Positions 1 through 64,000 of a stretch of 64,000 bases of DNA are shown here, one piece after another. The notes under the pieces are model-generated. The model had not been told where the DNA came from. It did not search any database and saw nothing but the letters and a program-made list of their open reading frames with translations. The position numbers and the translations under genes were made by a program. Origin of the DNA: Candidatus Bipolaricaulis sibiricus (lineage in GTDB: Bacteria > Bipolaricaulota > Bipolaricaulia > Bipolaricaulales > Bipolaricaulaceae); the NCBI GenBank assembly GCA_004102645.1, contig CP034928.1, positions 682,001-746,000 on the forward strand, read 5' to 3'. How positions within the stretch are numbered: the first letter of the stretch is position 1; each line of letters opens with the position of its first letter.

Positions 1-276
1 AAGGATCTCATTCTGTACGGCAAGGTGGACACGACCCCCGCGCGGGCGAAGGCGACGCAGGCGTTGGCCGAGCGACTCGTGACGTGGGCGCGCAAGGGTG
101 ACCAGGCGGCGCAACGCCGTGCGTTCTCGGTCCTTCAGAGCAAGGAAGCGACGGAAAAGCTCTTTGTCGAGCTTGGTCCTCGCTATCGCGACCGCGACGG
201 GGGGTACACCCGGGTCCTCAAGCTCGGGCCGCGGCGGGGAGACGGGGCGGAGATGGCCCGCCTCACCTGGACCTAG
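1..276 (+). CDS. rplQ: 50S ribosomal protein L17, C-terminal part (partial)
   Basis: Structural protein of the large ribosomal subunit near the exit tunnel. The open frame runs in from the left edge, so the N-terminus is missing; about 91 residues are visible. The segment TTPARAKATQALAERLVTWA followed by an RRAFSVL stretch and the ending GGYTRVLKLGPRRGDGAEMA is the typical L17 C-terminal half. The family is usually 115-130 residues, so only about 25-35 residues are off the window. The gene normally ends the alpha ribosomal operon (rpsK-rpsD-rpoA-rplQ). Here it is followed after one base by ridA, implying co-transcription. Confidence 0.96.
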   Translation, partial: KDLILYGKVDTTPARAKATQALAERLVTWARKGDQAAQRRAFSVLQSKEATEKLFVELGPRYRDRDGGYTRVLKLGPRRGDGAEMARLTWT

Positions 277-277
277 C

Positions 278-658
278 ATGCCGGGTCGGCCCGTGGTTCC
301 TGCAGGAACGGCTGTTGCGGGTCCATACTCCCCCGCGGTTCAGGCCGGGGGGTTTCTGTTTGTCTCCGGGCAGTTGCCCGTTACGGCAGGCGGAGCGCTG
401 CTGACGGGATCCATTGCCGATCAGACCCGGCAGTGCCTGGAGAACGTAGGGCGCATCGTGCAATCCGCCGGCGGCACAGTGCGGGATCTTGTGAAGGTGA
501 CGATCTTCCTCGCTGACATGGACGACTTCGCGGCGGTCAACACCGCGTACGCGGCGTTCTTGGGCGCGGAGCTTCCGGCCCGGTCCTGCGTCGAGGTGAG
601 TCGCCTCCCCAAGGACGCGCGGATCGAGATCGAGGCCATCGCCTACCTCGGCTCATAG
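278..658 (+). CDS. ridA: RidA family reactive-intermediate deaminase
   Basis: Trimeric cytosolic enzyme that hydrolyses reactive enamine/imine intermediates (for example 2-aminoacrylate from threonine/serine dehydratase) to 2-oxoacids and ammonia. The 126-residue length is standard. Visible family features are the N-terminal AGPYSPAVQAGGFLFVSGQL block, the QTRQCLENV helix and the ARSCVEVSRLPKDARIEIEA end, which contains the arginine that binds the substrate carboxylate and the following acidic residue. The ATG lies one base after the rplQ stop, and longer in-frame upstream extensions would run through rplQ, so this start is preferred. Threonine catabolism genes lie just downstream, a sensible but unproven functional link. 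Confidence 0.93.
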   Translation: MPGRPVVPAGTAVAGPYSPAVQAGGFLFVSGQLPVTAGGALLTGSIADQTRQCLENVGRIVQSAGGTVRDLVKVTIFLADMDDFAAVNTAYAAFLGAELPARSCVEVSRLPKDARIEIEAIAYLGS

Positions 659-784
659 GGATCTGCTCGCCGATCCATCCCCACCCGAACGCAATCGGGG
701 CCAGGGGCAGCCGTGTGCCGACGAGGGGCCCCAGCCGCCGGGCGACCTTTCCCTGAACCGAAACCTGATCCCAGCCCCGACGAG

Positions 785-1756
785 CTATCCAGCTGTGGGG
801 TACAGCTGTCCTGCTGCGTGGCGCCTGCGCAGCGCGGCGAGCATCTCCGGCACCATCTCTGCGAGGCCGTAGCGAGGCGTCCAGCCCCAGTCGGCGCGAG
901 CCGCCGAGTCGTCGATCGAGCGGGGCCAGGTGTCAGCGATTGCTTGGCGGAAGTCCGGCGCGTACTCGACGCGGAATCCGGGCACGTGCCGGCGGATCTC
1001 CGTGGCGAGCTCGCCGGCGGTGAAACTCATCGCGGTGATGTTGTAGGTTCGGTAGCGAAGCCTCGCACACGGCGCCTCCATCAGCTCGATCGCCGACCGC
1101 AGGCAGTCCGGCATGTACATCATCGGGAGGGTCGTGTCGTCGCGGACGAAACACGTATAGGGTTTTCCTTCCACTGCGTAGTAGAACATCTCCACCGCGT
1201 AGTCCGTTGTCCCGCCTCCGGGCGGGGTTTCGCTCGAGATGATTCCGGGGTAGCGCAGCCCGCGGATGTCCAGGCCGTAGCGATGGGCGTAGTAGTCAGC
1301 GAGGAGCTCTCCGGTGACCTTCGTCACGCCGTACATCGTCGTCGGGGATAGGACCGTGTCCTGGGGGGTGCGGTCGCGGGGAGTGCGGGAACCGAACACC
1401 GCGATCGAGCTCGGGTGGAAGATCTGGGCGATCCCGACCTCGCGCGCGAGCTCGAGGAGGTTGTACAGCCCGTTCACGTTGACCTCCCACGCCCGCTGGG
1501 GGTTCTGCTCGCCGGTGGCGGACAGGACCGCGGCGAGGTGGTACACGGTCTCGATCTTGTGTTCGCGGATGACCCGTACCAACGCGTCGCGGTTCGTGAC
1601 GTCAAGGGACACGAACGGGCCCGACTCCGCGAGGTCGGTCGATGCCGGCTTGCGGTGCCCCGCCGCTACAACCTGATGACCTCCGTAGCGTCTACGTAGT
1701 TCCAGTGTGAGCTCTGACCCGATCTGCCCCGTGGCCCCTGTGACGAGAATGCGCAT
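785..1756 (-). CDS. tdh: L-threonine 3-dehydrogenase, SDR/epimerase-like type
   Basis: Probable NAD-dependent oxidation of L-threonine to 2-amino-3-ketobutyrate. The 323-residue protein starts MRILVTGATGQIGSEL, a Rossmann GxxGxxG nucleotide site, and has the extended-SDR catalytic set: a Ser in HPSSIAVFG and YGVTK (Tyr-x3-Lys). It resembles the short-chain threonine dehydrogenases of Thermoplasma, Cupriavidus and Flavobacterium rather than the zinc MDR enzyme of E. coli. The identification rests on the fold plus the divergently transcribed kbl next door, which uses the product. A good Shine-Dalgarno (GGGAGGGG) precedes the ATG. An unrelated NAD-dependent sugar epimerase is the alternative, less likely given the context. 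Confidence 0.85.
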   Translation of the reverse strand: MRILVTGATGQIGSELTLELRRRYGGHQVVAAGHRKPASTDLAESGPFVSLDVTNRDALVRVIREHKIETVYHLAAVLSATGEQNPQRAWEVNVNGLYNLLELAREVGIAQIFHPSSIAVFGSRTPRDRTPQDTVLSPTTMYGVTKVTGELLADYYAHRYGLDIRGLRYPGIISSETPPGGGTTDYAVEMFYYAVEGKPYTCFVRDDTTLPMMYMPDCLRSAIELMEAPCARLRYRTYNITAMSFTAGELATEIRRHVPGFRVEYAPDFRQAIADTWPRSIDDSAARADWGWTPRYGLAEMVPEMLAALRRRHAAGQLYPTAG

Positions 1757-1794
1757 CTGCCCCTCCCTGTGATGTGTGCGAAGATCCGATGGGG

Positions 1795-1840
1795 ATTCTA
1801 CCCGCCTGTGTTTGATCGGGCGAGGCGGGCCCGGTAAGCT
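1795..1840. promoter_or_regulatory. Divergent tdh/kbl promoter region
   Basis: On the plus strand TTGATC (1812-1817) and TAAGCT (1835-1840) are separated by 17 nt and followed by a GAGGAGG ribosome site for kbl. On the minus strand a TAGAAT box (complement of 1795-1800) stands upstream of tdh without a clear -35. Both genes of the pathway are thus read from about 100 bp of shared DNA. Confidence 0.55.
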
Positions 1841-1857
1841 GCCCGCGAGGAGGAGAG

Positions 1858-3033
<1,176 letters not shown>

Positions 3034-3037
3034 CGAC

Positions 3038-3685
3038 GTGAGCGTGCTGGAGCCGCTCGGGCGGATCCTGTTTGCCGCGGTCGTGGGCGGAACGATCGGA
3101 CTCGAGCGCGAGCTTCGGGGCCGAGCGGCAGGGTTGCGGACGCACATCCTCGTCTGTGTGGGGGCCGCGGTGGTGATGGTGGTCGCAGCGGCCCTCGACC
3201 AGGTGGACGGTCCCGGTCGGGCGCTGGCTGGAATCGTCACTGGGGTGGGATTCCTCGGTGCGGGCGCGATCATCAAGACCCGGGACATCGTGCGCGGCGT
3301 GACGACGGCGGCCTGCATCTGGCTCGTCGCCGCCCTGGGCGCCGTGGCTGGTCAGGGTCTGTACGCCCTCGCCGCGGGGAGCGCGGCCATTGCCCTCCTC
3401 GTTCTGCTGGCGCTGAACCAGGTGGAGCGGTTGGTCCCTGCCCACTCCTACCACACCGTGATCGTCCGTGGAAGCGGAACAGCAGCGCAGCAGCTGGAGG
3501 CACTGTGCCGAGAGGTGTTCGCGCGGGAGGATCACCGCGTGCTGGCCCTCGATGTCGACCTCGAGCAGGGCGAAGACCGCCTCACGCTCACGTTCTACCT
3601 TCGGAGCCGCGGTGTCGTGCGGGCAGTGCCGGTCGCCGAGGCCCTCCTCGCCATCCCGGGCGTGTCCAGCGTTCGCTGGCGGTGA
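3038..3685 (+). CDS. MgtC/SapB family membrane protein
   Basis: Integral membrane protein of 215 residues. The first two thirds form about four hydrophobic helices with the MgtC signature GGTIGLERELRGRAAGLRTH, then GVGFLGAGAIIK. The last ~75 residues are soluble and resemble the ACT-like C-terminal domain of long MgtC proteins. Known relatives act in magnesium homeostasis or modulate F-ATPase and phosphate uptake; the role here cannot be told. Start is GTG, four bases after the kbl stop, so translation is probably coupled. No obvious functional tie to threonine degradation. Confidence 0.88.
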   Translation: MSVLEPLGRILFAAVVGGTIGLERELRGRAAGLRTHILVCVGAAVVMVVAAALDQVDGPGRALAGIVTGVGFLGAGAIIKTRDIVRGVTTAACIWLVAALGAVAGQGLYALAAGSAAIALLVLLALNQVERLVPAHSYHTVIVRGSGTAAQQLEALCREVFAREDHRVLALDVDLEQGEDRLTLTFYLRSRGVVRAVPVAEALLAIPGVSSVRWR

Positions 3686-3694
3686 CGGGACTGG

Positions 3695-4240
3695 CTAGAG
3701 GCCCAGCTCGGAGCGGGCGGCCTGCATCGCCGCGAGGACGACCCCGACGAACTCCTCCAGAGAGAGGCCGAGCCTTTGGCCGAGCGCGATCCCCTCGCGC
3801 GACGCCGAGCGGGCGAACCCCTTCTCCCGGTACCGGTTGAGCACGTTCTGGGGGGTGAGCCCGCCGATCCGGTCCGGGTGGACGAGCGCTGCGGCGACGA
3901 CCAGCCCGGTGAGGGGATCCACCGCGGTGAGGGCGATCTCGAGGGGGACCCTGGGCTCCCGGTGGCCGGCGTGAGCGAGAATCGCGTCGAGGATCTCCTC
4001 GTCCGCGAACCCGCGGGACCGCAGGAGATCGACTGTCCGGTGGCCGTGGACGTCGGGTCGGTCCTTCGTTTCCTCGTAGTCGAGGTCGTGGACGAGGCCG
4101 GCCAGTCCCCACCGGTCGGGGTCCTCTCCGAACCGTTGGGCGAGCGCCCGCATCCCCGCCTCCACGGCGAGCATGTGCTTGACGAGGTTCTTCGTCTTGA
4201 CCCTCTCCTCGACGAGGGCCAGGGCTTCCAGTCGGTTCAT
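3695..4240 (-). CDS. HD-domain hydrolase (predicted metal-dependent phosphohydrolase)
   Basis: A 181-residue cytosolic protein with an HD-type metal site: the His51-Asp52 pair in GLVHDLDYEET, HGHRTVDLL and HAGHREPRVP supply the other likely ligands. It belongs to the HDIG-like group often annotated as phosphohydrolases; substrate unknown. The ATG has a strong AGGAGG and overlaps the stop of the upstream endonuclease III gene by four bases (ATGA), so the two form an operon. Longer upstream frame is the nth gene read out of frame and was not used. Confidence 0.85.
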   Translation of the reverse strand: MNRLEALALVEERVKTKNLVKHMLAVEAGMRALAQRFGEDPDRWGLAGLVHDLDYEETKDRPDVHGHRTVDLLRSRGFADEEILDAILAHAGHREPRVPLEIALTAVDPLTGLVVAAALVHPDRIGGLTPQNVLNRYREKGFARSASREGIALGQRLGLSLEEFVGVVLAAMQAARSELGL

Positions 4241-4917
4241 CGATCCTCCTTGCGCGGCGGCGATTGTACGCGCGCCGCCCCGTAGGGACAGTGGTCGAGG
4301 AGGGGGCAGTCCGGGCAGCGGGGGGCGCGGGGCCGGCACAGCTCCCGGCCGAGCCGGATGAGGTGGAGGTGGAGGTCGAGCTCCCGTCCAGGCGGGACGA
4401 GTGGGGCCAGCGCGTCGTGGGGGTCGGCCCGGCCGTCCCACAGCCCGAGGCGCCGCGTGACCCGCGCGATGTGCGTGTCGACGGGGAAGAACGGGCGGTT
4501 GAACCCGAACAGGAGCACAACGTACGCCGTCTTCTTCCCCACCCCCGGCAGGGAGAGAAGCCACTCCACGGCCGTCCTGTCGGAGAGGTTGCCGAGGAAG
4601 TCGAGAGATAGGGTGCCCCGCTCGTCCCTGATCCGGCGGAGCACGTCCTGGATGCGGGTCGCCCGCTGGCGGTGGAGCCCGGCCCCCCGGATCGCGTCCG
4701 CCACGGCCTCTGTTGGCGCCTCGAGGACCACCTCCCACGCCGGGAATCGCGCGCGGAGCCGGGCGTAGGCCACGTCGCGGTTGCGGTCCGAGGTGTGCTG
4801 GGAAAGAATGGTCCGAACGAGAAGGTCCAGTGGCGGTTCCTGAGGGGTGAGGCGGGCTGGGCCGTAATGCGCGAGCAAGACCTCTGCCGCCTTGGATAGC
4901 CGATTCCTGGGAGGCAC
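4237..4917 (-). CDS. nth: Endonuclease III
   Basis: DNA glycosylase/AP lyase that removes oxidised pyrimidines in base excision repair. About 226 residues. The helix-hairpin-helix LPGVGKKTAYVV, the catalytic Lys within it, the catalytic Asp of FPVDTHIARVTRRLGL and a C-terminal 4Fe-4S cluster with spacing Cys-x6-Cys-x2-Cys-x5-Cys (CRPRAPRCPDCPLLDHC) are all present. I chose the GTG at 4917 because the longer frame from 4974 would overlap the divergent DUF296 gene; no clear Shine-Dalgarno distinguishes the options. Co-transcribed with the HD hydrolase. Confidence 0.93.
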   Translation of the reverse strand: MPPRNRLSKAAEVLLAHYGPARLTPQEPPLDLLVRTILSQHTSDRNRDVAYARLRARFPAWEVVLEAPTEAVADAIRGAGLHRQRATRIQDVLRRIRDERGTLSLDFLGNLSDRTAVEWLLSLPGVGKKTAYVVLLFGFNRPFFPVDTHIARVTRRLGLWDGRADPHDALAPLVPPGRELDLHLHLIRLGRELCRPRAPRCPDCPLLDHCPYGAARVQSPPRKEDR

Positions 4918-4966
4918 GAACCCGAAGGATAGACGGTGTGGCCGCCGCTGCCAACAGGAGGAGAGG

Positions 4967-5386
4967 ATGATCAAGGTCGAAGCCGAATCGGTGGTTGTCG
5001 TGCGGTGCCAGGATGGCGAGGGCCTCCCCGCGGTGCTCCTCGACCCCGCGTGGGGGTCGCTCGGGCTCGTGGCGGGGATTGGGATGCTGCGCGACCTCGT
5101 TCTGGGCTACTGGAACGGGATGCAGTACGTCGAGGAGCGGATTCCCGAGCCGGTGGAGCTCCTGTCGCTTCAGGGGAACCTTGGGGACGAGGCGGGGAAG
5201 CCGGTCCTTCACGCTCACGTGGTCGCCGGGCGGAAGGGCGGTGAGGCGATTGGGGGGCATCTCCTCTCGGCAACCGTCCACAACACGGCGGAGATCGTGT
5301 TCCTCCGGCTCCCCGGCGTTCGCCTGGTCCGCCGGCGCGACCCAGGCGGGCTGCTCGGCCTCTACCCTGAGGTCGTGAAGGGTTGA
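4967..5386 (+). CDS. PPC/DUF296 domain protein
   Basis: A 139-residue single-domain protein of the PPC (plant and prokaryote conserved, DUF296) family, which forms trimers and in plants accompanies AT-hook DNA-binding segments; bacterial function is not established. Visible features: GLVAGIGMLRDLVLGYWN, EPVELLSLQGNLGDEAGKP, the conserved HAHVVAGRKGGEAIGGHLL block and TVHNTAEIVF. No AT-hook is present. Start: ATG preceded by AGGAGGAGAGG, the third of several in-frame candidates and the only one with a good ribosome site. Stands between divergent nth and the tRNA cluster. Confidence 0.87.
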   Translation: MIKVEAESVVVVRCQDGEGLPAVLLDPAWGSLGLVAGIGMLRDLVLGYWNGMQYVEERIPEPVELLSLQGNLGDEAGKPVLHAHVVAGRKGGEAIGGHLLSATVHNTAEIVFLRLPGVRLVRRRDPGGLLGLYPEVVKG

Positions 5387-5411
5387 CGGGGTCACGGCGC
5401 ACCGCTACAAC
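5383..5411 (+). promoter_or_regulatory. Promoter of the tRNA cluster
   Basis: TTGACG (5383-5388), 17 nt, TACAAC (5406-5411); predicted start about 5418, one base before tRNA-Leu(UAG). The -35 box overlaps the stop codon of the DUF296 gene. Confidence 0.6.
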
Positions 5412-5418
5412 CGGACGG

Positions 5419-5503
5419 GCGAAGGTGGCGGAACTGGCAGACGCGCTGGCCTTAGGAGCCAGTGCCGCAAGGCGTGCGGGTTCGAGTCCCGCCCTTCGCA
5501 CCA
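5419..5503 (+). tRNA. tRNA-Leu (anticodon UAG)
   Basis: Class II tRNA with a long variable arm. Acceptor GCGAAGG pairs with CCTTCGC, anticodon stem CTGGC/GCCAG encloses CTTAGGA, T-arm GCGGG TTCGAGT CCCGC. Discriminator A and an encoded CCA. Confidence 0.96.
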
Positions 5504-5504
5504 C

Positions 5505-5533
5505 CTGGTCCGGTGGGGATTCGCCCGTATAAT
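5505..5533 (+). promoter_or_regulatory. Possible second promoter before tRNA-Gly
   Basis: A perfect TATAAT (5528-5533) lies 12 nt before tRNA-Gly; the hexamer 17 nt upstream (CTGGTC) is only a weak -35. This would give an internal transcript of the cluster. Confidence 0.45.
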
Positions 5534-5544
5534 CGAAGGGTCAA

Positions 5545-5620
5545 GCGGGAATAGCTCAGTTGGTAGAGCGCCACCTTGCCAAGGTGGAGGTCGCGGGATC
5601 GAATCCCGTTTCCCGCTCCA
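5545..5620 (+). tRNA. tRNA-Gly (anticodon GCC)
   Basis: Acceptor GCGGGAA/TTCCCGC, D-arm, anticodon stem CCACC/GGTGG enclosing TTGCCAA, T-arm GCGGG ATCGAAT CCCGT, discriminator T and encoded CCA. Confidence 0.96.
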
Positions 5621-5626
5621 AGCAGT

Positions 5627-5710
5627 GCCGAGGTGGCGAAACCGGCAGACGCAGGGGACTTAAAATCCCCGGAGCGAAGGCTCGTGCGGGTTCAACTCCC
5701 GCCCTCGGCA
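5627..5710 (+). tRNA. tRNA-Leu (anticodon UAA)
   Basis: Class II tRNA. Acceptor GCCGAGG/CCTCGGC, anticodon stem GGGGA/TCCCC enclosing CTTAAAA, long variable arm, T-arm GCGGG TTCAACT CCCGC. Discriminator A is followed by CAA, so CCA is not encoded. Confidence 0.95.
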
Positions 5711-5712
5711 CA

Positions 5713-5789
5713 AGCGGGGTGGAGCAATTAGGCAGCTCGCCGGGCTCATAACCCGGAGGTTGCTGGTTCAAGTCCAGCCCCCGCAACCA
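5713..5789 (+). tRNA. Initiator tRNA-fMet (CAU)
   Basis: 77 nt, the same length and layout as E. coli tRNA-fMet. The anticodon stem CCGGG/CCCGG contains the three consecutive G-C pairs typical of initiators. Position 1 is A facing A72, a mismatch as required for formylation (C1:A72 in E. coli), then GCGGGG pairs with CCCCGC. CCA is encoded. Confidence 0.93.
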
Positions 5790-5815
5790 GAAGGGCGGTG
5801 GGCCGGTCTGCGGTT

Positions 5816-5866
5816 TCCGGTTCCAACCTGCGAACCGGAGGCAGGTGAACCGGCACCCGGTTTTTA
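5816..5866 (+). repeat. Inverted repeats/terminator-like hairpins between tRNAs
   Basis: CCGGTTC and GAACCGG form a hairpin at 5816-5837, followed by ACCTGC/GCAGGT and then CCGG-CAC-CCGG with five T. A similar inverted repeat, TTCCGGTTC with GAACCCGGAA, occurs in the next spacer (about 5968-6000). These may terminate or mark processing of the tRNA transcript. Confidence 0.45.
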
Positions 5867-5940
5867 GGCGGTGTAGCTCAACCGGCAAGAGCGCGCGGCC
5901 CATAACCGCGAGGTTCAGGGTTCGACTCCCTGCGCCGCCA
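5867..5940 (+). tRNA. tRNA with CAU anticodon (elongator Met or Ile2)
   Basis: Acceptor GGCGGTG/CGCCGCC (one T-G pair), anticodon stem CGCGG/CCGCG enclosing CCCATAA, T-arm CAGGG TTCGACT CCCTG, discriminator A, no encoded CCA. Lacks the initiator features. Elongator methionine and lysidine-modified isoleucine (AUA) species cannot be separated by eye. Confidence 0.88.
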
Positions 5941-6021
5941 GAGAGACGATCACCGGTTCGCTGGTTTCCGGTTCAGCGGCTGTGACGAACCCGGAACCGC
6001 CAACCGGCCAACGGTAGTTCC

Positions 6022-6097
6022 GGGGATGTAGCTCAGTTGGGAGAGCGCCGCGTTCGCAACGCGGAGGTCGGCGGTTCGACTCCGCTCATCTCCACCA
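6022..6097 (+). tRNA. tRNA-Ala (anticodon CGC)
   Basis: Acceptor GGGGATG/CATCTCC includes the G3:U70 wobble pair that identifies alanine tRNA. Anticodon stem CCGCG/CGCGG encloses TTCGCAA. CCA is encoded. The last 12 bases overlap the end of the convergent aminotransferase gene. Confidence 0.95.
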
Positions 6098-7261
6098 GGC
6101 CTGCAAGTCTCTGAGTTCCGCGTCCAACGCACGGGCCAAGGCCTGGAGGTCCCGGTCCGTGTTGTACCCCTGGACGGACACGCGGAGGAGGGAGCGGCCA
6201 TTCCAGGCGATCACCGGGACCTCGATCCGCCACCGATCGAACAGGCGCCGTTGGAGTGCCCGCCCGTCGCCGGGGGGTAGCGCAAACGCCCGCATCTGGA
6301 GCGGCCACGGTGTGGGCTCCCGTCCCACGGGTTGAAGGCCCAGCGCCTCGGCCTCCTCGCTGAACGCGTTGAGAAGCTCGCGACACAGGAATCGGATCAC
6401 TTCCCAATCGTGCTCGTCCATGAACCGGATCGCCGCCGAGACGGCGAGGAACGGAGCGATGTCCCGCGTCCCCTGCCACTGGTGGTCGTCGAGGAACGGC
6501 GACGGCCCCGGCCCCTTGCTCCCCTCTCCTCCCCACGACACGACGAGCGGCTTCAGGAGGGGTTGCCGCTCCCGGCGGGCGTGGAGGAACCCCGCCCCCT
6601 TGGGGGCCATCATCCACTTGTGGCAGTTCCCGGCGTAGAAGTCCGCTCCCAGTTCCCGGAGGTCGAGGGGAATCTGACCCGGGGCGTGGGCTCCGTCGAC
6701 CACGGTGAGGATGCCCTCCTCCCGTGCCCGGCGGACGAGCTCGGTGATGGGGAACAGAAGGGCGGTAGGGGACGTGATGTGGGACAGGGAGAGCACCCGC
6801 GTCCGTGGGGTTCGGCGCGCCCACACGGCTTCGACCACGTCGTCCCCCGACCGAACCGGAAGGTCGACCTCGGCCCGCACGTAGCGGGCTCCCCGCGCGG
6901 CGCAGACGAGCCGCCACATCCGATCGACGGCTCCGTACTCGTGGTTCGTGGACAGAATCTCATCACCCGGTGCCAGGGGGAGGGATTGCGCGACGACGTT
7001 CATCGCTGTCGTCGCGTTGGGGACGAACACGAGGTCGTCCGGATCGGCGGAGAGGAACGCCCCAAGGGCCTTCCGTGCCTCGGCGATCAGGGGCTCGAAC
7101 CTCCGGTCGAGGAACTCGACGGGCTCCTCCTCGAGCTCCCGCTGCCAGCGACCGTAGGCCTCGAACACGGGCTGGGGACACGCCCCGAACGACCCGTGGT
7201 TGAGAAAGACGACGTCCCTTCGCAACAGGAACAGCTCCCGCAGGCTCTGGGGGGCAGACAT
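6086..7261 (-). CDS. Class V aminotransferase (isopenicillin-N epimerase/NifS-like fold)
   Basis: PLP enzyme of about 391 residues. N-terminal VVFLNHGSFGACPQPVFEAY, FVPNATTAMNVVAQSLPL (phosphate-binding loop), VVDGAHAPGQIPLDL with the PLP aspartate, and FYAGNCHKWMMAPKGAGFL with the Schiff-base lysine place it in the group annotated as isopenicillin-N epimerase-like; such proteins often act as cysteine/selenocysteine lyases or ergothioneine-type C-S lyases. Substrate unknown. I chose the second ATG (MSAPQSL), four bases after the upstream CoA-transferase stop. The C-terminal codons run into the 3' end of tRNA-Ala on the other strand. Confidence 0.85.
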   Translation of the reverse strand: MSAPQSLRELFLLRRDVVFLNHGSFGACPQPVFEAYGRWQRELEEEPVEFLDRRFEPLIAEARKALGAFLSADPDDLVFVPNATTAMNVVAQSLPLAPGDEILSTNHEYGAVDRMWRLVCAARGARYVRAEVDLPVRSGDDVVEAVWARRTPRTRVLSLSHITSPTALLFPITELVRRAREEGILTVVDGAHAPGQIPLDLRELGADFYAGNCHKWMMAPKGAGFLHARRERQPLLKPLVVSWGGEGSKGPGPSPFLDDHQWQGTRDIAPFLAVSAAIRFMDEHDWEVIRFLCRELLNAFSEEAEALGLQPVGREPTPWPLQMRAFALPPGDGRALQRRLFDRWRIEVPVIAWNGRSLLRVSVQGYNTDRDLQALARALDAELRDLQAWWR

Positions 7262-7265
7262 CGGC

Positions 7266-8414
7266 TCAGTCCCCGATTCCCAGCCGGCGCAGGACCTCAT
7301 CGGTGTGCTCGCCGAGCCGGGGGGGGGGAAGCGGGCTCGGGGGCCAAGCCCCGGACACCGGGCACCCCACGCTCGTGTACTTCCCTGCAGTGGGGTGCTC
7401 GACCTCGACGAGAAGCCGGCCCACGAGCCCTCGATCCCCGAACAGCTCCCGCAGAGTGTTCACCGGCCCGGCGGGGATGCCGGCCTCCTTGAGCCGGGCC
7501 GTCCACTCCGCCCGGGGGCGGGCCCCGAAGACCTCGGTCAAGATTGCGATCAGGGCCTCGCGGTGCTTCACGCGATCGGGATTCGTCGCGAACCGGGGGT
7601 CGGAGGCAAGGTTCGGCCGGCCCACGGCTTCGCACAGGGCCCGGAACTGGGCATCCGTGCCCACGGCGACCATCAGGAGCCCGTCCGCGGTCGGGAACGC
7701 CTGGTAGGGCACGATGTGGGGGTGGGCGGTGGCGAGGCGATGGGGTTCCTCCCCCGTAAGGAGAAACGCCTGGGACTGGTTCACGAGGGCCGCCGCCGAG
7801 CACTCGGCGAGCGTCGCCTCCACGGCCTGGCCCTCGCCCGTTCGCTCCCGGACGAAGAGCGCACCCAACGTCCCGGCGAGGGCTGCCCATGCGGTGAGGA
7901 CATCGACGATCGCTACCCCGACCTTCACCGGCCGGTCGCCCTCGCCCGTGATCGCCATCAGCCCGCCCAGGGCCTGGATGAGGGCGTCGAACCCGGGTTC
8001 ATCTCGGTACGGACCGGGCGGGAACCCGGCCACAGACGTGTACACGAGGCGCGGGTTCAGTTCCCTCAGGCGGTCGTAGCCGAGCTCGAGCTTGGCCGCG
8101 GTCTCGGGGAGGAAGTTGTGGACGAGAACATCGCTCTCCCGGACCAGGCGGTCGAGGACGCGGCGGTCGGCGGGGGACGCGAAGTCGAGGGCCATGCCGA
8201 GCTTTCCCCGGTTGACCGACAGGAAGTACGCGGACTCCCCGCCCACGAACGGCGGGCCCCAGCGCCGCGTCTCGTCCCCGTTCCCCGGCCGCTCGACCTT
8301 GATCACCTCTGCCCCCAGGTCGGCCATCCACATCGCGGCGAGTGGGCCGGCGAGGATGCGCGAGAGGTCGAGGACGCGGACCCCGCTAAGGGGCTTAGGA
8401 GAAGGCTGGCTCAC
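7266..8414 (-). CDS. CaiB/BaiF (family III) CoA-transferase
   Basis: Transfers CoA between acyl-CoA thioesters and free carboxylates; about 382 residues. The N-terminal LSGVRVLDLSRILAGPLAAM, GAEVIKVERPGNGDETRRWGPP and the DVLVHNFLPETAAKLELGYD region carry the hallmark residues; the catalytic aspartate is the one in DEPGFDALIQALGG. Start is a GTG after AAGGAGG; longer frames upstream are shadow of the nuclease gene. Overlaps the end of the upstream EndoQ-like gene by 20 bases and is followed closely by the aminotransferase, so three genes appear to be co-transcribed. Acyl substrate not predictable. Confidence 0.9.
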   Translation of the reverse strand: MSQPSPKPLSGVRVLDLSRILAGPLAAMWMADLGAEVIKVERPGNGDETRRWGPPFVGGESAYFLSVNRGKLGMALDFASPADRRVLDRLVRESDVLVHNFLPETAAKLELGYDRLRELNPRLVYTSVAGFPPGPYRDEPGFDALIQALGGLMAITGEGDRPVKVGVAIVDVLTAWAALAGTLGALFVRERTGEGQAVEATLAECSAAALVNQSQAFLLTGEEPHRLATAHPHIVPYQAFPTADGLLMVAVGTDAQFRALCEAVGRPNLASDPRFATNPDRVKHREALIAILTEVFGARPRAEWTARLKEAGIPAGPVNTLRELFGDRGLVGRLLVEVEHPTAGKYTSVGCPVSGAWPPSPLPPPRLGEHTDEVLRRLGIGD

Positions 8415-9621
8415 GGTGTTCCTCCTTGAAGGGGATGCGAACCTCCCCATACTGGCCATCGTATCCGGGACGGATCGTGAGGTCCCCGGCCCGCACCTGG
8501 GCGATGGCCTGGGTGACGGCGGGCGATGTCGCCTCGGCGAGGTCGTCGAGCGGGAGGTCGAGGAGGATCGCCAGCTCGCTTCCGAAGCGCTCGACAAGCC
8601 GGTCGTACTCACCCCGGACCGCTTTTGACCCGGGCCCTGCGCCCAGAACCTGGCCCAGGACCTCCGCGAGCGGGACGAGGGATCGATGGGGGATCGCCCG
8701 TTCGGGGCCCATCCCCACAGGGCGATCGGCGAGGTCCTCCACGCGGTGGAGGACCCCCACCGTGACTGGCCGGCCGCAGACCGGGCACAGGCCGCGGCAG
8801 GCGGCGGTCTCCGCGGGGGAAAGGCCAACGCCACACGCTCGATGCCCGTCGTAGTAGTACTTGCCTTGCTGTGGGAAGACCTCGATCGTTCCCAGGAATC
8901 GGCGTGGGTCGCGGTCCCGCAGGGCGGCCACGAGCGCGGGGTAGGAGACCTCGGGGAGATCGAACACGCACGCCTCGCGGCCGAGGCGGGACGGGGAGTG
9001 GGCGTCGGAGAACGAGACGAGGGCCAGGGAGTCGAGCGCCGACACGCGCCGGTTCATCGGCGGATCGGAGGAGAGCCCGGTCTCGATCGCGAACACGTGC
9101 GGGGCGGCCTTCCCAAGAGCCTCCTCCAGCGACTGGAACCCTGACTGGGAACCGAAGACCGAGTACCAAGGGGTCCAGACGTGGGCCGGGATGACCGCAG
9201 CCTCGGGTGCGGCGCCGAGGACGGCCTCCACCAGGGCCTCGCCACGAATTCCGAGGATCGGCCGGCCATCCGCCTCGACGTTTCCGACTCGCCCCAGCTC
9301 GCGGCTGACCTTGTTCGCCGCCTGCGCGTCTGGGGCGAGGAGGAGGAAGTGGGCGCGCCGCGTCCGGCCGTCGTGGGACCAGATCGCGGCGACCTCAGCT
9401 GTGTACAGAAACCAGACCCCATCGTACGCATACAGCCCGCCGTCCACGGGGACGAGGCGCGCTGCAAGCTCCGCCGACCAGTCAGGATGCGTGAAGTCGC
9501 CCGTCCCGAGAAGGCGGACGCCCTTTCTCCTTGCCCCGTGGGCCATGCCCGGGAGGTCCATGTCCGGGCTCGTGGCCCGCGCGCAGCGGGAGTGGACGTG
9601 CAGGTCGGCCGTGAACTGCAT
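8395..9621 (-). CDS. EndoQ-like PHP-domain endonuclease
   Basis: A 408-residue protein starting with the PHP metal motif FTADLHVHSRCARATSPDM. Further metal-site blocks are GTGDFTHPDW, VIPAHVWTPWYSVFGSQSGF and SFSDAHSPSRLGREAC. A zinc-finger region (GHRACGVGLSPAE ... GLCPVCGRPV) follows, then a C-terminal helical segment. This order, PHP then four-Cys zinc finger, matches archaeal endonuclease Q, which nicks DNA 5' of deaminated bases (U, hypoxanthine, xanthine) and AP sites. Bacterial relatives exist but are sparse; some are annotated as helicase-associated PHP proteins. Activity is inferred from family only. Confidence 0.78.
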   Translation of the reverse strand: MQFTADLHVHSRCARATSPDMDLPGMAHGARRKGVRLLGTGDFTHPDWSAELAARLVPVDGGLYAYDGVWFLYTAEVAAIWSHDGRTRRAHFLLLAPDAQAANKVSRELGRVGNVEADGRPILGIRGEALVEAVLGAAPEAAVIPAHVWTPWYSVFGSQSGFQSLEEALGKAAPHVFAIETGLSSDPPMNRRVSALDSLALVSFSDAHSPSRLGREACVFDLPEVSYPALVAALRDRDPRRFLGTIEVFPQQGKYYYDGHRACGVGLSPAETAACRGLCPVCGRPVTVGVLHRVEDLADRPVGMGPERAIPHRSLVPLAEVLGQVLGAGPGSKAVRGEYDRLVERFGSELAILLDLPLDDLAEATSPAVTQAIAQVRAGDLTIRPGYDGQYGEVRIPFKEEHREPAFS

Positions 9622-9633
9622 CGGGCCGGTCCC

Positions 9634-10803
9634 CTACGGCCCCTTCGCCGCGGCGAGCAGGGCCTCGGCCTGATCGGTCTTCTCCCACGTGAGGTCCAGA
9701 TCGAGCCGCCCGAAGTGGCCGTAGCAGGCCAGGGGCTCGTAGATCGGCCGTCGGAGGTCGAGGAGGTCGATGATCGCCGCCGGCCGGAAGTCGAACACCC
9801 GTCGCACCGCGCGGTCCAGGGCAGTCGGGGGCACCTGAGGGTCGCGTGCGGTGACGCTCAACGCCAGCGGATGAGCTCTTCCGATCGCGTAGGCGACCTG
9901 CACTTCGCACGCCGTGGCCAGTCCTGCGGCGACCACGTTCAGGGCTGCGTAGCGGGCCATGTACCAACCCGAGCGGTCGGCCTTCGTCGGGTCCTTGCCG
10001 GAGAAGGCTCCTCCACCGTGCGAGCCGTACCCGCCGTACGTGTCGACGATGATCTTCCGGCCCGTCATCCCCGTGTCCGAGGCCGGTCCACCGACGACGA
10101 ACCGCCCGGACGTGTTCACGAGCACCTGGGTCCGCTCGTCCAGCCACCCGTCGAGCACGGGTTCGACGACGAGCCGACGCAGATCGGTTCTCATATCGTC
10201 GAGGGACGCCTCGGGCGCGTGTTGGGCGGCGAGGAGCACGGTGTGGGCGCGGATCGGGCGGTCGCCTTCGTACTCCACGGTGACCTGGGTCTTCCCGTCG
10301 GGGCGGAGGTAGAGGAGGGAGCCGTCCTTGCGAACCTCGGCCAGCTTTCGAGCGAGCTTGTGGGCCAGCGTGATCGGGAGGGGCATTCGCTCCGGAGTCT
10401 CCGTCGTGGCGTACCCGAACATGATCCCTTGGTCCCCCGCCCCGATCCGGTCGTAGGGGTCGTCTGCCTCGGTGCGCAGAACGGCGTGGGCGATGTCGGG
10501 AGACTGCTGGCGGAGCAGCGTGGCCACGGCGCACGAGTCGAACGCAAGGCCGTACTCGGGCTTGATGTACCCGACGTCGCGGACGACGCGCCGGGCGAGG
10601 GTCGCAGCGTCGATCTGGGCGGTCGAGGCGATCTCGCCGCCGATGACGACCAGGCTCCCCGTGATCAGCGTCTCGCACGCGACCCGGCCCTGGGGGTCTT
10701 GGGCGAGGACGGCGTCGAGCACGGCATCGGAGATGCGATCTGCCAACTTGTCGGGATGCCCCTCAGTGACCGACTCGGCGGTGATCAGCCTGTTCATGTC
10801 CAT
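9634..10803 (-). CDS. metK: S-adenosylmethionine synthase
   Basis: Makes SAM from ATP and methionine; 389 residues, the usual bacterial length. Recognised from ITAESVTEGHPDKLADRISD at the N-terminus, AGDQGIMFGYATTETPE (the substrate loop hexapeptide region), GGPASDTGMTGRKIIVDTYG and GGGAFSGKDPTKADRS, all signature segments of the bacterial enzyme. I chose the ATG at 10803 (MDMNRL) because AGGAGG lies five bases upstream; a second ATG two codons later is possible. No SAM riboswitch was recognised in the 140 bp spacer to the divergent ndk. Confidence 0.97.
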   Translation of the reverse strand: MDMNRLITAESVTEGHPDKLADRISDAVLDAVLAQDPQGRVACETLITGSLVVIGGEIASTAQIDAATLARRVVRDVGYIKPEYGLAFDSCAVATLLRQQSPDIAHAVLRTEADDPYDRIGAGDQGIMFGYATTETPERMPLPITLAHKLARKLAEVRKDGSLLYLRPDGKTQVTVEYEGDRPIRAHTVLLAAQHAPEASLDDMRTDLRRLVVEPVLDGWLDERTQVLVNTSGRFVVGGPASDTGMTGRKIIVDTYGGYGSHGGGAFSGKDPTKADRSGWYMARYAALNVVAAGLATACEVQVAYAIGRAHPLALSVTARDPQVPPTALDRAVRRVFDFRPAAIIDLLDLRRPIYEPLACYGHFGRLDLDLTWEKTDQAEALLAAAKGP

Positions 10804-10898
10804 CCTGTCCTCCTGATCCGTAGCGTGCGCGATCAAGCGTACTCGGACGATCCGGGTCTGGCCAGGGTTGGTTCCCGGCGGGCGCGCCGCGGGTGAAG

Positions 10899-10904
10899 TA
10901 AACT
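10899..10904 (+). promoter_or_regulatory. -10 box of the ndk-valS operon
   Basis: TAAACT 41 nt upstream of ndk resembles the -10 boxes elsewhere in the window; no convincing -35 hexamer is at 16-18 nt. Confidence 0.35.
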
Positions 10905-10944
10905 CCCGAACCGGGTGTGCGACGCGCAATTCCCAGGAGGGACG

Positions 10945-11394
10945 ATGGAACGGACGCTTGTGTTGTTCAAACCGGATGCGCTCCAGCGGCGGCTGGTCGG
11001 AAGGATCCTCGCCCGGATCGAGGCGAAGGGTCTGAAGATCGTGGGCATGAAGCTTCTCCAGGTCTCTCGCGATCTCGCCGAGCGCCACTACGCGGAACAC
11101 GTGGGGAAGCCGTTCTACGAGGAGCTCGTCTCGTTCATCACCTCAGCCCCGGTGATCGCCCTCGTCGTCGAGGGCCCGCGGGCGATCGAGGCCGTCCGGG
11201 GGCTGATGGGCAAGACGAACCCGTTCGACGCCGCGCCGGGCACGATCCGCGGCGACTTCGGCCTTTCCGTGGGGATGAACCTCGTCCACGGCTCGGACTC
11301 CCCGACCTCGGCCGCGCGCGAGATCCCGCTCTTCTTCTCGTCCCACGAGATTCTCACCTACCCCATGGCCGATGCGGCCTGGCTCGGAGGCTAG
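10945..11394 (+). CDS. ndk: Nucleoside diphosphate kinase
   Basis: Transfers the gamma phosphate of ATP to NDPs through a phosphohistidine. 149 residues. [36 protein letters not shown] and the active-site [16 protein letters not shown] with the catalytic histidine are standard. The start is the ATG after CCCAGGAGGGACG; a longer in-frame extension lacks a ribosome site. First gene of a plus-strand run, with valS starting one base beyond its stop. Confidence 0.97.
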
Positions 11395-11395
11395 G

Positions 11396-14023
11396 ATGCT
11401 CCCGCCTCGCTACGACCCCACGGAGGTGGAGCCGCGGATCCTCACCCGGTGGGAGCAGGCCGACCTGTGGCGATGTGACCCGCGCAGCGGCAAGCCGCCC
11501 TACTCGATCGTGATTCCGCCCCCGAACATCACGGGGCGGCTTCACCTCGGCCACAACCTCGTCTACACGCTTCAGGACCTCCTCATCCGCTACAAGCGCA
11601 TGGCGGGGTTCGAGGCGTGCTGGTTCCCTGGGACGGACCATGCGGGCATCGCGACCCAGAACGTGGTCGAGAAGGCCCTCGCCCGGGAGGGAACCACCCG
11701 GCAGGCCCTCGGTCGGGAGGGCTTCGAGCGGCGGGTCTGGGAGTGGAAGGAGCGCTACGGGAACGAGATCGTCGACCAGTTGAAGATTCTCGGGTGCTCG
11801 TGTGACTGGTCCCGACAGCGGTTCACCCTCGACGCGGGGCTGTCGCGGGCGGTGGTCCTGGCGTTCGTCCGCCTCCACGGGGAGGGCCTCATCTACCGTG
11901 GGGACTACATGATCCAGTGGTGCCCCCGCTGTGGGACGGCTCTCTCTGATATCGAGGTCGAGCACGCCGAGCTGGACGGGCACCTCTACCACATCCGCTA
12001 CCCGCTCGAGGGCGGGGGCTACGTCACAGTGGCCACGACCCGGCCGGAGACGATGCTGGGCGACACGGGCGTCGCCGTGAACCCGCGAGACGAGCGATAC
12101 TCCCATCTGATCGGCAAGACCGCGGTTCTGCCCCTCCTCGGGCGGAGGCTTCCCATCGTGGGGGCCGACGAGGTTGATCCGCAGTTCGGAACCGGTGTCC
12201 TCAAGATCACGCCCGGGCACGACCCCGTGGACCGAGAGATCGGGAAGCGCCACGGCCTTCCGGCGATCGACATCCTCAACCCCAACGGGACGATCAACGA
12301 CCACGGTGGCCCGTTTGCTGGACTGGATCGGTTCGCGGCGCGGGAGGAGATCCTCCACAGGCTGAAGGCGGACGGGCTCTTGGAGAAGGCTGTTCCCTAC
12401 CGCCACGCAGTTGGCCACTGCCAGCGCTGTCAGACGCGGGTTGAGCCCAAGATCTCCACCCAGTGGTTCGTTCGGATGAAGCCCCTCGCCGAGCCGGCGA
12501 TCGATGCGGTGCGGGCGGGCCGGATCCGGTTCGTCCCCGAGCGTTGGGCGAAGGTGTACTTCGACTGGCTCGAGGGAATCCGCGACTGGTGCATCTCCCG
12601 TCAGCTGTGGTGGGGGCACCGAATCCCAGCCTGGTACGGCCCGGACGGGGAGGCGTTCATCGCCCGCGACGAGGCCGAGGCGCGGGTCCTGGCGAGCAGA
12701 CACTACGGGCGTGCGGTTCCACTGCGCCAGGACGAGGACGTCCTCGACACGTGGTTCTCGTCGGCGTTGTGGCCGTTCTCGGTCATGGGCTGGCCGGAGG
12801 AGACGGTCGAACTCCGGACGTTCTACCCGACGTCGGTCCTCGTGACCGCGTTCGACATCCTGTTCTTCTGGGTCGCGCGAATGGTGATGATGGGCCTCCA
12901 CTTCATGAACGAGGTCCCGTTCCGCGATGTGCTCATCACCCCGTTCATCGTCGACGAGCACGGTCAGAAGATGAGCCGCTCCCGGGGGAACATGATCGAT
13001 GCGCTCGAGGTGAAGGAGACCCACGGGATGGACGCGCTGCGGTTCACGATGGCGGGGAGCTCGACGAAGGGCCGGGACATGAGCTTCTCGATGCGCCAGG
13101 TCGACGAGGCGCGCAACTTCCAGAACAAGCTGTGGAACATGGCACGGTTCATCCTGACGAACACGGAAGACCTCCCGCCCGAGGCGGTGCTCGACGGGCG
13201 GACCCTCGCTCCGGAGGATCGTTGGCTCCGCTCCCGGCTGAGCCGGGTCGTGGACAAGGTCCGGACCGAGCTCGACCGGTACAACTTCCACCTCGCCACC
13301 GACGCTCTGTACCACTTCGTCTGGCACGAGCTGTGCGACTGGTACGTCGAGCTCGCGAAGCTGCGGCTTCAGGGGGAGGACGCCGAGGCGCGGACGACCT
13401 GCCAGCTTGTCCTCCGTGAGGCCCTGGAGATCGTGGTGCGGCTGCTACACCCAATCATGCCGTTCCTCACCGAGGAGCTGTGGGGCCACATGGGCGGCAC
13501 CGGAATGCTCGCCCGTGCGGACTTCCCGCGGTCCCGCCCAGAGTGGAACGACCCCGAGGCGGAACGCCAGCTCGACCGGTTGATGCAGCTCGTGCGCGAG
13601 GTCCGGGCGGTGCGCGCTGAGGTTGGGGTCCCCGCCGGAACGGAGGTCGATCTGGTTCTCGTGTCGGGGGCGGGCGCGGAGGACTTGGCTACCCTGTTCG
13701 CCCCGGCGGTTCGGCGACTGGCCCGCGCAGCGACGGTCCGCTACACGCCCGGTGCGCCGCCCCCGGCCGGCGCGGCCCGCGGCGTGGCCGGCGAGGTCGC
13801 GTTCTTCCTCCCGGTTGGCGACCTCGTTGACTGGGGAGCCGTTCGCGAGCGGGTACGGCGCGACCTGGAGAAGACGACGGCCGAGCTTGACAGGCTCGAG
13901 GGGCGGCTGGCGAACCCGCAGTTCCGGGGGAAGGCCGCTCCGGAGGTCGTGGCGAAGGCCGAGGCGGAGGCGGCGGAGCTACGGGCGCGGCGGGCCCGGC
14001 TCGAGCGGTACCTTGAGGACTGA
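11396..14023 (+). CDS. valS: Valyl-tRNA synthetase
   Basis: Class I aminoacyl-tRNA synthetase with valine editing; 875 residues, normal length. HIGH motif in PPPNITGRLHLGHNL, the editing-domain TTRPETMLGDTGVAV segment, GRDMSF after the KMSKS-equivalent KMSRSRGNMID, anticodon-binding domain, and a C-terminal arginine/glutamate-rich coiled coil (last ~70 residues) typical of ValRS. Start ATG follows the ndk stop by one base; the alternative start eight codons earlier lies inside ndk. Confidence 0.98.
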   Translation: MLPPRYDPTEVEPRILTRWEQADLWRCDPRSGKPPYSIVIPPPNITGRLHLGHNLVYTLQDLLIRYKRMAGFEACWFPGTDHAGIATQNVVEKALAREGTTRQALGREGFERRVWEWKERYGNEIVDQLKILGCSCDWSRQRFTLDAGLSRAVVLAFVRLHGEGLIYRGDYMIQWCPRCGTALSDIEVEHAELDGHLYHIRYPLEGGGYVTVATTRPETMLGDTGVAVNPRDERYSHLIGKTAVLPLLGRRLPIVGADEVDPQFGTGVLKITPGHDPVDREIGKRHGLPAIDILNPNGTINDHGGPFAGLDRFAAREEILHRLKADGLLEKAVPYRHAVGHCQRCQTRVEPKISTQWFVRMKPLAEPAIDAVRAGRIRFVPERWAKVYFDWLEGIRDWCISRQLWWGHRIPAWYGPDGEAFIARDEAEARVLASRHYGRAVPLRQDEDVLDTWFSSALWPFSVMGWPEETVELRTFYPTSVLVTAFDILFFWVARMVMMGLHFMNEVPFRDVLITPFIVDEHGQKMSRSRGNMIDALEVKETHGMDALRFTMAGSSTKGRDMSFSMRQVDEARNFQNKLWNMARFILTNTEDLPPEAVLDGRTLAPEDRWLRSRLSRVVDKVRTELDRYNFHLATDALYHFVWHELCDWYVELAKLRLQGEDAEARTTCQLVLREALEIVVRLLHPIMPFLTEELWGHMGGTGMLARADFPRSRPEWNDPEAERQLDRLMQLVREVRAVRAEVGVPAGTEVDLVLVSGAGAEDLATLFAPAVRRLARAATVRYTPGAPPPAGAARGVAGEVAFFLPVGDLVDWGAVRERVRRDLEKTTAELDRLEGRLANPQFRGKAAPEVVAKAEAEAAELRARRARLERYLED

Positions 14024-14085
14024 GCGTGGGCCAGTTTGGCGTCCCCACGTCCTGCGCGGATGATGGAACGGCGATGGGAGGGTCT

Positions 14086-14829
14086 ATGACGGTGGTTGAC
14101 GAGCTGGCGAAGGTGCGGGTGCGGCCGCTGCCTCGCCACGTGGCCCTGATCATGGACGGGAACGGTCGGTGGGCCCAGGCGCGGGGACTCCCGCGGCTCG
14201 AGGGCCACCGCCAAGGGGTGAGGGCCGCTGAGCGGCTGGTGCGGTTCGTTGCTGCGGAGCGCCTCGTGCCCTGCTTGAGCCTGTTCGCGTTCTCCACCGA
14301 GAACTGGAACCGGCCGCGCGACGAGATCGAGAACCTGTTCGCCCTGCTTGAGCGTTTCGTTCACGAGCGGGAACGGGAGTTCGTCGAGCAAGGGGTGCGG
14401 CTGGAGGTCCTCGGTGCGACCGAAGCGCTCCCCCCCTCCCTGGCGCGGGCGATCCGGGACGTCGAGGAGCACACCCGCGAAGGGAAGGTCCTTCACCTGG
14501 TGGTGGGGATCAACTTTGGTGGACGGTGGAGTGTTGTCGAAGGTGCGCGGCGCGCGGCGGCGCTCGCCCGCGAGGGGAAGCTCGACCCGGGCGCGCTCGA
14601 CGAGGCCTCGTTCGCGCGGCTCCTTCCCACCGCGGGGTTTGCAGACCCTGATCTCATCGTCCGGACCGGGGAGGAGAAGCGCATCTCCAACTTCTACCTC
14701 TGGGAGGCGGCCTACGCTGAGCTCTACTTCACCCCGACCCTGTGGCCGGACTTCGACGAGGTGGCGCTACTCGACGCGCTCCGCGACTACCAGGGCCGAC
14801 GACGACGGTTCGGGAGGGTGGAGACGTGA
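14086..14829 (+). CDS. uppS: Undecaprenyl diphosphate synthase
   Basis: Cis-prenyltransferase making the C55 lipid carrier for peptidoglycan. 247 residues. HVALIMDGNGRWAQARGLPR contains the catalytic Asp and diphosphate-binding Arg; FAFSTENWNRPRDEIENL, the catalytic-region VVGINFGGRWSVVEGARR (usual motif NYGGR), and PDLIVRTGEEKRISNFYLWE complete the family pattern. Two ATG choices exist; the one at 14086 has GGGAGGG at suitable distance. Overlaps cdsA by four bases. Confidence 0.96.
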   Translation: MTVVDELAKVRVRPLPRHVALIMDGNGRWAQARGLPRLEGHRQGVRAAERLVRFVAAERLVPCLSLFAFSTENWNRPRDEIENLFALLERFVHEREREFVEQGVRLEVLGATEALPPSLARAIRDVEEHTREGKVLHLVVGINFGGRWSVVEGARRAAALAREGKLDPGALDEASFARLLPTAGFADPDLIVRTGEEKRISNFYLWEAAYAELYFTPTLWPDFDEVALLDALRDYQGRRRRFGRVET

Positions 14830-15644
14830 GCTCGCTCGCCCGGCGCCTCCTCACGGCGGCGGTCGCCATCCCGCTTGTCCTCGTCCTGTTCTGGGTGTTC
14901 GACCGGTACCGGGTGGACTGGGGGGTGTGCCTGTTCCTGTCGGTGGTGACGATGAAGGCGGGGTGGGAGTACCTGCACCTCGTGGGAAAGCTTGGGATCC
15001 CTCTACCGCGGGAGCTGTTCATGTTCGCGATTCCCGCGTACCTGATGCTTCTCGTCCCGTGGGGGGGGCAGTACGCGTTCGTCCTCGCGGCAGGGGTGAT
15101 CTACCTCATTGTGTTCTACAGCTTCTCCCGCCGGGGAGCGCGGGAGGGGTACTTCGCCTCGCTCGCGGGGACCTTCGGGTTCCTCTACCTTCCCGTCACG
15201 ATCAGCTTCGTGTACCTCCTCCACAAGGCGGGGTTCCCGTACATCGCCCACTTCTTGCTCATCGTGTGGGGGTACGACTCCGGTGCGTACTTCGTGGGAA
15301 GCCTGATCGGTCGGCACCAACTCCTTCCCCGGATCTCGTTGGCCAAGACGTGGGAGGGGGTAGCGGGGGGGCTAGTCGTGGCCACGGTTGCGGCGGCGCT
15401 CCTTCCGGCGTTTCGGGATGACCTTCTCCGCTGGGCGCCCCACATCGTGACCCTCGGCGTGTCCGTGGGGGCGCTCTGCCAGCTGGGGGACCTGTTCGAG
15501 TCCCTCCTCAAGCGGGCAGCGGGGGTGAAGGACACGGGCCGGCTTCTCCCCGGGCACGGGGGGATGCTCGACCGGATCGACGGGCTGCTTGCGGCGGCGC
15601 CGTTCTACTTCTTCTACCTGCGGTACATTCTGAACCTGATCTAA
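14826..15644 (+). CDS. cdsA: Phosphatidate cytidylyltransferase
   Basis: Polytopic membrane enzyme making CDP-diacylglycerol. About 272 residues with seven to eight hydrophobic helices and the C-terminal signature region KDTGRLLPGHGGMLDRIDGL. GTG start in a GTGA overlap with uppS, the common uppS-cdsA arrangement. The stop codon overlaps that of the convergent thiamine-binding gene (TAA/TAG sharing 15641-15644), leaving no room for a separate terminator between them. Confidence 0.94.
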   Translation: MSSLARRLLTAAVAIPLVLVLFWVFDRYRVDWGVCLFLSVVTMKAGWEYLHLVGKLGIPLPRELFMFAIPAYLMLLVPWGGQYAFVLAAGVIYLIVFYSFSRRGAREGYFASLAGTFGFLYLPVTISFVYLLHKAGFPYIAHFLLIVWGYDSGAYFVGSLIGRHQLLPRISLAKTWEGVAGGLVVATVAAALLPAFRDDLLRWAPHIVTLGVSVGALCQLGDLFESLLKRAAGVKDTGRLLPGHGGMLDRIDGLLAAAPFYFFYLRYILNLI

Positions 15645-15937
15645 CCCTTGAGCTTCTCCTCCACAGAGCGAACCTTCGCCGTGAGGCGGCCCCCTGGGCC
15701 CTCGCGGTCGTCGATCTTGATGAGGGTCGACACGCGGCGGTTGTCGGCCCGCACCGCCATGTGGCAAGCACGGACCACGGACAGAACCTCATCCCATTCC
15801 CCCTCGACAACCGTCCCCATGGGGGTGAGGACGTGGGGAAGCCCGCTCGCCCGGACGATTCGCTCGCACCGTGCGACGTAGGCAGAAACGGACTCCCCGG
15901 CGCCGATCGGGGTGATCGAGAACTCGCAGACGATCAT
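15641..15937 (-). CDS. MTH1187/YkoF-type thiamine-binding protein
   Basis: Small 98-residue ferredoxin-like fold protein (former DUF77). MIVCEFSITPIGAGESVSAY, LTPMGTVVEGEWDEVLSVV and the KIDDREG segment match this family, whose members bind thiamine or its pyrimidine. Start ATG overlaps the TldD stop by four bases (ATGA), so it is the second gene of a tldD operon. Longer upstream frame is a shadow of tldD. A link to thiamine uptake or salvage is inferred from the family only. Confidence 0.88.
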   Translation of the reverse strand: MIVCEFSITPIGAGESVSAYVARCERIVRASGLPHVLTPMGTVVEGEWDEVLSVVRACHMAVRADNRRVSTLIKIDDREGPGGRLTAKVRSVEEKLKG

Positions 15938-17379
15938 CCTGCCCCCCGCACCTGGACCCGGGCGAACTTGGCCGGGGCGACACCATGGCCGACCTGCATG
16001 ACCTGGCTTGGCTCGCCCTTGCCGCAGTTCGGGACGCCCCACATGTGCCACTCTGCGGGGCCAGCGATTGCCACGCACGATCCCCAGAACTGGGGGGTGA
16101 TCCCGGTGTAGAGCGGGTTCTTCAGGATGCGCGTCCGGCGTCCGTTCTCGATCTCCCAGGCGATCTCCGTCCCGAACTGGAAGTTCACCCGTCGGTCGTC
16201 GATCGACCACGACTTGTTCGTCGCGAACAGGATCCCGTGTTTCGTGTCCCGGACAAGGTCCTCGAGCGTCCCCTCGTTGGGGAGGAGGTTGATGTTCGTC
16301 ATCCGCACGAGGGGGATCCGGGCCCAGCTCGATGCCCGGGCTGCCCCGCTGCTCCTCCGAATCCCGACGGCACGGGCTGTGTCCCGGGACGAGAGGTAAC
16401 CCGTGAACAGACCGTTCTTCACGAGATCTACCCGCTGGGCAGGCACTCCTTCGTCGTCGTACCCGAACGTCCCGAGCCCACCGGGGACCGTGGCGTCGGC
16501 GACGATGTTCACGATTTCGGACCCGTAGCGGAACGTGCCCCTCTTGTCGGGGGTGAGGAAGCTCCCCCCCGCGTAGGACAGCTCGGTCCCCAGGACCCGG
16601 TCGAGCTCGGTGGGGTGGCCCACCGACTCGTGGACCTGCAGGGCCAGCTGCGACCCCTCGAGGAGGATGTCGAAGGTGCCCGTGGGGCAGACCGGGGCAG
16701 TGAGGAGCGCCACGGCCTCCTCACCGATCTGCGTGGCATGATCGAGGAGATGTAGCCCCTCGATGAACTCGTAGCCAGCGCTCGCGTAGTCCCCCCCGAA
16801 CGAGCAGGGGTACGACCGGCGCTGGAACTCGCCTGCAGCTGCCGCGTACGCCTCGATGCCCGCTCCGCAGCTGGTCAACGTCTGGCGGATGAGACTCCCG
16901 GCGGTGCTCCCGAACACCTTGTCGACCCGCCACGAGGCGATCGCTCCCTTGGCCATCGCCACCCCGGGGACAGCGAGGATCCGGTCGGCGCAGGAGAAGA
17001 GAAGATCGAGTTTCTCCTCGAGCGAGACCGCGAACGGATCGCGCCCGACGGGGCTCACAAACGTGGCCTGGTGGGCGGGTTCAGGGGCGAGCTCGACCTT
17101 CTTTCGCTGTACGGTGGCCGTGGCCCGGGCGATGGCGAGCGCCGATCGGGCGGCGCGCGCGATGCCGGCCTTGGTCGTCTCCGCCGTCGCCGCGAAGCCC
17201 CACGCCCCATGCTGGAGGACCCGGATACCCACCCCGCGGGACTCGCGGCGCGCGAGGCCGTCCACCTCGCGGTTCTTGATGCTCACGTTCTCCTCGGTAC
17301 GGAGCTCGGCCCTCACCTCGCCGTAGTCCACACCCAGTGCCTGAAGCGCGTTCAACCCTTCTGTGACCAGCTCTTCCAT
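15934..17379 (-). CDS. TldD/PmbA family metallopeptidase, TldD-type
   Basis: About 481 residues. HESVGHPTELDRVLG is the TldD zinc motif (HExxxH with a downstream acidic ligand); the N-terminal AELRTEENVSIKNREVDGL and C-terminal VQVRGAG segments also fit. TldD works with catalytically inert TldE in E. coli to trim microcin precursors and unfolded peptides; no tldE is in this window, so the protein may act alone or with a distant partner. Start ATG (MEELV) was preferred over an upstream GTG/ATG because the family starts here, though its ribosome site is weak. Confidence 0.9.
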   Translation of the reverse strand: MEELVTEGLNALQALGVDYGEVRAELRTEENVSIKNREVDGLARRESRGVGIRVLQHGAWGFAATAETTKAGIARAARSALAIARATATVQRKKVELAPEPAHQATFVSPVGRDPFAVSLEEKLDLLFSCADRILAVPGVAMAKGAIASWRVDKVFGSTAGSLIRQTLTSCGAGIEAYAAAAGEFQRRSYPCSFGGDYASAGYEFIEGLHLLDHATQIGEEAVALLTAPVCPTGTFDILLEGSQLALQVHESVGHPTELDRVLGTELSYAGGSFLTPDKRGTFRYGSEIVNIVADATVPGGLGTFGYDDEGVPAQRVDLVKNGLFTGYLSSRDTARAVGIRRSSGAARASSWARIPLVRMTNINLLPNEGTLEDLVRDTKHGILFATNKSWSIDDRRVNFQFGTEIAWEIENGRRTRILKNPLYTGITPQFWGSCVAIAGPAEWHMWGVPNCGKGEPSQVMQVGHGVAPAKFARVQVRGAG

Positions 17380-17527
17380 CGCGTTTCCCCCTTCCAGACC
17401 CAGCGCCCATCCTGCGGCGATCGTGCCATCCCTTCGTGAGACCACCGTTTCTGGGGTGCGCGTTCCTCCGCGATCTCCGCCCCCTGTGATGCGATGAGGT
17501 GGCGAGGATCGTCTTGCGGGGACGGTG

Positions 17528-17749
17528 TCAGGCCGCCTCGACCGCGGTGACCTCCGGCACTTCCTTCTTCAGCATCCGCTCGATCGTGTTCGCCAGGGTC
17601 ATCGCGGCCATCGGGCAGCCATGGCACGCCCCGACGAGCCTCACCCGCACCACGCCATCCTCCGTGACCTCAACGAGCTCCACGTCGCCTCCGTCGGCCT
17701 GGAGGTACGTTCGGATTCCCTCCAAGGCGTCGCGTACCTTGTCTTCCAT
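17528..17749 (-). CDS. NifU-like C-terminal domain protein
   Basis: A 73-residue stand-alone Nfu domain that carries or transfers Fe-S clusters. MEDKVRDALEGIRTYLQADG, then GDVELVEV and the cluster-binding Cys-x2-Cys in ACHGCPMAAMTLANTIERML are diagnostic. ATG preceded by AAGGAGG. Isolated from any isc/suf genes here. Followed in its direction by a 148 bp gap before tldD. Confidence 0.93.
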   Translation of the reverse strand: MEDKVRDALEGIRTYLQADGGDVELVEVTEDGVVRVRLVGACHGCPMAAMTLANTIERMLKKEVPEVTAVEAA

Positions 17750-17859
17750 CGGATCAGCCTCCTTGTGCTTCGTCGTCAAGGATACCCGGTGGGGGCTGTC
17801 CTGTCGGCAGCGCTGTCCGTACACTCAGCTCAGGCCCTTGTGCGCAGGAAGGAGTGGGG

Positions 17860-18468
17860 GTGTACGTGGAGACCCGCGAGCTGGAGCGGTAGGTCGCGGA
17901 GAAGGTCTTGTCGGTGGTGGGGTGGCCGGCCCGGGGTCAGCTCGGTCGGACCCTCGTTCGGGTGATCGCTTGGCCCCCGCGTCGATCCGAGCAGTCTGCG
18001 GCAACGTGCGACCGGATCGCCTGCGCTGAGGGGTCGCTGCGGCGGTGGACCCTATCCCAGTTCGCATCCGGTCTGGAGGTGGAGGGAGAGGAGCACGTCC
18101 CACCTTCAGGACCAGTGCCCATCCTCTCCAGTCATCCAGGCTCGGTGGACGCGCTCGCGCTTGTCGCAGGCGTGGGACGGGATGGCCTGAACCGCCCGGC
18201 GTGGCCGATGCCGTTTCTCCTGAACCTGCCAAACGTCAGCCGTCACCTCATCTTCGCTGCAGACGAGAGGCGAGGGCGAGCTCCGGCGGTTCGTCAGGGG
18301 ATTCAGCACCTTCCACGAGGGGGAGCGCTTCGCCTGTTCCCCGGTGGACGGCCCGAACAGGACCCGGCAACGATGGGCAGGGCATCGTCCGGACCCGAGC
18401 TGACGATCGGACATGCCTCAGGGCTTCGGCCTGACCTCACGGAAGGCTGCTCACGTCCCACAGCTTGA
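17860..18468 (+). pseudogene. Decayed lysophospholipid acyltransferase (PlsC-like)
   Basis: The frame begins with a GTG behind AGGAAGGAG, hits a TAG at codon 11 (17890-17892) and continues in frame with clear similarity to 1-acyl-glycerol-3-phosphate acyltransferase-like proteins: ILSSHPGSVDALALVAGVG holds the H-x4-D catalytic motif (usually NHPG), then PFLLNLPNVSRHLIFAAD and GGALRLFPGGRPEQDPA. The C-terminal part breaks off after about codon 180 and the tail is unrelated. Internal stop plus truncation argue for a pseudogene. A re-start at the TTG at 17908 could in principle give a shortened protein. Confidence 0.7.
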
Positions 18469-18663
18469 CCCTGCTATCGGCCGATCCGGAGAGGATCCTG
18501 GAGCTGTCGGGGCTCCACGCCACTCCGTAGAACCACGCCCCCCTGCGAACGTGACCAGCGCGAGGTCAGCCTGGCTGCAGCAGGACTGCGCGGTCCCGCC
18601 GGTCACGGGAAGCATGGCCAACCCAATGGCCACGGCAAGCCTGGTCGCACAGTGATGCCCCAT
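18437..18663 (-). pseudogene. Fragment of a secreted WD40-repeat protein with a frameshift
   Basis: An ATG with GAGGAGG upstream opens a signal-peptide-like N-terminus (MGHHCATRLAVAIGLAMLPV, cleavage after GGTAQ likely). At a run of six G (complement of about 18529-18534) the frame must shift to read AWFYGVAWSPDSSRILSGSA and DSRVKLWDVS, a textbook WD40 repeat; the shifted frame then stops after SSLP. Without the shift the frame ends as unrelated sequence at 18451. Only one repeat is left, where functional propellers need about seven, so this looks like a remnant; its end overlaps the acyltransferase remnant. Confidence 0.72.
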
Positions 18664-18747
18664 CGTATCCTCCTCGAGTCACTGGACACGGCTGCTGGGC
18701 CGGTTGCCCTGGGGTGGCCCCTCGATCGTACCACGGCGAGGATGCGT

Positions 18748-19908
18748 CTACTTGAGGGCTTCTTGGGCCGCGAATGTTCGGTGGGGGGACAGATCCTCCA
18801 GTATCGCGTGGTCCTCGGGGAGGAGCCCATCGGTGAGGAGCCGCCCCAGGAGCTCGCCCAGGCCGGGCCCGAGCATGACCCCCTGCCCACACATTCCGAT
18901 CGCCACCGCGTACCCCTCGACCGAGCCCGACCAGCCCACCAGCGGCGATCCATCCGGGGTCATCGGGTAGAGACCCCGCCAGGTCCGCCGCACGCGGAGG
19001 TTCGCCAGCCGCGGCATGAGGTCGACCATCCGCCGCGCGACCATGGGGAGGAAGGCGCTCGTCTCCCGGCAGTCCTCGCCGACGATCGGCGGGTCGGGGG
19101 AAATGCAGAACGTGAGCTGGCCCGAGGCGAGCTGGTGGAAGTAGTAGTTGGCTGACCCCGGCGCAGGCCGGATGTCGACGATCATCGGGTCGAGGAAGTG
19201 GGCCACCGGCTCGGTGACCCCTGCCTCGTGGGAGTCGGGGACCACGGGGTGATCCTCCCCCACCATCCGCCCGACCTCCCGCGCCCACGCTCCGGCAGCG
19301 TTGAGGACGATCTCCGTTGGGTAGCGGCCGCGGTCGGTGACGACCGCACGCACCCGGTCCCCGCGGACCTCGATCCCGATCACCCGCTCCCGGAACCGAA
19401 ACTCCGCCCCCGCCCGCCGGGCCTCGTCGTAGCAGGCGTGGAGGAGGAGGAGGGGCGAGAGGTGGCCGTCCCTGGGGGAGTAGGTTCCGCCAATGAGGCC
19501 GCGGGGGTTGAGGTCGGGGACGACCCGGATGAGCTCCGGAGCGGGGAGCCAGTCGATCTCAAGGCCATAGCGCTGCTGGACCACGAGGAGGTCCCGGAGG
19601 AGCCTCTCCTCGCGGGGGGTGTAGGCGACGAACACGTATCCCCCGCTCCGCCACTCGATGTCCTGCCCGCGGATCTGCCGCCACGTGGACACGATCTCGA
19701 TCGAGCGCCGGCAGAGGCCGATCTTCGCTGGGTCGGAGTGGGTCGCCCGCACGCCGCCGATCGCGGCCTTGTTCGAGCCCTGGCCTACGCTCGGGCGGGC
19801 GTCGACGACGAGCACGTTCCGTCCGGCCTCGGCCACGGCGAGGGCAGCCGGGGTGCCCACGCTCCCCGCCCCGATGATCACCACGTCGTAGGACCGGCTA
19901 GCCGTCAC
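18748..19908 (-). CDS. FAD-dependent amino-acid dehydrogenase, DAO family (beta-type subunit)
   Basis: A 386-residue flavoprotein of the glycine/D-amino-acid oxidase (DAO) fold. YDVVIIGAGSVGTPAALAVA binds FAD; VVDARPSVGQGSNKAAIGGV and GLYPMTPDGSPLVGWSG match the family. It resembles the catalytic beta subunit of sarcosine, proline or D-hydroxyproline dehydrogenases, which oxidise N-alkyl or cyclic amino acids. GTG start. It follows the large Fe-S/FAD subunit gene by ten bases, so the two likely form one heteromeric, probably oxygen-independent dehydrogenase. The substrate cannot be read from the sequence. Confidence 0.85.
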   Translation of the reverse strand: MTASRSYDVVIIGAGSVGTPAALAVAEAGRNVLVVDARPSVGQGSNKAAIGGVRATHSDPAKIGLCRRSIEIVSTWRQIRGQDIEWRSGGYVFVAYTPREERLLRDLLVVQQRYGLEIDWLPAPELIRVVPDLNPRGLIGGTYSPRDGHLSPLLLLHACYDEARRAGAEFRFRERVIGIEVRGDRVRAVVTDRGRYPTEIVLNAAGAWAREVGRMVGEDHPVVPDSHEAGVTEPVAHFLDPMIVDIRPAPGSANYYFHQLASGQLTFCISPDPPIVGEDCRETSAFLPMVARRMVDLMPRLANLRVRRTWRGLYPMTPDGSPLVGWSGSVEGYAVAIGMCGQGVMLGPGLGELLGRLLTDGLLPEDHAILEDLSPHRTFAAQEALK

Positions 19909-19918
19909 GCGTCACCGC

Positions 19919-22003
19919 TCACCCGTCACGGGTATCCGCCACACCCGCGAACCGGCCCAGGGGGACCTCGACGAACAGGGGGCGGCCCACGTAGTCGGTC
20001 ACCTCGTCGAGCGGGACGCCCTCGTCGCGGAACAGGCGCTTGAGGAGGGATCCGCACGTCTTTCCCCCACAGGCCCCCATGCCCGAGCGCGTGACGGCCT
20101 TGATCTCGTTCATGTCGCGAAACCCGGCACGGATGAGGGCCCGGATCTCCCCCACCGTCACGCGCTCGCAGCGGCAGAGGATCTGGTCGTCGTCCAGGCG
20201 TTCCACCGCCTCGGGGAGGGGAGCGGCTCGCCAAGCAGACCCGACGCGGATCCCGGCCACGTGGGGCGCGATCGAGGCGGGGACGGAGACCTTGACGAGG
20301 ACGGTTCGGTCGTTGCGCTCGATGGTCCGGACCGAGCGGACCTCGGCCTCGCCGAGTTCCTCCCCTTCCTCGCCGACGAGGGTCACCTGGGTTCCGACCT
20401 GGATCGCGTTGCGGCCCAGCTCGTGGGGGAGGGTCACGACGGGGCGATCCCGGTCCTGCCGGTAGTCGACGAGGGTGATCGCGAGCCCCGGGCAGACAAC
20501 CACGCACCGCTCGCACCCCAAGCACGGCTTTCCCTCGTCCGCCCGGAACTCGGGGATCCTCCGGATGTCCTGGGGATCGATCTCGAGCAAGCCCTGGGGA
20601 CAGACGGAGGTGCACGGGTTGCACGGGATCTCCTCGTGGCAGTGCAGGACGGGAACAACCCCTTGCCGAATGGGGGCAGCGGTTCGCTCGATCCGCGCGC
20701 CTGGCCGCGACTTGAGGATCCCCGCCATCCGTTCCCACTCGGGGGGGATCTCGACATCGGCCGCTCCCAAGGCTTGGGCGATCCGGCGGCCGACGATCTT
20801 CCCGGAGAAGATCGCCGCCGAGGCCTCGGCGATCTCCTCGGCGTCGCCGGCGGCGAACGCCTTCATCCCGAACGCGCGGGCCTTGCGGTAGAACTCGTCC
20901 ACCGGATCGAGCCCCACCGCAACGAGGACCGTGTCGCAGGGGAACGTCTTCTCTGTCCCGGGGACGGGCCGGAATCCATCGTCGACCCGGGCGATCGTCA
21001 CCGACTCCACGCCCTGCTTTCCGTTGGCCGAGAGGATGGTGTGCGAGGTGTGGATGGGGACCCCGAGGCGGGCGAGCTTGTCCCGGTGGACCTTGTACCC
21101 TCCGCACTCTGGCATGGCCTCAACCAGACCCACGACCTCGATCCCCGCTTGAATCGCGTGGTACCCGGCGATGAGCCCGACGTTCCCGCCCCCAACGATG
21201 AACAGCCGGTCCGCGGCTCGGACGAGGTCGCGGTTCACCAGCGTCTGGAACGCCCCGGCTCCGTAGACGCCGGGAAGGGTGTTTCCCCGAAAGAGGAGGG
21301 ACTTCTCCCGTGCGCCGGTGGCGACGAGGAGGACCTCGGGACGGACGAGCACGTACTCCTCCCCCTCCCGGAGCACGCCCACCCAGCCGTCGCTGTAGAC
21401 GGCCAAGACGACCGAGTTCAGCCACACCTCGACCGACGGGTGGCCGCGGACTTCGTTCTCGAGCCGCGTCGCGATGTCGGTCCCTCGGGTGCCGGCGTAC
21501 ACGGCATCGGTTGAACCGAAGAACCGGTGCGTCTGGAGGACGAGCTTTCCGCCGAGGCGGCTCTTGTCGTCCACGAGAAGGGTTCGGATCCGACGCGCCC
21601 CGAGTTCGATCGACGCGGACAGGCCGGCCGGTCCGCCTCCGATCACGAGGACCGGCGCTGGGATTCGCTCGATGTCGTTCATCCGTGGGGCAGCGGAGAC
21701 ACGCGGAAGTTCAGGAAGGCCATCCGCCGGCTCAATCCGCATCCCTGGCTGAACCGGGGTCATGCATGCCTTGACCGGGACTCCGTCCGCAATCACCAGA
21801 CACTGCGCACACTGGCCGTTCGCGCAGAAGATCCCTTGGGGCGCTCCGTCCTTCGGGTGATGGCCGAAGGTACGGATCCCGGCGGCGAACAGAGCGGCGG
21901 CGATCGTCTCCCCGCTGTAGGCAAGGAGCTCCCGTCCCTCAAACGTGAACCGCACGGGTTCGCCCCGTTGGACGCTGAGAATCGGATGGGCTTCGATCCT
22001 CAT
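19919..22003 (-). CDS. Multi-cofactor dehydrogenase alpha subunit (2Fe-2S, FAD/NAD, two 4Fe-4S, BFD)
   Basis: A 694-residue electron-transfer protein. Residues 15-95 form a plant-type 2Fe-2S domain with Cys60, 65, 68 and 80. A FAD-binding GGGPAG lies at 122-127 and a second dinucleotide site (FIVGGGNVGLIAGYHA) near 270. Around 460-510 are two 4Fe-4S motifs, CNPCTSVCPQG and CLGCERCVVVCPG. A BFD-like 2Fe-2S domain (Cys610, 612, 645, 650) precedes the C-terminus. In relatives these parts are often separate alpha and gamma subunits of sarcosine or (hydroxy)proline dehydrogenases; here they are fused. Electrons likely pass from the neighbouring DAO subunit to NAD or ferredoxin. Confidence 0.88.
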   Translation of the reverse strand: MRIEAHPILSVQRGEPVRFTFEGRELLAYSGETIAAALFAAGIRTFGHHPKDGAPQGIFCANGQCAQCLVIADGVPVKACMTPVQPGMRIEPADGLPELPRVSAAPRMNDIERIPAPVLVIGGGPAGLSASIELGARRIRTLLVDDKSRLGGKLVLQTHRFFGSTDAVYAGTRGTDIATRLENEVRGHPSVEVWLNSVVLAVYSDGWVGVLREGEEYVLVRPEVLLVATGAREKSLLFRGNTLPGVYGAGAFQTLVNRDLVRAADRLFIVGGGNVGLIAGYHAIQAGIEVVGLVEAMPECGGYKVHRDKLARLGVPIHTSHTILSANGKQGVESVTIARVDDGFRPVPGTEKTFPCDTVLVAVGLDPVDEFYRKARAFGMKAFAAGDAEEIAEASAAIFSGKIVGRRIAQALGAADVEIPPEWERMAGILKSRPGARIERTAAPIRQGVVPVLHCHEEIPCNPCTSVCPQGLLEIDPQDIRRIPEFRADEGKPCLGCERCVVVCPGLAITLVDYRQDRDRPVVTLPHELGRNAIQVGTQVTLVGEEGEELGEAEVRSVRTIERNDRTVLVKVSVPASIAPHVAGIRVGSAWRAAPLPEAVERLDDDQILCRCERVTVGEIRALIRAGFRDMNEIKAVTRSGMGACGGKTCGSLLKRLFRDEGVPLDEVTDYVGRPLFVEVPLGRFAGVADTRDG

Positions 22004-22116
22004 TGGAAGAACCCCAGAAAGACCCGGGCGCGACGAGCACCGGGCGAGGAGAGGTACGCAGGCCGCATCGGGCGGATTCTACCGGACGTGCATGCCACCT
22101 TCACACCGAAGCCTGC

Positions 22117-23046
22117 TCATCCTCCGAGGACCGATCGCACGGCGAGGAGCCACACGTTGAGGGTGACCACCGCCCCCAGCGAGGAGACAAGGATGAGGGG
22201 CGCGATCTTGTCTTGGTGGAACCGGTAGCGGTCGCTGAGGACGATCGTGTTCACCGCGATGGGCGTCCCGTTCATGATCACGAGCACGGCCCCCTCGAGA
22301 GGGGGGAGCCCCGCGACCTTGACGGCGAGCACGGTCAGCCCGGGAAGGACGATCAGCCTGCCCAACGCGAGCCCGAGCGCGGGGAGGAGCGCGCGGTAGT
22401 CGTGCCCGTAGAGGAACACCCCCAACGTGACGAGTGCCACAGGGGCTGCGGTGCGGCCCAGCATCGCCAGCGGCGCTTCGAGGACGGACGGGATAACGAC
22501 TCGGCCGAGGGACAGCGCCACTCCGGCCAGGATCGACAGGATGAGCGGGTTCCGCGCCAGCCGGCTTGCGGTCCGGGCCGCCGCCGTCCCCGGCCGGAGG
22601 CCCGTGGTGGCGTGGGTCTCGAGGAGGACCAGGGCCAAGGCGACGGTGAACGGGGCAATCCCAGCCACGGCCAGCGATGCCAGGCGCACCGGCTCTCCGG
22701 GGCCGAGGGCGAACTCGGCGAATGGGATTCCGAAGAAGGCGAGGCTCCCGAACACCGTGGTCACCGCCAGGAGGTAGCGGAGGTCGCGGGGCAGCGGCCG
22801 GATCGCGAGGACGATCCCGCCCGCGGTGAGGACGGGCAGGACCCCTAGCGCGACGAACCGCAGGGTGTCGAGGGTCAGGGGGGTCTGGGCGAGGTCGACC
22901 AGGAACAGCGCGGGCAGCGCGAGCCAGTACACGTACCCGTTCAGGGCTCGTTCGTCTCCCGCGCGGAGCAGGCCAACCGCCCGGGCCAGGTACCCCACGC
23001 CCACGAGCACGACAATGGGCACGGTGGCCGCGATGGAGGAGGTCAC
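22117..23046 (-). CDS. AEC (auxin efflux carrier) family transporter
   Basis: Integral membrane protein of 309 residues with about ten hydrophobic helices in the two-halves layout of the AEC family (bacterial MdcF/YfdV type). MTSSIAATVPIVVLVGVGYL at the N-terminus and MNGTPIAVNTIVLSDRYR in the second half are typical. Substrates in known members are malonate or other organic anions. GTG start. Read in the same direction as the dehydrogenase genes 110 bp downstream, so it may import or export their substrate or product; this is inference. Confidence 0.85.
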   Translation of the reverse strand: MTSSIAATVPIVVLVGVGYLARAVGLLRAGDERALNGYVYWLALPALFLVDLAQTPLTLDTLRFVALGVLPVLTAGGIVLAIRPLPRDLRYLLAVTTVFGSLAFFGIPFAEFALGPGEPVRLASLAVAGIAPFTVALALVLLETHATTGLRPGTAAARTASRLARNPLILSILAGVALSLGRVVIPSVLEAPLAMLGRTAAPVALVTLGVFLYGHDYRALLPALGLALGRLIVLPGLTVLAVKVAGLPPLEGAVLVIMNGTPIAVNTIVLSDRYRFHQDKIAPLILVSSLGAVVTLNVWLLAVRSVLGG

Positions 23047-23235
23047 GGTCCCTGTCGGATTGGGAGACGTCGCGAGACGGGCCCCGGTTCTGCACTTGCC
23101 GTGTCTGGACCCGCCGCGAAGGCGGAGAGCGGATAGGACCAGCGCCAGGGGAACGTTGGGGAGCGCACGCCGTGTCCTGATCGGCGCGGGCTGGGTGCCT
23201 CAGGGACTGGACCTCCGCGGCTCTCCCCCACGCCG
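23047..23235. other. Intergenic spacer without recognised feature
   Basis: The 189 bp between the AEC gene and pspC show no ORF with a ribosome site, no RNA gene and no clear terminator. Confidence 0.4.
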
Positions 23236-23694
23236 CTACCCTCTGCGGCTGAGCTGCCAGAGGAGGGCCAGTCCGATGCCGATGAGGAGCAACGGGCCAA
23301 GGACGTCAAACCGGAGCCACCACGCCCACCATATCCCGAGGTTGCGGAGAAGGAGTGAGATCCCGAGGAAGATGAGGATCGCCGCGACGACGGCGGCAAG
23401 GCCGATGTCGCGCCGGCCGGCGGCGGTACGCACCTCTGCGCCCAGCTCGCGTGCTCGGTCCGCGATCTCCTCGGCGCCGGCCCGTACCGCGTCCCGTGGT
23501 GAGAGCCCGGGATCCCCCTCGGTGGGGATGATCAGCCACAAGAGCAGGTAGATGAGGATGCCCACGCCGCTGGCCAGGGCCAGGACGGCGAACACCACCC
23601 GAACGAGGGTCGCGTCCACGCCGAGGTGTTCGGCGATCCCTCCGCACACGCCACCCAGGAGCGCGTTTCGCCTGCTGCGGTAGAGCCGCTTCAT
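23236..23694 (-). CDS. PspC domain protein
   Basis: A 152-residue membrane protein. The first 60 residues are a PspC domain (MKRLYRSRRNALLGGVCGGI, EHLGVDATLVRVVFAVLAL, LLLWLIIPTE). A charged linker and two further hydrophobic segments with a WWAWWLRF interface follow. PspC domains sense or respond to membrane stress. Start ATG with AAGGAGG; the longer frame is not used because it would overlap the hypC promoter and start. Confidence 0.9.
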   Translation of the reverse strand: MKRLYRSRRNALLGGVCGGIAEHLGVDATLVRVVFAVLALASGVGILIYLLLWLIIPTEGDPGLSPRDAVRAGAEEIADRARELGAEVRTAAGRRDIGLAAVVAAILIFLGISLLLRNLGIWWAWWLRFDVLGPLLLIGIGLALLWQLSRRG

Positions 23695-23740
23695 CGAACC
23701 TCCTTGGATGGAAGTGTACCCCGCGGCGCCGCGGATCGCG

Positions 23741-23769
23741 TTGTGGGGGCAACCAGGGCTCGCTAGAAT
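23741..23769 (+). promoter_or_regulatory. Promoter of hypCDE
   Basis: TTGTGG (23741-23746), 17 nt, TAGAAT (23764-23769). The expected start is about 23776, only four bases before the hypC ATG, and no Shine-Dalgarno is present, so the mRNA is probably leaderless or nearly so. Confidence 0.6.
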
Positions 23770-23779
23770 CGATTCCGAC

Positions 23780-24031
23780 ATGTGTCTGGCCGTGCCGACG
23801 AAGGTCTTGGCGCTGGAGCGGAACGTGGCTACCGTGGACGTCCAGAGCGTCCGGGCGCGCGTTCGGCTCGACGCCCTTGGGGAGGATGTGGCTGTCGGGG
23901 ACTACCTTCTCGTCCACGCCGGGTTCGCGATCCGGCGCCTTGATCCCCAGGATGCCGCGGAGACCCTGGCCTTGTTCGCGGAGATGGCGGCGCTCGACGA
24001 TGGCGCGCCTCGTGGGCCCACCGCCCCGTGA
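23780..24031 (+). CDS. hypC: Hydrogenase maturation chaperone HypC
   Basis: Small chaperone that with HypD builds and delivers the Fe(CN)2CO unit of NiFe hydrogenases. 83 residues with the essential Cys2 in MCLAVPTKVLAL and the conserved GDYLLVHAGFAIRRLD. The start is fixed by the Cys2 rule. Overlaps hypD by four bases (GTGA). Confidence 0.95.
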   Translation: MCLAVPTKVLALERNVATVDVQSVRARVRLDALGEDVAVGDYLLVHAGFAIRRLDPQDAAETLALFAEMAALDDGAPRGPTAP

Positions 24032-25131
24032 CCGAGCTTTCGGAAGCCCACCCCTTCCAGCTCCGCGATCCTGCCCAGGCCCGCGCGCTCGCGGACCTGC
24101 TGCGTCGCCATGCCCCGCCTGCTCCGGTTCGGATCGTCCACGTCTGCGGGACGCACGAGATGGCGATCGCCCAACACGGCCTCCGCGCTCTCCTTCCCCG
24201 CAACGTAGAGGTTCTGGAAGGGCCGGGGTGCCCGGTGTGCGTGACCCCCACGGTGGACCTCGATCGTGCGGTCAAGCTTGCGTTGGGTGGAGCGATCCTG
24301 TGCACGTTTGGGGACATGACCCGGGTCCCGGGGACCCGGGTCACCCTTGCCGAGGCACGGGCCCAAGGCGCCGACGTGCGGGTCGTTCTGTCCGCTGCCG
24401 ACGCGGTGGAGATCGCCCACAGCAACCCCGCCCGCGACGTGGTGTTCTTCGCGGTCGGTTTCGAGACAACGGCACCGGGCACGGCTGCGATCCTCCTCGA
24501 GTCCCCGCCGGACAACTTCTCCGTCCTTGCCTCGCACAAGCTCATTCCGCCCGCGCTGTCGGCGCTGATGGCCGGGCCCCGGAGCGGTATCGCGGCGTTC
24601 CTCGCGCCGGGCCACGTGTCGACCGTCATTGGTGCCCGGGCCTATCGCCCGGTGGCGGAGAGCTACCGGGTCCCGATCGTGGTTGCCGGGTTCGAACCGC
24701 TGGACATCCTCTACGCGGTCGCCCTTGCCCTGAAGCAACTGCGCGAGGGCCGGGCTGAGGTGGAGAACGCCTACCCCCGCGCCGTGGCCGAGGCGGGAAA
24801 CCGCCGTGCCCAGGACCTCCTCGCCCAGGCGTTCGAGCCGTGCGACGCCGCATGGAGGGGGATCGGGACAATTCCCGGGTCCGGGCTGCGCATCCGCGAC
24901 GAGCTCGCGCGGTGGGACGCGGCCCGCAAGCTTCCCGTTGCGGCCGAGGAAGGCGAAGAGAAGCCCGCAGGCTGTCTCTGTTCCGACGTCCTTCTTGCCC
25001 GAGCCGTGCCGGGTGACTGCCCGCTCTTCCGCAACAGCTGTACGCCTCTCTCTCCGGTCGGACCGTGCATGGTGGGGTCCGAGGGAGCGTGCAACGTGTG
25101 GTACCGGTACGGGGGGAGGCCGAACCTGTGA
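24028..25131 (+). CDS. hypD: Hydrogenase maturation protein HypD
   Basis: Fe-S scaffold on which the cyanide and CO ligands are attached to iron. 367 residues, GTG start. HVCGTHEMAIAQHGLRALLP, the redox-active EGPGCPVCVTP, and GFETTAPGTAA are signature segments. The C-terminal 4Fe-4S site is visible as CLCSDVLLARAVPGDC followed by the GPCMVGSEGACNVWYRY ending. Confidence 0.97.
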   Translation: MTELSEAHPFQLRDPAQARALADLLRRHAPPAPVRIVHVCGTHEMAIAQHGLRALLPRNVEVLEGPGCPVCVTPTVDLDRAVKLALGGAILCTFGDMTRVPGTRVTLAEARAQGADVRVVLSAADAVEIAHSNPARDVVFFAVGFETTAPGTAAILLESPPDNFSVLASHKLIPPALSALMAGPRSGIAAFLAPGHVSTVIGARAYRPVAESYRVPIVVAGFEPLDILYAVALALKQLREGRAEVENAYPRAVAEAGNRRAQDLLAQAFEPCDAAWRGIGTIPGSGLRIRDELARWDAARKLPVAAEEGEEKPAGCLCSDVLLARAVPGDCPLFRNSCTPLSPVGPCMVGSEGACNVWYRYGGRPNL

Positions 25132-26153
25132 GCCGCTTGTCGGACGACCGGGTGACCACCCTCCACGGCGCGGGGGGGGAGCTGATGGAGCAGTTCCTCC
25201 GGGAGAGAGTTCTTCCCCGGTTTCGCCTCCGCAGGGCAGGCCCGATCGGGCTCGATGAGCTCGACGACGGGGCGGTGGTCGACCTGCCCCCGGGTCGGGT
25301 CGTGGTGACCACCGACACCCACGTCGTCAAGCCGTGGTTCTTCCCTGGTGGGGACATCGGAGCCCTTGCCGTGTGCGGGACCGCCAATGACCTGGCGGTG
25401 ATGGGGGCGCGGCCGGTGGCCCTGACGATGGCCCTGCTGCTCGAGGAAGGGTTCCCCCTGGACGATCTCGAGGCGATCCTGTCCTCCGCCGCCGAGGAGC
25501 TGGCGCGGCTCGGGCTCCCCCTCGTGGCGGGGGACACGAAGGTCGTGGGCAAGGGCGAGCTCGACGGGATCGCGGTCAACACCACTGGAGTCGGTGTTGC
25601 CGAGCGGGTGGTGTCCGATGCTGGGCTCCGCCCCGGGGACGCAATCGTCGTGACCGGCACCGTAGGCGACCACGGGATGGCCCTCCTCGCCTCCCGGGAG
25701 GGGTTCCACCTCCAGACTGAACTTCGGAGCGACGTCGCCGCCGTGTGGCCGCTCCTCGCCCCGGCCCTCGCCGACGGCGGGATCACAGCGTTGAAAGACC
25801 CCACCCGCGGCGGGCTCGCCGCGGCCCTCAACGAGATGGCGCGCAAGGCGGGGGTCGGGATCGAGGTCCGCGAGGACGCGATTCCCGTGCGGCCCGAGTC
25901 GCGGGCCCTGTCCGACCTGCTTGGGATCAGCCCGCTCGAGGTGGCCTGCGAGGGACGGGCCGTGCTCGCCGTGGAGGCCGACCGCGCCGTCGCGCTCGTC
26001 GCACTTCTGCGAAAGCACCCGCTGGGGCGGAACGCGGCGGTGATCGGGACAGCCATCCCCGAGTACCCGGGGCGGGTCGTCCTCGACACAGGGGTCGGCG
26101 GCCGGCGGTTCCTCGAAATGCCCCTCGGCGACCCGGTGCCACGGATCTGTTGA
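25128..26153 (+). CDS. hypE: Hydrogenase maturation protein HypE
   Basis: Dehydrates HypF-carbamoylated C-terminal cysteine to thiocyanate, the cyanide donor. About 341 residues; AIR synthase-like fold with TLHGAGGELMEQFL, VVTTDTHVVKPWFFPGGDIG and KDPTRGGLAAALNEMA, ending in the obligatory PRIC. GTG start overlapping the hypD stop by four bases. No hypA, hypB, hypF or hydrogenase structural gene is in the window, so those must lie elsewhere. Confidence 0.97.
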   Translation: MSRLSDDRVTTLHGAGGELMEQFLRERVLPRFRLRRAGPIGLDELDDGAVVDLPPGRVVVTTDTHVVKPWFFPGGDIGALAVCGTANDLAVMGARPVALTMALLLEEGFPLDDLEAILSSAAEELARLGLPLVAGDTKVVGKGELDGIAVNTTGVGVAERVVSDAGLRPGDAIVVTGTVGDHGMALLASREGFHLQTELRSDVAAVWPLLAPALADGGITALKDPTRGGLAAALNEMARKAGVGIEVREDAIPVRPESRALSDLLGISPLEVACEGRAVLAVEADRAVALVALLRKHPLGRNAAVIGTAIPEYPGRVVLDTGVGGRRFLEMPLGDPVPRIC

Positions 26154-26215
26154 CGGGAAACCATGACCGGTTCAGCCCGCTGCGGTGGGGGCAGGTCGGT
26201 TGGGAAGAGGTCTCC

Positions 26216-26243
26216 TTGGCCCAAGGTGATCGATCTGTATAAT
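26216..26243 (+). promoter_or_regulatory. Promoter of the multi-GAF diguanylate cyclase
   Basis: TTGGCC (26216-26221), 16 nt, perfect TATAAT (26238-26243). The -10 box covers the first possible ATG (26242), which therefore cannot be the start; transcription from about 26250 favours the ATG at 26293. Confidence 0.6.
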
Positions 26244-26292
26244 GAACCGCACCCTCTGGTGGCGGGGCGATTTCGCGGAACTGAGAACGGCG

Positions 26293-29200
26293 ATGTCGAG
26301 ACGAAACCGTGATCTGGAGCATGTTCTTTGGTTTCTGCGCGCGATCAACCGCGGCGTGGATCTGCCAGAGCTCGCGCGGACGATCCTCGAGTACGCCCTG
26401 CAGTGCATCCCGCAAGCCCAGTCGGGGACGTTCCTTGTTCTCAACGATGAGGAAGGGGTGTTCGAGTACTGCGCGGCGGTGGGGTGGGACCTCGACCGCC
26501 TGGCGCGGATCAGAATCCCGCGGGAGGCCATCGTTCAGCGCCAGCTGGTGGCGGACCGGCCGGCCATCGTGCGCGATCCCCGCCGCCTGAACCGGGAGTC
26601 TCTCCCCCCCGACGTAGCCCGTGCCCTCGAGGAGTTCCCGGTTGCGGCGTTCATGACCTTCCCGATCTGCGCGGACGGCGAGGTGATCGCCTACTTCAAC
26701 GTCGACAGCCGGGACGACCCCGATGCGTTCTCTCCTGCCGATCTGGAGAAGCTGGATGCTGTGTGGGAGGAGATCACGCTGGCTGTCCGCGCCGCCCGGA
26801 GCCACGAACAACTGGCGCAATCGGAGCGGTTGCTCCGGCTCCTGTTCGAGCGCCTTGCCGATGCGGTGTTCATCGTCGCGCTCGATGGGACGATCCTCGC
26901 GGCCAACCCCGCGGCGGAGAGGCAGACCGGGTACACGGGCCCGGAGCTGCTGCAGATGAACATCCGACGGGACCTCGCTGTAGGTGAGCCGCAGATCCCA
27001 CACGCTGAGGTCAACGAGCGGTTGCTGCGAGGGGAGATCGTCACGCTTGAGGAGATGAGGCGCCGCAAGGACGGGAGCACGTTCTGGGTGGAATGCCACG
27101 GGGCGTTGTTCGAGTATCGGGGACAGCCCGCCGCCGTCTCGGTCAGTCGCGACATCAGCGATCGCAAGCGCCAGGAGAACGCCCAGGTTGCCCGCCTCAC
27201 GGCGCTCGAGGCTCTTGTGCGTGCCGGTCCAGAGATCACCCGTTCTCACGATCCGCGGGAAGTCGTGGAACGGATCGTGGCTGTGGCCCGTGAGATCGCG
27301 GGGGCGGACCACGCCAACGTGCTCCTGTTTGCCGCGGGAGGCGAGGTCGCAGAGACATTCGACCCGTTCGGAGCTCCCCGGATCCCCGTGCACGTACGGA
27401 AGGATGGATTCTCGCATTGGATCCTGCAGACGGGTCAGTTCCTCGTGATCGACGATATTCACCCGAACGGGGAGACCGTGCCCGCGGTCGTCGGTGCGGG
27501 CCAACGAACCATCTCGGCGAGCAAGGTGCTCGTCCGGGAGGGGATCCGATCGCTGGCCGGCCTTCCCGTGATCGTGGGCGGGGAGCGGCGGGCGATTCTG
27601 TACGTGCATAGCCGCCGGCCTGGGGCGTTGGCGCCCGGTCTGCCGGCGCTTGCCCTTCTTGCTGCTCAGGCAGGAGTTGCGCTAGAGAACGCGCTCCTGT
27701 ACAGAGATCTCAAGGACAGCGAGGCCCGGTACCGTGCCCTGTTCGAGGAATCTCCGCTCCCGCTGTGGATCGAGGACTTCTCCGCGGTGGAGCACAGGCT
27801 GGAGGCCCTCAGGGCCGACGGGGTGTCCGATCTCGCTGCGTTGTTGCAGGAGGACCCTCACCTGGCCCGGGAGCTCGTCGGCCTTGTGCGGGTCGTCGAT
27901 GTCAACCGAGCCACCCTGGGCATGTACCGGGCTGAGGACGCGGAGCAACTCCGCCGCCGTCTCCCTGAACTCATCGCGGAGGAGAGCTCGTCCCTGTTCG
28001 TGGGAGAGGTCCTTGCGATGTGGGAACGAAGGACGGAGTTCCACGGGGACGGGATCAACGTGGCGGCGGACGGAGCGCGGCTCCACATCCACCTGGTGTG
28101 GCGGGTCTTGCCCGGACACGAGCGGACCTACGATCGGGTTCTTGTCACCACCCTTGACATCACGGCCCGGGTGGAGGCCGAGCGGGAGATCCTTCGGCGA
28201 GATGAGGTGCTGGGCGCGGTCGGTCTTGCCGCGGAGCGGTTCCTGCGGGGCGGAGAGATCGAGACGGATATCCCGGCCGTGCTCGCCCGGCTTGGGGAGG
28301 CGGCAGGCGCGAGCCGCGCCTACATCTTCGAGCGCCACGACGACGTGGAGGGGCTGCCACAGGTCAGCCAGCGGTTCGAGTGGGTTGCGCCGGGGATCGC
28401 ACCCCAGATCGAGAGCCCCGTTCTCCAAAGTCTCCGGCTCGTCGAGGCAGGGTTCGCGCGGTGGGCCGAGGCCTTCTCCCGCGGGGAGGCAATCCATGGT
28501 CTGGTACGGGAGTTCCCGCCCGAGGAGCAGGCGGTTCTCGTGGCGCAGGGGATTCTCTCCCTCGTCGTGGTCCCGATCGTCGTGGCCAGGAGATGGTGGG
28601 GGTTCCTGGGGTTCGACGAGTGTTGTCGCGAATGCGTGTGGACGCAGTCCGAGGTCGAGGCCCTCCAAGCCGCGGCGCGAGCGCTCGGCGCGGCGATCGA
28701 GCGGGCAATGCTCGACAGGAACCTTCGCTCGCTGAACGCTGAGCTGGAAGGTCTGTACAAGCTGTCCATCGCCCTCGGCACTACCCTCGATCTCAGTGAC
28801 CTGTTCGGGCATATCTACGATGAGGTGACGCGGCTTGTCCCATGCGACGCGTTCACCCTGGCCCTGGTCGACGCGCCGCGGGGGCAGTTTCGCCTTGCGT
28901 TCGCCGTGGAGGAGGGGGTGCGCCTTCCCGAGCTCGTGTTGCCCCTCGATCCCCAACGTAGCCTCACCGCGTGGATCGTCTCGACCAAGGAGCCCCTACT
29001 GGTCCGTGACTTCGAAGCGGAGAAGGACCGGTTGCCGGCGGTGGCCCAACAGGTCGGGAAGCTCGTACGCAGTTGGCTGGGCGTGCCTCTGCTGTTCCAG
29101 GACGAGGTCCTGGGCGTCCTGTCCGTGCAGAGCCTGTCGCCGGGTGTCTACGACGCCGACGATCTTCGGCTGCTGCGCACGGTGTCCGCCCCGGTGGCGA

Positions 29201-30672
29201 CAGCGGTCCGCAACGCCCGCTCGTACATCCGACTGGCCGAGATGGAGCGCAGGCTGCGGGCGGTGGAGGACGCCGCGCGCTGGATGAAGCTGGCGCGTAA
29301 CAAGCCTGAGCTGTACGACATCGTGCTTGAGCTGGCCGACTCGGTGCTCGGGTACAGGCCGTGCGCGATCCTCGAACCGCAGGACGAGCACCTGGTGGTG
29401 ATTGCCGGACACGAGGAGCTGGCCTGGGCGCGCGGGCTGCGGGTGCCGATCGACGGCAACGGGATCACGGTCGCGGCGGCGCGGTCGCGCGAGGGGGTGT
29501 ACGTCCCGGACGTGGCGACGGACGAGCGGTACGTCCACGGGAATTCGGGGACCCGGAGCGAACTGGCGATCCCCATTACCCACGGCGACCGGTTGCTGGG
29601 GGTGCTCGACGTGCAGGCGGACCGGGTCGACGCAATCCCCCCCGGGGATCGCGATCTGTTGGGGATCGTGGCCTCAGAGCTGGCGGTTGCGCTTGTGGGG
29701 CTGGAGCGGGTTGCGCGACTGGAGAGTCTGACCGAGAAGCTGGCCGGCCTCCACGAGGCGTCGCGGCAGCTGACGCGCTGCACGACCGAAGCGGACGTGT
29801 GCCGCGCCGCGGTCGAGGTGATGGCCGAGGTTCTGGGGTTCCAGCACGTGATCGTTGGCCTCGGTCGTGGGGACCTGCTGGTGCCGACAGCGTGGGTGGG
29901 ATCGGTGCTGAGCCGACCGAAGACGTTCCGCAAGGGGGAGGGAGTCGCGGGGAAGACCTGGCTCACTGGGGAGTCTGCGTGGGGCAACCTCGACCACTTC
30001 CCCGAGGCCCGGCCCGTGGATCCCCGGATCGAGGCGTTCATCTCCGTTCCGATCGGGTCGATCGGCGTGATTCAGGTGGTCTCGCCCGTGCGCGACGCGT
30101 ACACCGCCGAGGACGTGAGTCTGGTCGAGATCCTGGCGCGCCACATGTTCGAGGAGATCCGACGGGTTCAGCTGGAGAACGAGCTGCGGGAGCAGGCGAC
30201 GCGCGATCCGCTGACCGGTCTCTACAACCGGCGGTTCCTGGCCGAGACTCTGGCCCGGGAGCTCGAGCGCGCTCGGCGGTACGGTCATCCGCTCACCCTG
30301 ATCCTGGCGGACATCGACGACTTCAAGCGGGTGAACGACCGTTACGGCCACGTGGCGGGCGACGCGGCGCTCCGGTGTGTGGCCGATGTGCTCCAGACAA
30401 GCGTTCGGGCCGTGGATCTGGTGTTCCGGTACGGGGGCGAGGAGTTCGTGGTTGTCCTTCCCGAGACCGGGAGCGGCGGCGATGCGCTCCAGCGCCTGCA
30501 GGAGAAGATGGCCGCGGTGCCGGTCCCCGATGTGCCTGGTCTGACGCTGAGCGTCAGTCTGGGCCACGTGACGTGGGATCCGTCCGGGGACGCTGTGTCG
30601 ACCCTGGAGGACCTCCTGCACCGGGCGGACGAGGTGCTGTACGCGATCAAGGGCCGCCGCGGCGGCCGCTAG
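26293..30672 (+). CDS. Multi-GAF/PAS sensor diguanylate cyclase
   Basis: A 1,459-residue soluble signalling protein predicted to make c-di-GMP. Approximate order: GAF (1-170), PAS (176-295), GAF (300-465), PAS (475-630), then four more GAF-like domains (635-800, 815-980, 982-1139, 1142-1292) and GGDEF (1300-1456). The active site is GGEEF at 1381-1385, preceded by DIDDFKRVNDRYGH. An inhibitory I-site RAVD stands at 1372-1375, five residues before GGEEF, so product inhibition is likely. No transmembrane segment is evident. GAF ligands are unknown; a heme, small molecule or redox signal is possible. Start chosen from the promoter position. Confidence 0.93.
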   Translation: MSRRNRDLEHVLWFLRAINRGVDLPELARTILEYALQCIPQAQSGTFLVLNDEEGVFEYCAAVGWDLDRLARIRIPREAIVQRQLVADRPAIVRDPRRLNRESLPPDVARALEEFPVAAFMTFPICADGEVIAYFNVDSRDDPDAFSPADLEKLDAVWEEITLAVRAARSHEQLAQSERLLRLLFERLADAVFIVALDGTILAANPAAERQTGYTGPELLQMNIRRDLAVGEPQIPHAEVNERLLRGEIVTLEEMRRRKDGSTFWVECHGALFEYRGQPAAVSVSRDISDRKRQENAQVARLTALEALVRAGPEITRSHDPREVVERIVAVAREIAGADHANVLLFAAGGEVAETFDPFGAPRIPVHVRKDGFSHWILQTGQFLVIDDIHPNGETVPAVVGAGQRTISASKVLVREGIRSLAGLPVIVGGERRAILYVHSRRPGALAPGLPALALLAAQAGVALENALLYRDLKDSEARYRALFEESPLPLWIEDFSAVEHRLEALRADGVSDLAALLQEDPHLARELVGLVRVVDVNRATLGMYRAEDAEQLRRRLPELIAEESSSLFVGEVLAMWERRTEFHGDGINVAADGARLHIHLVWRVLPGHERTYDRVLVTTLDITARVEAEREILRRDEVLGAVGLAAERFLRGGEIETDIPAVLARLGEAAGASRAYIFERHDDVEGLPQVSQRFEWVAPGIAPQIESPVLQSLRLVEAGFARWAEAFSRGEAIHGLVREFPPEEQAVLVAQGILSLVVVPIVVARRWWGFLGFDECCRECVWTQSEVEALQAAARALGAAIERAMLDRNLRSLNAELEGLYKLSIALGTTLDLSDLFGHIYDEVTRLVPCDAFTLALVDAPRGQFRLAFAVEEGVRLPELVLPLDPQRSLTAWIVSTKEPLLVRDFEAEKDRLPAVAQQVGKLVRSWLGVPLLFQDEVLGVLSVQSLSPGVYDADDLRLLRTVSAPVATAVRNARSYIRLAEMERRLRAVEDAARWMKLARNKPELYDIVLELADSVLGYRPCAILEPQDEHLVVIAGHEELAWARGLRVPIDGNGITVAAARSREGVYVPDVATDERYVHGNSGTRSELAIPITHGDRLLGVLDVQADRVDAIPPGDRDLLGIVASELAVALVGLERVARLESLTEKLAGLHEASRQLTRCTTEADVCRAAVEVMAEVLGFQHVIVGLGRGDLLVPTAWVGSVLSRPKTFRKGEGVAGKTWLTGESAWGNLDHFPEARPVDPRIEAFISVPIGSIGVIQVVSPVRDAYTAEDVSLVEILARHMFEEIRRVQLENELREQATRDPLTGLYNRRFLAETLARELERARRYGHPLTLILADIDDFKRVNDRYGHVAGDAALRCVADVLQTSVRAVDLVFRYGGEEFVVVLPETGSGGDALQRLQEKMAAVPVPDVPGLTLSVSLGHVTWDPSGDAVSTLEDLLHRADEVLYAIKGRRGGR

Positions 30673-30677
30673 GTCAC

Positions 30678-30707
30678 TTGCGGGGCCGACGCCGTTCCCA
30701 CTAAGAT
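30678..30707 (+). promoter_or_regulatory. Promoter of tRNA-Arg
   Basis: TTGCGG (30678-30683), 18 nt, TAAGAT (30702-30707); predicted start about 30715, seven bases before the tRNA. Confidence 0.5.
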
Positions 30708-30721
30708 CCGGCAGTCATCCT

Positions 30722-30798
30722 GCGCCCGTAGCTCAGCTGGATAGAGCAGCGGTTTCCTAAACCGCAGGCCGGAGGTTCGAGTCCTCCCGGGCGTACCA
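30722..30798 (+). tRNA. tRNA-Arg (anticodon CCU)
   Basis: Acceptor GCGCCCG/CGGGCGT (G1-T72 wobble), anticodon stem GCGGT/ACCGC enclosing TTCCTAA, T-arm GGAGG TTCGAGT CCTCC, encoded CCA. Reads AGG codons. Confidence 0.94.
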
Positions 30799-30881
30799 CC
30801 GCCGGGTCTGTCCCGGCCGGCGGCGCCACCCCGGGATCCCGGATCGCGCTCGTCGTCCCCTGTCCGTCGACCCGCGGTGCC

Positions 30882-30910
30882 TTGCATCCCGCTCTCTATA
30901 GACGTATAAA
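30882..30910 (+). promoter_or_regulatory. Promoter of the phosphate transporter gene
   Basis: TTGCAT (30882-30887), 17 nt, TATAAA (30905-30910), giving a leader of about 27 nt. This is one of the few AT-rich patches in the region. Confidence 0.6.
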
Positions 30911-30943
30911 GCGCCCCATACCTGGCGCCCTGCGCCAGCTCCC

Positions 30944-31885
30944 ATGTGGGCGATGCTTCCAGCGGTGTTGATGGGATGGTCCCTCGGGACGAACGACGCG
31001 GCGAACGTGTTCGGCCTTGCCGTCGGCGCGCGCGCGGTGCAGTACCGCACTGCCGTCCTGTTGACGAGCGCGTTTGTCCTGCTGGGGGCGTACTTCGGGG
31101 GAGCGCGGGGGATGGCCACCTATGGAGCGCTCACCGGGCACGATCTGGCGACGGCGTTCTGCGTCGCGTTGGCGGCAGGGGCAACCGTGACGCTGATGAC
31201 CTTGTTCGGGCTCCCGGTGTCGGCGACGCAAGCTGCAGTGGGGGCGATGATCGGGGTCGCGCTGGCCGCCGGCCGAGCTGTGGAGTGGGGGGTGCTGGTG
31301 CGGATCGTCCTGTCCTGGATCACATCCCCGCTGGGGTGCCTTGTCCTCGCCTACCTCCTCCACCGCTTTCTGGGGCCGCCTCTCCAACGCCGGCTGGCCG
31401 GGATCACGGCCTACGACGCGTTCCTCCGGTGGGCGATCGTGGCCGTGGGAATCGGCGGCTCCTACGCCCTGGGAGCGAACAGCGTGGCCAACGTGACGGG
31501 CGTCTACGTGGGGGCAGGGCTTCTGTCCGTCCCAGCGGCGGCGCTGATCGGCGGGGGGAGCATTGCGCTGGGGGTCTTGACCTACGCCCGGAAGGTGATG
31601 GAGACGGTGGGGGAGCGGCTCGTGTACCTGGGGCTCCTCCCGGCCCTGTTCGCCGCGATTTCCCAGGCTGCGATCCTGCGCCTGTTCGCCTACGTCGGGG
31701 TTCCCGTGTCGACGTCCCAGGCCGTGGTGGGGGCGGTGGTCGGGATCGGGCTCGTGAAGGGCGTGTCGGCGGTCAACGCCCGGCAGCTGGGGGCGATCTT
31801 CGTGGGGTGGGCGCTGACCCCGCCCGTGGCCGGGGTGGTGGGGTTCGTCCTCTGGCTGGCGCTGGGTTCCGTCCTTCCCGCGTAG
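30944..31885 (+). CDS. Inorganic phosphate transporter, Pit family
   Basis: Polytopic membrane protein of 313 residues that would symport phosphate (or sulfate) with cations. It carries the duplicated Pit signature: GWSLGTNDAANVFGLAVGA in the first half and YALGANSVANVTGVYVGA in the second, plus PVSATQAAVGAMIGVAL and PVSTSQAVVGAVVGIGL. Shorter than E. coli PitA (499), matching the compact archaeal/bacterial form. No PhoU-like partner gene is adjacent. The first ATG is used; the ribosome site is weak. Confidence 0.93.
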   Translation: MWAMLPAVLMGWSLGTNDAANVFGLAVGARAVQYRTAVLLTSAFVLLGAYFGGARGMATYGALTGHDLATAFCVALAAGATVTLMTLFGLPVSATQAAVGAMIGVALAAGRAVEWGVLVRIVLSWITSPLGCLVLAYLLHRFLGPPLQRRLAGITAYDAFLRWAIVAVGIGGSYALGANSVANVTGVYVGAGLLSVPAAALIGGGSIALGVLTYARKVMETVGERLVYLGLLPALFAAISQAAILRLFAYVGVPVSTSQAVVGAVVGIGLVKGVSAVNARQLGAIFVGWALTPPVAGVVGFVLWLALGSVLPA

Positions 31886-31896
31886 GGGACGGCGCG

Positions 31897-31925
31897 TTGC
31901 CCGATGCAGAAACCGCGGCTAGAAT
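31897..31925 (+). promoter_or_regulatory. Promoter of tRNA-Ser
   Basis: TTGCCC (31897-31902), 17 nt, TAGAAT (31920-31925), with the tRNA starting ten bases later. Confidence 0.55.
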
Positions 31926-31934
31926 CCAACTCCC

Positions 31935-32025
31935 GGAGGGGTGGGTGAGCGGCCGAAGCCACTTGCCTGGAGAGCAAGTGCACCCCCAAAGGGTGCCGTG
32001 GGTTCAAATCCCACCCCCTCCGCCA
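31935..32025 (+). tRNA. tRNA-Ser (anticodon GGA)
   Basis: Class II tRNA with a long variable arm (GCACCC-CCAAA-GGGTGC). Acceptor GGAGGGG/CCCCTCC, anticodon stem ending ACTTGC/GCAAGT around CTGGAGA, T-arm GTGGG TTCAAAT CCCAC, discriminator G and encoded CCA. Confidence 0.95.
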
Positions 32026-32085
32026 GAAAGGCGGTTCGCGGTCACGGGTTCCAGGTTGGTCGGTTGACACAGGGGCGGCCGTAGC

Positions 32086-32462
32086 ATAGGGAAGATCGAG
32101 CGGTTCGAGGACATCGAGGGTGGCCGGAAGCCCGGGCGTCGGCACGTGCCATCCACAGCCGGACAAGGACCTCTCCTCTAGCTACAGATCCCAGCCTTCG
32201 CGATCAGCAGCAACGTGCTGCTGTGTCCGTCATGGCCAACATCGCAGAGGGGTTCCAGCGAGGGTCGAGCCGGTAGTTCGTCCAGTATCTCCTTCAGGCA
32301 CGAGGTTCTGCGGGCGAGGTCCGTCGCCTGCTCCATGCTGCTCGCGATGTCGGCCTTGTCGGGGAAGAGGAGTTCGAGCGCGCTACTGAGACTGAGCAGG
32401 CGAGGCTGGCTGCGCGTCTCCTGAGCGGGTTCGTGCGCTATCTCCGGCGAACCTCGACGTGA
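32086..32462 (+). pseudogene. Decayed four-helix-bundle protein (23S rRNA intervening-sequence protein family)
   Basis: Three lesions can be read. The expected start reads ATA (32086-32088), followed by GKIERFEDIE, a family N-terminus. The frame then shifts at about 32117 to WPEARASARAIHSRT and LATDPSLRDQQQRAAVSVMA NIAEGF (space added). A TAG at 32274-32276 interrupts GSSR-stop-FVQYLLQARGSAGEVRRLL, which runs on to FVRYLRRTST. The pieces line up with the S23/IVP four-helix bundle family (about 120 residues). It lies just after tRNA-Ser, a frequent insertion neighbourhood. Clearly non-functional as it stands. Confidence 0.82.
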
Positions 32463-32488
32463 GGCCCGCCGCAGATCTGCCGGAACCG

Positions 32489-32517
32489 TTGACCTCCCAA
32501 CCGAGAGCCTCTACACT
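32489..32517 (+). promoter_or_regulatory. Promoter of the SRP RNA gene
   Basis: TTGACC (32489-32494), 17 nt, TACACT (32512-32517); predicted start about 32524. Confidence 0.6.
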
Positions 32518-32523
32518 GGTCAC

Positions 32524-32765
32524 CGGCCCGTGCAGGTGGGGGGTTAGCGGTCCCCTGTATCCACAACCCGCTCTAGGTGGAGCTGATGGGCCTCCCGAGA
32601 GGAAGGGGAGACGGAAGCGGACGGGGACACCCGGGCGATGACGGTCGAGCCCCCTGCGACGCACACCGGTGAACCCCGCTAGGCCCGGAAGGGAGCAACG
32701 GTAAGCTGGTCCCTGCGGGTGATAGGGGATCCCTTGGCCCGAGCTCGGCCCCCCGAAGCGCCCGG
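32524..32765 (+). ncRNA. ffs: Signal recognition particle RNA, large form with Alu domain
   Basis: The universally conserved S-domain helix 8 is present: CCGCTAGGCCCGGAAGGGAG then CAACGGTAAGC (about 32677-32706), with the GGAA tetraloop that binds Ffh. Upstream, GGTTAGCGGTCCCCTGTATC and CAACCCGCTCTAGGTGG (about 32542-32580) match the Alu-domain part of the Bacillus long SRP RNA (GUAGCGGUGCCCUGUAACC with AAUCCGCUCUAGCAGG). Total length of about 240 nt agrees with the long form rather than the 4.5S form of E. coli. Ends are approximate: the 5' end is set by the promoter and the 3' end by the last GC-rich pairing block. Confidence 0.88.
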
Positions 32766-32869
32766 TGAACCGGCCCCGACGGAGGCCCGCACGGGCCGCT
32801 ACTGCGGTTGCAGAGAGGCGGTTGGACGGTTCCAGGTTCCGATTTCGTGCTCATGCGTCTCCACCACAC

Positions 32870-32898
32870 TTGACAAGGGATTGGGGGCCCGCTAGGAT
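32870..32898 (+). promoter_or_regulatory. Promoter of the Rrf2 regulator gene
   Basis: Perfect TTGACA (32870-32875), 17 nt, TAGGAT (32893-32898). The strongest match to a housekeeping promoter in the window. Confidence 0.72.
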
Positions 32899-32910
32899 AA
32901 GAAGACAATA

Positions 32911-32924
32911 TGATCCGATTATCA
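32911..32924 (+). promoter_or_regulatory. Possible Rrf2 operator
   Basis: TGAT-N6-ATCA inverted repeat in an AT-rich patch just past the expected transcription start. A plausible autoregulatory site, but the arms are only 4 bp. Confidence 0.3.
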
Positions 32925-32935
32925 GGTGGTGGGCC

Positions 32936-33412
32936 GTGAGGTTCTCCCTGTCGAGCAAGTACGCGATCCTGACCCTCGTCCGCCTGGCGGCGGCCGGCGG
33001 TGGGCCGGTCACGGTGCGTGATCTCGCCGCGGATGGGTCGATTCCGGAGCCGTACCTGGCTAAGCTCGTGCCTCCTCTGGTGCGGGCCGAGATCCTCTCC
33101 TCCACGCGTGGCCGGGGAGGGGGGATCGCCCTCGCCCGCCCCGCCGACACCATCTCACTGGCGGAAATCATCCGCGTCACGGAGGGGAACGCTGCGCTTC
33201 AGGAGTGCCCGTTCGACCCGGACCCGTGTCCAGGCAAGGCGGACTGCCCGCTCTCTTCAGTGTGGGATCCCCTCCGAGAACGGGTCGTTCGCTTTCTCGA
33301 GCAGACCACGCTCGACTCTTTGGCGGCGCGGGTGAAGGCCAGCGCAGGAGACGCAAGCCCGCATCTCACCACCGAGACCGCTGAGGCGAAGGCCGTGACG
33401 GATGATGGGTGA
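32936..33412 (+). CDS. Rrf2 family Fe-S transcriptional regulator
   Basis: A 158-residue winged-helix regulator. MRFSLSSKYAILTLVRLAAA-type N-terminus (GTG start), PEPYLAKLVPPLVRAEILSS recognition region and GRGGGIALARPADTISLAEI wing are standard. A three-cysteine cluster site follows (Cys-x6-Cys-x5-Cys in ECPFDPDPCPGKADCPL), like the IscR/NsrR Fe-S ligands. Downstream flavodiiron, DUF438 and Hcp genes suggest an NO- or redox-sensing NsrR-like role, although the cysteine spacing is not diagnostic between IscR and NsrR. Starts after AGGTGG. Confidence 0.9.
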   Translation: MRFSLSSKYAILTLVRLAAAGGGPVTVRDLAADGSIPEPYLAKLVPPLVRAEILSSTRGRGGGIALARPADTISLAEIIRVTEGNAALQECPFDPDPCPGKADCPLSSVWDPLRERVVRFLEQTTLDSLAARVKASAGDASPHLTTETAEAKAVTDDG

Positions 33413-33533
33413 CGAGGTGAGGCTTGCACGGCTTGGGGTTCACGCGGGATGGACCAGGAGGCTACTGCTTCCGCCGGCGCCTCCGCGAACTCGGCGGTTG
33501 GGGGACCATCGACGTCCGAAATAGGAGGTTGGG

Positions 33534-34718
33534 ATGAGCGAGATGATCGGCAACACCCGAAAGGAAGCGTTGAAGAAAATCCTGCGCCGGCTGCACGACG
33601 GAGAGAGCCCGCAGAAGCTCAAGGAGGCGTTCCGGGAGGCGGTGGGGAACGTCTCGCCCCAGGAGATCGCGGCGGTGGAGGAGGAGCTCGTCCGCGATGG
33701 GGTGCCCCGCGAGGAGCTGATGAAGCTCTGCGATCTCCACCTCGCCCTGTTCGAGGAGTCCCTCGCCGGGGCCGAGATCTCGACCCCTCCCTGGCACCCC
33801 CTGCACATTCTGATGGCCGAGCACCGCGAGATGCTGGCGGTGGCCAACCGGCTTGCCTCCCGGGCCCGAGAGGGCGTCCGCACCCCGGAGGACAGGCAGG
33901 AGGTCGAGGGCCTCGTCGGACACCTCGTGGGGTCCGAGAGCCACTACCTCCGGGAGGAGAACGTCTTGTTCCCCTACCTTGAACGGCACGGGATCATCGA
34001 ACCGCCGAAGGTGATGTGGGCCGAGCACGACCGGATCCGCGAGCTGAAGAAGGCCGTGGTCAACGACGCACCGGCCGGGAAGGACCTCGCTGAGGGGGCG
34101 ATCGCCTTGAGTGAGATGCTGGCGAGCCACTTCCTCAAGGAGAACCGGATTCTCTTCCCAAGCGGGCTGCGGGTCATCCCGGACGGCGCGTGGCCGGAGA
34201 TCCGCCGCCAGTTCGATGAGATCGGCTACTGCTGCTTTACCCCGGCCGTGCCGCCCCCACCGGAAGGCGCGGCCGCTCCGGCTCGCGCTGCGGCGCCGGC
34301 GTCGGCCTCCGAGTTCCGGCTGCGGTTCCCGACCGGCGAGTTCACCCCCCAGGAGCTGGAGGCGGTGCTCAACGCCCTCCCCGTGGACATCACCTTCGTA
34401 GACAAGGACGATACGGTGCGCTACTTCAGCGCCTCCAAGGACCGGATCTTCGTCCGCACCGAGGCCGTGCTCGGCCGGAAGGTTCGTGACTGCCACCCCC
34501 CGAAGAGCGTGCACGTGGTGGAGAGGATCGTCAGCGATTTCAAGGCCGGCCGGCGCGACGTGGCCGAGTTCTGGATCCCGTTCCGGGAGAGGTTTGTCTA
34601 CATCCGGTACTTCCCCGTGCGGGGCCGCGGCGGCGAGTACCTGGGCACGGTCGAGGTGACCCAGGACATCGGCCCGATCCAGAGGATCTCCGGAGAGCGT
34701 CGGCTTCTGGACGACTGA
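33534..34718 (+). CDS. DUF438 protein with hemerythrin-like and PAS domains
   Basis: A 394-residue cytosolic protein. Residues 5-75 are the DUF438 region (KILRRLHDGESPQKLKEAFR). Residues 85-235 form a hemerythrin-like bundle with likely di-iron histidines in HPLHILMAEHREML, SESHYLREENVLFPYLERHG, WAEHDRIRELKK and ASHFLKENRILFP. An Ala/Pro-rich linker leads to a C-terminal PAS domain (LNALPVDITFVDKDDTVRYF ... DCHPPKSVHVVERIV). Such proteins are linked to NO/O2 sensing or Fe-S repair. Strong TAGGAGG ribosome site. First structural gene after the Rrf2 regulator. Confidence 0.9.
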   Translation: MSEMIGNTRKEALKKILRRLHDGESPQKLKEAFREAVGNVSPQEIAAVEEELVRDGVPREELMKLCDLHLALFEESLAGAEISTPPWHPLHILMAEHREMLAVANRLASRAREGVRTPEDRQEVEGLVGHLVGSESHYLREENVLFPYLERHGIIEPPKVMWAEHDRIRELKKAVVNDAPAGKDLAEGAIALSEMLASHFLKENRILFPSGLRVIPDGAWPEIRRQFDEIGYCCFTPAVPPPPEGAAAPARAAAPASASEFRLRFPTGEFTPQELEAVLNALPVDITFVDKDDTVRYFSASKDRIFVRTEAVLGRKVRDCHPPKSVHVVERIVSDFKAGRRDVAEFWIPFRERFVYIRYFPVRGRGGEYLGTVEVTQDIGPIQRISGERRLLDD

Positions 34719-34823
34719 CGCCCTCCCCCGCCCTACGGCCCTCCCGAGAAGGAAGCGGTCAAGCGGGCAGGGTATTCCCCCTGGATGGGGGAGGGTACGG
34801 AGCGGGCGACGAAAGGAGCGAAG

Positions 34824-35183
34824 ATGGGCAGACGGGAAGAGTTCTTCACAGAGCGGGAGCGCCTCACCGCGCTTACCCTCCGGCGGGCGAACCTGGTCAC
34901 AAAGCGGTTCTTCGCCCTCGACACTACGGCCTACGACGACGGGGCCCTCCCCCGGGTGACGAAGGAGCTCCTGGGCCTCGTGGCGTCCCTCGTCCTGCGC
35001 TGCGACGACTGCATCACGTACCACGTCGTCGGGGCGTGGGAGGCCGGAGCTACCGGAGATCAGCTGATGGAGGCGATGTCCGTCGCGTTGGTGGTGGGAG
35101 GATCGATCGTCATCCCCCACCTCCGCCGGGCGGCGGCGCTGGTGGACGAACTGGAGGGAGGCGATGCAGCGAGCGGTCATTGA
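34824..35183 (+). CDS. Carboxymuconolactone decarboxylase/AhpD-like protein
   Basis: A 119-residue all-helical protein of the AhpD/CMD fold. The redox-active CxxC lies in LRCDDCITYHVVGAWEAGAT, with the proton-relay histidine of AhpD-like peroxidase systems. The likely role is as a thiol-based peroxidase or disulfide carrier rather than a decarboxylase. ATG after AAAGGAG. Overlaps the flavodiiron gene by 20 bases. Confidence 0.9.
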   Translation: MGRREEFFTERERLTALTLRRANLVTKRFFALDTTAYDDGALPRVTKELLGLVASLVLRCDDCITYHVVGAWEAGATGDQLMEAMSVALVVGGSIVIPHLRRAAALVDELEGGDAASGH

Positions 35184-36351
35184 GCTTAGGGAGGGGATTC
35201 ACTGGGTGGGGGTCAAGGACTGGGGCCGACGGCTGTTCGACGGGCTGATCCCGCTCCCCCACGGGACGTCGTACAACGCCTACCTCGTGCGGGGACAGGA
35301 GAAGACGGCCCTTGTGGATACGGTCAACCCCGGGTTTGAGGGCGAGCTCATTGCCAAGATCCGGGCGGTCGCGGATCCGGCGGGGCTCGACTACGTGGTC
35401 ATGAACCACGCCGAGCCCGACCACGCGGGGGCGATCCCCGTTCTCCTCGATCAGAGCCCACGGGCCCAACTCGTCCTCACCGCGAAGGGGGCGGAGATGG
35501 CCGACCGCTACTACCGCGTACCCGAGGACCGGATGCAGGTCGTGAAGGACGGGGACGCGCTCGACATCGGTGGGAAGACCCTCCGCTTCATCGACGCCCC
35601 GTTCCTCCACTGGCCGGAGACGATGTTCACGTACCTCGTCGAGGACGAGGTCTTGTTCCCGTGCGACTTCTTCGGCGCTCACACTGCGGCCGGGGTGGAC
35701 GACGACGACGTGCCCGACCTCGCGGTTCGCGCTCAGATGTACTTTGGCGAGATCATGATGCCGTTCCGGAAGGCCGGGGAGCGGGCGATGAGGAAGCTCG
35801 CCGATCTTCCGATCGAACTCATCGCCCCGAGCCACGGGCCGGTGTGGCGGCACCCCGAGCGGATCCTGGGCTTGTACCGCAAGTGGACCGCGGGGGAAAC
35901 GGTCCCCAAGGTGGTCGTCGCCTACGTGAGCATGTGGGGCTCGACCGAACGGCTCGTCCGCGTTGCGACCGAGGTCCTTCTTGACGTGGGGATGCACGTT
36001 GCCGTGCACGAGCTGGCGCACGTGGACGTGGGCGACCTCGCCGGCGACCTCGTCGACGCGCGGGCGCTCGTGCTCGGCGCGCCGACGGTGCTTGGTGCCC
36101 TCCACCCCGCCGCGCTCAACGCGGCCCACCTCGTGCGGACGCTCCGGCCCCCGCTCCGGTACGCGGCCGTGCTCAGCTCCTACGGCTGGGGGGGCGGGGC
36201 CCGGCGTCAGGCGGGCGAGATCCTCGGCCCAACCGGGATCGAGGTCCTGGGAGCGGTGGAGGTCCACGGCGCGCCGGACGCGGGTGCGGAGGCCCAGGCC
36301 GCGGCCCTCGCCGCGGAGCTCGCCGCCAAGGTCCGGGATTGGGAGCGATGA
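35164..36351 (+). CDS. Flavodiiron protein (A-type flavoprotein, FprA-like)
   Basis: Reduces NO to N2O and/or O2 to water in anaerobes. 395 residues. The metallo-beta-lactamase part holds the di-iron ligands: VMNHAEPDHAGAIPVLL (HxExDH), LFPCDFFGAH and IAPSHGPVW. The C-terminal flavodoxin domain begins VVVAYVSMWGSTERLVRVA. No rubredoxin or flavin-reductase extension is attached, so a separate donor is needed. ATG after GGAGGGAGGC. Confidence 0.95.
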   Translation: MQRAVIELREGIHWVGVKDWGRRLFDGLIPLPHGTSYNAYLVRGQEKTALVDTVNPGFEGELIAKIRAVADPAGLDYVVMNHAEPDHAGAIPVLLDQSPRAQLVLTAKGAEMADRYYRVPEDRMQVVKDGDALDIGGKTLRFIDAPFLHWPETMFTYLVEDEVLFPCDFFGAHTAAGVDDDDVPDLAVRAQMYFGEIMMPFRKAGERAMRKLADLPIELIAPSHGPVWRHPERILGLYRKWTAGETVPKVVVAYVSMWGSTERLVRVATEVLLDVGMHVAVHELAHVDVGDLAGDLVDARALVLGAPTVLGALHPAALNAAHLVRTLRPPLRYAAVLSSYGWGGGARRQAGEILGPTGIEVLGAVEVHGAPDAGAEAQAAALAAELAAKVRDWER

Positions 36352-36651
36352 GGCGACGGCATGTGGCGGTGTCCAGCGGCGCAGCCTGTCTGCACCGCGA
36401 ACGTGCGGGGTCTGCGCGACGGTTGGTGCTGCATCCGACGCCAGGCACCCCGGACGCGGGACGGCGTTGCCGCCGGGTCCGCCGAGATCACAGGGGACAG
36501 TCTTGAGGATCTGGGTCTGGTCTCGATACAGATCCGCGGTTCTGGGCGTGCTCCGTGTCCTCGGCGGTGAAGCTGGATTGGACGCCGGAACCAGGTGTTC
36601 GGCTGTGGGGCCGGACGGACGATGAGCAAGGTCTGACAAAGGAGGGACACG
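36352..36651. other. Intergenic spacer before hcp
   Basis: 300 bp with no supported gene. A weak promoter-like pair, TTGAGG at about 36504 and TACAGA 18 nt later, could give hcp its own transcript. Nothing else recognised. Confidence 0.3.
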
Positions 36652-38301
36652 ATGGGCATGTTCTGTTACCAGTGCGAGCAGGCGGCCGCGGGCCAGGGCT
36701 GCACCGTGAGCGGGGTCTGCGGCAAGGACCCAGAGGTCGCCGCGCTCCAGGACCTCCTCCTCCAGCTCACGAAGGAGATCAGCTGGCTCGCCCATCAGGC
36801 GCGGGTGCGGGAAGCCCGCGACGAGGCGGTCGATGCGTACGTTGCCGAGGCCCTGTTCACCACGGTCACCAACGTGAACTTCGACCCGCGCCGGCTTCAG
36901 AGCGTGATCGCCGAGGGGATCCGCGTCCGTGATCGGGGGGAGGGGCTGTACCGCGGGGTCTCCCGAGCGGCCGGTCGCGAGCCGGATCCCGTTCCCCACA
37001 GCTTGCCCATCCCCGACGTCCGTGACCGGGACGCCCTCGTCGCGCTGGGGCGGACCGTTTCCCCTGCCACGCGGATCGCCGCGGACGGGGCCGAGCGGGC
37101 TGGCCTGGCCGAGCTTGTGGTCTACGGCCTGAAGGGGGCGGCAGCCTACGCCGTTCACGCCCGGTCCCTCGGCTGTGAGGACGACCGGGTGTACGCGTTC
37201 TTCCACGAGGCGTTGGCCACACTTCTCGCCGGGGGCCTGGACCGGGATGGGCTCCTCTCTCTCGCCCTGCGCTGCGGGGAGGCCAACCTGCGGGCAATGG
37301 AGCTCCTTGACCAGGGGCACACCGAGGCGTTCGGCGACCCCACGCCGACCCGGGTCCGCGTGACCCCGGTGCGGGGGAAGGCGATCCTCGTCTCCGGGCA
37401 CGACCTCCAGGACCTGTACGAGCTCCTCCGCCAGACGAAGGGGAAGGGGATCCACGTCTACACCCACGGCGAGATGCTTCCCGCCCACGGATACCCCGCG
37501 CTGCGGGCGTTTCCCCATCTCGTCGGCAACTACGGCGGCGCGTGGCAGGATCAGCGTCGTGAGTTCGCCGCCTTCCCCGGGGCGATCCTCATGACCACGA
37601 ACTGCATCCAGAAGCCGGCGGAGTCGTACGCCGATCGCATGTTCACCTCTCACCTCGTCGCCTGGCCGGGCGTGCGCCACGTGGAAGGCCGGGACTTCAC
37701 GCCGGTGATCGAGGCCGCGCTCGCCGCGCCGGGGTTTGCAGACGATGCGCCGGAGCAGAAGATCACCGTCGGCTTCGGGCGCAAGACCCTGCTCGACGCC
37801 GCGGGGACCGTGCTCGACCTCATCCGGGCGGGGAAGCTCCGGCACGTGTTCCTCATCGGCGGCTGCGACGGTGCCAAGCCGGGCCGGAACTACTACACCG
37901 AGTTCGCGACCTCCGTGCCGGAGGACTGTCTCATCCTCACCCTTGCCTGCGGGAAGTACCGGTTCAACAAGCTCTCGTTCGGGGAACTTGCAGGCCTGCC
38001 GCGGCTCCTCGACGTGGGGCAGTGCAACGACGCCTACGCCGCGATCCGGCTCGCGGGGGCCTTGGCCGAGGCCGCGGGGTGCGGGCTGAACGACCTACCG
38101 CTGTCGCTCATCCTGTCGTGGTACGAGCAGAAGGCGGTGGCAATCCTGCTCACGCTCCTCCACCTCGGGATGCGCGGGATGCGGCTCGGCCCCAGCCTGC
38201 CCGCGTTCCTGACCCCCGAGGTGCTCGCCGTGCTCGGCGAGGCGTTCGACCTCGCCCCGACCGGAACGCCCCGGGAGGACCTGGCGGCGATCCTGGGCTG
38301 A
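36652..38301 (+). CDS. hcp: Hydroxylamine reductase / hybrid cluster protein
   Basis: 549 residues, cytosolic. It contains a conventional N-terminal cubane (MFCYQCEQAAAGQGCTVSGV then CGK) and the hybrid Fe-S-O cluster. Hcp reduces NO or hydroxylamine and handles protein S-nitrosylation. The FCYQCEQ start, the THGEMLPAHGYP segment, TTNCIQKP, and GGCDGAKPGRNYYTEF with LACGKYRFNK are all diagnostic. ATG preceded by AAAGGAGGG. Its position after the flavodiiron gene strengthens the nitrosative-stress reading. Confidence 0.96.
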   Translation: MGMFCYQCEQAAAGQGCTVSGVCGKDPEVAALQDLLLQLTKEISWLAHQARVREARDEAVDAYVAEALFTTVTNVNFDPRRLQSVIAEGIRVRDRGEGLYRGVSRAAGREPDPVPHSLPIPDVRDRDALVALGRTVSPATRIAADGAERAGLAELVVYGLKGAAAYAVHARSLGCEDDRVYAFFHEALATLLAGGLDRDGLLSLALRCGEANLRAMELLDQGHTEAFGDPTPTRVRVTPVRGKAILVSGHDLQDLYELLRQTKGKGIHVYTHGEMLPAHGYPALRAFPHLVGNYGGAWQDQRREFAAFPGAILMTTNCIQKPAESYADRMFTSHLVAWPGVRHVEGRDFTPVIEAALAAPGFADDAPEQKITVGFGRKTLLDAAGTVLDLIRAGKLRHVFLIGGCDGAKPGRNYYTEFATSVPEDCLILTLACGKYRFNKLSFGELAGLPRLLDVGQCNDAYAAIRLAGALAEAAGCGLNDLPLSLILSWYEQKAVAILLTLLHLGMRGMRLGPSLPAFLTPEVLAVLGEAFDLAPTGTPREDLAAILG

Positions 38302-38861
38302 GCCGGGCCCGCATCCGACCTCGGGCTCGGCAGTCCCGCCCGGGCGGGGTCCGAACGGGGGCGGGTCGCTGGAGGCACCGGCGCGGTGGACTTTGGAGGC
38401 GAGGGACGGTGGGGGCGAGGCGGAAGCGATCAAGCACGAGTTCACCCACGTGTCTGAGCGTGACGGAGATCGGCGCATCGCCCGCTGCCCCGAGATCCCG
38501 GGAGGCAACGGCCAGGGACAGAGGAAGAACGAAGGCCGTCAGGCTTTCTGGCACCGTGGGCACGCAGGACCGCCTTGCCCAGAGATGCCTCCTTGCCGAG
38601 GAACGATCCACTCTCGAGCGGCCGGGCCGCTGCTGTGGTGTGGGATCGCGTCTAGGTTCAGTACTTCGACGATCGAGACCCATCTGCAGATAGCGCGCCT
38701 GGCACGCCTGCCGGTCTCCCTCGGGAATGGCCAGGAGCTGGCGATCACACGCCATACGGACAGCCGGACAGATCTGGGTTGCCGGCGCCGTTTCGGGAGC
38801 CCAAGAATGAAGCTCCGACCCCCGCGCTGCAGAGCTGTCGTCGAGCAGCTGGCGATGTCCG
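38302..38861. other. Long intergenic region without a supported gene
   Basis: 560 bp between convergent hcp and the ars operon. Several open frames on both strands lack ribosome sites and family resemblance. An imperfect GC-rich stem just after hcp (GAGCC ... GGGCTC, about 38301-38331) may act as a terminator. Could hold decayed sequence, but I recognise no parent gene. Confidence 0.35.
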
Positions 38862-40334
38862 CTAGAGATAGCCGAGCCTCACTCCGATGATCATGCCGAC
38901 GCCGATCAAGACCATCACCAAGCCCGTGGTGAAGTGGAGCTTCCCGAGCTTCGCCGTCCGCCATCGCTCTGCTCGGGCGGTGGTCGTGAACCCGAAGTGG
39001 ACAAGCAGGGTGATCCCGATCATCGGCAGGATGAAGATGAAGTTGTACAGGAGCAACCACAGCGCACCCTGAAGTCGGCTCGTCGTCTGAGACAGCAGGG
39101 TGAGGATCACGATGTAGGGGCCCGATGTGCACGGGGCGAGGAACAGAGAGTCCACCAGGCCGATCACGAACGCCCCGGGGATCGATACCACCGACGCCGT
39201 GATCTTCTTCACTGACGGCTTCCACTTCTCGGGAACCTCGATCGAGAACCACTTCCCGTACCAGAGGAGGTCCTTCATCTCCCACAGACCGATCACGATC
39301 GCCAGGGACGAGACGGCGTAGACGAACGGCACCCGGAATGCGCGGATGCCGCCTACGAGTGAGTAGAGGGCAAAACCGATTGCGTAGTAGGCAACGAAGA
39401 TCCCTGCTGCGAACGCGAGTCCGGCCCAGATCACCTTGACGCGCTTCCCCACCACGAGCAAGGTCCCGAGAAGGAGGATGAGCACAGCGAAGTCGCACGG
39501 GTTGACCGAGTCGAGAATCGCCGCGATGACCACCGCTCCCAGGGTGAGCTGTTCTCGCACCCGAAGGCGATCGAGTGGAGAGCTGGACTGAGTCCGGACA
39601 GCTTGAGCCAGTGCGTCGTTGACCGCCGCGGCTCCATCCGCGGTGTCCAGCGCCAGGGGAGCGCGGCGTGGGAGGAACACCTGCCCACCTACCACAGCCA
39701 CGTCCCCGGCGAAAAACCCGGGGGCGTTGCCGTGGGCCCCGTACATGCGCTTCAGCTTGTCGAACGTAGACGCTGCGTCTGGGGTTGCCAGGTCGAGCTG
39801 CCGGACCCCGAGGCCGGGGTACTGCTCCACCCACCGCTCGACGAGGGCCTCCAGGATCTGGCAGTCCGGGCATCCAGCGGCGCGTGTGAACAGCACGCCC
39901 TCCGTGACGGTCGGGGGTAGCTTCGTGAGCGGCGAAGGTGCGCCCACAGCCTGCGCCGTGCGGATCGCTTCTTCCAAGGTCAGTTCTTGGGCAAGCCCAG
40001 ACAGGGTTACGGGCTGGGGGCCCACACCGTAGAACGTGGTGCCCACCATGACCACGTCGCCCACGAACACCATCGGTACCGGGCCCAGCTCAGCGCTGTA
40101 GGCCCTGAGAAGCCTCTGGAGGAGGCTCCACCCCTCCGGGGTGTGGATGCCATAGCGGTGGAGCCTGAACGGGAGGCCATCCTGGATCAGTGTTCCCAAG
40201 AACGTCTCGACCTGCTTGCAGTGCGAGCACCCTTCTTCGTAGAAGAACAGGACCTCGACCTCCTGGGCCATCGTGGCCCAGACCGCGACCGTGAGCCCTG
40301 CCAGCAGCCCGAGCCACACGCGCCTAGCCCTCAT
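38862..40334 (-). CDS. Thioredoxin-fold / DsbD-CcdA-type membrane fusion protein
   Basis: A 490-residue exported membrane protein, last gene of the ars operon. A signal peptide (1-23) is followed by two periplasmic thioredoxin-like domains with Cys-x2-Cys pairs: EEGCSHCKQ (Cys36, Cys39) and AAGCPDCQI near residue 150. The C-terminal ~240 residues form six or so helices with the paired membrane cysteines of CcdA/DsbD (SVNPCDFAVLILLLG and FLAPCTSGPYIVIL). This would move reducing power from cytoplasmic thioredoxin to the periplasm. Start ATG with GGGAGGGG; it overlaps the end of arsC by 11 bases. Confidence 0.85.
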   Translation of the reverse strand: MRARRVWLGLLAGLTVAVWATMAQEVEVLFFYEEGCSHCKQVETFLGTLIQDGLPFRLHRYGIHTPEGWSLLQRLLRAYSAELGPVPMVFVGDVVMVGTTFYGVGPQPVTLSGLAQELTLEEAIRTAQAVGAPSPLTKLPPTVTEGVLFTRAAGCPDCQILEALVERWVEQYPGLGVRQLDLATPDAASTFDKLKRMYGAHGNAPGFFAGDVAVVGGQVFLPRRAPLALDTADGAAAVNDALAQAVRTQSSSPLDRLRVREQLTLGAVVIAAILDSVNPCDFAVLILLLGTLLVVGKRVKVIWAGLAFAAGIFVAYYAIGFALYSLVGGIRAFRVPFVYAVSSLAIVIGLWEMKDLLWYGKWFSIEVPEKWKPSVKKITASVVSIPGAFVIGLVDSLFLAPCTSGPYIVILTLLSQTTSRLQGALWLLLYNFIFILPMIGITLLVHFGFTTTARAERWRTAKLGKLHFTTGLVMVLIGVGMIIGVRLGYL

Positions 40335-40758
40335 GCCGTTCCCCTCCCTCGACGAATCGACCTGTAACCCAGTTCCACAGAGCGTCGCGGACCTGGCGGA
40401 ACGCTCCCCGCATCTCGTCCTCCCCGCCCTCCGCCGAAGCCGGGTCGGGGAAGGGAACGTGCTCCTGCCGCCCGCCTGGGAAGAACGGGCAGCTCCCCGG
40501 CGCATCGTCCCCGCAGAACACGATCACCTCGTCGAACGCGTGACCCAGGAATTCGCGCACGTCCTTGGATCTCTGTCCCGAGATGTCCACACCCCGCTCG
40601 GCGAGGACCTCGATCGCGAGCGGGTGAACCGCGGTGGGCGCGCTCCCTGCGCTGGCAGCCTCGTACCGATCGCCGGCGAGGTGACGGAGGATCCCCTCCG
40701 CCATCTGGGACCGGGCGGAGTTGTGCGCACACAGGAATAGCACCCGCTCCTTCGCCAT
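40324..40758 (-). CDS. arsC: Arsenate reductase, thioredoxin-coupled (LMW phosphatase fold)
   Basis: Reduces arsenate to arsenite in the cytoplasm; 144 residues. The P-loop CAHNSARSQMAEGIL carries the Cys-x5-Arg nucleophile, and the two resolving cysteines are in VIVFCGDDAPGSCPFFPGG, as in Staphylococcus/Bacillus ArsC, regenerated by thioredoxin. A simple low-molecular-weight tyrosine phosphatase lacks these extra cysteines. ATG shares one base with the upstream stop (TGATG). Confidence 0.93.
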   Translation of the reverse strand: MAKERVLFLCAHNSARSQMAEGILRHLAGDRYEAASAGSAPTAVHPLAIEVLAERGVDISGQRSKDVREFLGHAFDEVIVFCGDDAPGSCPFFPGGRQEHVPFPDPASAEGGEDEMRGAFRQVRDALWNWVTGRFVEGGERHEG

Positions 40759-41222
40759 CACTTCCAGAGGAGAAGCAGGGCCGCGACCCCCACCGCCAGG
40801 ATGAGGACGATCTCGAGCGGACTCAACACGCGGCGCATCTTGTCGGGAAGTCGCTCCAGCGGCGAGGGGCAGCCCTCGGTGCGGCATCGGAGGACCTCCT
40901 CCTCGATTCGGAGCTGCGCCACGAGGCCAACTCCGGCGACCGCAACGTTGCCCACGAACACCGTTGGGGTGACCTCCTTGGTCAGCCCATAGGCCTGACC
41001 GAGCGTGGCCAGGAGCCGCCAGTTGTCGGGACTGAACGTGACCTCATGGGCGACCACCCGCAGGTCAGGGTACGTCTCCTGAAGCTCGGCAAGGTACGCC
41101 TTCATGACCAAGCAGTCCGGACATGTCGCGGACCAGAAGTAGTGGAGCTCCACCTCGGCTGCCATTGCACCGACGGCCGCTCCAACGAGAAGAAGAGCGA
41201 TCAGGTTTCGCCATCGCATCAT
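40758..41222 (-). CDS. Exported thioredoxin-fold protein with C-terminal membrane anchor
   Basis: A 154-residue protein with a signal peptide (about 1-21), a thioredoxin-like domain with [19 protein letters not shown], a cis-proline TPTVFVG strand, and a C-terminal hydrophobic helix ([18 protein letters not shown]). A further pair of cysteines ([12 protein letters not shown]) lies before the helix and could be a second redox or metal site; a similar SPL motif occurs in the 38862-40334 protein. Start: the first of two adjacent ATGs, with AGGAGG, in an ATGA overlap with the acr3 stop. Confidence 0.8.
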
Positions 41223-42352
41223 GCCACCTCCTGAGCCTTCGCGCCCCTCAGGGCGAACCAGCTACGTGTGCGCAAGCAGATCCGCACCAGCATCAGCATC
41301 ACCGGGACCTCGATCAGAACGCCGACCACCGTGGCCAGCGCCGCCCCCGAGGACAGGCCGTAGAGCATCGTCGCCGTGGCGATCGCGACCTCGAAGTGGT
41401 TCGAGGCGCCGATCATCGCCGACGGAGCCGCATCCTCGTACCGGAACCGCAGCAACCGTGCCAGCCCGTACGTGATCCCGAAGATGAGCCACGTCTGGAG
41501 GAAGAGCGGGATCGCGATCCACAGGATCGTGAGTGGGTTCTCGACGATCGTCTCCCCCTTGAATGTGAAGAGGAGGACCAGCGTCAGCAGGAGGGCGATC
41601 ACCGATACCGGCGTGAGCCAGGGGACGAACTTGTCCCCGAACCACGCCTCCCCCATCCGCGCCACCACCCATCTCCGGGTGAAGTACCCTGCCGCGAGGG
41701 GAAGGGCCACGTAGATCGCGATCGAGAGAAGCAGCGCCTGCCACGGCACCGGCATCTGGTTGAGCCCCAGGAGGAGCCTCCCCAGCGGGCCGTACAGGAC
41801 GAGCATCGTGAGGGAGTTGATCGCCACCATGACGAGCGTGTGGCCCTGGTTTCCCCGGGCGAGGAACCCCCACACGAGGACCATCGCCGTGCAGGGGGCG
41901 ATTCCCAGAAGGATCGCCCCCGAGATGTAGGACCGGAAGAGCTCGACCTGGGTCCCATCCTTCACGACCTCCACGCCGGGCAGGAGACCGCGGAAGAAGA
42001 GACCCAGGAACAGGGTGGCGATCCCGAACATCGTGAACGGCTTGATCCCCCAGTTGACGATGAGGGTGAGGAGTACGGGCTTCGCGTTCTTACCCGCGCG
42101 GAGGACCTCGGCGAAGTCGATCTTGACCATGATCGGGTACATCATGAAGAACAGGGCAGCCGCGATCGGGATCGACACGACCGGGGCCCCACCCACGTAG
42201 ATCGCGAGCCCGTCGAGAGACCGGGCCGCGTCGGGCGCCACACGACCGAGGAGGATCCCCGCCCCAATGCACAGGACGACCCACAGGGTCAGGTAGCGCT
42301 CAAACACACCCCACCCAGGTCCCTGCCGGGCCTGGGACTGTGTGGAACCCAC
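41219..42352 (-). CDS. acr3: Arsenite efflux permease, ACR3 family
   Basis: Ten-helix membrane protein of 377 residues exporting As(OH)3 by proton antiport. [17 protein letters not shown] at the N-terminus, [13 protein letters not shown], the conserved cysteine in [18 protein letters not shown] (arsenite binding) and [15 protein letters not shown] are typical ACR3 segments. GTG start with GAGG upstream, ten bases after the DUF1573-rhodanese gene. Confidence 0.96.
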
Positions 42353-42362
42353 AGCCTAGCCT

Positions 42363-43433
42363 CTACGGAGAGGGGAAGAGGAGCTCGTCGCCAAAGCTTG
42401 CACGCCAAGCAGCGATGCCGCCGAACAGACAACGTGCCTTCGCGAACCCCACACTCTGCAGGTACTGCGCGACTGCGCACGACTGCGAGCCATCGTCATC
42501 CACAACCCAGATGGACAGCGACGTGCCTGTCGCGGGTCGGGGAAGTCCAGCCGCCCACGCCACCAGCGCGTCCTGGGTGGGTAGGGATACGTTGACCGCC
42601 CCCGGGAAGTGGCCCTGAGCGAAGGTCTCCGGAGAGCGAAGGTCCACGATGTAGAGGTAGTTCTGGGCGACGCGTGACGCCTGGACGCTCCCCCACGTGC
42701 CGTAGTACGGTGTTCCGCTGGGAGGAACGTGTGCGGCATCGGGTGCCCATGCCACGAACAGGTCGCCCAGCGACTGCCACCACGCCACCAGTCCTCCGGA
42801 GATCGCCCGCGGCAGCAGAAACGCGTTCTGTTGAAGAAGCTGGACAGCCTGCGCTGCCTGGATCCCCGTTGTGTCGTAGAGGTAGACAACCTTTGACTTG
42901 GGGAGCTCGCCCAGACGGGCCGACAGGTCAGCGTACGGGATGTTCACCGCGCCGAGCAGGTGACCCTGTGCGTACTCCGCCGCCGTTCGCAGGTCTACAA
43001 GCACGTAGAACTCCGCGTCCAGCGTTCCCGGCGCCCCCTCGTGGGCAGCGAGGGTCCGCACCACGCCCCGGACCGTCACCGGAAGCTGCGGCCGGGTCGG
43101 GTCGTTCGAGGAGATGGTCAGTGTCTGGGAGACGGGCTGCGCGTACCGGCTGTAGCCCGCCGTTCGGAACGTGACCGTCATCATCACTGTCTCCCCGGGG
43201 GCGATGGTCCGCTTGGGCAGCGAGTAGCTCGTGCACGAGCAGTTGTAGCTCACGTTGCTGATGGTGAGGGTGCTCGTCCCGCTGTTGGTGAGGGTCACGG
43301 TGTACTGGACCACCGCCCCATCCATCGCCACGCCGAAGTCGTACAGCTCGGGACTTGCAGCCAGCTTGGGGGTAGCGAGGGCCACCGCGCCTAGGACCAG
43401 CAATCCCACCAGAAGACATCCAATCCGCTTCAT
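42363..43433 (-). CDS. DUF1573 plus two rhodanese-like domains, exported
   Basis: A 356-residue periplasmic protein: signal peptide (MKRIGCLLVGLLVLGAVALA), then an Ig-like DUF1573 domain with the usual cysteine pair (NVSYNCSCTSYSLP), then two rhodanese folds (VDLRTAAEYAQGHLLGAVNI and VDLRSPETFAQGHFPGAVNV). The active-site loops are LYDTTGIQAA and VVDDDGSQSCAV, both lacking the catalytic cysteine at the expected position, so sulfurtransferase activity is unlikely. It may bind oxyanions or protein partners, or serve as scaffold. Ribosome site AGAAGGAGG. Unusual member of an ars operon. Confidence 0.82.
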   Translation of the reverse strand: MKRIGCLLVGLLVLGAVALATPKLAASPELYDFGVAMDGAVVQYTVTLTNSGTSTLTISNVSYNCSCTSYSLPKRTIAPGETVMMTVTFRTAGYSRYAQPVSQTLTISSNDPTRPQLPVTVRGVVRTLAAHEGAPGTLDAEFYVLVDLRTAAEYAQGHLLGAVNIPYADLSARLGELPKSKVVYLYDTTGIQAAQAVQLLQQNAFLLPRAISGGLVAWWQSLGDLFVAWAPDAAHVPPSGTPYYGTWGSVQASRVAQNYLYIVDLRSPETFAQGHFPGAVNVSLPTQDALVAWAAGLPRPATGTSLSIWVVDDDGSQSCAVAQYLQSVGFAKARCLFGGIAAWRASFGDELLFPSP

Positions 43434-43459
43434 CTGTTCCTCCTTCTTGCGACGCAGGT

Positions 43460-43708
43460 CTAGCTGCGTTCCTTTGCTTCCAGGTGTTTCTTGATCTCCG
43501 TCACGGAAGCGATGTGGCCAGAGACGACGATCTGACCGTCAATTGCAAGGGCAGGTGTCATCATCACGCCCCGCTCGATCATCTGGGCCAGATCTTCCAC
43601 CTTCACCACTCTGGCCGCCACGCCCAATTCCGCCACCGCCCGCTCGGCGTTCCGCAACGTCGCCTTGCACTTCGGACATCCCGTCCCGAACACCTCGATC
43701 ACGTGCAT
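43460..43708 (-). CDS. Small thioredoxin-like redox disulfide protein
   Basis: An 82-residue cytosolic glutaredoxin-size thioredoxin (small redox-active disulfide protein 2 family). MHVIEVFGTGCPKCKATLRN carries CxxC, and TPALAIDGQIVVSGHIASV has the cis-proline. A likely electron donor to arsC or to the neighbouring CcdA protein. Preceded by GGAGGT. Family members are common in ars operons with permeases. Confidence 0.92.
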   Translation of the reverse strand: MHVIEVFGTGCPKCKATLRNAERAVAELGVAARVVKVEDLAQMIERGVMMTPALAIDGQIVVSGHIASVTEIKKHLEAKERS

Positions 43709-43770
43709 CTACACCTCCACGCTGTACCGAGTTTCACCGCTACCCGTCGTGGCCCCGCCAAGCTCTCCGA

Positions 43771-44469
43771 TCACGGTGCCGCGTAGATCAGGTACAGCCC
43801 CGCCAAGATCACCAGGACCCCGCACATCGCCTTGACAACCTTCGTTCCCCGCGACCTCTCGCCCCAGTTGAGGTAGCGCTGGACGATGCCCATCGACGTC
43901 CCCGCCGCCACGATCACCGCGCAGTGGCCGAGGGCGTACATTCCCAGGAGCAGCGCCGCGTAGGAGAGGTTCCGGGAGGCCATCCCGAACGTGACGGCAA
44001 GCATCGGGGCCATGTAGGCGAACGTGCACGGCCCGAGGGCGGCCCCGAACACAAGCCCCAGCAGTGCCGCCCCCCAGTACCCCTTCGGCCCCAAGGCGAG
44101 GGTGCCCAGTCCGCTCCGCGGAAGCGGGATCAAGCCCAACAGGTACAGCCCCACCAGGAAGAACACACCGGCCACAATGTAGTTGCCGTACGGTCCCACG
44201 TCGCCGAGCATCCGGCCTGCCATGGCGGTGATTGCCCCCACGATCCCGATCGTGACGAGGATCCCCAGGGAGAACGCGGTCGAGATGGCAAGCGATCTGC
44301 GCACCATCGGCTGTCCCTGACGGTTGATGTACCCCACCACCAAGGGGATGCTCGCCAGGTGACACGGGCTGAGGAGAACGCTCAGCACGCCCCACGCCAG
44401 CGATCCGGCCACCGCCACGAGGGGCGTCCCCTCGACCGCCTGATTCAGCGTGGCGAACAATTCCCCCAC
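43771..44469 (-). CDS. ccdA: CcdA-type cytochrome c biogenesis / thiol-transport membrane protein
   Basis: About 232 residues with six transmembrane helices. The two redox cysteines sit in LSPCHLASIPLVVGY and LGPCTFAYMAPML, positions equivalent to DsbD-beta/CcdA. It passes electrons across the membrane to periplasmic thioredoxins. GTG start two bases after the upstream thioredoxin stop, with GGGAGG. Together with its neighbours it forms a complete trans-membrane thiol relay. Confidence 0.9.
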   Translation of the reverse strand: MGELFATLNQAVEGTPLVAVAGSLAWGVLSVLLSPCHLASIPLVVGYINRQGQPMVRRSLAISTAFSLGILVTIGIVGAITAMAGRMLGDVGPYGNYIVAGVFFLVGLYLLGLIPLPRSGLGTLALGPKGYWGAALLGLVFGAALGPCTFAYMAPMLAVTFGMASRNLSYAALLLGMYALGHCAVIVAAGTSMGIVQRYLNWGERSRGTKVVKAMCGVLVILAGLYLIYAAP

Positions 44470-44471
44470 CG

Positions 44472-45113
44472 CTAGCGGCCTCCCACGTCGACCCCGAGCT
44501 GCTTCCACTTGGAGAGGATCTGCTCTTTGGAGTAGAAACCCGTGTGCCGGAAGAGCTCCCTGCCGTACGCGTCGTAGAAGATCTGCGTGGGGATGATGCG
44601 GATCCCGTACTTGTCGGCCTCTGAGGGGTTCTTCCACACGTCGATGAACACGACTTCGAACACGCCGGCATACTGGCCCCGCAGCTCTTCGAGGATCGGG
44701 GCCATCTGTTTGCAGGGGATGCACTTGTCCGCCCCGAGATCGACCAACCTGGGCAGAGCCTTGGGGGGCTCCGGAACCGCGACCGGCCGCTCGGGCATCG
44801 GCAGCGGGTCTGCGGCAGCCGGCTCGGCCACCCCTTGTGTGGGCTCGTCCACCGGTTCCTCGGTTCCTGGGTCGGCCAGCGGGACAACGGAGACTCCCAC
44901 GACGGCCGCCAGCTCCGGCGGAGCGGGGGAGATCCCTGGTTCAGCAACCCCAGCTGCCGGCCGATCGGCCGGCGGTTCTGAGGCGACTCCCGGATGCCAC
45001 AGCGTCCCCTGCCGGAGGTAGACCGCCCCCGCCACCGCCAGCGCGAGCAGGGCGAGCGCCCCCACGCGGAGGAACACCTTTCTCTTGTCTAGGGAATCGC
45101 TCTTCGGCGTCAC
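44472..45113 (-). CDS. Membrane-anchored thioredoxin-domain protein
   Basis: About 213 residues. A short cytosolic N-terminus, one hydrophobic anchor (VFLRVGALALLALAVAGAVY), a ~75-residue Pro/Ala/Glu-rich linker and a C-terminal thioredoxin domain with GADKCIPCKQMAPILEELRG and IIPTQIFYDAYG. It would face the periplasm and be reduced by the CcdA protein encoded next. Start is uncertain: GTG at 45113 has GGAG upstream, and GTG at 45143 would add ten acidic residues and overlap the DGC gene by 26 bases. Confidence 0.88.
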   Translation of the reverse strand: MTPKSDSLDKRKVFLRVGALALLALAVAGAVYLRQGTLWHPGVASEPPADRPAAGVAEPGISPAPPELAAVVGVSVVPLADPGTEEPVDEPTQGVAEPAAADPLPMPERPVAVPEPPKALPRLVDLGADKCIPCKQMAPILEELRGQYAGVFEVVFIDVWKNPSEADKYGIRIIPTQIFYDAYGRELFRHTGFYSKEQILSKWKQLGVDVGGR

Positions 45114-45117
45114 CCTC

Positions 45118-45528
45118 TCACTCTCCTGCTCGGTCTCGTCCACGCAAGGCGTTCCGGATCGCCTCCACCGCTCGCTCCCGGTCCTCCTCCGTCAGGGCGG
45201 GCGGGGGGCCCTTCTTGATCCCCGGATCGTGCGTCAGGACCAGGGCTGCGGGGGGCGGAAACCCCGCCCGCTCCGCGATCCTCCTGGCGCAGGCTAGCGG
45301 ACAACCGTCCACGGCCGCGACCCGTTCCGCCTCCCGCGGGCGCTGCTGGACCATCGGGTCCCCATTGGCGAGCGAGGCCAGGCAGAAGACCGTTCCTTCT
45401 CCCGCCGTGACGACCTCGAGCGCCGCCAGACCGGTCAAGGTCCCCACGCTGGCCATCCCCCCGAAGCACGCCAGCAGCGCGCGCGTTCTCGCCGAGCCTT
45501 CGTTCTGAAGACCCCAGCACCCGCTCAT
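45118..45528 (-). CDS. DGC-domain putative zinc-binding protein
   Basis: A 136-residue cysteine-rich cytosolic protein of the DGC family (named for its Asp-Gly-Cys). CWGLQNEGSARTRALLACFG, then FCLASLANGD and the VDGCPLACARRIAERAG signature fit. Function unknown, thought to bind zinc or another thiophilic metal. The ATG overlaps the stop of the arsP-like gene by four bases; the much longer in-frame extension is a shadow of that gene. Placement inside an ars operon suggests metalloid binding, which is inference. Confidence 0.82.
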   Translation of the reverse strand: MSGCWGLQNEGSARTRALLACFGGMASVGTLTGLAALEVVTAGEGTVFCLASLANGDPMVQQRPREAERVAAVDGCPLACARRIAERAGFPPPAALVLTHDPGIKKGPPPALTEEDRERAVEAIRNALRGRDRAGE

Positions 45529-46838
45529 CCTCCGATCACCGTCCCGTAGAGCTTTCCCGCCAGCGTGGACAACACGACCACAACTGCGATGAACGCGGCT
45601 GTCTTCTTCGTCCCGAGGATGCGGCGGATGACGAGCATCGAGGGCAGGGACAGGGCTGGGCCAGCCAGGAGGAGGGCGAGGGCTGGCCCCTGGCCCATCC
45701 CGGAGCCGAGGAGGCCCTGGAGGATCGGAACTTCGGTGAGGGTGGCGAAGTACATGAACGCCCCCGCCACCGACGCCACCGCGCTCGACAGCCACGAGTT
45801 CCCGCCCACTGCGGCCTGGACCCACCGCGCCGGGATGAGGGCTTCTTCCCCCGGCCGGCCGAGGAGGAACCCCGCCACGAGGACGCCGCCGAACAGGTAG
45901 GGGAGGATGAGAAGCGCGTAATCCCACGTGGAACGCACCCACGCCCCTCCCTCCTCTTTGCCGACCCAGAACGGGAGAAGAGCAAACAGCGCGACGAGGA
46001 ACACCCCGGCCACCGCGTACCGGTACCGCCACAGGGCGGTGTAGGCCGACGGGCTGTACTCTGCCCCCGCGATCTCCGCTTTGGTCAGCGAGACGATCTC
46101 CTCCTCTCCCTCCGGCACCACAAGAAGGGAGGATGCGTCCTCCCCGGCGCGCGTGCCGGAGAGTGTGGTTCCGTCGCGGAGCGTCACCGTTACGCCCGCT
46201 GGTCGGCCCCAGTTGGCAACGACGAGCACCGCGATCATGAGCGTGAACAGGACGACCGTCTTCCAGAGCGCGCGGGCCGGGGGAGGGGGCGTCGGCACGG
46301 TGGCGGCCGCATCCCCCTTCGCCTTCTCCTCCTTCCGGAACAGAGCGTGCATCGCCAGCCCGGTCACGATCGAGAAAACCACCGCGCCGATCGCTCGGGC
46401 AATCCCGAGGGACGGCCCCAGCACGCGCGCGGTGAGGATGATCGCCAACACGTTGATCGCCGGTCCCGAATAGAGGAACGCCGTCGCCGGCCCGAGGCCC
46501 GCGCCCCGCGTGTAGATCCCGGCGAACAGCGGTAGCACAGTGCACGAACACACCGCGAGCACCGTCCCCGACACCGAGGCCACGCCGTAGGCGAGGATCT
46601 TGTTCGCCCCGTAGCCGAGATAGCGGACTACCGACGCCTGGGACACGAACACCGCGATCCCGCCCGCGATGAACAGGGCCGGGATGAGGCAGGTGAGCAC
46701 GTGCTCGCGGGCGTAGTCCTGGAGAAGGAGGAACGCCTCGGCAAGGGCCTTCTGCACGACCGGCGCAGACCACGGGACGAAGTACGCGGCGAGAAACGTG
46801 CCTCCCAGCAAGAGGGACAGACGCAGCTCGCGCTTCAT
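45525..46838 (-). CDS. ArsP-type permease (organoarsenical / metal efflux)
   Basis: A 437-residue membrane protein of the permease family that includes ArsP (trivalent organoarsenical efflux) and SO_0444-type exporters. Two repeats of about four helices flank a ~100-residue hydrophilic insert (residues 170-270). GTVLAVCSCTVLPLFAGIYT with its CSC motif, then GAGLGPATAFLYSGPAINVL, and the second-half SVAGAFMYFATLTEVPILQG are characteristic. ATG start overlaps the arsR stop (ATGA). Substrate could be methylarsenite or another soft metal. Confidence 0.88.
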   Translation of the reverse strand: MKRELRLSLLLGGTFLAAYFVPWSAPVVQKALAEAFLLLQDYAREHVLTCLIPALFIAGGIAVFVSQASVVRYLGYGANKILAYGVASVSGTVLAVCSCTVLPLFAGIYTRGAGLGPATAFLYSGPAINVLAIILTARVLGPSLGIARAIGAVVFSIVTGLAMHALFRKEEKAKGDAAATVPTPPPPARALWKTVVLFTLMIAVLVVANWGRPAGVTVTLRDGTTLSGTRAGEDASSLLVVPEGEEEIVSLTKAEIAGAEYSPSAYTALWRYRYAVAGVFLVALFALLPFWVGKEEGGAWVRSTWDYALLILPYLFGGVLVAGFLLGRPGEEALIPARWVQAAVGGNSWLSSAVASVAGAFMYFATLTEVPILQGLLGSGMGQGPALALLLAGPALSLPSMLVIRRILGTKKTAAFIAVVVVLSTLAGKLYGTVIGG

Positions 46839-47140
46839 TCAGACTCGCTTGAGCACCGCAGATTGGCCAAGCAGGACAGGAGACGAGAGATGTCAGGCCG
46901 GACCAGGCGCCACATGATCCGTACGCCATCGCGCCGCGAAACGATCAGTCCCGCGCGCGCGAGAGCGGCGAGATGCCGCGACACCACCGACGGATCAAGG
47001 CCGAGCAACGGGACGAACTCGCACCCGCACCGCTCGCCGTCCTCGAGTAGGCGCAACAACTCGACCCGCGCCGGGTGGGCGAGTGCCTTGCCGATCGTAC
47101 TCAGTGCCGTTTCAACTGTCTCAGTCGAGCCGTTTGGCAT
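46835..47140 (-). CDS. arsR: ArsR family metalloid-responsive repressor
   Basis: A 101-residue winged-helix repressor and first gene of the operon. Metal-binding thiols Cys38-x-Cys40 in DGERCGCEFVPLL match the ELCVCDL site of As(III)-sensing ArsR; the DNA helix is LGLDPSVVSRHLAALARAGL. Two more cysteines near the C-terminus (SCLANLRCSS) may add a third ligand. Start chosen at the ATG overlapping the operator-like dyad; a longer frame starts before the transcription start. Confidence 0.94.
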   Translation of the reverse strand: MPNGSTETVETALSTIGKALAHPARVELLRLLEDGERCGCEFVPLLGLDPSVVSRHLAALARAGLIVSRRDGVRIMWRLVRPDISRLLSCLANLRCSSESE

Positions 47141-47164
47141 ATTGCACAACCATGCACGAATGCC
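47136..47164 (-). promoter_or_regulatory. Candidate ArsR operator
   Basis: A 29-bp dyad with arms GGCAT-TTGCA and TGCA-ATGCC around a short centre, one base bulged. It spans the predicted transcription start and the arsR start codon, the usual place for ArsR autorepression. Confidence 0.55.
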
Positions 47165-47166
47165 GG

Positions 47167-47195
47167 ATGCTAGTACGCACACCCCATCCTGTCAA
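47167..47195 (-). promoter_or_regulatory. Promoter of the ars operon
   Basis: On the minus strand, perfect TTGACA (47195-47190), 17 nt, TAGCAT (47172-47167). Transcription would start at about 47160, inside the dyad. Confidence 0.7.
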
Positions 47196-47329
47196 GGTCA
47201 ACGGAGGGCCGTCGCGTCCCAGCGGCGACGGACGCCCGGGAGATGCGTCCGGAGAACTGCGACGTGATCGGGCCTCGCTCGCAGGAGCCCAGAGGGCTGT
47301 GGGTCCGAACCCGCGATCGCCTCGGAGAA

Positions 47330-48205
47330 TCAGGCGATCACGTACAACGCACGGGGGCGCAGGGAGACCTCGATCTCCTGGACGGGCTCGGGCAGGAGCT
47401 CCCCGTCCATGTGCACGGGGAGGGGACGATCGCTGCGGATCTCTACACGCTCGGCCTTCTTCGCATGCACCCGCGCCAGGTTGAGGTAGGAACCGTCGCG
47501 CGTCTTGGGCAGAACCACGAACCGCACCAGCCGGGGGTAGTTCCCGATCAGGCCCACGTCGAGTACGCCATCGTCCACGCGGGCGTGGGGGGCGAGGCGG
47601 TACCCGCCGCCCGCGCAGGGGCCGTTCATCACCGAGACGGAGAGGAGCCGCCCCGCGAACGTCCACCCGTCCCCCTCGACCTCGGCCCGAAACGCGCGGA
47701 ACCTGACCACCTCGAGGATCGTGGCGTAGAGGTAGCCCAGCTCACCCTTCAGGAACCGCATCCGTCGGTAGTCGGCGGCGATCTGCCCCTCGATGCCCAT
47801 CCCGAACGAGTTGAGCGAGAACTGCCCCTGCACCTGGGCCACGTCCACCGTCCGCGCCCGACCCTGGGCGAGAACGGCCGCCGCCCCCACAAGGTCCTTC
47901 GGGATGCCGAGAACCCTGATGTAGTCGTTCCCAGAACCCATGGGCAATACACCCAGTGCCGTGCCTGTCCCGACCAGGGCCTGGGCGACCTCGTGGATCG
48001 TTCCGTCGCCGCCGGCGGCGGCGACGACTCGGGCCCCGGCGGCCACCGCAGCGCGGGCAAGCTCGACGGCGTGTCCGGGGCGTTCGGTGACCGCGACCGC
48101 GGCGTCCACACCGGCCTGATCGAGGACGGTCTGCAGTTCGGCCCGTCGCTGCCCGGCCCGACCTCGATCCGCGGCCGGGTTCAGCACCACCTGCACCTGT
48201 ACCAT
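47330..48205 (-). CDS. YegS/DAGK-type lipid kinase
   Basis: A 291-residue soluble or peripheral membrane kinase. VVLNPAADRGRAGQRR at the N-terminus, the catalytic VVAAAGGDGTIHEVAQAL and GVLPMGSGNDYIRVLGIP loops, and the C-terminal beta-sandwich are those of diacylglycerol/lipid kinases; LcrF-like sugar or NAD kinases are excluded by the GSGND loop. The likely product is a phosphorylated diacylglycerol or other lipid. No Shine-Dalgarno stands out at the ATG. Not part of the ars operon (130 bp apart, upstream of its promoter). Confidence 0.9.
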   Translation of the reverse strand: MVQVQVVLNPAADRGRAGQRRAELQTVLDQAGVDAAVAVTERPGHAVELARAAVAAGARVVAAAGGDGTIHEVAQALVGTGTALGVLPMGSGNDYIRVLGIPKDLVGAAAVLAQGRARTVDVAQVQGQFSLNSFGMGIEGQIAADYRRMRFLKGELGYLYATILEVVRFRAFRAEVEGDGWTFAGRLLSVSVMNGPCAGGGYRLAPHARVDDGVLDVGLIGNYPRLVRFVVLPKTRDGSYLNLARVHAKKAERVEIRSDRPLPVHMDGELLPEPVQEIEVSLRPRALYVIA

Positions 48206-48333
48206 GGCCGGGCATTCTACCCCTCTCCCCGATCGGCAGCACCCGCCGGTGGGCAGCCCGCGCTCCCCCTCGGCGCCCCCCCGAGGGGGGGAACGCGGTC
48301 CGGGCGCGGTCGCCGCGAACCGCGGCGTCCCCC

Positions 48334-48519
48334 TCAGAGGAGCTTATCCAGGATGGCTGCGGTCTCGTCGTCGACCGCCGGCGGCGTCCATTCCACGTGG
48401 ACCACCCGGGCTCCCTGCGCGTGCAGGGCGTCGGCGAACGCCGCCAGCCCCAGGTTGACCGCGATAGGCCCCTGCTGCAGCAGCCCCCCCGCGACCCCGT
48501 TCGTCGACGACATGCTCAC
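48334..48519 (-). CDS. Small protein resembling the N-terminal segment of DUF1116/FdrA-cluster proteins
   Basis: 61 residues. VNLGLAAFADALHAQGARVV followed by HVEWTPPAV matches, from memory, the short 'NVGL..FAD.L..QG..VVHVDWRPPA' block usually found joined to FdrA-cluster proteins (YlbE/DUF1116). Here it is a separate gene whose GTG overlaps the FdrA stop by four bases, as the last gene of the operon. Role unknown, probably a subunit of the FdrA/DUF1116 enzyme. Confidence 0.65.
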   Translation of the reverse strand: MSMSSTNGVAGGLLQQGPIAVNLGLAAFADALHAQGARVVHVEWTPPAVDDETAAILDKLL

Positions 48520-50057
48520 CGTGCCCCCCCGATAACCACCACGCCGTACGCAGCGGCCTGGGCGTTGCTGGGTAGCACGACCACGCCGACCTCCTCAAGG
48601 GCCGCGACCTGGGACCGGAGTCCCTGTGGGTCACCGTCGGTCCCACACACCGAGGCGACGACGCTCACATACCCGCCGCGCTCCACGGCGGCGCGCTTCG
48701 CCTCGCGGATCACAGGGAGGAGGTCTCCCACCGGGTCTGGTGCGGCGTTGTACCCCAGGATGAAGTCAAGCAGCACCACTGCCACCTCCGGATCACGGGC
48801 CTCGAGGAGGACCCTCTCCTGACGGAGGGCGGGATCGATCATCGGGTGCGCCCGCCCCTCGGTGAAATGCTCGTCGCCGAGGTCGAGCAGGGCGTGCCCC
48901 ACGCTGCGCATCGGATCATCCAGCACCCGTCGCCGGTCCAGCGGGGCATTGGACCGCACAACGAGTCCGGCCTGGGCGAGCACGTGCTGAGCCTCGTAGC
49001 AGAACGTCCCGCCGGCGAAGACGCCCCGGATGTACTTCTGGCCCCCGTCCATCCGCGCCCGTTCACCGGCCGCGGTCTTCCCCCACGCCGCGAGATCCGG
49101 GCGTTCCGGCACCACGGGCTGCCCTCCCGCCATCCGCACCGCCCGCGCCGCGGCCGCGTCCAGCGTCGCCGCCCACTGGACCCCCCCCGAGGACCGGTCC
49201 GGGGCCGCTGTCCCCAGCAGGCAGGCCACCACCGGCTTGGGGAACTCCTGCAGCCGGGCCCGCAGCGCGGCCAGCATCCGCGCCGCAGGGGGCTTCGCCA
49301 CGACCACGACCACCTCGGTGTCGGGGTCGGCCGCGAGTGCCTCCAGGGCGCTCCAGGTGGTGAGCCCGCCCACCGCCTCGCTCAGGTCGCGACTCCCTGT
49401 ACCGATGGCATGGGACACGCCCAGCCCGCTCTGATGGACCAACGACGTGACCTCCTGGAGCCCCGTGCCGGACGACCCGACCACGCCGATCGGACCGCGG
49501 CGCACTGCGTTCGCGAACCCGACTCCGATCCCCCGGATGATCGCCGTCCCGCAGTCCGGGCCCATCACGAGAAGCCCTCGGGCGCGGGCCAGTTCCTTCA
49601 GCGCCACCTCGTCCTCCACCGACACGTTGCTGCTGAACAGGAAGACGTTCAGCCCCCGTTCCAGAGCCGCACGTGCTTCTCGCGCGGCGAACCGTCCTGG
49701 GACGGAGATCACGGCGAGGTTCGCCTCCGGCAACGCGACAAGGCCATCGGCGAGCGCCCGCGGTCGCGTTTCCCGCTCCCTCTGCTTCTGGGTGAAGAAC
49801 TCCTCGACTCTGTCCAGCACGGCGTGCACCACCGCCGCGTCCTCTCCTTCCACGGCGACCACCAGATCGTTGGGTCCGGCCGAGGCGAGCCACGATCCGG
49901 CGAACCCCAGCCTGGTCAGGAGCTCCTTGTTCGTGGCCGTCCCCATGACCGCGGCGGCCTGGCGAATGCCGGGCTCCCGCTCCATACGTTGCCGCACCTG
50001 CATCAGGAACATCGAGTCGAAGTAGCGGTTCTCCCGCACGATTCCGGAACGGATCAT
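48516..50057 (-). CDS. fdrA: FdrA family protein (acyl-CoA synthetase-like)
   Basis: About 513 residues with the succinyl-CoA synthetase alpha-like layout: CoA-binding Rossmann region (PEANLAVISVPGRFAAREAR), GLLVMGPDCGTAIIRGIGVG, and GPIGVVGSSGTGLQEVTSLV. FdrA with its YlbE/YlbF partners has been implicated in oxamate/carbamoyl transfer at the end of anaerobic allantoin degradation in E. coli. The phospho-accepting histidine of true SCS is not apparent. Start: ATG ten bases after the DUF1116 gene. Confidence 0.88.
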   Translation of the reverse strand: MIRSGIVRENRYFDSMFLMQVRQRMEREPGIRQAAAVMGTATNKELLTRLGFAGSWLASAGPNDLVVAVEGEDAAVVHAVLDRVEEFFTQKQRERETRPRALADGLVALPEANLAVISVPGRFAAREARAALERGLNVFLFSSNVSVEDEVALKELARARGLLVMGPDCGTAIIRGIGVGFANAVRRGPIGVVGSSGTGLQEVTSLVHQSGLGVSHAIGTGSRDLSEAVGGLTTWSALEALAADPDTEVVVVVAKPPAARMLAALRARLQEFPKPVVACLLGTAAPDRSSGGVQWAATLDAAAARAVRMAGGQPVVPERPDLAAWGKTAAGERARMDGGQKYIRGVFAGGTFCYEAQHVLAQAGLVVRSNAPLDRRRVLDDPMRSVGHALLDLGDEHFTEGRAHPMIDPALRQERVLLEARDPEVAVVLLDFILGYNAAPDPVGDLLPVIREAKRAAVERGGYVSVVASVCGTDGDPQGLRSQVAALEEVGVVVLPSNAQAAAYGVVVIGGAR

Positions 50058-50067
50058 GACCCGGTCC

Positions 50068-51327
50068 TCACTGCCCGACCTGATACCGCTGGCCGAAGCG
50101 CAGCAGCGCTTGGCGGAAGCACGCGATCGGCGGGCGGACCCAGCCCGCGCCAATGATCGGGTGCCCCGGCTCGCGGTGGGCGATCGCGGTATCGATCACG
50201 GGGAGGATGTTCTTCTGGAGGACTTTGCGGATGTCGATCCCCACCGCCGCCCCCCGGAAGTCGAGGGCCGGGATCCGATAGTCCGGACTCTCCCCGACCG
50301 TGATCTCACGCATCTCCCGCGTCACGGCGAGCGCCTCACCGACCGTCCCCCCAACCAGGCTGAGGATCCCCGGAGCGCCGCCGAGGGCGAACCCCCCCCA
50401 TCCCACGACCTCGGTGATCGCCGAGTCGCCCATGTCCAGACCCGCATCCTGGGCGGTGTAACCAGGGAGCATCAGTCCCTCGACCGCGGGGGCCGGGGCG
50501 GTGAACCACTCCCCGCCCAGGCCGCTCACCCGGATCCCGAAGTCCGTCCCGTTGCGGGCCATGGTGGTCACGACCGTGGAGTGGGCAACGTCCGAGGCCG
50601 GATCCGCAGCGGCTTTGGCCGCCGCCATCGACAGGCCGAGGAAGAACACGGGGTGGTTGCCCAACAGCCGGAGGGTGGAGATCGCCTGCTCCTTCGGCAG
50701 CCCGCACTCGAGGAGAGGGATGGCCATCGCGTTGGCGAACAGGCTCGACGCCGCGACCTGCCGATTGTGCAGTTCGTCTCCCATCTCCAACGCCCGGGCG
50801 ATGATCGGCTTCAGCGGGAGCCCCCCCAGCGCACGCACCGCCCTCCGCAACGCCGGCCCCCACACCTCCCGCCAGGTGGTGAGGGTTCGCAGCGCCTCGG
50901 GTCCGTAGTCCCCGAACTGCTGGCGGCTCTCCACGGGCCGGCAGTACGCCCGGTTGCCAGACGCTCGGTTCTCAACCACGAACACCGGCAGCGACCGCGT
51001 GATCGTGCCCGCCATCGGGCCCACCGCCCCGTGGTGGTGATTCGGCTCGAGGACCACCCCTCCCGACTCGAACAGCGCTCGGGCCTCATCGGGGGTCTTG
51101 CTCCACCCCTCGAACAGGGCCATGGCGAGGGCCGCACCCTTCTGGGCCCCGCACATCCGCGGCCACGTCACGGGCGGCCCCGAATGGAGGACGACCCGTT
51201 CCGCCTCGCCCAGGCGCGGGATCACCTCGTGGGCCGGAGCGACGTCCACCAACACCGGGTCGGCCGCCGTGATCCGGCGGAACACCTCTGCGTTCGCCTC
51301 TTCGATGAGTTCCTTCACTGCAGGCAC
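50068..51327 (-). CDS. DUF1116 protein (YlbE/YahG family)
   Basis: 419 residues, typical length, GTG start with AAAGGAG. EEANAEVFRRITAADPVLVD at the N-terminus, PPVTWPRMCGAQKGAALAMA, EPNHHHGAVGPMAGTITRSL (His-rich, likely active site) and NGTDFGIRVSGLGGEWFTAP are signature segments. YlbE has been proposed to be part of the oxamic transcarbamylase reaction with FdrA and YlbF. The enzyme chemistry is not established. Confidence 0.88.
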   Translation of the reverse strand: MPAVKELIEEANAEVFRRITAADPVLVDVAPAHEVIPRLGEAERVVLHSGPPVTWPRMCGAQKGAALAMALFEGWSKTPDEARALFESGGVVLEPNHHHGAVGPMAGTITRSLPVFVVENRASGNRAYCRPVESRQQFGDYGPEALRTLTTWREVWGPALRRAVRALGGLPLKPIIARALEMGDELHNRQVAASSLFANAMAIPLLECGLPKEQAISTLRLLGNHPVFFLGLSMAAAKAAADPASDVAHSTVVTTMARNGTDFGIRVSGLGGEWFTAPAPAVEGLMLPGYTAQDAGLDMGDSAITEVVGWGGFALGGAPGILSLVGGTVGEALAVTREMREITVGESPDYRIPALDFRGAAVGIDIRKVLQKNILPVIDTAIAHREPGHPIIGAGWVRPPIACFRQALLRFGQRYQVGQ

Positions 51328-51347
51328 GTCACGTCTCCTTTGCACGT

Positions 51348-52307
51348 TCAGGCCGGCCACCACGCCGCGCTCAGTACCCCGGCCACCAGGTCCCGTCCCG
51401 AGGAGTGCCCGAGCTGGCCCAGGTCCCGCAGGGCCGTGGTCAGCTCCGTCCTCCCGGCGGGCGCCACCAGCCCGGCCACCAGCTCGTGGAGCGGACCGGG
51501 GCCGTGTCCGTACGCCAAATCGCTCAGGAGCGCATGGCTCACTGCCCCTGTCCGGCCCCGCACCCCCGACAGGAATCCAGCTACCTGCCTCCCATCCCAG
51601 CACCTGGCGCCGACAAGCGCCCGATCGAGCTGATGGAGCGTGAACAGGAGCCCGCCCAGGTAGTCGTCTCCGGCGGGCGTGAACCCCGGGCCCAACCCGA
51701 CCAGACCCCGGCCCGCTGTCAACAGACTCGCTAGATCGCCTGCCCGACACGCGGTACGGACTCTCCCCGCCACCGCGCAAGCCGCGCGGACGAACAGCCT
51801 GTCGACCCGGTCGGCGACTCCATCCAGGGGAAGCCCGATGACGTGGCGCAGGAACACCCCGTCCCGCGCCCCGCCCGTCGTGGCCCGCACCCGGTTTGCC
51901 ACCGCGGCGAACCGCTCGCGGACGGCCGCTGGGTCCACCCCGCTCGCCGGCGCCACCGCCGGCGGGCACCACAGGCGCGCGGCTCTGAGGTCGACCCGAT
52001 GCGCTCCAACCCTCACCACGCCACCGTCTGCGACAAACCGCTCCCCGGGGCGGACCCCTTCCAGGCCGCCCGGCACGTGGAGATAGCGCCGATGAGGAAT
52101 GGAGTGTCCTGTGCAGGCCCACACCACCTCACCGGCGTCGGTCGTGAGGTAGACTGCGTTCGCAAGGACAGCCACCACCGCGCCCTGGGCCGTCCGTGCC
52201 GTCAGCACCTCGCGGGCCACGGAGCCGATCGCCGTGGCCCGCGACGCAGCGTCTCCGACCGCCACGACGCCCGCGGCCTGACCCATCTCCTGCACACACG
52301 TACGCAC
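51348..52307 (-). CDS. DUF2877 protein (YlbF-like)
   Basis: About 319 residues. GLVGLGPGFTPAGDDYLGGL is the diagnostic DUF2877 motif, and PHRRYLHVPGGLEGVRPGER lies mid-protein. Always found with FdrA and DUF1116; function unproven, proposed component of the oxamate carbamoyltransferase. I chose the GTG preceded by GGAGG at nine bases. The longer in-frame extension overlaps the BMP gene and lacks family similarity. Confidence 0.85.
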   Translation of the reverse strand: MRTCVQEMGQAAGVVAVGDAASRATAIGSVAREVLTARTAQGAVVAVLANAVYLTTDAGEVVWACTGHSIPHRRYLHVPGGLEGVRPGERFVADGGVVRVGAHRVDLRAARLWCPPAVAPASGVDPAAVRERFAAVANRVRATTGGARDGVFLRHVIGLPLDGVADRVDRLFVRAACAVAGRVRTACRAGDLASLLTAGRGLVGLGPGFTPAGDDYLGGLLFTLHQLDRALVGARCWDGRQVAGFLSGVRGRTGAVSHALLSDLAYGHGPGPLHELVAGLVAPAGRTELTTALRDLGQLGHSSGRDLVAGVLSAAWWPA

Positions 52308-52398
52308 CAGCTCGTCCTCCGCACCACCCGCCGACCGCCAGGGACCGGGACGCCCCCGCCGACGCGGTGTCCGGCACGGGGCGTCCCGACTCCACCGC

Positions 52399-53484
52399 CT
52401 ACTTCGGAGATCCGACGATCCCCTCCACGAACCAGTCGAAGTCGCCCATCTTCTCATTGCCCCACACTTCGCCGTCGGCAATGCGGACGACACCGTTCTG
52501 GTCCCGGATGGGACCCTTGAAGGGCTGGATGAGTCCAGCCTTGAAGTCCTCCGCCACGGCGAGCACCTGCTCGCGAACCTCAGCGGGAACCCTCCCACCG
52601 AAGGGCGCGATCTCGAGGAACCCCTCAGCCAGACCACGGCGAACGAACCCGGTCCTCCAGGTGCCGCTGATCACGGCCTGGGCGCTCTCGGTGAAGTACT
52701 TCCCCCAGGTCAGGCCGAGGCCCGTGATCCACCCGTCCGGCGCGTACCGCCGCGCGTCGAGGGACATGAACCCGATCGTGTACTTCCCAGCGGCTTCGAC
52801 GGTCTGGATGACCGCGATCGGCGAGTCCAGGTGCATCGTGATCACGTCGCACCCCTGGTCAAGCAGTGCCTGAGCCGCCGCGGCCTCCTTGGTCGTGTCC
52901 CCCCAGCTGAACGTGAACAAGACGTGCGTTGTCACGGTGGGGTTCACCGCGCGGGCACCGAGGTGGAACCCGTTGACGTTGCCCAGCGTGTAGCCGAGGG
53001 GCATCCCCGCGACGAACCCGATCTTGTTCGTCTCCGTCATCAGGCCGGCCGCGACGCCCATGATGTAGAAGTGAAGCTGAGTTGTGGCGAAGAAGTTGCT
53101 GAAGTTCGGCCGTACTTCCCACCCACCTGGGTGCATGAACACCACGTTGGGGTGACGAGCGGCCACCGCCAGGGCGGGGTACTGCAGGGGGAACCCGCAG
53201 GGCAGGATCAGCCGCGCCCCCTGCCGAATCATCGTCTCCATCACGCTCTCCGCCTCGGCGTCCGTGACGTACTCCGCAACGATCAACCGGATGCCGGGGA
53301 TGTTCCGTCCAACCTCCAGCGCCGCATCGTAGAACGACTGGTTGTAGCCCGCATCGTTCTTCGGCCCCGGAAGAAGCAGACCGATGGTCAGGACGGGCTC
53401 TGCCGCCACGACCATCCCGCCCAGGAACAGCCCCGCCATCACCGCCGCCCATCCGAACCGCGTCATCCATGCGTTGACCCTCAT
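52399..53484 (-). CDS. BMP family ABC transporter substrate-binding protein
   Basis: A 361-residue exported binding protein for purine nucleosides or related heterocycles. The signal peptide (about 1-28) has no lipobox cysteine, unlike lipoprotein relatives. The mature part begins TIGLLLPGPKNDAGYNQSFY, with VVFMHPGGWEVRPNFSNFFA and TNKIGFVAGMPLGYTLGNVN in the binding lobes. It feeds the two permeases and ATPase encoded upstream. Start ATG with AGGGAGGGC. Confidence 0.92.
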   Translation of the reverse strand: MRVNAWMTRFGWAAVMAGLFLGGMVVAAEPVLTIGLLLPGPKNDAGYNQSFYDAALEVGRNIPGIRLIVAEYVTDAEAESVMETMIRQGARLILPCGFPLQYPALAVAARHPNVVFMHPGGWEVRPNFSNFFATTQLHFYIMGVAAGLMTETNKIGFVAGMPLGYTLGNVNGFHLGARAVNPTVTTHVLFTFSWGDTTKEAAAAQALLDQGCDVITMHLDSPIAVIQTVEAAGKYTIGFMSLDARRYAPDGWITGLGLTWGKYFTESAQAVISGTWRTGFVRRGLAEGFLEIAPFGGRVPAEVREQVLAVAEDFKAGLIQPFKGPIRDQNGVVRIADGEVWGNEKMGDFDWFVEGIVGSPK

Positions 53485-53636
53485 GCGTGCCCTCCCTTCA
53501 CTTGCACAGTCCACAATCCACCACTTCCGACCTGTTTCGGCTCGATCCGGTTCGCTTCCCTGTGCCTCACCTCCCGTGCGGTCTATGCTCACGCCTCCCA
53601 TGCGCTTCGATTGCCCCAGATCTCCCATTCCCACGG

Positions 53637-54554
53637 TCACTCCTCGCCCAGGTACGCCCGACCCAGGGCGCCAGGTGCCGCAAAGCGCCGCGCGCCGCTC
53701 CACGCCAGGAGCACCCCGAGTGTCAGGACGTACGGGATCATGTTGAGGAGGAACGGCGACACCCCGGCGCCCATCGCCTGCAGCTGGAGCTGGAGCGTGA
53801 CCGCTCCCCCGAACAGCAGCGCCCCGACGATCGCCCGCAACGGGTGCCACTTCGAGAAGATGACCAAGGCCACCGCCACGAATCCACGGCCTCCGGTCAT
53901 CCCTTCGGTCCAGGTCCGTGCCAGCGCGACCGAGAGGTGGGCCCCGGCCAGTCCCGCCAGGAACCCGCAGGTCAACGCTGCTTGGTACTTGAGCGCGCCG
54001 ATCCGTCGCCCCGCCGCAAACGCGGCGGAAGGGTTCTCGCCCACCGCCCGTAGGCTGAGCCCCCATCGGGTGCGGTACAGGGCCCACCACACGAGGACCG
54101 CCACCGGAACCGCGAGGTAGACGACGAGGTCGTAGTTGAACATCGTCCTCGTGACCCACGGGAAGACGGTCACCCCCGGGATCTGGTACCGCGCCAACCC
54201 CGCGACTCCGCTTCCGACATAGGCCCGCCCAACCATGGCGCTGATCCCCATGCCGAAGAACATCACCGTCAGGCCGCTCGCCAACTGGTTTGCCTTCCGT
54301 GTCACAACGAGGAACGCGTACACCAGGTTGAACAGGGCGCCGGCCATCGCCGCCCCCCCCAGTCCCAACCACGGATCGCCGGTCTCGACGGTGACCGCGA
54401 AACCCACGGAGGCCCCGAGGAGAAGAAGGCCCTCCAGGCCAAGGTTGACCATCCCCGCCCGTTGGCCGATGACCTCGCCCAGCGTCGTGTACAGGAGGGG
54501 AACCCCGTACATGATCGTTCCAGACAGCAGACTGCCGAAGAACGCCCAGTTCAC
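53637..54554 (-). CDS. Nucleoside ABC transporter permease (second)
   Basis: About 305 residues, eight to ten hydrophobic helices, branched-chain/ribose permease fold (NupQ/YufQ type). GQRAGMVNLGLEGLLLLGA is the family's early signature, and AVGENPSAAFAAGRRIGALK is the cytosolic coupling loop that contacts the ATPase. The GTG overlaps the previous permease stop by four bases and has GGGAGG. Confidence 0.9.
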   Translation of the reverse strand: MNWAFFGSLLSGTIMYGVPLLYTTLGEVIGQRAGMVNLGLEGLLLLGASVGFAVTVETGDPWLGLGGAAMAGALFNLVYAFLVVTRKANQLASGLTVMFFGMGISAMVGRAYVGSGVAGLARYQIPGVTVFPWVTRTMFNYDLVVYLAVPVAVLVWWALYRTRWGLSLRAVGENPSAAFAAGRRIGALKYQAALTCGFLAGLAGAHLSVALARTWTEGMTGGRGFVAVALVIFSKWHPLRAIVGALLFGGAVTLQLQLQAMGAGVSPFLLNMIPYVLTLGVLLAWSGARRFAAPGALGRAYLGEE

Positions 54555-55639
54555 GACAACCTCCCGAGCAGACGGGGCTTCGCCAGGACGACGAACAGGA
54601 TCAGCGCCATCAGCACGTTGATCGCGGCGAACGGTACCCCTTGCGTGATCTGCAGAAGCGATCCCGCGGAGAACACGACAGCAAGAACAAACGACATCGT
54701 CACGATGCCGAGGGGACTCCCCCCGGCGAGCCAGCTGATGAGAAACCCGCTGAACCCGTAGCCGGGGGAGAACCCGGCTCGGAGGCGTCCGTGGAGTGCG
54801 GACACCTCGGCCATCCCGGCCAGGCCGGCGATTCCGCCGGCCACGAACATCGCCACCACGATGTACAGACCAAGGCGGATCCCGAGACGCCGAGCCGCCT
54901 CCGGATTCCCGCCGATGGCGCGCATCTTCAGCCCCCACGCGGTCTTCTCCACCACGAACCAGAACAGGAACAACAGGACCAGGGCCAGCACGAGGCCAAG
55001 GTGGATGCGCGAGTTGAAGAACCGCGGCAGCCGGGCCGCGGCGGGAAACGCCGCAGACTGCGGAAAAGCAGACGCCCCGATCTCCCGGGACCGCCACGCC
55101 CCGTACACGAAGAACCCCACGATGAGCGGCGAGACGTAGTTCATCAGGAGCGTAGTGATCGTCTCATTGACGAGCCCCCGGGCCCGGAAGAACCCGGCCA
55201 CCGCTGCCCAAACCCCGCCCCCCACGAACCCGAGACCGATCAGCAGGGGAATGAACGCTGTCGCGGGCAGGGTGGGGAACGTGATCGCCCCCCAGGTCGC
55301 CAGCCACGCCCCCATGTACAGCTGGCCCTCCCCACCCACATTGATCAGCCCCAGCTTGGACGGAAGCGCCACCGCGATCGCGGTGAGCAACAAGGGGATC
55401 ATCCGCACCACGACCTCGGAGAATCCGTACCACGAGCCCAACGTGAACGAGAACGTGTCCCTGTACGCTTGGATCGGGTCCTTGCCCGCCAGCAGCAGGA
55501 CCGCTGCGTACGCCGCGAGACCGATCGCCAGGACGAGCACGTACCGCACGCCGGCGATCGCCCACCCTCGCCTGGCGATCCCCGCCCCCGCAGTCCACGG
55601 TCCCTTGAGCCTCTGCCCGGCTTGCCGCCCGGGGTTCAT
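54551..55639 (-). CDS. Nucleoside ABC transporter permease (first)
   Basis: 362 residues, NupP/YufP type. LPSKLGLINVGGEGQLYMGA is the signature and AIGGNPEAARRLGIRLGLYI the coupling loop. It pairs with the following permease to make the channel. ATG overlaps the ATPase stop by four bases, so the transporter genes are translationally coupled. Confidence 0.92.
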   Translation of the reverse strand: MNPGRQAGQRLKGPWTAGAGIARRGWAIAGVRYVLVLAIGLAAYAAVLLLAGKDPIQAYRDTFSFTLGSWYGFSEVVVRMIPLLLTAIAVALPSKLGLINVGGEGQLYMGAWLATWGAITFPTLPATAFIPLLIGLGFVGGGVWAAVAGFFRARGLVNETITTLLMNYVSPLIVGFFVYGAWRSREIGASAFPQSAAFPAAARLPRFFNSRIHLGLVLALVLLFLFWFVVEKTAWGLKMRAIGGNPEAARRLGIRLGLYIVVAMFVAGGIAGLAGMAEVSALHGRLRAGFSPGYGFSGFLISWLAGGSPLGIVTMSFVLAVVFSAGSLLQITQGVPFAAINVLMALILFVVLAKPRLLGRLS

Positions 55640-57177
55640 TCCCCCACCTCGGAGTCCGTCATGAGGTGCCCGATCGTGTGACGATCCACCTCGGAAGGGC
55701 GGAACGCCCCCACGATCCGCCCCTTGCGCAGGACGATCAGCCGATCGCTCAGACCCAGGAGCTCGTCCAGATCTTCGGATACCAGCAACACGCCTCCCCC
55801 TTCGTTTCTGAGGTGGACGAGCACCCGGCGCGCCGCCACCGCGCTTCGGACGTCGAGTCCCCGCGTCGGGTACGAGGCCACCAGCAGCCGTGGTCGGCGG
55901 CCCAGCTCCCTCGCCAGCACAGCCCGCTGGAGCTGCCCCCCGGACAGAGCCCGCACCGGTGCGTACGGGGTCAGGGGCTCGAACTCCAGCGCGGCAAACG
56001 ACGTGGCGATATCACGACGGACGCGGTTCCAGTCCAGCGCCAGCCCCCCCCACCGCGCATACCCAGCGACATCGCCCAGCGCAGCGTTCTGGGACAGGGT
56101 CATCCACGGGACGACGGCCATCCCCAGCGGGTCCTCGGGAACGAACCCCACACCGCTGGCGCGAATCCGCGCCGCACTCCACGCGGTCGCGTTGACTCCG
56201 TGAAGCCACCGCTCCCCCCCCGCGCACGGGATCAAGCCGAGGATCACATCCACCAGCTCTCGCTGCCCGTTTCCCGACACCCCAGCCACGCCCAGGATCT
56301 CCCCGCGGTGGATCTCGAGACGTACACCCCGCAGCGGAGTACCCGCACCCTGTGGCCGCGTGCTGACGCCGCGCAGCGCCACCAGAGGAGGCCCGTCGGT
56401 CCCCACCGGCACCGGGGCAACCCCGGCATCCTGGGGGGCAGCGTCGCCGAACATCAGCCGCACCAGCGCCGCCTCGGTCGCCTCCGCCCGCCGGAGGGTC
56501 CCCGCGACCCGCCCCCGCTGCATCACGGTGATCCGATCGGCGCACGCCAGCACCTCGCGCATCTTGTGCGTGATGAAGACGATCGCGTACCCATCAGCTT
56601 TCAGACGCTTAAAGACGTTGAACAGGCCATCGATCTCGTGCGGGGCGAGAACCCGGGTCGCCTCGTCGAACACCAGGACCTTCGCTCGGCCGACGAGCAG
56701 CTTGAGGATCTCCACCTTCTGCTGGTCCCCGATCGGGAGCTCGCGCACCGGAGCGCGAGGGTTCACCTGCAGCCCGTACCTCTGGCCTAGGGCCACGATC
56801 TGATCGCCCACGCGCCGCGTGTCCACCACCGCCGGCAGCTCGGGGAGGTACAGCGCGATGTTCTCCGCTACCGTCATCGCGGGGATGAGGGTGAACGTCT
56901 GGAACACCATGCCGATCCCGTGGCGTCGCGCGTCGTGCGGGGAGTGGATCTGCACTGGACGGCCCTGTAGCCGGATCTCCCCACAATCGGCACGGTAGAA
57001 CCCATAGAGGATCTTCATGAGCGTGCTCTTCCCCGCCCCGTTCTCCCCCAGCAGCGCGTGGACCTCTCCCGGCTGAAGGACGAGGTCCACCCGGTCGTTG
57101 GCCACCACCGCGGGGAAGCGCTTGGTGATGCCCCGCAGCTCCACCATCGGCCCGGTCTCTTGGCTCGTCTTTACCAT
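55636..57177 (-). CDS. Nucleoside/purine ABC transporter ATP-binding protein (tandem NBDs)
   Basis: About 513 residues with two nucleotide-binding domains. The first has a normal Walker A (GENGAGKSTLMKILYGF) but an altered signature, LPIGDQQKVEILKLL, and a Walker B region VLVFDEATRVLAPHE in which the usual Pro of DEPT is Ala. The second has a degenerate Walker A (GVSGNGQRELVDVIL) and a Walker B ending SYPTRGLDVRSA in place of the catalytic Glu, as is usual in this family. Start: ATG at 57177 preceded by GGGGGAA; two upstream ATGs are nearer the transcription start. Confidence 0.92.
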   Translation of the reverse strand: MVKTSQETGPMVELRGITKRFPAVVANDRVDLVLQPGEVHALLGENGAGKSTLMKILYGFYRADCGEIRLQGRPVQIHSPHDARRHGIGMVFQTFTLIPAMTVAENIALYLPELPAVVDTRRVGDQIVALGQRYGLQVNPRAPVRELPIGDQQKVEILKLLVGRAKVLVFDEATRVLAPHEIDGLFNVFKRLKADGYAIVFITHKMREVLACADRITVMQRGRVAGTLRRAEATEAALVRLMFGDAAPQDAGVAPVPVGTDGPPLVALRGVSTRPQGAGTPLRGVRLEIHRGEILGVAGVSGNGQRELVDVILGLIPCAGGERWLHGVNATAWSAARIRASGVGFVPEDPLGMAVVPWMTLSQNAALGDVAGYARWGGLALDWNRVRRDIATSFAALEFEPLTPYAPVRALSGGQLQRAVLARELGRRPRLLVASYPTRGLDVRSAVAARRVLVHLRNEGGGVLLVSEDLDELLGLSDRLIVLRKGRIVGAFRPSEVDRHTIGHLMTDSEVGE

Positions 57178-57246
57178 GTCGGTTCCCCCGCGGTTCGTGT
57201 CCATTCGCCCATGGAACAGGCTTAGACAGCCCATCCGTCAGGAGCA

Positions 57247-57274
57247 TTATGTGTGCTGGCAGGGACACCACAAG
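57247..57274 (-). promoter_or_regulatory. Promoter of the transporter-fdrA operon
   Basis: On the minus strand TTGTGG (57274-57269), 16 nt, CATAAT (57252-57247). It gives the operon a promoter separate from the upstream pucR. Confidence 0.55.
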
Positions 57275-57305
57275 TGTGAAGGCCGAACAAGCTATAGCCG
57301 GTTCA

Positions 57306-57322
57306 TTGTCAAGAGATGACAA
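57306..57322. promoter_or_regulatory. Perfect inverted repeat, candidate PucR operator
   Basis: TTGTCA-AGAGA-TGACAA, a perfect 6-bp dyad with a 5-nt centre, 32-60 bp upstream of the transporter promoter and 16 bp past the pucR stop. The stem is too short and AT-rich for an intrinsic terminator, so a protein-binding site is preferred. Confidence 0.5.
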
Positions 57323-57337
57323 ATCGCCGGGCGACGG

Positions 57338-59047
57338 TTACGCGGCCCCCGTTCCGGCGACGAGGGGGTACAACTGGAGGGCCACCTCCAGGGCGAGCCG
57401 CTGGTTCGGATCGTCCAGCGCGGCGCCGACCACCTCACGGATCCTGGACAGGCGGTACCGCATCGTGTTGTAGTGGATCCCCAGGGCCCGGGCGGCCCTC
57501 CCCAGGTTCCTGTTCTCGGCGAGGTACACCCGCAGCGTCTCCACAAGCTGGGATCCCAGGGCCCGGTCCCGCTCCAGCAGAGGCCCGAGCACGTCCTCGC
57601 AGAACCGCCCCACCCCCCCGGGCAGGTCGGTGCGGGAGATGAACCGGAACAGCCCGAGATCCTCGTACCGTGCGACCACACTGGTTGCGCGCTTGTGGAT
57701 GACCTTGCCGACCTCGATGCTCTGCACCGCGCACTGGTAGGCATGCCGGAAGTCGGCCAGGTCCTGAGTCAGACCGCTGATCCCCACCGACACGGTATGG
57801 GGGGCATTCTGCTGCTCGATCCGCAGGCACACCTGGTGGAGCTCATCGATCAGCGTCTTCCCAGCTCGGGGCGCGTGCTCCCCCCCCTGGGGGAGGAACA
57901 CGACGAGCCGGGACCCGTGGCGCCAGAACGACGCGTCGGGGTGCGCGATCCGAACGTAGCGCCGCGCGAGGTGAAGGCTCGAGTCGATCCCGCTCTGCCG
58001 CACCCGCTCTGCCGCCGCAAGGAGCGTCCCCGACGGTAGATCCGGTGTCACCACCACCACCCAGAATGGCGGTTCGAGCTGGGTTCCCATCCCCGCAGCG
58101 AGCTGCCGGGCGCTGTCCCGCGCGGCGGCTCGCTCGGAGAGCAACCCCTCCAGAATCTCGTTTTGAAACTGCTGTTCGACCTGGCTGAGGGACCGCGTCT
58201 CCATCATCTTCAGCGCGATCACGGTTGCCCCGTGCTCGAGCGCTACCATCTCCGCCGAATGCAGCGGGGGCGCCAGTTCCCCCCACACGATGATCTCTCC
58301 GAGGTCGAGCGAGCTCACCCGGATTGCCCGCGAGAGGTGGACCAGCGGCCCTGCCGACGTCGGCACCACCAGCCGCCGCGTGCTGCCGCCCGGGAGCACG
58401 TCGCGCGGCACCGGAGCGTAGTTCGCCCCGAGGTACACGTCGCCGGTCGCGTCCTTCTCCAGGAACTCGGCATGCTCGTGCGCCTTCCCCGCCACGACGC
58501 CGGAGCCCAGCACCCGACGGAAGCGGTCGACGATCGTCACCGGCCGCCCCACGACCTGGGCGATCACGTGGGCGATGTCGGAGTAGCTCCCCCCGCCCAG
58601 CACGAGGTCCACGAACTGACGGAGCGTAGCTTCCGACTGCCGCAGCTCGTTCGCCTGCAGGTTGAGGATCCGGCTCGTGAGGGGCTGGATGATGTCGATG
58701 AACGACACCCGCGGGGGGAGCTCGATGAGGGGGAACCTTCGCTCATCCGCCGCATCGAGCATGCACGGCGGAAGCTCTCCGATGTAGCTGTCAGGGGTCA
58801 CCGCCAACCCCGCGAGGCCCTTCTCGGCCAGGCGTGGCACCAGGGTCTCCACCGCGGCCGCGTTGTCGCGGAGGGGATAGAGGGTGGTCACCAGCAGCTC
58901 GCCGGGGTGGACCCAGTCGAGGATGTTCGGCACCTCCATGACGTTCACCGACCGGATGACGTTGTCCAGGCCGTCCTTACCGGCCACCACCTTCGCCCTG
59001 CGCAAGGGCTCGGCGATCGTCAGAGCTTCCCGAACCGTGAGCGCCAT
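57338..59047 (-). CDS. PucR family transcriptional regulator
   Basis: A 569-residue purine-catabolism-type regulator. The N-terminal PucR domain begins MALTVREALTIAEPL and contains GELLVTTLYPLRDN; a GAF-like middle and GGDEF-like linker follow; the C-terminal helix-turn-helix (VETLRVYLAENRNLGRAARA, LGIHYNTMRYRLSRI) binds DNA. PucR homologues activate allantoin, urate or other purine-pathway genes on binding a pathway metabolite. Its placement at the head of the transporter and fdrA genes points to control of that operon. ATG start with GGGAG. Confidence 0.93.
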   Translation of the reverse strand: MALTVREALTIAEPLRRAKVVAGKDGLDNVIRSVNVMEVPNILDWVHPGELLVTTLYPLRDNAAAVETLVPRLAEKGLAGLAVTPDSYIGELPPCMLDAADERRFPLIELPPRVSFIDIIQPLTSRILNLQANELRQSEATLRQFVDLVLGGGSYSDIAHVIAQVVGRPVTIVDRFRRVLGSGVVAGKAHEHAEFLEKDATGDVYLGANYAPVPRDVLPGGSTRRLVVPTSAGPLVHLSRAIRVSSLDLGEIIVWGELAPPLHSAEMVALEHGATVIALKMMETRSLSQVEQQFQNEILEGLLSERAAARDSARQLAAGMGTQLEPPFWVVVVTPDLPSGTLLAAAERVRQSGIDSSLHLARRYVRIAHPDASFWRHGSRLVVFLPQGGEHAPRAGKTLIDELHQVCLRIEQQNAPHTVSVGISGLTQDLADFRHAYQCAVQSIEVGKVIHKRATSVVARYEDLGLFRFISRTDLPGGVGRFCEDVLGPLLERDRALGSQLVETLRVYLAENRNLGRAARALGIHYNTMRYRLSRIREVVGAALDDPNQRLALEVALQLYPLVAGTGAA

Positions 59048-59243
59048 CGCGTTCTCCCGCTGCCGCCGTCGGAAGGGAGTCTACTCGAGCCGCCGCCCCC
59101 CCACCCAGGCCCACCCGGGGCCCGGGCCCGAGGGCGGGCTCGGGCTCCCCGGGCCGACCGCGACCCCTGCTGTCCGGAGTGCCGTTCCCATCGATCGCTC
59201 GCCTGCGGCCCGGCCGTCGGAGCACGCCCCGGCCGCACCGCGG

Positions 59244-60206
59244 TCACCGCCGGACCCCCAACGGCCCCACCCCGCGCGGGAACAGGTCGGCCCGGAACGC
59301 TGTCAGGACGCGCTCTCCTTCCCCGAGGAGCGCGACGAACTCGCTTCCCCGGGCGAGGAGGGTTCCCCCGAAGGCGCCGGTCTGCGCCCAGTAGCGGTCC
59401 AGCACGACCGCGGTCCCCCCAGCATCGACCTCTACCACCCCGTGCCATCGCAGCTCGCCCGTGCCGTCACCGCCGGTGCTCGCTCCGGATCTCCCGCCGG
59501 GGCCGGTCGCCACGCCGATCGTGGCCAGGGGGAGCACCCCATCCTCGGCGCGGGCTGCGTACAGAGCGGGGAGAACGACGTACGCGGCGAGCGTCCCGGC
59601 AAACAGGGCGTTGCCCTCGGGCAGTGGCAGCTCCCGCTCGTCATTGCCCACCGTCACCGTCGCCACCCCGCCCTCGACCCGCGCCGCGATGCGCTGGTTC
59701 CCGAACCCCAGCGGCCCTCGGGCCTCCAAGGTGTACGACCGGGGACTCAGGTCGGGGCCCCACTCGATCTCCTGGTCGAACGACACGCTCACGGTGACGA
59801 ACAGGACTCGGAAGAAGAACCGGCCGGAGGAGGTCAGGTTCACCGTGGCGGCGTTCCGTCGCACCAGCCGGTACTCCTCCTCCGCGACCCGCCTCCCGTC
59901 GAGGTCGTACACCAGCCGCCCCGCTTGGACGTAGCCCACCGGCAGCACGTCCGACAGCGGGCGGACCGCCGTGGCGGCCGGGGCACCGGCGTCCAGCGGC
60001 TCCTCCTCGTCCGCGTCCACGACCTCCAGCGCCGGAGGAGAGGCAGGGGCGGGCGGGGTGCGCCACTCCGCGGGGATCCCCTCCGACTTCGGCACGCTGG
60101 GCGGGGGTGACCACGGGCGAACGAACGCGAGGAGGACACCAGCGGCGATGCTGACGATCCCGCCGATGACGAGCCATCTCCGTCGGCTTCGCTGTCTGGA
60201 CACCAT
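59244..60206 (-). CDS. Membrane-anchored protein of unknown function
   Basis: 320 residues, not recognised. An N-terminal hydrophobic anchor (WLVIGGIVSIAAGVLLAFV) after a basic stretch, a Pro/Glu/Ala-rich linker (residues 35-90), and a beta-rich extracytoplasmic domain. The 'V.AGRLVYDLDGRRVAEEEYRL' strand pattern and later ALYAARAEDG hint at a lipoprotein/outer-surface lipid-binding-like fold similar to DUF3108-type proteins, but this is uncertain. Unlike its neighbours it shows no operon partner. Confidence 0.65.
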   Translation of the reverse strand: MVSRQRSRRRWLVIGGIVSIAAGVLLAFVRPWSPPPSVPKSEGIPAEWRTPPAPASPPALEVVDADEEEPLDAGAPAATAVRPLSDVLPVGYVQAGRLVYDLDGRRVAEEEYRLVRRNAATVNLTSSGRFFFRVLFVTVSVSFDQEIEWGPDLSPRSYTLEARGPLGFGNQRIAARVEGGVATVTVGNDERELPLPEGNALFAGTLAAYVVLPALYAARAEDGVLPLATIGVATGPGGRSGASTGGDGTGELRWHGVVEVDAGGTAVVLDRYWAQTGAFGGTLLARGSEFVALLGEGERVLTAFRADLFPRGVGPLGVRR

Positions 60207-60261
60207 GGTCTCGGTAACCAGTCTACCCGATGCGCTGTCTGAATCCGGTGCCGGGATGGGC

Positions 60262-60267
60262 TAAGCT
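60262..60267 (+). promoter_or_regulatory. -10 box of malQ
   Basis: TAAGCT eight bases before the malQ ATG, with a weak -35 (CTGAAT) 17 nt upstream. Transcription would begin at or next to the A of ATG, and no Shine-Dalgarno is present, so malQ is probably leaderless. Confidence 0.45.
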
Positions 60268-60274
60268 ACCCGCA

Positions 60275-61801
60275 ATGGAGCTCGCGCGGTCGTTCGGGAT
60301 CGTCGTCCACCCGACCAGCTTCCCCAACCGGTGGGGAATCGGAACCCTCGGTGACGCGGCCCGCGCCTTCCTGGATTGGCTGGCCTCGGCCGGGGCCCGC
60401 TGGTGGCAGGTGCTCCCCCTCGGGCCCACGGGGTACGGGGATTCGCCGTACCAGTCGTTCTCCGCGTTCGCGGGGAACCCGTACCTGCTCGACCCGGACG
60501 AGTTCGTCGCCCGGGGCTGGCTCCCCGCCGGGCCGATCCCCCCAGCGCCCCTCGACCGGGTCGACTTCGGGTGGGTCTACGCGACGCGGTGGCCGCTCCT
60601 GCGCCGCGCCTACGACGGATTCTTGCGCCGCGCCCGGTGGTCAGAACGACGCGAGCTGTCGCGGTTCCGCCGCGCGGAGGAAACGTGGCTCGCCGACTAC
60701 GCGCTGTTCATGGCCCTCAAGGCCCACTTCCACGGCACGCCTTGGCCGACCTGGCCCCGTGAGCTTGCTGAACGTGCTCCGCGCGCTCTGTCTGGGGCGC
60801 GCCGGGCCCTGGCCGAGGAGGTGGGGTTCCACGCCTGGACCCAGTGGCGCTTCTTCGCAGCCTGGGATCTCGTTCAGGAGCACGCGCGCGGCCACGGGAT
60901 CGGGATCGTCGGCGACATGCCGATCTTCGTGTCCCACGACTCGGCCGATGTGTGGGCTCATCCGGAGCTGTTCTACCTCGACCGCCACGGGAACCCGACC
61001 GTCATCGCAGGTGTCCCGCCGGACTACTTCAGCGCCACCGGACAACGGTGGGGGAACCCCCTCTACCGGTGGGACGTCCTCGCCGAGGATGGGTTTGCGT
61101 GGTGGGTCGCCCGGGTGCGTCACGCGCTGCGAACGTGCGACCTCGTGCGGCTCGACCACTTTCGCGGGCTCGAGGCGTACTGGGAGATTCCCGCCACCGA
61201 GCCGACCGCGATCCACGGGCGGTGGGTCAAGGCTCCCGGCGAGGACCTTCTGCGGACGATCCGACGCGAACTCGGGAACGTGCCGATCGTGGCGGAGGAT
61301 CTCGGGGTGATCACCCCCGAGGTGAACGCGCTGCGCGACCGGTTCGAGCTGCCTGGGATGCGGGTCCTCCAGTTCGCGTTCGAGGGTGGGGACGACAACC
61401 CGCACCTCCCCCACAACTACCCCGAGCACGGTAGGATCCTGGTCTACACGGGGACCCACGACAACGACACCACCCGCGGGTGGTTTGGCAGCGCCGCGCC
61501 GGAGGAGCAGGAGCGCACCCGTGGGTACCTCGCTCGCCACGGGATCCGCGCCGACCGGGACGAGGACGTCCCCTGGGCGCTGATCCGCCTGGCGTTCGTC
61601 AGCCGTGCCGCGCTGGCGATGATCCCCCTGCAGGACGTGTTGAGCGCGGACTCCTCGGCCCGGATGAACACCCCGGGGAAGCCCGAGGGCAACTGGTCGT
61701 GGCGGTACCGCCCCGCGGACCTGGTCCCCGATCACGCCGCGCGCCTGCGTGAGGCCGCCACGGACACGGGACGGGTTGCCGCCCCGCACCGGGGCCAGTA
61801 G
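60275..61801 (+). CDS. malQ: 4-alpha-glucanotransferase (amylomaltase)
   Basis: GH77 enzyme that disproportionates maltodextrins; 508 residues, the short thermophile-type length. GARWWQVLPLGPTGYGDSPY at the N-terminus; the nucleophile Asp in RLDHFRGLEAYWEIP; the acid/base Glu in VAEDLGVITPEVNALRDRF; and YTGTHDNDTTRGWFG. Start ATG (MELARSF) chosen over an earlier in-frame ATG that overlaps the promoter. Likely linked to glycogen or starch use, with no sugar genes adjacent. Confidence 0.95.
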   Translation: MELARSFGIVVHPTSFPNRWGIGTLGDAARAFLDWLASAGARWWQVLPLGPTGYGDSPYQSFSAFAGNPYLLDPDEFVARGWLPAGPIPPAPLDRVDFGWVYATRWPLLRRAYDGFLRRARWSERRELSRFRRAEETWLADYALFMALKAHFHGTPWPTWPRELAERAPRALSGARRALAEEVGFHAWTQWRFFAAWDLVQEHARGHGIGIVGDMPIFVSHDSADVWAHPELFYLDRHGNPTVIAGVPPDYFSATGQRWGNPLYRWDVLAEDGFAWWVARVRHALRTCDLVRLDHFRGLEAYWEIPATEPTAIHGRWVKAPGEDLLRTIRRELGNVPIVAEDLGVITPEVNALRDRFELPGMRVLQFAFEGGDDNPHLPHNYPEHGRILVYTGTHDNDTTRGWFGSAAPEEQERTRGYLARHGIRADRDEDVPWALIRLAFVSRAALAMIPLQDVLSADSSARMNTPGKPEGNWSWRYRPADLVPDHAARLREAATDTGRVAAPHRGQ

Positions 61802-61804
61802 GCT
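61776..61804 (+). promoter_or_regulatory. Promoter of glyS
   Basis: TTGCCG (61776-61781), 17 nt, TAGGCT (61799-61804), overlapping the malQ stop; it gives a leader of about 34 nt. Confidence 0.5.
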
Positions 61805-61844
61805 CGAGGTTTGAACAACGCGGCCCGAGGGGGAGAAGGAGATC

Positions 61845-63314
61845 ATGCCGAACACGAACGACCTGATGGACAAGGTGGTCTCGCTGTGCAAACGCCGGGG
61901 ATTCATCTTCCCGTCGAGCGAGATCTATGGGGGGATCGGCGGCTTCTGGGACTACGGTCCGCTGGGGGTAGAGCTGAAGCGAAACGTGCGCGAGGCATGG
62001 TGGCAGGACATGGTCCAAGGTCACGACGACACGACGCCCCCCCCGGGGATGCCCTCGGCCTACGCCATGGTGGGCTTGGAGACGAGCATCGTGATGCACC
62101 CCCAGGTATGGAAGGCGAGCGGGCACTACGACCTCTTCCACGACATGCTCGTGGACTGCCGCCGCTGCAAGGCGCGGTTCCGCGCTGACCAGCTGGCCAC
62201 GAGCTCGTGCCCCGAGAAGCCCTCCAGACACCCCGGTGAGCACACGACGTGCGACCTCACCCCCCCTCGGGAGTTCAACCTCATGTTCAAGACCTACATT
62301 GGAGCGCTGGTTGATCCGGACAGCGAGGCCTACCTGCGTCCGGAGACAGCCCAAGGGATGTTCGTCAACTTCCGGAATGTCCTCGCCACGGCCCGGGTCA
62401 AGCTGCCGTTCGGGATCGCTCAGATCGGGAAGTCGTTCCGCAACGAGATCACCCCGCGGAACTTCACCTACCGGTCGCGGGAGTTCGAACAGATGGAGAT
62501 CGAGTTCTTCTGCCGCCCCGAGGAGTCGCGACAGTGGTACGAGTACTGGCGCGACCGCCGTCTGCGGTGGTACGTGTCCCTGGGGCTGGCGAGCGAGAAG
62601 GTGCGGCTCCGCGAGCACACCGCGGACGAGCTGAGCCACTACAGCTGCGGTACAGCAGACATCGAGTATGCCTTCCCGTTCCTCCCGGACGGGGAGTTTG
62701 GCGAGCTGGAGGGGATTGCCCACCGTGGGGACTTCGATCTCCGCTCGCACATGGAGGGTAAGTTGGTCCGGCGGGGAGATGACCTCGTAGTGGAGACGGG
62801 GCCAGACGGCAGGCCGCGGCACCCCGGCAGCGGGAAGGACCTCTCGTACTACGATGAGGAGACGAAGGAACGCCTCATCCCTCACGTGATCGAGCCCTCC
62901 GCGGGGGTAGACAGGTCTGTCCTGGCCTTCATCTGTGAGGCATACGCGGAAGACGCCATCCCCGATGAGAGCGGTACCCCCCAGCCCCGGGTCGTGCTCA
63001 AGCTGAATCCACGCCTCGCGCCCGTGAAGGCGGCGGTGTTCCCTCTCATCCGCCGAGACGGGATGCCCGAACGGGCACTCGAGATCTACCGAGAGCTGAA
63101 GTCACGGTGGAACGTGGACTACGACGAGAAAGGCTCGATCGGCCGTCGCTACCGACGCCAGGATGAGTCTGGAACGCCATTCTGCATCACGGTGGACGGA
63201 GAGACGGCGGCTGACGAGACCGTAACCGTGCGCGATCGCGACACCACGGTTCAGCAGCGCGTGCCGATCAAGGACCTTGTTGGATTGCTGCAGGAGAGGA
63301 TCGTAGGTCCCTAG
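61845..63314 (+). CDS. glyS: Glycyl-tRNA synthetase, alpha2 type
   Basis: Class II synthetase of 489 residues, the homodimeric archaeal/eukaryal-like form also found in many bacteria, not the alpha2beta2 form. LCKRRGFIFPSSEIYGGIGG at the N-terminus; motif 2 FRNEITPRNFTYRSREFEQM; motif 3 in VIEPSAGVDRSVLAFI; C-terminal anticodon domain. A cysteine pair region, DCRRCKARF, is inserted near residue 105. ATG after GAAGGAGAT. No T-box leader is visible. Confidence 0.97.
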   Translation: MPNTNDLMDKVVSLCKRRGFIFPSSEIYGGIGGFWDYGPLGVELKRNVREAWWQDMVQGHDDTTPPPGMPSAYAMVGLETSIVMHPQVWKASGHYDLFHDMLVDCRRCKARFRADQLATSSCPEKPSRHPGEHTTCDLTPPREFNLMFKTYIGALVDPDSEAYLRPETAQGMFVNFRNVLATARVKLPFGIAQIGKSFRNEITPRNFTYRSREFEQMEIEFFCRPEESRQWYEYWRDRRLRWYVSLGLASEKVRLREHTADELSHYSCGTADIEYAFPFLPDGEFGELEGIAHRGDFDLRSHMEGKLVRRGDDLVVETGPDGRPRHPGSGKDLSYYDEETKERLIPHVIEPSAGVDRSVLAFICEAYAEDAIPDESGTPQPRVVLKLNPRLAPVKAAVFPLIRRDGMPERALEIYRELKSRWNVDYDEKGSIGRRYRRQDESGTPFCITVDGETAADETVTVRDRDTTVQQRVPIKDLVGLLQERIVGP

Positions 63315-63361
63315 GGACACGCCTGCGTCGCCTCCGTCCTGCACGTCCCCCGGCTGCCCTG

Positions 63362-63389
63362 TTGACGGGCGGTGTAACCCCACTATACT
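63362..63389 (+). promoter_or_regulatory. Promoter of the 21-residue peptide gene
   Basis: TTGACG (63362-63367), 16 nt, TATACT (63384-63389); about 42 nt of leader before the ATG. Confidence 0.65.
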
Positions 63390-63437
63390 CGCGCTCGGTC
63401 AGCCCTCGAATGCGGGCGACGAAGGAGGCGAAGTCAC

Positions 63438-63503
63438 ATGCTGATGAAGGAGAAGAAGGCGGAGAAGCCCAAGCAGCCGAAGAAGCCGTGCGGTTGTTGC
63501 TAA
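63438..63503 (+). CDS. Lys/Pro-rich 21-residue peptide ending in CGCC
   Basis: A very short gene: MLMKEKKAEKPKQPKKP followed by CGCC and a stop. It has a strong GAAGGAGG ribosome site seven to ten bases upstream, its own promoter and a downstream terminator hairpin, all of which argue that it is expressed. Nine lysines, four prolines and a terminal C-G-C-C suggest a nucleic-acid- or metal-binding peptide, possibly a cysteine-donor tail. I know no named family for it. Function unknown. Confidence 0.6.
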   Translation: MLMKEKKAEKPKQPKKPCGCC

Positions 63504-63556
63504 GGGATACATCGCGGAGTGCGATGACTCGGGGATGAACCTCAGGATCGCCGGGA

Positions 63557-63580
63557 GGGCGCGGGGAGCGCCCCTTCTTT
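63557..63580 (+). terminator. Intrinsic terminator after the small peptide gene
   Basis: Stem GGGCGC/GCGCCC with a five-base loop (63557-63573), followed by CTTCTTT. It lies inside a larger GGGAG/CTCCC stem. Confidence 0.6.
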
Positions 63581-63638
63581 CTCCCGGGGACCCTACACGG
63601 GTGCCTGGAGGCCATTCCCCGACCTGAAGACCGACGAT

Positions 63639-63667
63639 TTGACGCCCCGTGCCCAACGCCATAAGCT
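63639..63667 (+). promoter_or_regulatory. Promoter of the lipoprotein gene
   Basis: TTGACG (63639-63644), 17 nt, TAAGCT (63662-63667). The predicted start at about 63674 leaves a leader of about 180 nt. Confidence 0.6.
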
Positions 63668-63673
63668 TGCCCA

Positions 63674-63851
63674 AGTGTTGAGCGTGACCGGGGAGGCGTG
63701 CAGCAGCGGGGGACGAGAACACACACAAAGGAGGATGAACCCCTCCGAGCGAGCGCCGCGAACTGGCTCCCCCGACTCCGATGTGGAGTTGCCACCCCAG
63801 TGGGCTTGACCCAGGCGGGCCGCGGGCAGCGAACGGAGGGTAAGGAGGGTT
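63674..63851 (+). promoter_or_regulatory. Long structured 5' leader, possible RNA regulator
   Basis: Contains GGAGG-ATGAACC-CCTCC (63730-63746), in which a purine-rich ribosome site is paired; ACTCC-GATGT-GGAGT (63774-63788); and CCAC-CCCA-GTGG (63792-63804). The ATG at 63735 opens a 24-codon frame directly abutting AGGAGG, too close for normal initiation. No known riboswitch class was recognised. Confidence 0.4.
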
Positions 63852-64000
63852 ATGAACAGGAAACACGTGAAGAAGCTGTTGGGAGTAGGTGCAGTGGTGC
63901 TGGCAGGACTCCTGCTCGTCGGGTGTGGCGGGGATTTCAAGCTACCTACCACCACACTCACAATGTCAGTCCCACAGGGACGATCTGGTACAACCAAGGT
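63852..64000 (+). CDS. Lipoprotein, N-terminal part (partial)
   Basis: The frame runs off the right edge; about 49 residues are visible. A lipoprotein signal peptide: MNRKHVKKLLGVGAVVLAGL then LLVGC with the lipobox cysteine at about residue 25. The mature start GGDFKLPTTTLTMSVPQG is not recognised. Strong TAAGGAGGG ribosome site. Outer-surface or periplasmic lipoprotein of unknown function. Confidence 0.85.
   Translation, partial: MNRKHVKKLLGVGAVVLAGLLLVGCGGDFKLPTTTLTMSVPQGRSGTTK

Follow-up and report, generated by a model that had tools for sequence, protein, structure and literature searches.

A DUF1573 protein with two rhodanese domains that lack the catalytic cysteine, and its genomic association with a thioredoxin-DsbD-type membrane protein in Bipolaricaulota

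The window, a stretch of 64,000 nucleotides from Candidatus Bipolaricaulis sibiricus, encodes on its minus strand a 356-residue protein in which a DUF1573 domain is followed by two rhodanese domains, and the ATG of this ORF lies exactly at the coordinates given in Table 1. In the window's genus, the DUF1573-rhodanese module sits in an arsenic-resistance operon. Upstream and downstream genes of the operon encode several thioredoxin-like and membrane proteins, one of which we propose as a partner of the DUF1573-rhodanese protein. We took the start of this proposed partner at MRARRV, inside a longer ORF reaching 40505. It scored 23.2 bits against DsbD_TM (cut-off 27.1), and its match to the NCBIfam DsbD model was likewise below the cut-off, while the corresponding protein of a relative (L088) reached 33.4 bits against the same DsbD_TM cut-off. 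Our assignment of the partner to a putative thioredoxin-DsbD type rests on this match in L088 together with the weak DsbD_TM similarity, the two thioredoxin-like CxxC motifs and the Cys-Pro and Pro-Cys motifs in the membrane region. The listed ORF of the CcdA-like gene, a label of our own reading, overlaps that of the thioredoxin, so that translation probably begins further in. A small Cys-rich ORF (45118-45528, minus strand, 136 residues, beginning MSGCWG) lies between this thioredoxin and the ArsP permease and has homologues near 9 of 70 relatives; it presumably resembles the DGC-type putative zinc-binding proteins. Beside the arsenic operon, two plus-strand ORFs (35164-36351 and 36652-38301) resemble by eye flavodiiron and hybrid-cluster (hydroxylamine reductase-like) proteins.

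Table 1. Features of the DUF1573-rhodanese protein and its neighbouring genes, in window coordinates.
Feature	Position	Strand	Basis
DUF1573-rhodanese-rhodanese protein, 356 aa	42363..43433	-	ORF list, Pfam, AlphaFold2 model
Probable signal peptide, aa 1-20 (MKRIGCLLVGLLVLGAVALA)	43374..43433	-	read by eye from sequence
DUF1573 / Ig-like domain, aa 22-126	43056..43370	-	Pfam PF07610 and PF22544; structural match 2qsv
CxC motif, C65-S-C67	43233..43241	-	turn between strands 56-63 and 68-71 (model)
Rhodanese domain 1, aa 132-228	42750..43040	-	Pfam, model
Asp187, catalytic-Cys position of domain 1	42873..42875	-	model, alignment
Rhodanese domain 2, aa 246-352	42378..42698	-	Pfam, model
Asp312, catalytic-Cys position of domain 2	42498..42500	-	model, alignment
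Cys319 (of QSCAV), probable disulfide with Cys335	42477..42479	-	co-occurrence, position
Cys335, partner of Cys319	42429..42431	-	co-occurrence
Proposed partner: thioredoxin-like domains (CSHC, CPDC), then DsbD_TM-like membrane region (NPCDFA, PCTSGP)	38862..40334	-	weak DsbD_TM, NCBIfam DsbD under cut-off, motifs, synteny
ArsC-like arsenate reductase, LMW-phosphatase fold	40324..40887	-	PF01451; TIGR02691 95.7 bits, below 174.3
Small thioredoxin-like protein, C-terminal hydrophobic stretch	40758..41222	-	Thioredoxin_4/DSBA weak, below cut-off
Acr3 arsenite efflux transporter	41219..42352	-	TIGR00832 over cut-off
MTH895/ArsE-type small thioredoxin	43460..43708	-	TIGR00412 over cut-off
CcdA-like membrane protein (our label)	43771..44724	-	no family over cut-off
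Thioredoxin with N-terminal hydrophobic segment	44472..45143	-	PF00085 over cut-off
ArsP_1 permease	45525..46838	-	PF03773 over cut-off
ArsR/SmtB repressor	46835..47182	-	NF033788 over cut-off

The domain composition is supported by both profile matches and a structural model. PF07610 (DUF1573) was matched at 62.6 bits against a cut-off of 26.1, the two rhodanese stretches together scored 102.3 bits (Pfam, cut-off 22.2), and in a scan of the genome each rhodanese domain singly passed PF00581 (56.7 and 51.2 bits against 22.2). The NCBIfam model NF041425 (OS_HP2) matched residues 30-125 at 60.6 bits, under its cut-off of 100. The AlphaFold2 model, built on the window protein aligned with 24 relatives, has a mean pLDDT of 91.9 and a pTM of 0.82, and residues 3-17, within the probable signal peptide, form a helix of low pLDDT. 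In a structure comparison of the model, the rhodanese part matched GlpE (1gmx; Z 13.7, 104 aligned residues, rmsd 3.0), showing that it has the rhodanese fold, and the DUF1573 part matched 2qsv (Z 15.1, 109 aligned residues, rmsd 2.7). Among the matches listed, 3hix_C covers domain 1 alone (Z 12.6) and none is restricted to domain 2. In the 1.70 Mb genome, the window protein is the sole DUF1573 match, and the other rhodanese matches fall in a single ORF (L099:1393-2853; G000:C1 near 50000), which looks like a metallo-beta-lactamase-like fusion carrying two rhodanese domains, of which the first lacks Cys at the catalytic position and the second has the loop ICSSGNRSG.

The initial annotation had read the loops LYDTTGIQ and VVDDDGSQ, both of which are present in the protein, as a sign that the two rhodanese domains lack the catalytic cysteine, and had suggested a binding or scaffold role rather than sulfur transfer. 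In a rhodanese, the catalytic Cys follows directly on a strand and precedes the next helix. In the model, these places are held by Asp187, right after strand 182-186 and ahead of helix 191-202, and by Asp312, right after strand 306-311 and ahead of helix 318-327. The same two residues occupy the Cys column when the protein is aligned with three Cys-bearing rhodaneses, namely the own-genome domain with ICSSGNRSG and the relatives L067 (YCKGGFRSA) and L058 (YCQSGKRSS). Because Asp187 and Asp312 sit in both the model and the alignment where the catalytic Cys belongs, the observation is confirmed: neither domain has the sulfur-transfer Cys that would mark the protein as an active sulfurtransferase.

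The replacement is no chance event and extends through nearly the whole family. In an alignment of 115 rows, made from the window protein and 70 relatives and then enlarged by 44 further ORFs, Cys is replaced at position 187 in 110 of the 114 rows with a letter (103 Asp, 4 Gly, 3 Ser and 4 Cys, window included) and at position 312 in 75 of 76 (68 Asp, 5 Ser, 2 Gly and 1 Cys, window included). The loop glycines are mostly retained, G190 in 67 of 71 rows and G315 in 51 of 59. Active members of the family apparently exist, since the Cys-bearing ones carry motifs resembling active sites (YCKGGFRSA, YCLAGARS and YCQSGKRSS). We considered whether these relatives represent the root of the family, and rejected this; in a quick tree the four with Cys187 sit in one five-row cluster inside family f2, so Cys187 cannot be called ancestral. 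Among 12 pairs of close relatives, dN/dS was 0.00 to 0.25 for domain 1 (one pair saturated), 0.08 to 0.29 for domain 2 and 0.05 to 0.32 for the DUF1573 domain; in these pairs, purifying selection maintains both dead rhodanese domains. The family is thus a clear example of an enzyme nucleophile that is almost entirely lost while the fold is retained under selection. Five relatives (L043, L044, L045, L049 and L052) have a Cys one residue ahead of the domain-1 Asp (YVCDEAGE or YVCDAAGE) and another two residues before the domain-2 Asp (IFCVD, IYCVD), the domain-2 feature being the more widespread.

The cysteine-paired DUF1573 domain that had been described for the protein is also found, and its CxC is near-invariant: of 114 rows with a letter, 113 have C65 and all 114 have C67. 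The initial annotation had laid its weight on the rhodanese domains; these are real, but the near-invariant element of the family is the CxC of the DUF1573 domain instead.

Two further cysteines in domain 2 vary together. In the model, C319 opens the helix that follows the second loop, seven residues beyond the catalytic position, and C335 lies in the next strand. Both are present in 32 of the 73 two-domain rows and neither in 40, C319 standing alone in 1, and because of this co-occurrence they probably form a disulfide. Their Jaccard index, in a set of 57 rows, was 0.97, against at most 0.30 for the other pairings of variable Cys columns; in independent pairs, about three of four (or three of three) supported comparisons agree and none is opposite, which is not significant. 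The window protein has both residues, while four of its five nearest relatives in the tree lack both (L072, L073, L074 and L076). We also considered and rejected C319 as a displaced nucleophile, which the initial annotation had named, as the Cys of QSCAV, as the finding that would overturn its reading. Its position in the helix, its absence from 40 of 73 rows and its co-occurrence with C335 all speak against such a role. A tie between the C319-C335 pair and the membrane partner is not claimed: the partner is a neighbour in 27 of the 29 rows that have both cysteines and in 8 of the 24 that do not (Fisher p 5e-6), with 4 of 57 two-domain rows left out for having little downstream sequence and with L045 and L058 scored as partner-less on 1.8 and 1.1 kb, but the labels follow clades and offer two or three supported independent pairs.

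At E ≤ 1e-10 the protein is matched in 48 of 60 relatives, a few of these matches covering one domain alone; at E ≤ 1e-15 it is matched in 74 of the 100 phylum genomes. A contig scan of the genome collection with two peptide patterns yielded 27 loci, which is what those two patterns can find, and 24 of these are titled Bipolaricaulota, Bipolaricaulis or Acetothermia. The loci titled Thermotoga (L110) and Caldisericota (L128) may come from mis-titled bins. A candidate fusion outside the phylum, from Clostridia (L130), was rejected, its rhodanese match covering 62 residues only. One locus (L040:4955-7178) holds a tandem pair of DUF1573-rhodanese genes, the second with an unusual NYPCC replacing SCGCT.

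To describe the surroundings of the family, same-strand genes up to 5 kb away were counted for 70 relatives; these counts are minima, as many contigs end nearby, and the relatives share descent, so that they are not independent events. A homologue of the thioredoxin-DsbD_TM membrane protein lies near 35 of the 70, the small thioredoxin-like protein near 26, Acr3 near 18, ArsP near 17 and ArsC near 15. At least one of Acr3, ArsC and ArsP is near 26 of 70, the membrane protein occurs without any of the three in 17, and 27 have neither the membrane partner nor these arsenic genes within 5 kb, some of these loci being cut by the contig end and many not. Counted over the 73 places of the family, the membrane-protein homologue is within 5 kb in 36; among the 54 genes with at least 2 kb of downstream sequence, 32 are accompanied by it on the same strand at a distance of up to 5 kb; and in the reverse direction, 35 of 57 DsbD_TM-type matches are within 5 kb of a member of the DUF1573-rhodanese family. 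Since Acr3, ArsC or ArsP is near 26 relatives and the membrane protein near 35, the arsenic genes characterize certain lineages, including the window's genus, and the membrane thiol protein is the commoner companion. Of the arsenic/thiol setting that had been envisaged for the protein, the thiol-redox part is supported, whereas the arsenic part is not supported in the form given, 17 relatives having the DsbD-type neighbour and none of Acr3, ArsC and ArsP.

The membrane protein was also followed to where it sits apart from the DUF1573-rhodanese family, in 20 loci that cover 21 of the 22 such matches. Three of these, from three other families of the class (L131 in f8, L132 in f5 and L133 in f3), have two ORFs with DUF1573 and no rhodanese together with the thioredoxin-DsbD-type gene, at least one of them adjoining it. 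The CxC contexts in these ORFs are SCGCT, SCSCT and SCMCT, and DUF1573 was confirmed by Pfam for the proteins of L131 and L132. The membrane proteins there were identified by their similarity to that of the window (E 1e-24 to 1e-30), no family being over its cut-off, and in L131-L133 no homologue of the ars genes was found within the stretch read. In the stretch read of the remaining 17 loci, some of them cut by the contig end, no DUF1573 was found; among these 17, L134, L136 and L138 combine the membrane protein with Acr3 and ArsC. DUF1573 can thus accompany the membrane protein in the absence of rhodanese domains, and the membrane protein can accompany arsenic genes where no DUF1573 is found. 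Another of the 17, L142 (G000:C1:1148007-1149488), is a second, 57% identical copy of the membrane protein in the window's own genome, with no homologue of DUF1573 or of another operon gene in the 9.5 kb read. Outside the phylum, no DsbD-type gene was listed near DUF1573 (one Parabacteroides plasmid, whose annotation is incomplete).

With middling confidence, we propose that the DUF1573-rhodanese protein is an exported thiol-redox partner of the DsbD/CcdA-type membrane protein, with rhodanese domains that dock and do not catalyze; the electron steps, the location and the docking are what we infer. Electrons would pass from cytoplasmic thioredoxin to the 38862-40334 protein, first to the Cys pair in its membrane region and next to its outer thioredoxin-like domains, and would then reach C65-x-C67 of the Ig-like DUF1573 domain. 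The reduced CxC could then reduce or isomerize disulfides outside the cell membrane, and the Asp-loop rhodanese domains, with no persulfide on the usual Cys, would act as recognition or docking modules. We favor this relay because the CxC is near-invariant, the membrane protein is syntenic with the family, and DUF1573-only genes neighbor it in three other families; we read the rhodaneses as non-catalytic recognition modules because the persulfide-carrying Cys is absent. Against the relay stand the 27 of 70 relatives with neither partner nor ars genes, the presence of DUF1573 in only 3 of the 20 separate partner loci, the three others there that pair the membrane protein with Acr3 and ArsC instead, and the second copy of the membrane protein in the window's genome, which has no DUF1573 beside it.

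Several known systems share parts of this arrangement. The structure 2qsv from Porphyromonas gingivalis, annotated without function and presumably a DUF1573 protein, has the same Ig-like fold as the DUF1573 domain here. The CxC is shared with DUF1573 (PF07610) in general, while the fusion to two rhodanese domains is the window protein's own feature. Two articles count DUF1573 as a predicted selenoprotein and give its motif as UGC (PMC13188914, PMC9312934), which agrees with redox chemistry at the CxC; OS_HP2 (NF041425) would be this predicted selenoprotein family, which has the same domain, whereas the window protein has Cys in place of Sec. In the accessible text of a 2014 article, nDsbD, which is fed through the membrane domain of DsbD, is called the only known thiol oxidoreductase with an Ig fold (PMC3961690). 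DsbD, as described in that text, joins nDsbD, tmDsbD and cDsbD, so that an Ig-like domain with a Cys pair, a membrane domain and a thioredoxin-like domain are shared with the system here (PMC3961690). However, the parts here are encoded by separate genes (42363-43433 and 38862-40334) and not in one polypeptide, the Cys pair is CxC and not C103...C109 as in nDsbD, and rhodaneses are added; the likeness to nDsbD that we describe is one of parts. A broader proposition, which we put forward as possible though doubtful, is that DUF1573 joins nDsbD as a second thiol oxidoreductase with an Ig fold, being its counterpart on a separate chain that a thioredoxin-DsbD-type conduit would feed through the CxC, and that in this phylum the Asp-loop pseudo-rhodaneses would choose its substrates. 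Non-catalytic rhodaneses are already known, as are DUF1573, DsbD and thioredoxin; neither their combination nor the link between DUF1573 and a DsbD-type membrane protein turned up in searches of the open-licence PMC literature. No function for DUF1573 was found in the available text of that literature; the occurrence of DUF1573 beside a thioredoxin-DsbD-type membrane protein, with or without rhodaneses, offers a simple and direct test of its function.

The CxC could equally be a metal site. An explanation close to the initial one, and in our judgment an unlikely one, is that the CxC, for which the rhodaneses would form a scaffold, captures a thiophilic ion (arsenite, zinc or another) on the outer side of the membrane and passes it to or from ArsP or Acr3. 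This would suit the window, where the operon holds ArsR, ArsP_1, Acr3, an ArsC-like protein and ArsE, as well as the arsenic genes near 26 of 70 relatives and the membrane thiol protein found with Acr3 and ArsC, and with no DUF1573 found, in L134, L136 and L138; by eye, two relatives, L058:1148-2176 with its Cys-bearing domain 2 and L128:3581-4246, each adjoin an ORF resembling a P-type metal ATPase. However, it would leave unexplained the 17 relatives that have the DsbD-type partner and none of Acr3, ArsC and ArsP, and the DUF1573-only ORFs that adjoin a DsbD-type gene in L131-L133, with no ars homologue in the stretch read.

It is comparably improbable, in our view, that the conserved Asp loops themselves bind an oxyanion, a metal or a small molecule, in the manner of the signal transduction proposed for the lumenal rhodanese of TROL. 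Decay of a dead site would give mixed residues, yet Asp is found in 103 of 110 non-Cys rows at position 187 and in 68 of 75 at position 312, and TROL itself, in the accessible text, is an inactive rhodanese of the thylakoid lumen with Asp for Cys207 (PMC12295754). Asp is also present in domains 1 and 3 of 1yt8, however, so it may be a structural stand-in. We give very little credit to a cryptic sulfurtransferase carrying its persulfide on C319 of QSCAV or on another Cys; the window protein does have C319 just past the loop, but the residue is displaced by seven positions, is missing from most two-domain rows and occurs without C335 in a single one.

For the rhodanese domains of the proposed redox partner, a binding role is plausible by analogy with known proteins. 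The structure-comparison listing includes 1vee, annotated At4g01050, which we take to be TROL. The excerpts on TROL describe a redox-linked single rhodanese in a thylakoid protein with two transmembrane segments that binds FNR, and mention no DUF1573 (PMC12295754), and in those on TBC1D23 a rhodanese domain binds without catalysis (PMC7274447). Cys-less loops like those of the window protein are also seen in our alignments in domains 1 and 3 of 1yt8 and in Alr3790 (3hix); another domain of 1yt8 appears to keep its Cys (VLTCGSS), whereas neither domain of the window protein does. The N-terminal domain of 1e0c is, we assume, an inactive rhodanese as well. Rhodanese and DsbD-like modules occur together, as here, in TsoB (NF045694), a rhodanese/DsbD fusion-like selenoprotein, which in the text at hand carries Sec residues (PMC13188914); the CcdA-like protein of the window (43771-44724) scored 22.2 bits against NF045694, for which the cut-off is 805.

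Follow-up and report, generated by a model that had tools for sequence, protein, structure and literature searches.

A 21-residue Lys/Pro-rich peptide gene of Candidatus Bipolaricaulis sibiricus belongs to a family of stand-alone small genes in Bipolaricaulota

Does a promoter followed by a ribosome site, a 21-codon frame and a terminator amount to a real gene, and if so, what would such a small product do? The question is raised by positions 63362-63580 of a 64-kb window (the whole stretch of DNA analysed, G000:C1:682001-746000) of the single-contig, 1.70-Mb genome of Candidatus Bipolaricaulis sibiricus, which is placed in the Bipolaricaulota, in the family-level group f1. The original prediction, made from the letters of the window, had seen there a complete transcription unit, unlikely to be due to chance, and had proposed that the CGCC end of the peptide binds a metal or a cofactor and that its basic body binds RNA or DNA. 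The unit and its downstream neighbour (the gene c1) comprise:

63362-63389, + strand: sigma-70 type promoter TTGACG-16-TATACT (TTGACG 63362-63367, TATACT 63384-63389, 16-nt spacer)
63398-63420, + strand: 5′-terminal mRNA hairpin GTC(A)GCCC-loop-GGGCGAC, immediately 5′ of the ribosome site, recognized by covariation
63421-63428, + strand: Shine-Dalgarno sequence GAAGGAGG, read directly and conserved in relatives
63438-63503, + strand: ORF of 21 codons plus stop (ATG 63438, TAA 63503) for the peptide MLMKEKKAEKPKQPKKPCGCC, based on the reading frame, purifying selection and orthologues
63557-63573, + strand: intrinsic terminator stem-loop GGGCGC-GGGGA-GCGCCC, a GC stem-loop with a T-rich run behind it
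63639-63667, + strand: separate c1 promoter TTGACG-17-TAAGCT, from an alignment of 12 same-genus loci
63852-64000, + strand: start of the lipoprotein gene c1, which runs past the window (L098:7853-8833), a linked neighbour outside the unit

The promoter, the strong ribosome site, the 21-codon frame and the terminator can all be read directly, just as claimed. On both strands of the window, the combination of a promoter (at least 10/12), a ribosome site and a short ORF occurs a single time, and it was never produced in 60 first-order Markov simulations of the window, so that the unit is indeed unlikely to be a chance assemblage. The ORF has a second in-frame ATG at 63444, from which the product would be 19 amino acids long, while the letters downstream of the terminator stem-loop are CTTCTTTCTC / CTTCTTTCT (the T-rich run). 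The –10 box CTATACT is present in all orthologues of this type (hereafter window-type), and the terminator is retained in several species of the same genus and missing from two genomes (G003 and G011). A promoter scan showed none on the minus strand at the unit, and an Rfam gathering search returned no match there.

Using DNA and profile searches, the window-type unit was recovered in 11 of the 12 genomes of the genus and, beyond it, in three further genera (g5, g10 and the greater part of g12), everything inside one family; the check on frame retention in close relatives, which the original prediction had suggested, was run on these genomes, and the frame is conserved. In the 16-codon core KEKKxxxPKQPKKPCG, aligned for 19 sequences that were partly collected through their own similarity to this core, 13 of the 16 residues never change and 14 of the 16 third positions vary, the variable columns being distributed 2/2/14 by codon position, with a pairwise dN/dS of about 0.02. 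An independent route, via the neighbouring c1, arrives at the same set of genomes as the peptide search. Purifying selection acts on the frame in relatives, as in a conserved small-protein gene, and the 21-residue peptide gene is confirmed as real and self-contained. The peptide has no match in NCBIfam or among PDB sequences, and the exact window-type pattern has none in viral contigs. The sole member of the genus without the peptide ORF (G006) still has the promoter and the hairpin: around positions 4873-5042 of its contig (G006:C57, L122), a deletion between two AAGGAGG repeats takes out the ORF together with the c1 promoter, the peptide promoter and hairpin being now joined to the c1 leader. 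This deletion could be an assembly error, the source being a metagenome bin.

The present analysis adds a covarying 5′ hairpin that was absent from the original prediction. In nearly every unit, the stretch that separates the –10 box from the ribosome site can fold into a hairpin of 6-7 bp. Over 25 units, 20 cells are altered on both sides with pairing kept, which 0 of 500 shuffles match, and pairing drops from 82 percent to 40-57 percent in slid registers. Moreover, when arms are swapped between sequences by permutation, the own pair is the better one (P 0.0005 for 19 sequences, P 0.004 for 13 sequences). Taken alone, the hairpin of the window is not unusually stable compared with shuffles, and RNAalifold found no structure when the 5′ leaders were simply aligned with MAFFT, probably because the arms are out of register in this alignment; it is the count on the named structure and the arm-swap test that detected it.

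A covariance model combining promoter, 5′ hairpin, ribosome site and start retrieves 52 units at E ≤5e-7 (25 of them trained the model, the remaining matches being independent), all in one family, whose bacteria are uncultured, with the next match at E 8e-4. Exactly three units are found in the source genome, a copy number that rests on this covariance search. A second model, computed from Cys-less units only, ranks the window unit first within the window (E 6e-4) and then, as next best matches, the window-type units of nine relatives; both types therefore share one design. The two sister units form a tandem pair close to 1.506 Mb. Each is equipped with a promoter and a terminator of its own, and both encode the identical (VLT)MKKDKPKPGTPKK:

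G000:C1 1505814-1505909: sister unit 1 (promoter start to early codons), from the covariance search
G000:C1 1506127-1506222: sister unit 2 (promoter start to early codons), from the covariance search
G000:C1:1505792-1505819 and 1506105-1506132 (L217): upstream box of the sister units, following the pattern RACRNATGTCC

This second locus, reached via Cys-less relatives, is flanked by the genes for a TauE-like permease and a patatin. In the genus it holds from one to three units in tandem, all of which have a promoter, a hairpin and GAGGAGGTG, a terminator being detected in nearly all. The interval from the tandem peptide units to the patatin gene contains short repeats of the type CCGTCGGGGATaAACCCCGACGC and CGGTTCCGTAGCGTCGCACCCTGTGTGCGACG (L217, about 3380-3710). 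Among four same-genus copies of the sister type, 4/4 variable columns are third positions, and the constraint is weaker in the wider set of paralogues (4/2/4 by codon position). The peptides of the family include MLMKEKKAEKPKQPKKPCGCC and (M)KKDKPKPGTPKK, and their length in relatives goes from 13 residues (MKKDKPQPSKPKK) up to 51 (VLLMAAKAKTVKPKATAKAPAKAKAAAKPKTTAKAKAVSKPKTTAKTTKKK); in G010, G002 and G001, the same slot holds Lys/Ala/Pro/Thr chains of 37 to 51 residues. Compared with its sisters, the window copy has a PCG-type tail, lacks the upstream ATGTCC box and adjoins an Ig-like lipoprotein gene. Downstream of the Cys-less copy, a LysW-like gene is found in some genera and a patatin gene in others, and in G020 the Cys-less copy persists without the LysW-like gene.

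The upstream box (RACRNATGTCC) lies exactly 12 nt 5′ of TTGAC in most Cys-less units and is often a palindrome (GGGACANATGTCCC). The pattern with its spacing is found in 24 of 100 genomes of the class, its reversed control in none. The box is not private to the peptides, since it is likewise found ahead of LacI-type regulators, of a LysW-like gene and of leaders that resemble, as judged by eye, c-di-GMP riboswitches.

As for the product, we tentatively propose a free-standing polycationic microprotein, encoded by a monocistronic gene within a small multi-gene family of group f1. The microprotein would act in trans on a polyanion. According to this scheme, the strong promoter would ensure high expression of a short mRNA, which the 5′-terminal hairpin would probably shield from decay, as can be expected of 5′ stem-loops in general, while leaving the GAAGGAGG site open. 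The peptide would be translated, the terminator would close the RNA, and the product would be a disordered Lys/Pro chain with a net charge of about +5, whose most likely target is a polyanion (DNA, RNA or ribosome, or polyphosphate), bound in the manner of H1-like tails. We favour a free-standing, strongly expressed microprotein because of the selection on coding, the own promoter and terminator, the multiple copies, the varied downstream genes and the presence, in the same slot, of an enlarged paralogue resembling H1 tails. In composition, the window copy is an H1-like Lys/Pro(/Ala)-rich cation (net +5 at 21 amino acids), and the long paralogue, in its G010 version, reaches a net charge of +17 at 48 amino acids. 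The long H1-like paralogue has no match in Pfam, and since no homology to a known H1-like family is detected, the likeness is one of working mode, not of membership. The view of a polyanion as the most likely target is drawn by analogy from the KPAA repeats of AlgP: KPAA-repeat peptides bind DNA, and AlgP is located on polyphosphate granules (PMC9239181). The idea that the basic body binds RNA or DNA is thus plausible and gains weight from the H1-tail-like paralogue, the binding itself remaining a prediction.

The gene c1 encodes a lipoprotein of 326 amino acids with three Ig-like repeats (genus g12 having a membrane anchor in place of the lipobox). The genomes with the window-type peptide are also those with full-length c1, the deletion in G006 aside, and the peptide lies directly 5′ of c1 in each intact window-type genome whose neighbourhood was read. 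This link may be functional or may simply be shared synteny, as partial conservation also extends to malQ and to later genes of the block. In the c1 leader (window 63727-63850), AAAGGAGG is followed by CCCCTCCGAG, which can pair with GGAGG of AAAGGAGG or with CGGAGGG just 5′ of the c1 ribosome site, alternative pairings that make a two-state switch possible; the pairing is similar in several same-genus species, and the g12 leader looks too short for it.

At face value, this constant neighbour could indicate a cis-acting leader or attenuator ORF, in which translation of the Lys/Pro codons would control c1, or the LysW-like gene at the sister copies. The adjacency wherever an intact window-type neighbourhood was read would fit, as would G006, the only other genome with full-length c1, where the deletion brings the c1 leader under the peptide promoter. 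However, an attenuator leader should come with a terminator/antiterminator switch at the ORF and have no independent promoter between peptide and gene, whereas c1 has a conserved promoter of its own after the peptide terminator. The downstream gene, constant for the window type (c1), is not constant for the sister units, which stand before differing genes and carry their own terminators; LysW-like genes are found without the peptide, and the peptide without them; the last residues are variable, unlike those of stall-at-stop peptides; and synteny is partly shared over the larger block of malQ, peptide and c1. Altogether, we consider control in cis to be quite improbable. Attenuation of lysine genes, an idea prompted by the LysW-like gene behind the sister copy, was rejected: the window genus is devoid of LysW, the LysW-like neighbours have scores under the cut-off of the lysW family, and gene and peptide are each found without the other. 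Acidic LysW-like zinc-ribbon proteins (PF21344) are observed outside lysine operons (L066-L075, L111), and tandem arrays of as many as three small zinc-ribbon genes occur in G040.

The short transcript with its covarying 5′ hairpin and terminator, the near-identical tandem copies of some species and the AGGAGG beside the hairpin would also suit a small regulatory RNA, functional through its hairpin and ribosome site, with an ORF that is secondary or part of a dual function. This is unlikely, given that the coding part varies almost solely at third positions, that paralogue lengths shift by whole codons (13 to 51 residues) with the Lys/Pro character kept, and that the whole-transcript folding energy of the window unit is nothing unusual (z 0.68); both a regulatory RNA and a leader peptide are less likely than a polycation. 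That the peptides are short, cationic, proline-containing and encoded in tandem copies further evokes an antimicrobial or toxin-like peptide, such as a ribosome inhibitor of the proline-rich kind or a component of a toxin-antitoxin pair, but there is no signal sequence, the Lys/Pro-rich chain lacks the hydrophobicity of type I toxins and is no hydrophobic membrane peptide, no antitoxin was identified, nor, as far as the promoter scan at the unit goes, any antisense RNA, and the long H1-like paralogues do not fit, so that we hold it to be very unlikely. Finally, a peptide acting through its CGCC tail as a metal or cofactor ligand might be suggested by the CGCC ending, which this species shares with four close relatives, and by a first Cys that is invariant across all window-type copies. 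Yet the orthologue tails read CGCC, CGC, CGG, CGGC, CGSR, CGGS or CGK, four of which (CGG, CGSR, CGGS, CGK) leave one Cys; within the tail, window-type copies all agree in no more than the first Cys and the Gly (PCG being constant), and the units at other loci have no Cys. Where a Cys-rich metal-binding peptide would have at least two conserved Cys ligands, the window type has one and the sister type none. Since the CGCC tail is not conserved and there is no conserved multi-Cys site, this part of the original prediction finds no support, and we regard metal binding as very improbable.

The polycationic microprotein that we prefer has its own difficulties: it leaves the pairing of the peptide with the lipoprotein gene unexplained, and the exact PKQPKKPCG is not obviously needed by a generic polycation. 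The strict conservation of this motif exceeds such a need and may reflect a specific partner. A broader hypothesis, which we deem doubtful, is that multi-copy protamine-like or H1-tail-like microproteins (of 13 residues at minimum), expressed family-wide from their own stabilised units, would be the major cytoplasmic polycations, organising the nucleoid, RNA or polyphosphate, the Cys-tailed version being devoted to a particular partner.

A 21-codon gene spotted by eye thus turns out to be a member of a family of stand-alone genes for polycations of 13 to 51 residues under protein-level selection, in a phylum that experimenters have hardly touched. Every copy can be located directly with the covariance model and the upstream box. 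The design shared by the units suggests that their products are abundant, and these could be tested for in enriched Ca. Bipolaricaulis, an organism with unusual bipolar prosthecae (PMC6092417).

We found no publication on such a peptide family in the open literature, most subscription papers being outside our scope; the family was previously unnamed, and while lineage-restricted polycationic small proteins are already known, we rate the repeated stand-alone gene design as unusual. The C-terminal tails of AlgP and PhaF of Pseudomonas, which are histone H1-like with KPAA repeats (PMC9239181), are similarly Lys/Pro/Ala-rich, disordered and polycationic, and the longest paralogues of the present family (G010, G002 and G001) resemble them in composition. 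In AlgP, a folded N-terminal domain carries a disordered tail of 195 amino acids, whereas here the whole protein has 13 to 51 residues, and no sequence homology to the AlgP/PhaF proteins is detected. Attenuator leaders and nascent-chain arrest peptides also feature a short Lys/Pro-rich ORF ahead of other genes, but the present family differs by its own terminator, by the own promoter of the next gene, by the lack of a fixed downstream gene and by a variable C-terminus. With the very short lineage-restricted small proteins of bacteria, it shares a size under ~30 residues, a strong ribosome site and conservation in a single lineage, but it stands apart from them in having stand-alone transcription units that recur with a shared, covarying 5′ hairpin and, in the Cys-less type, a fixed upstream box.
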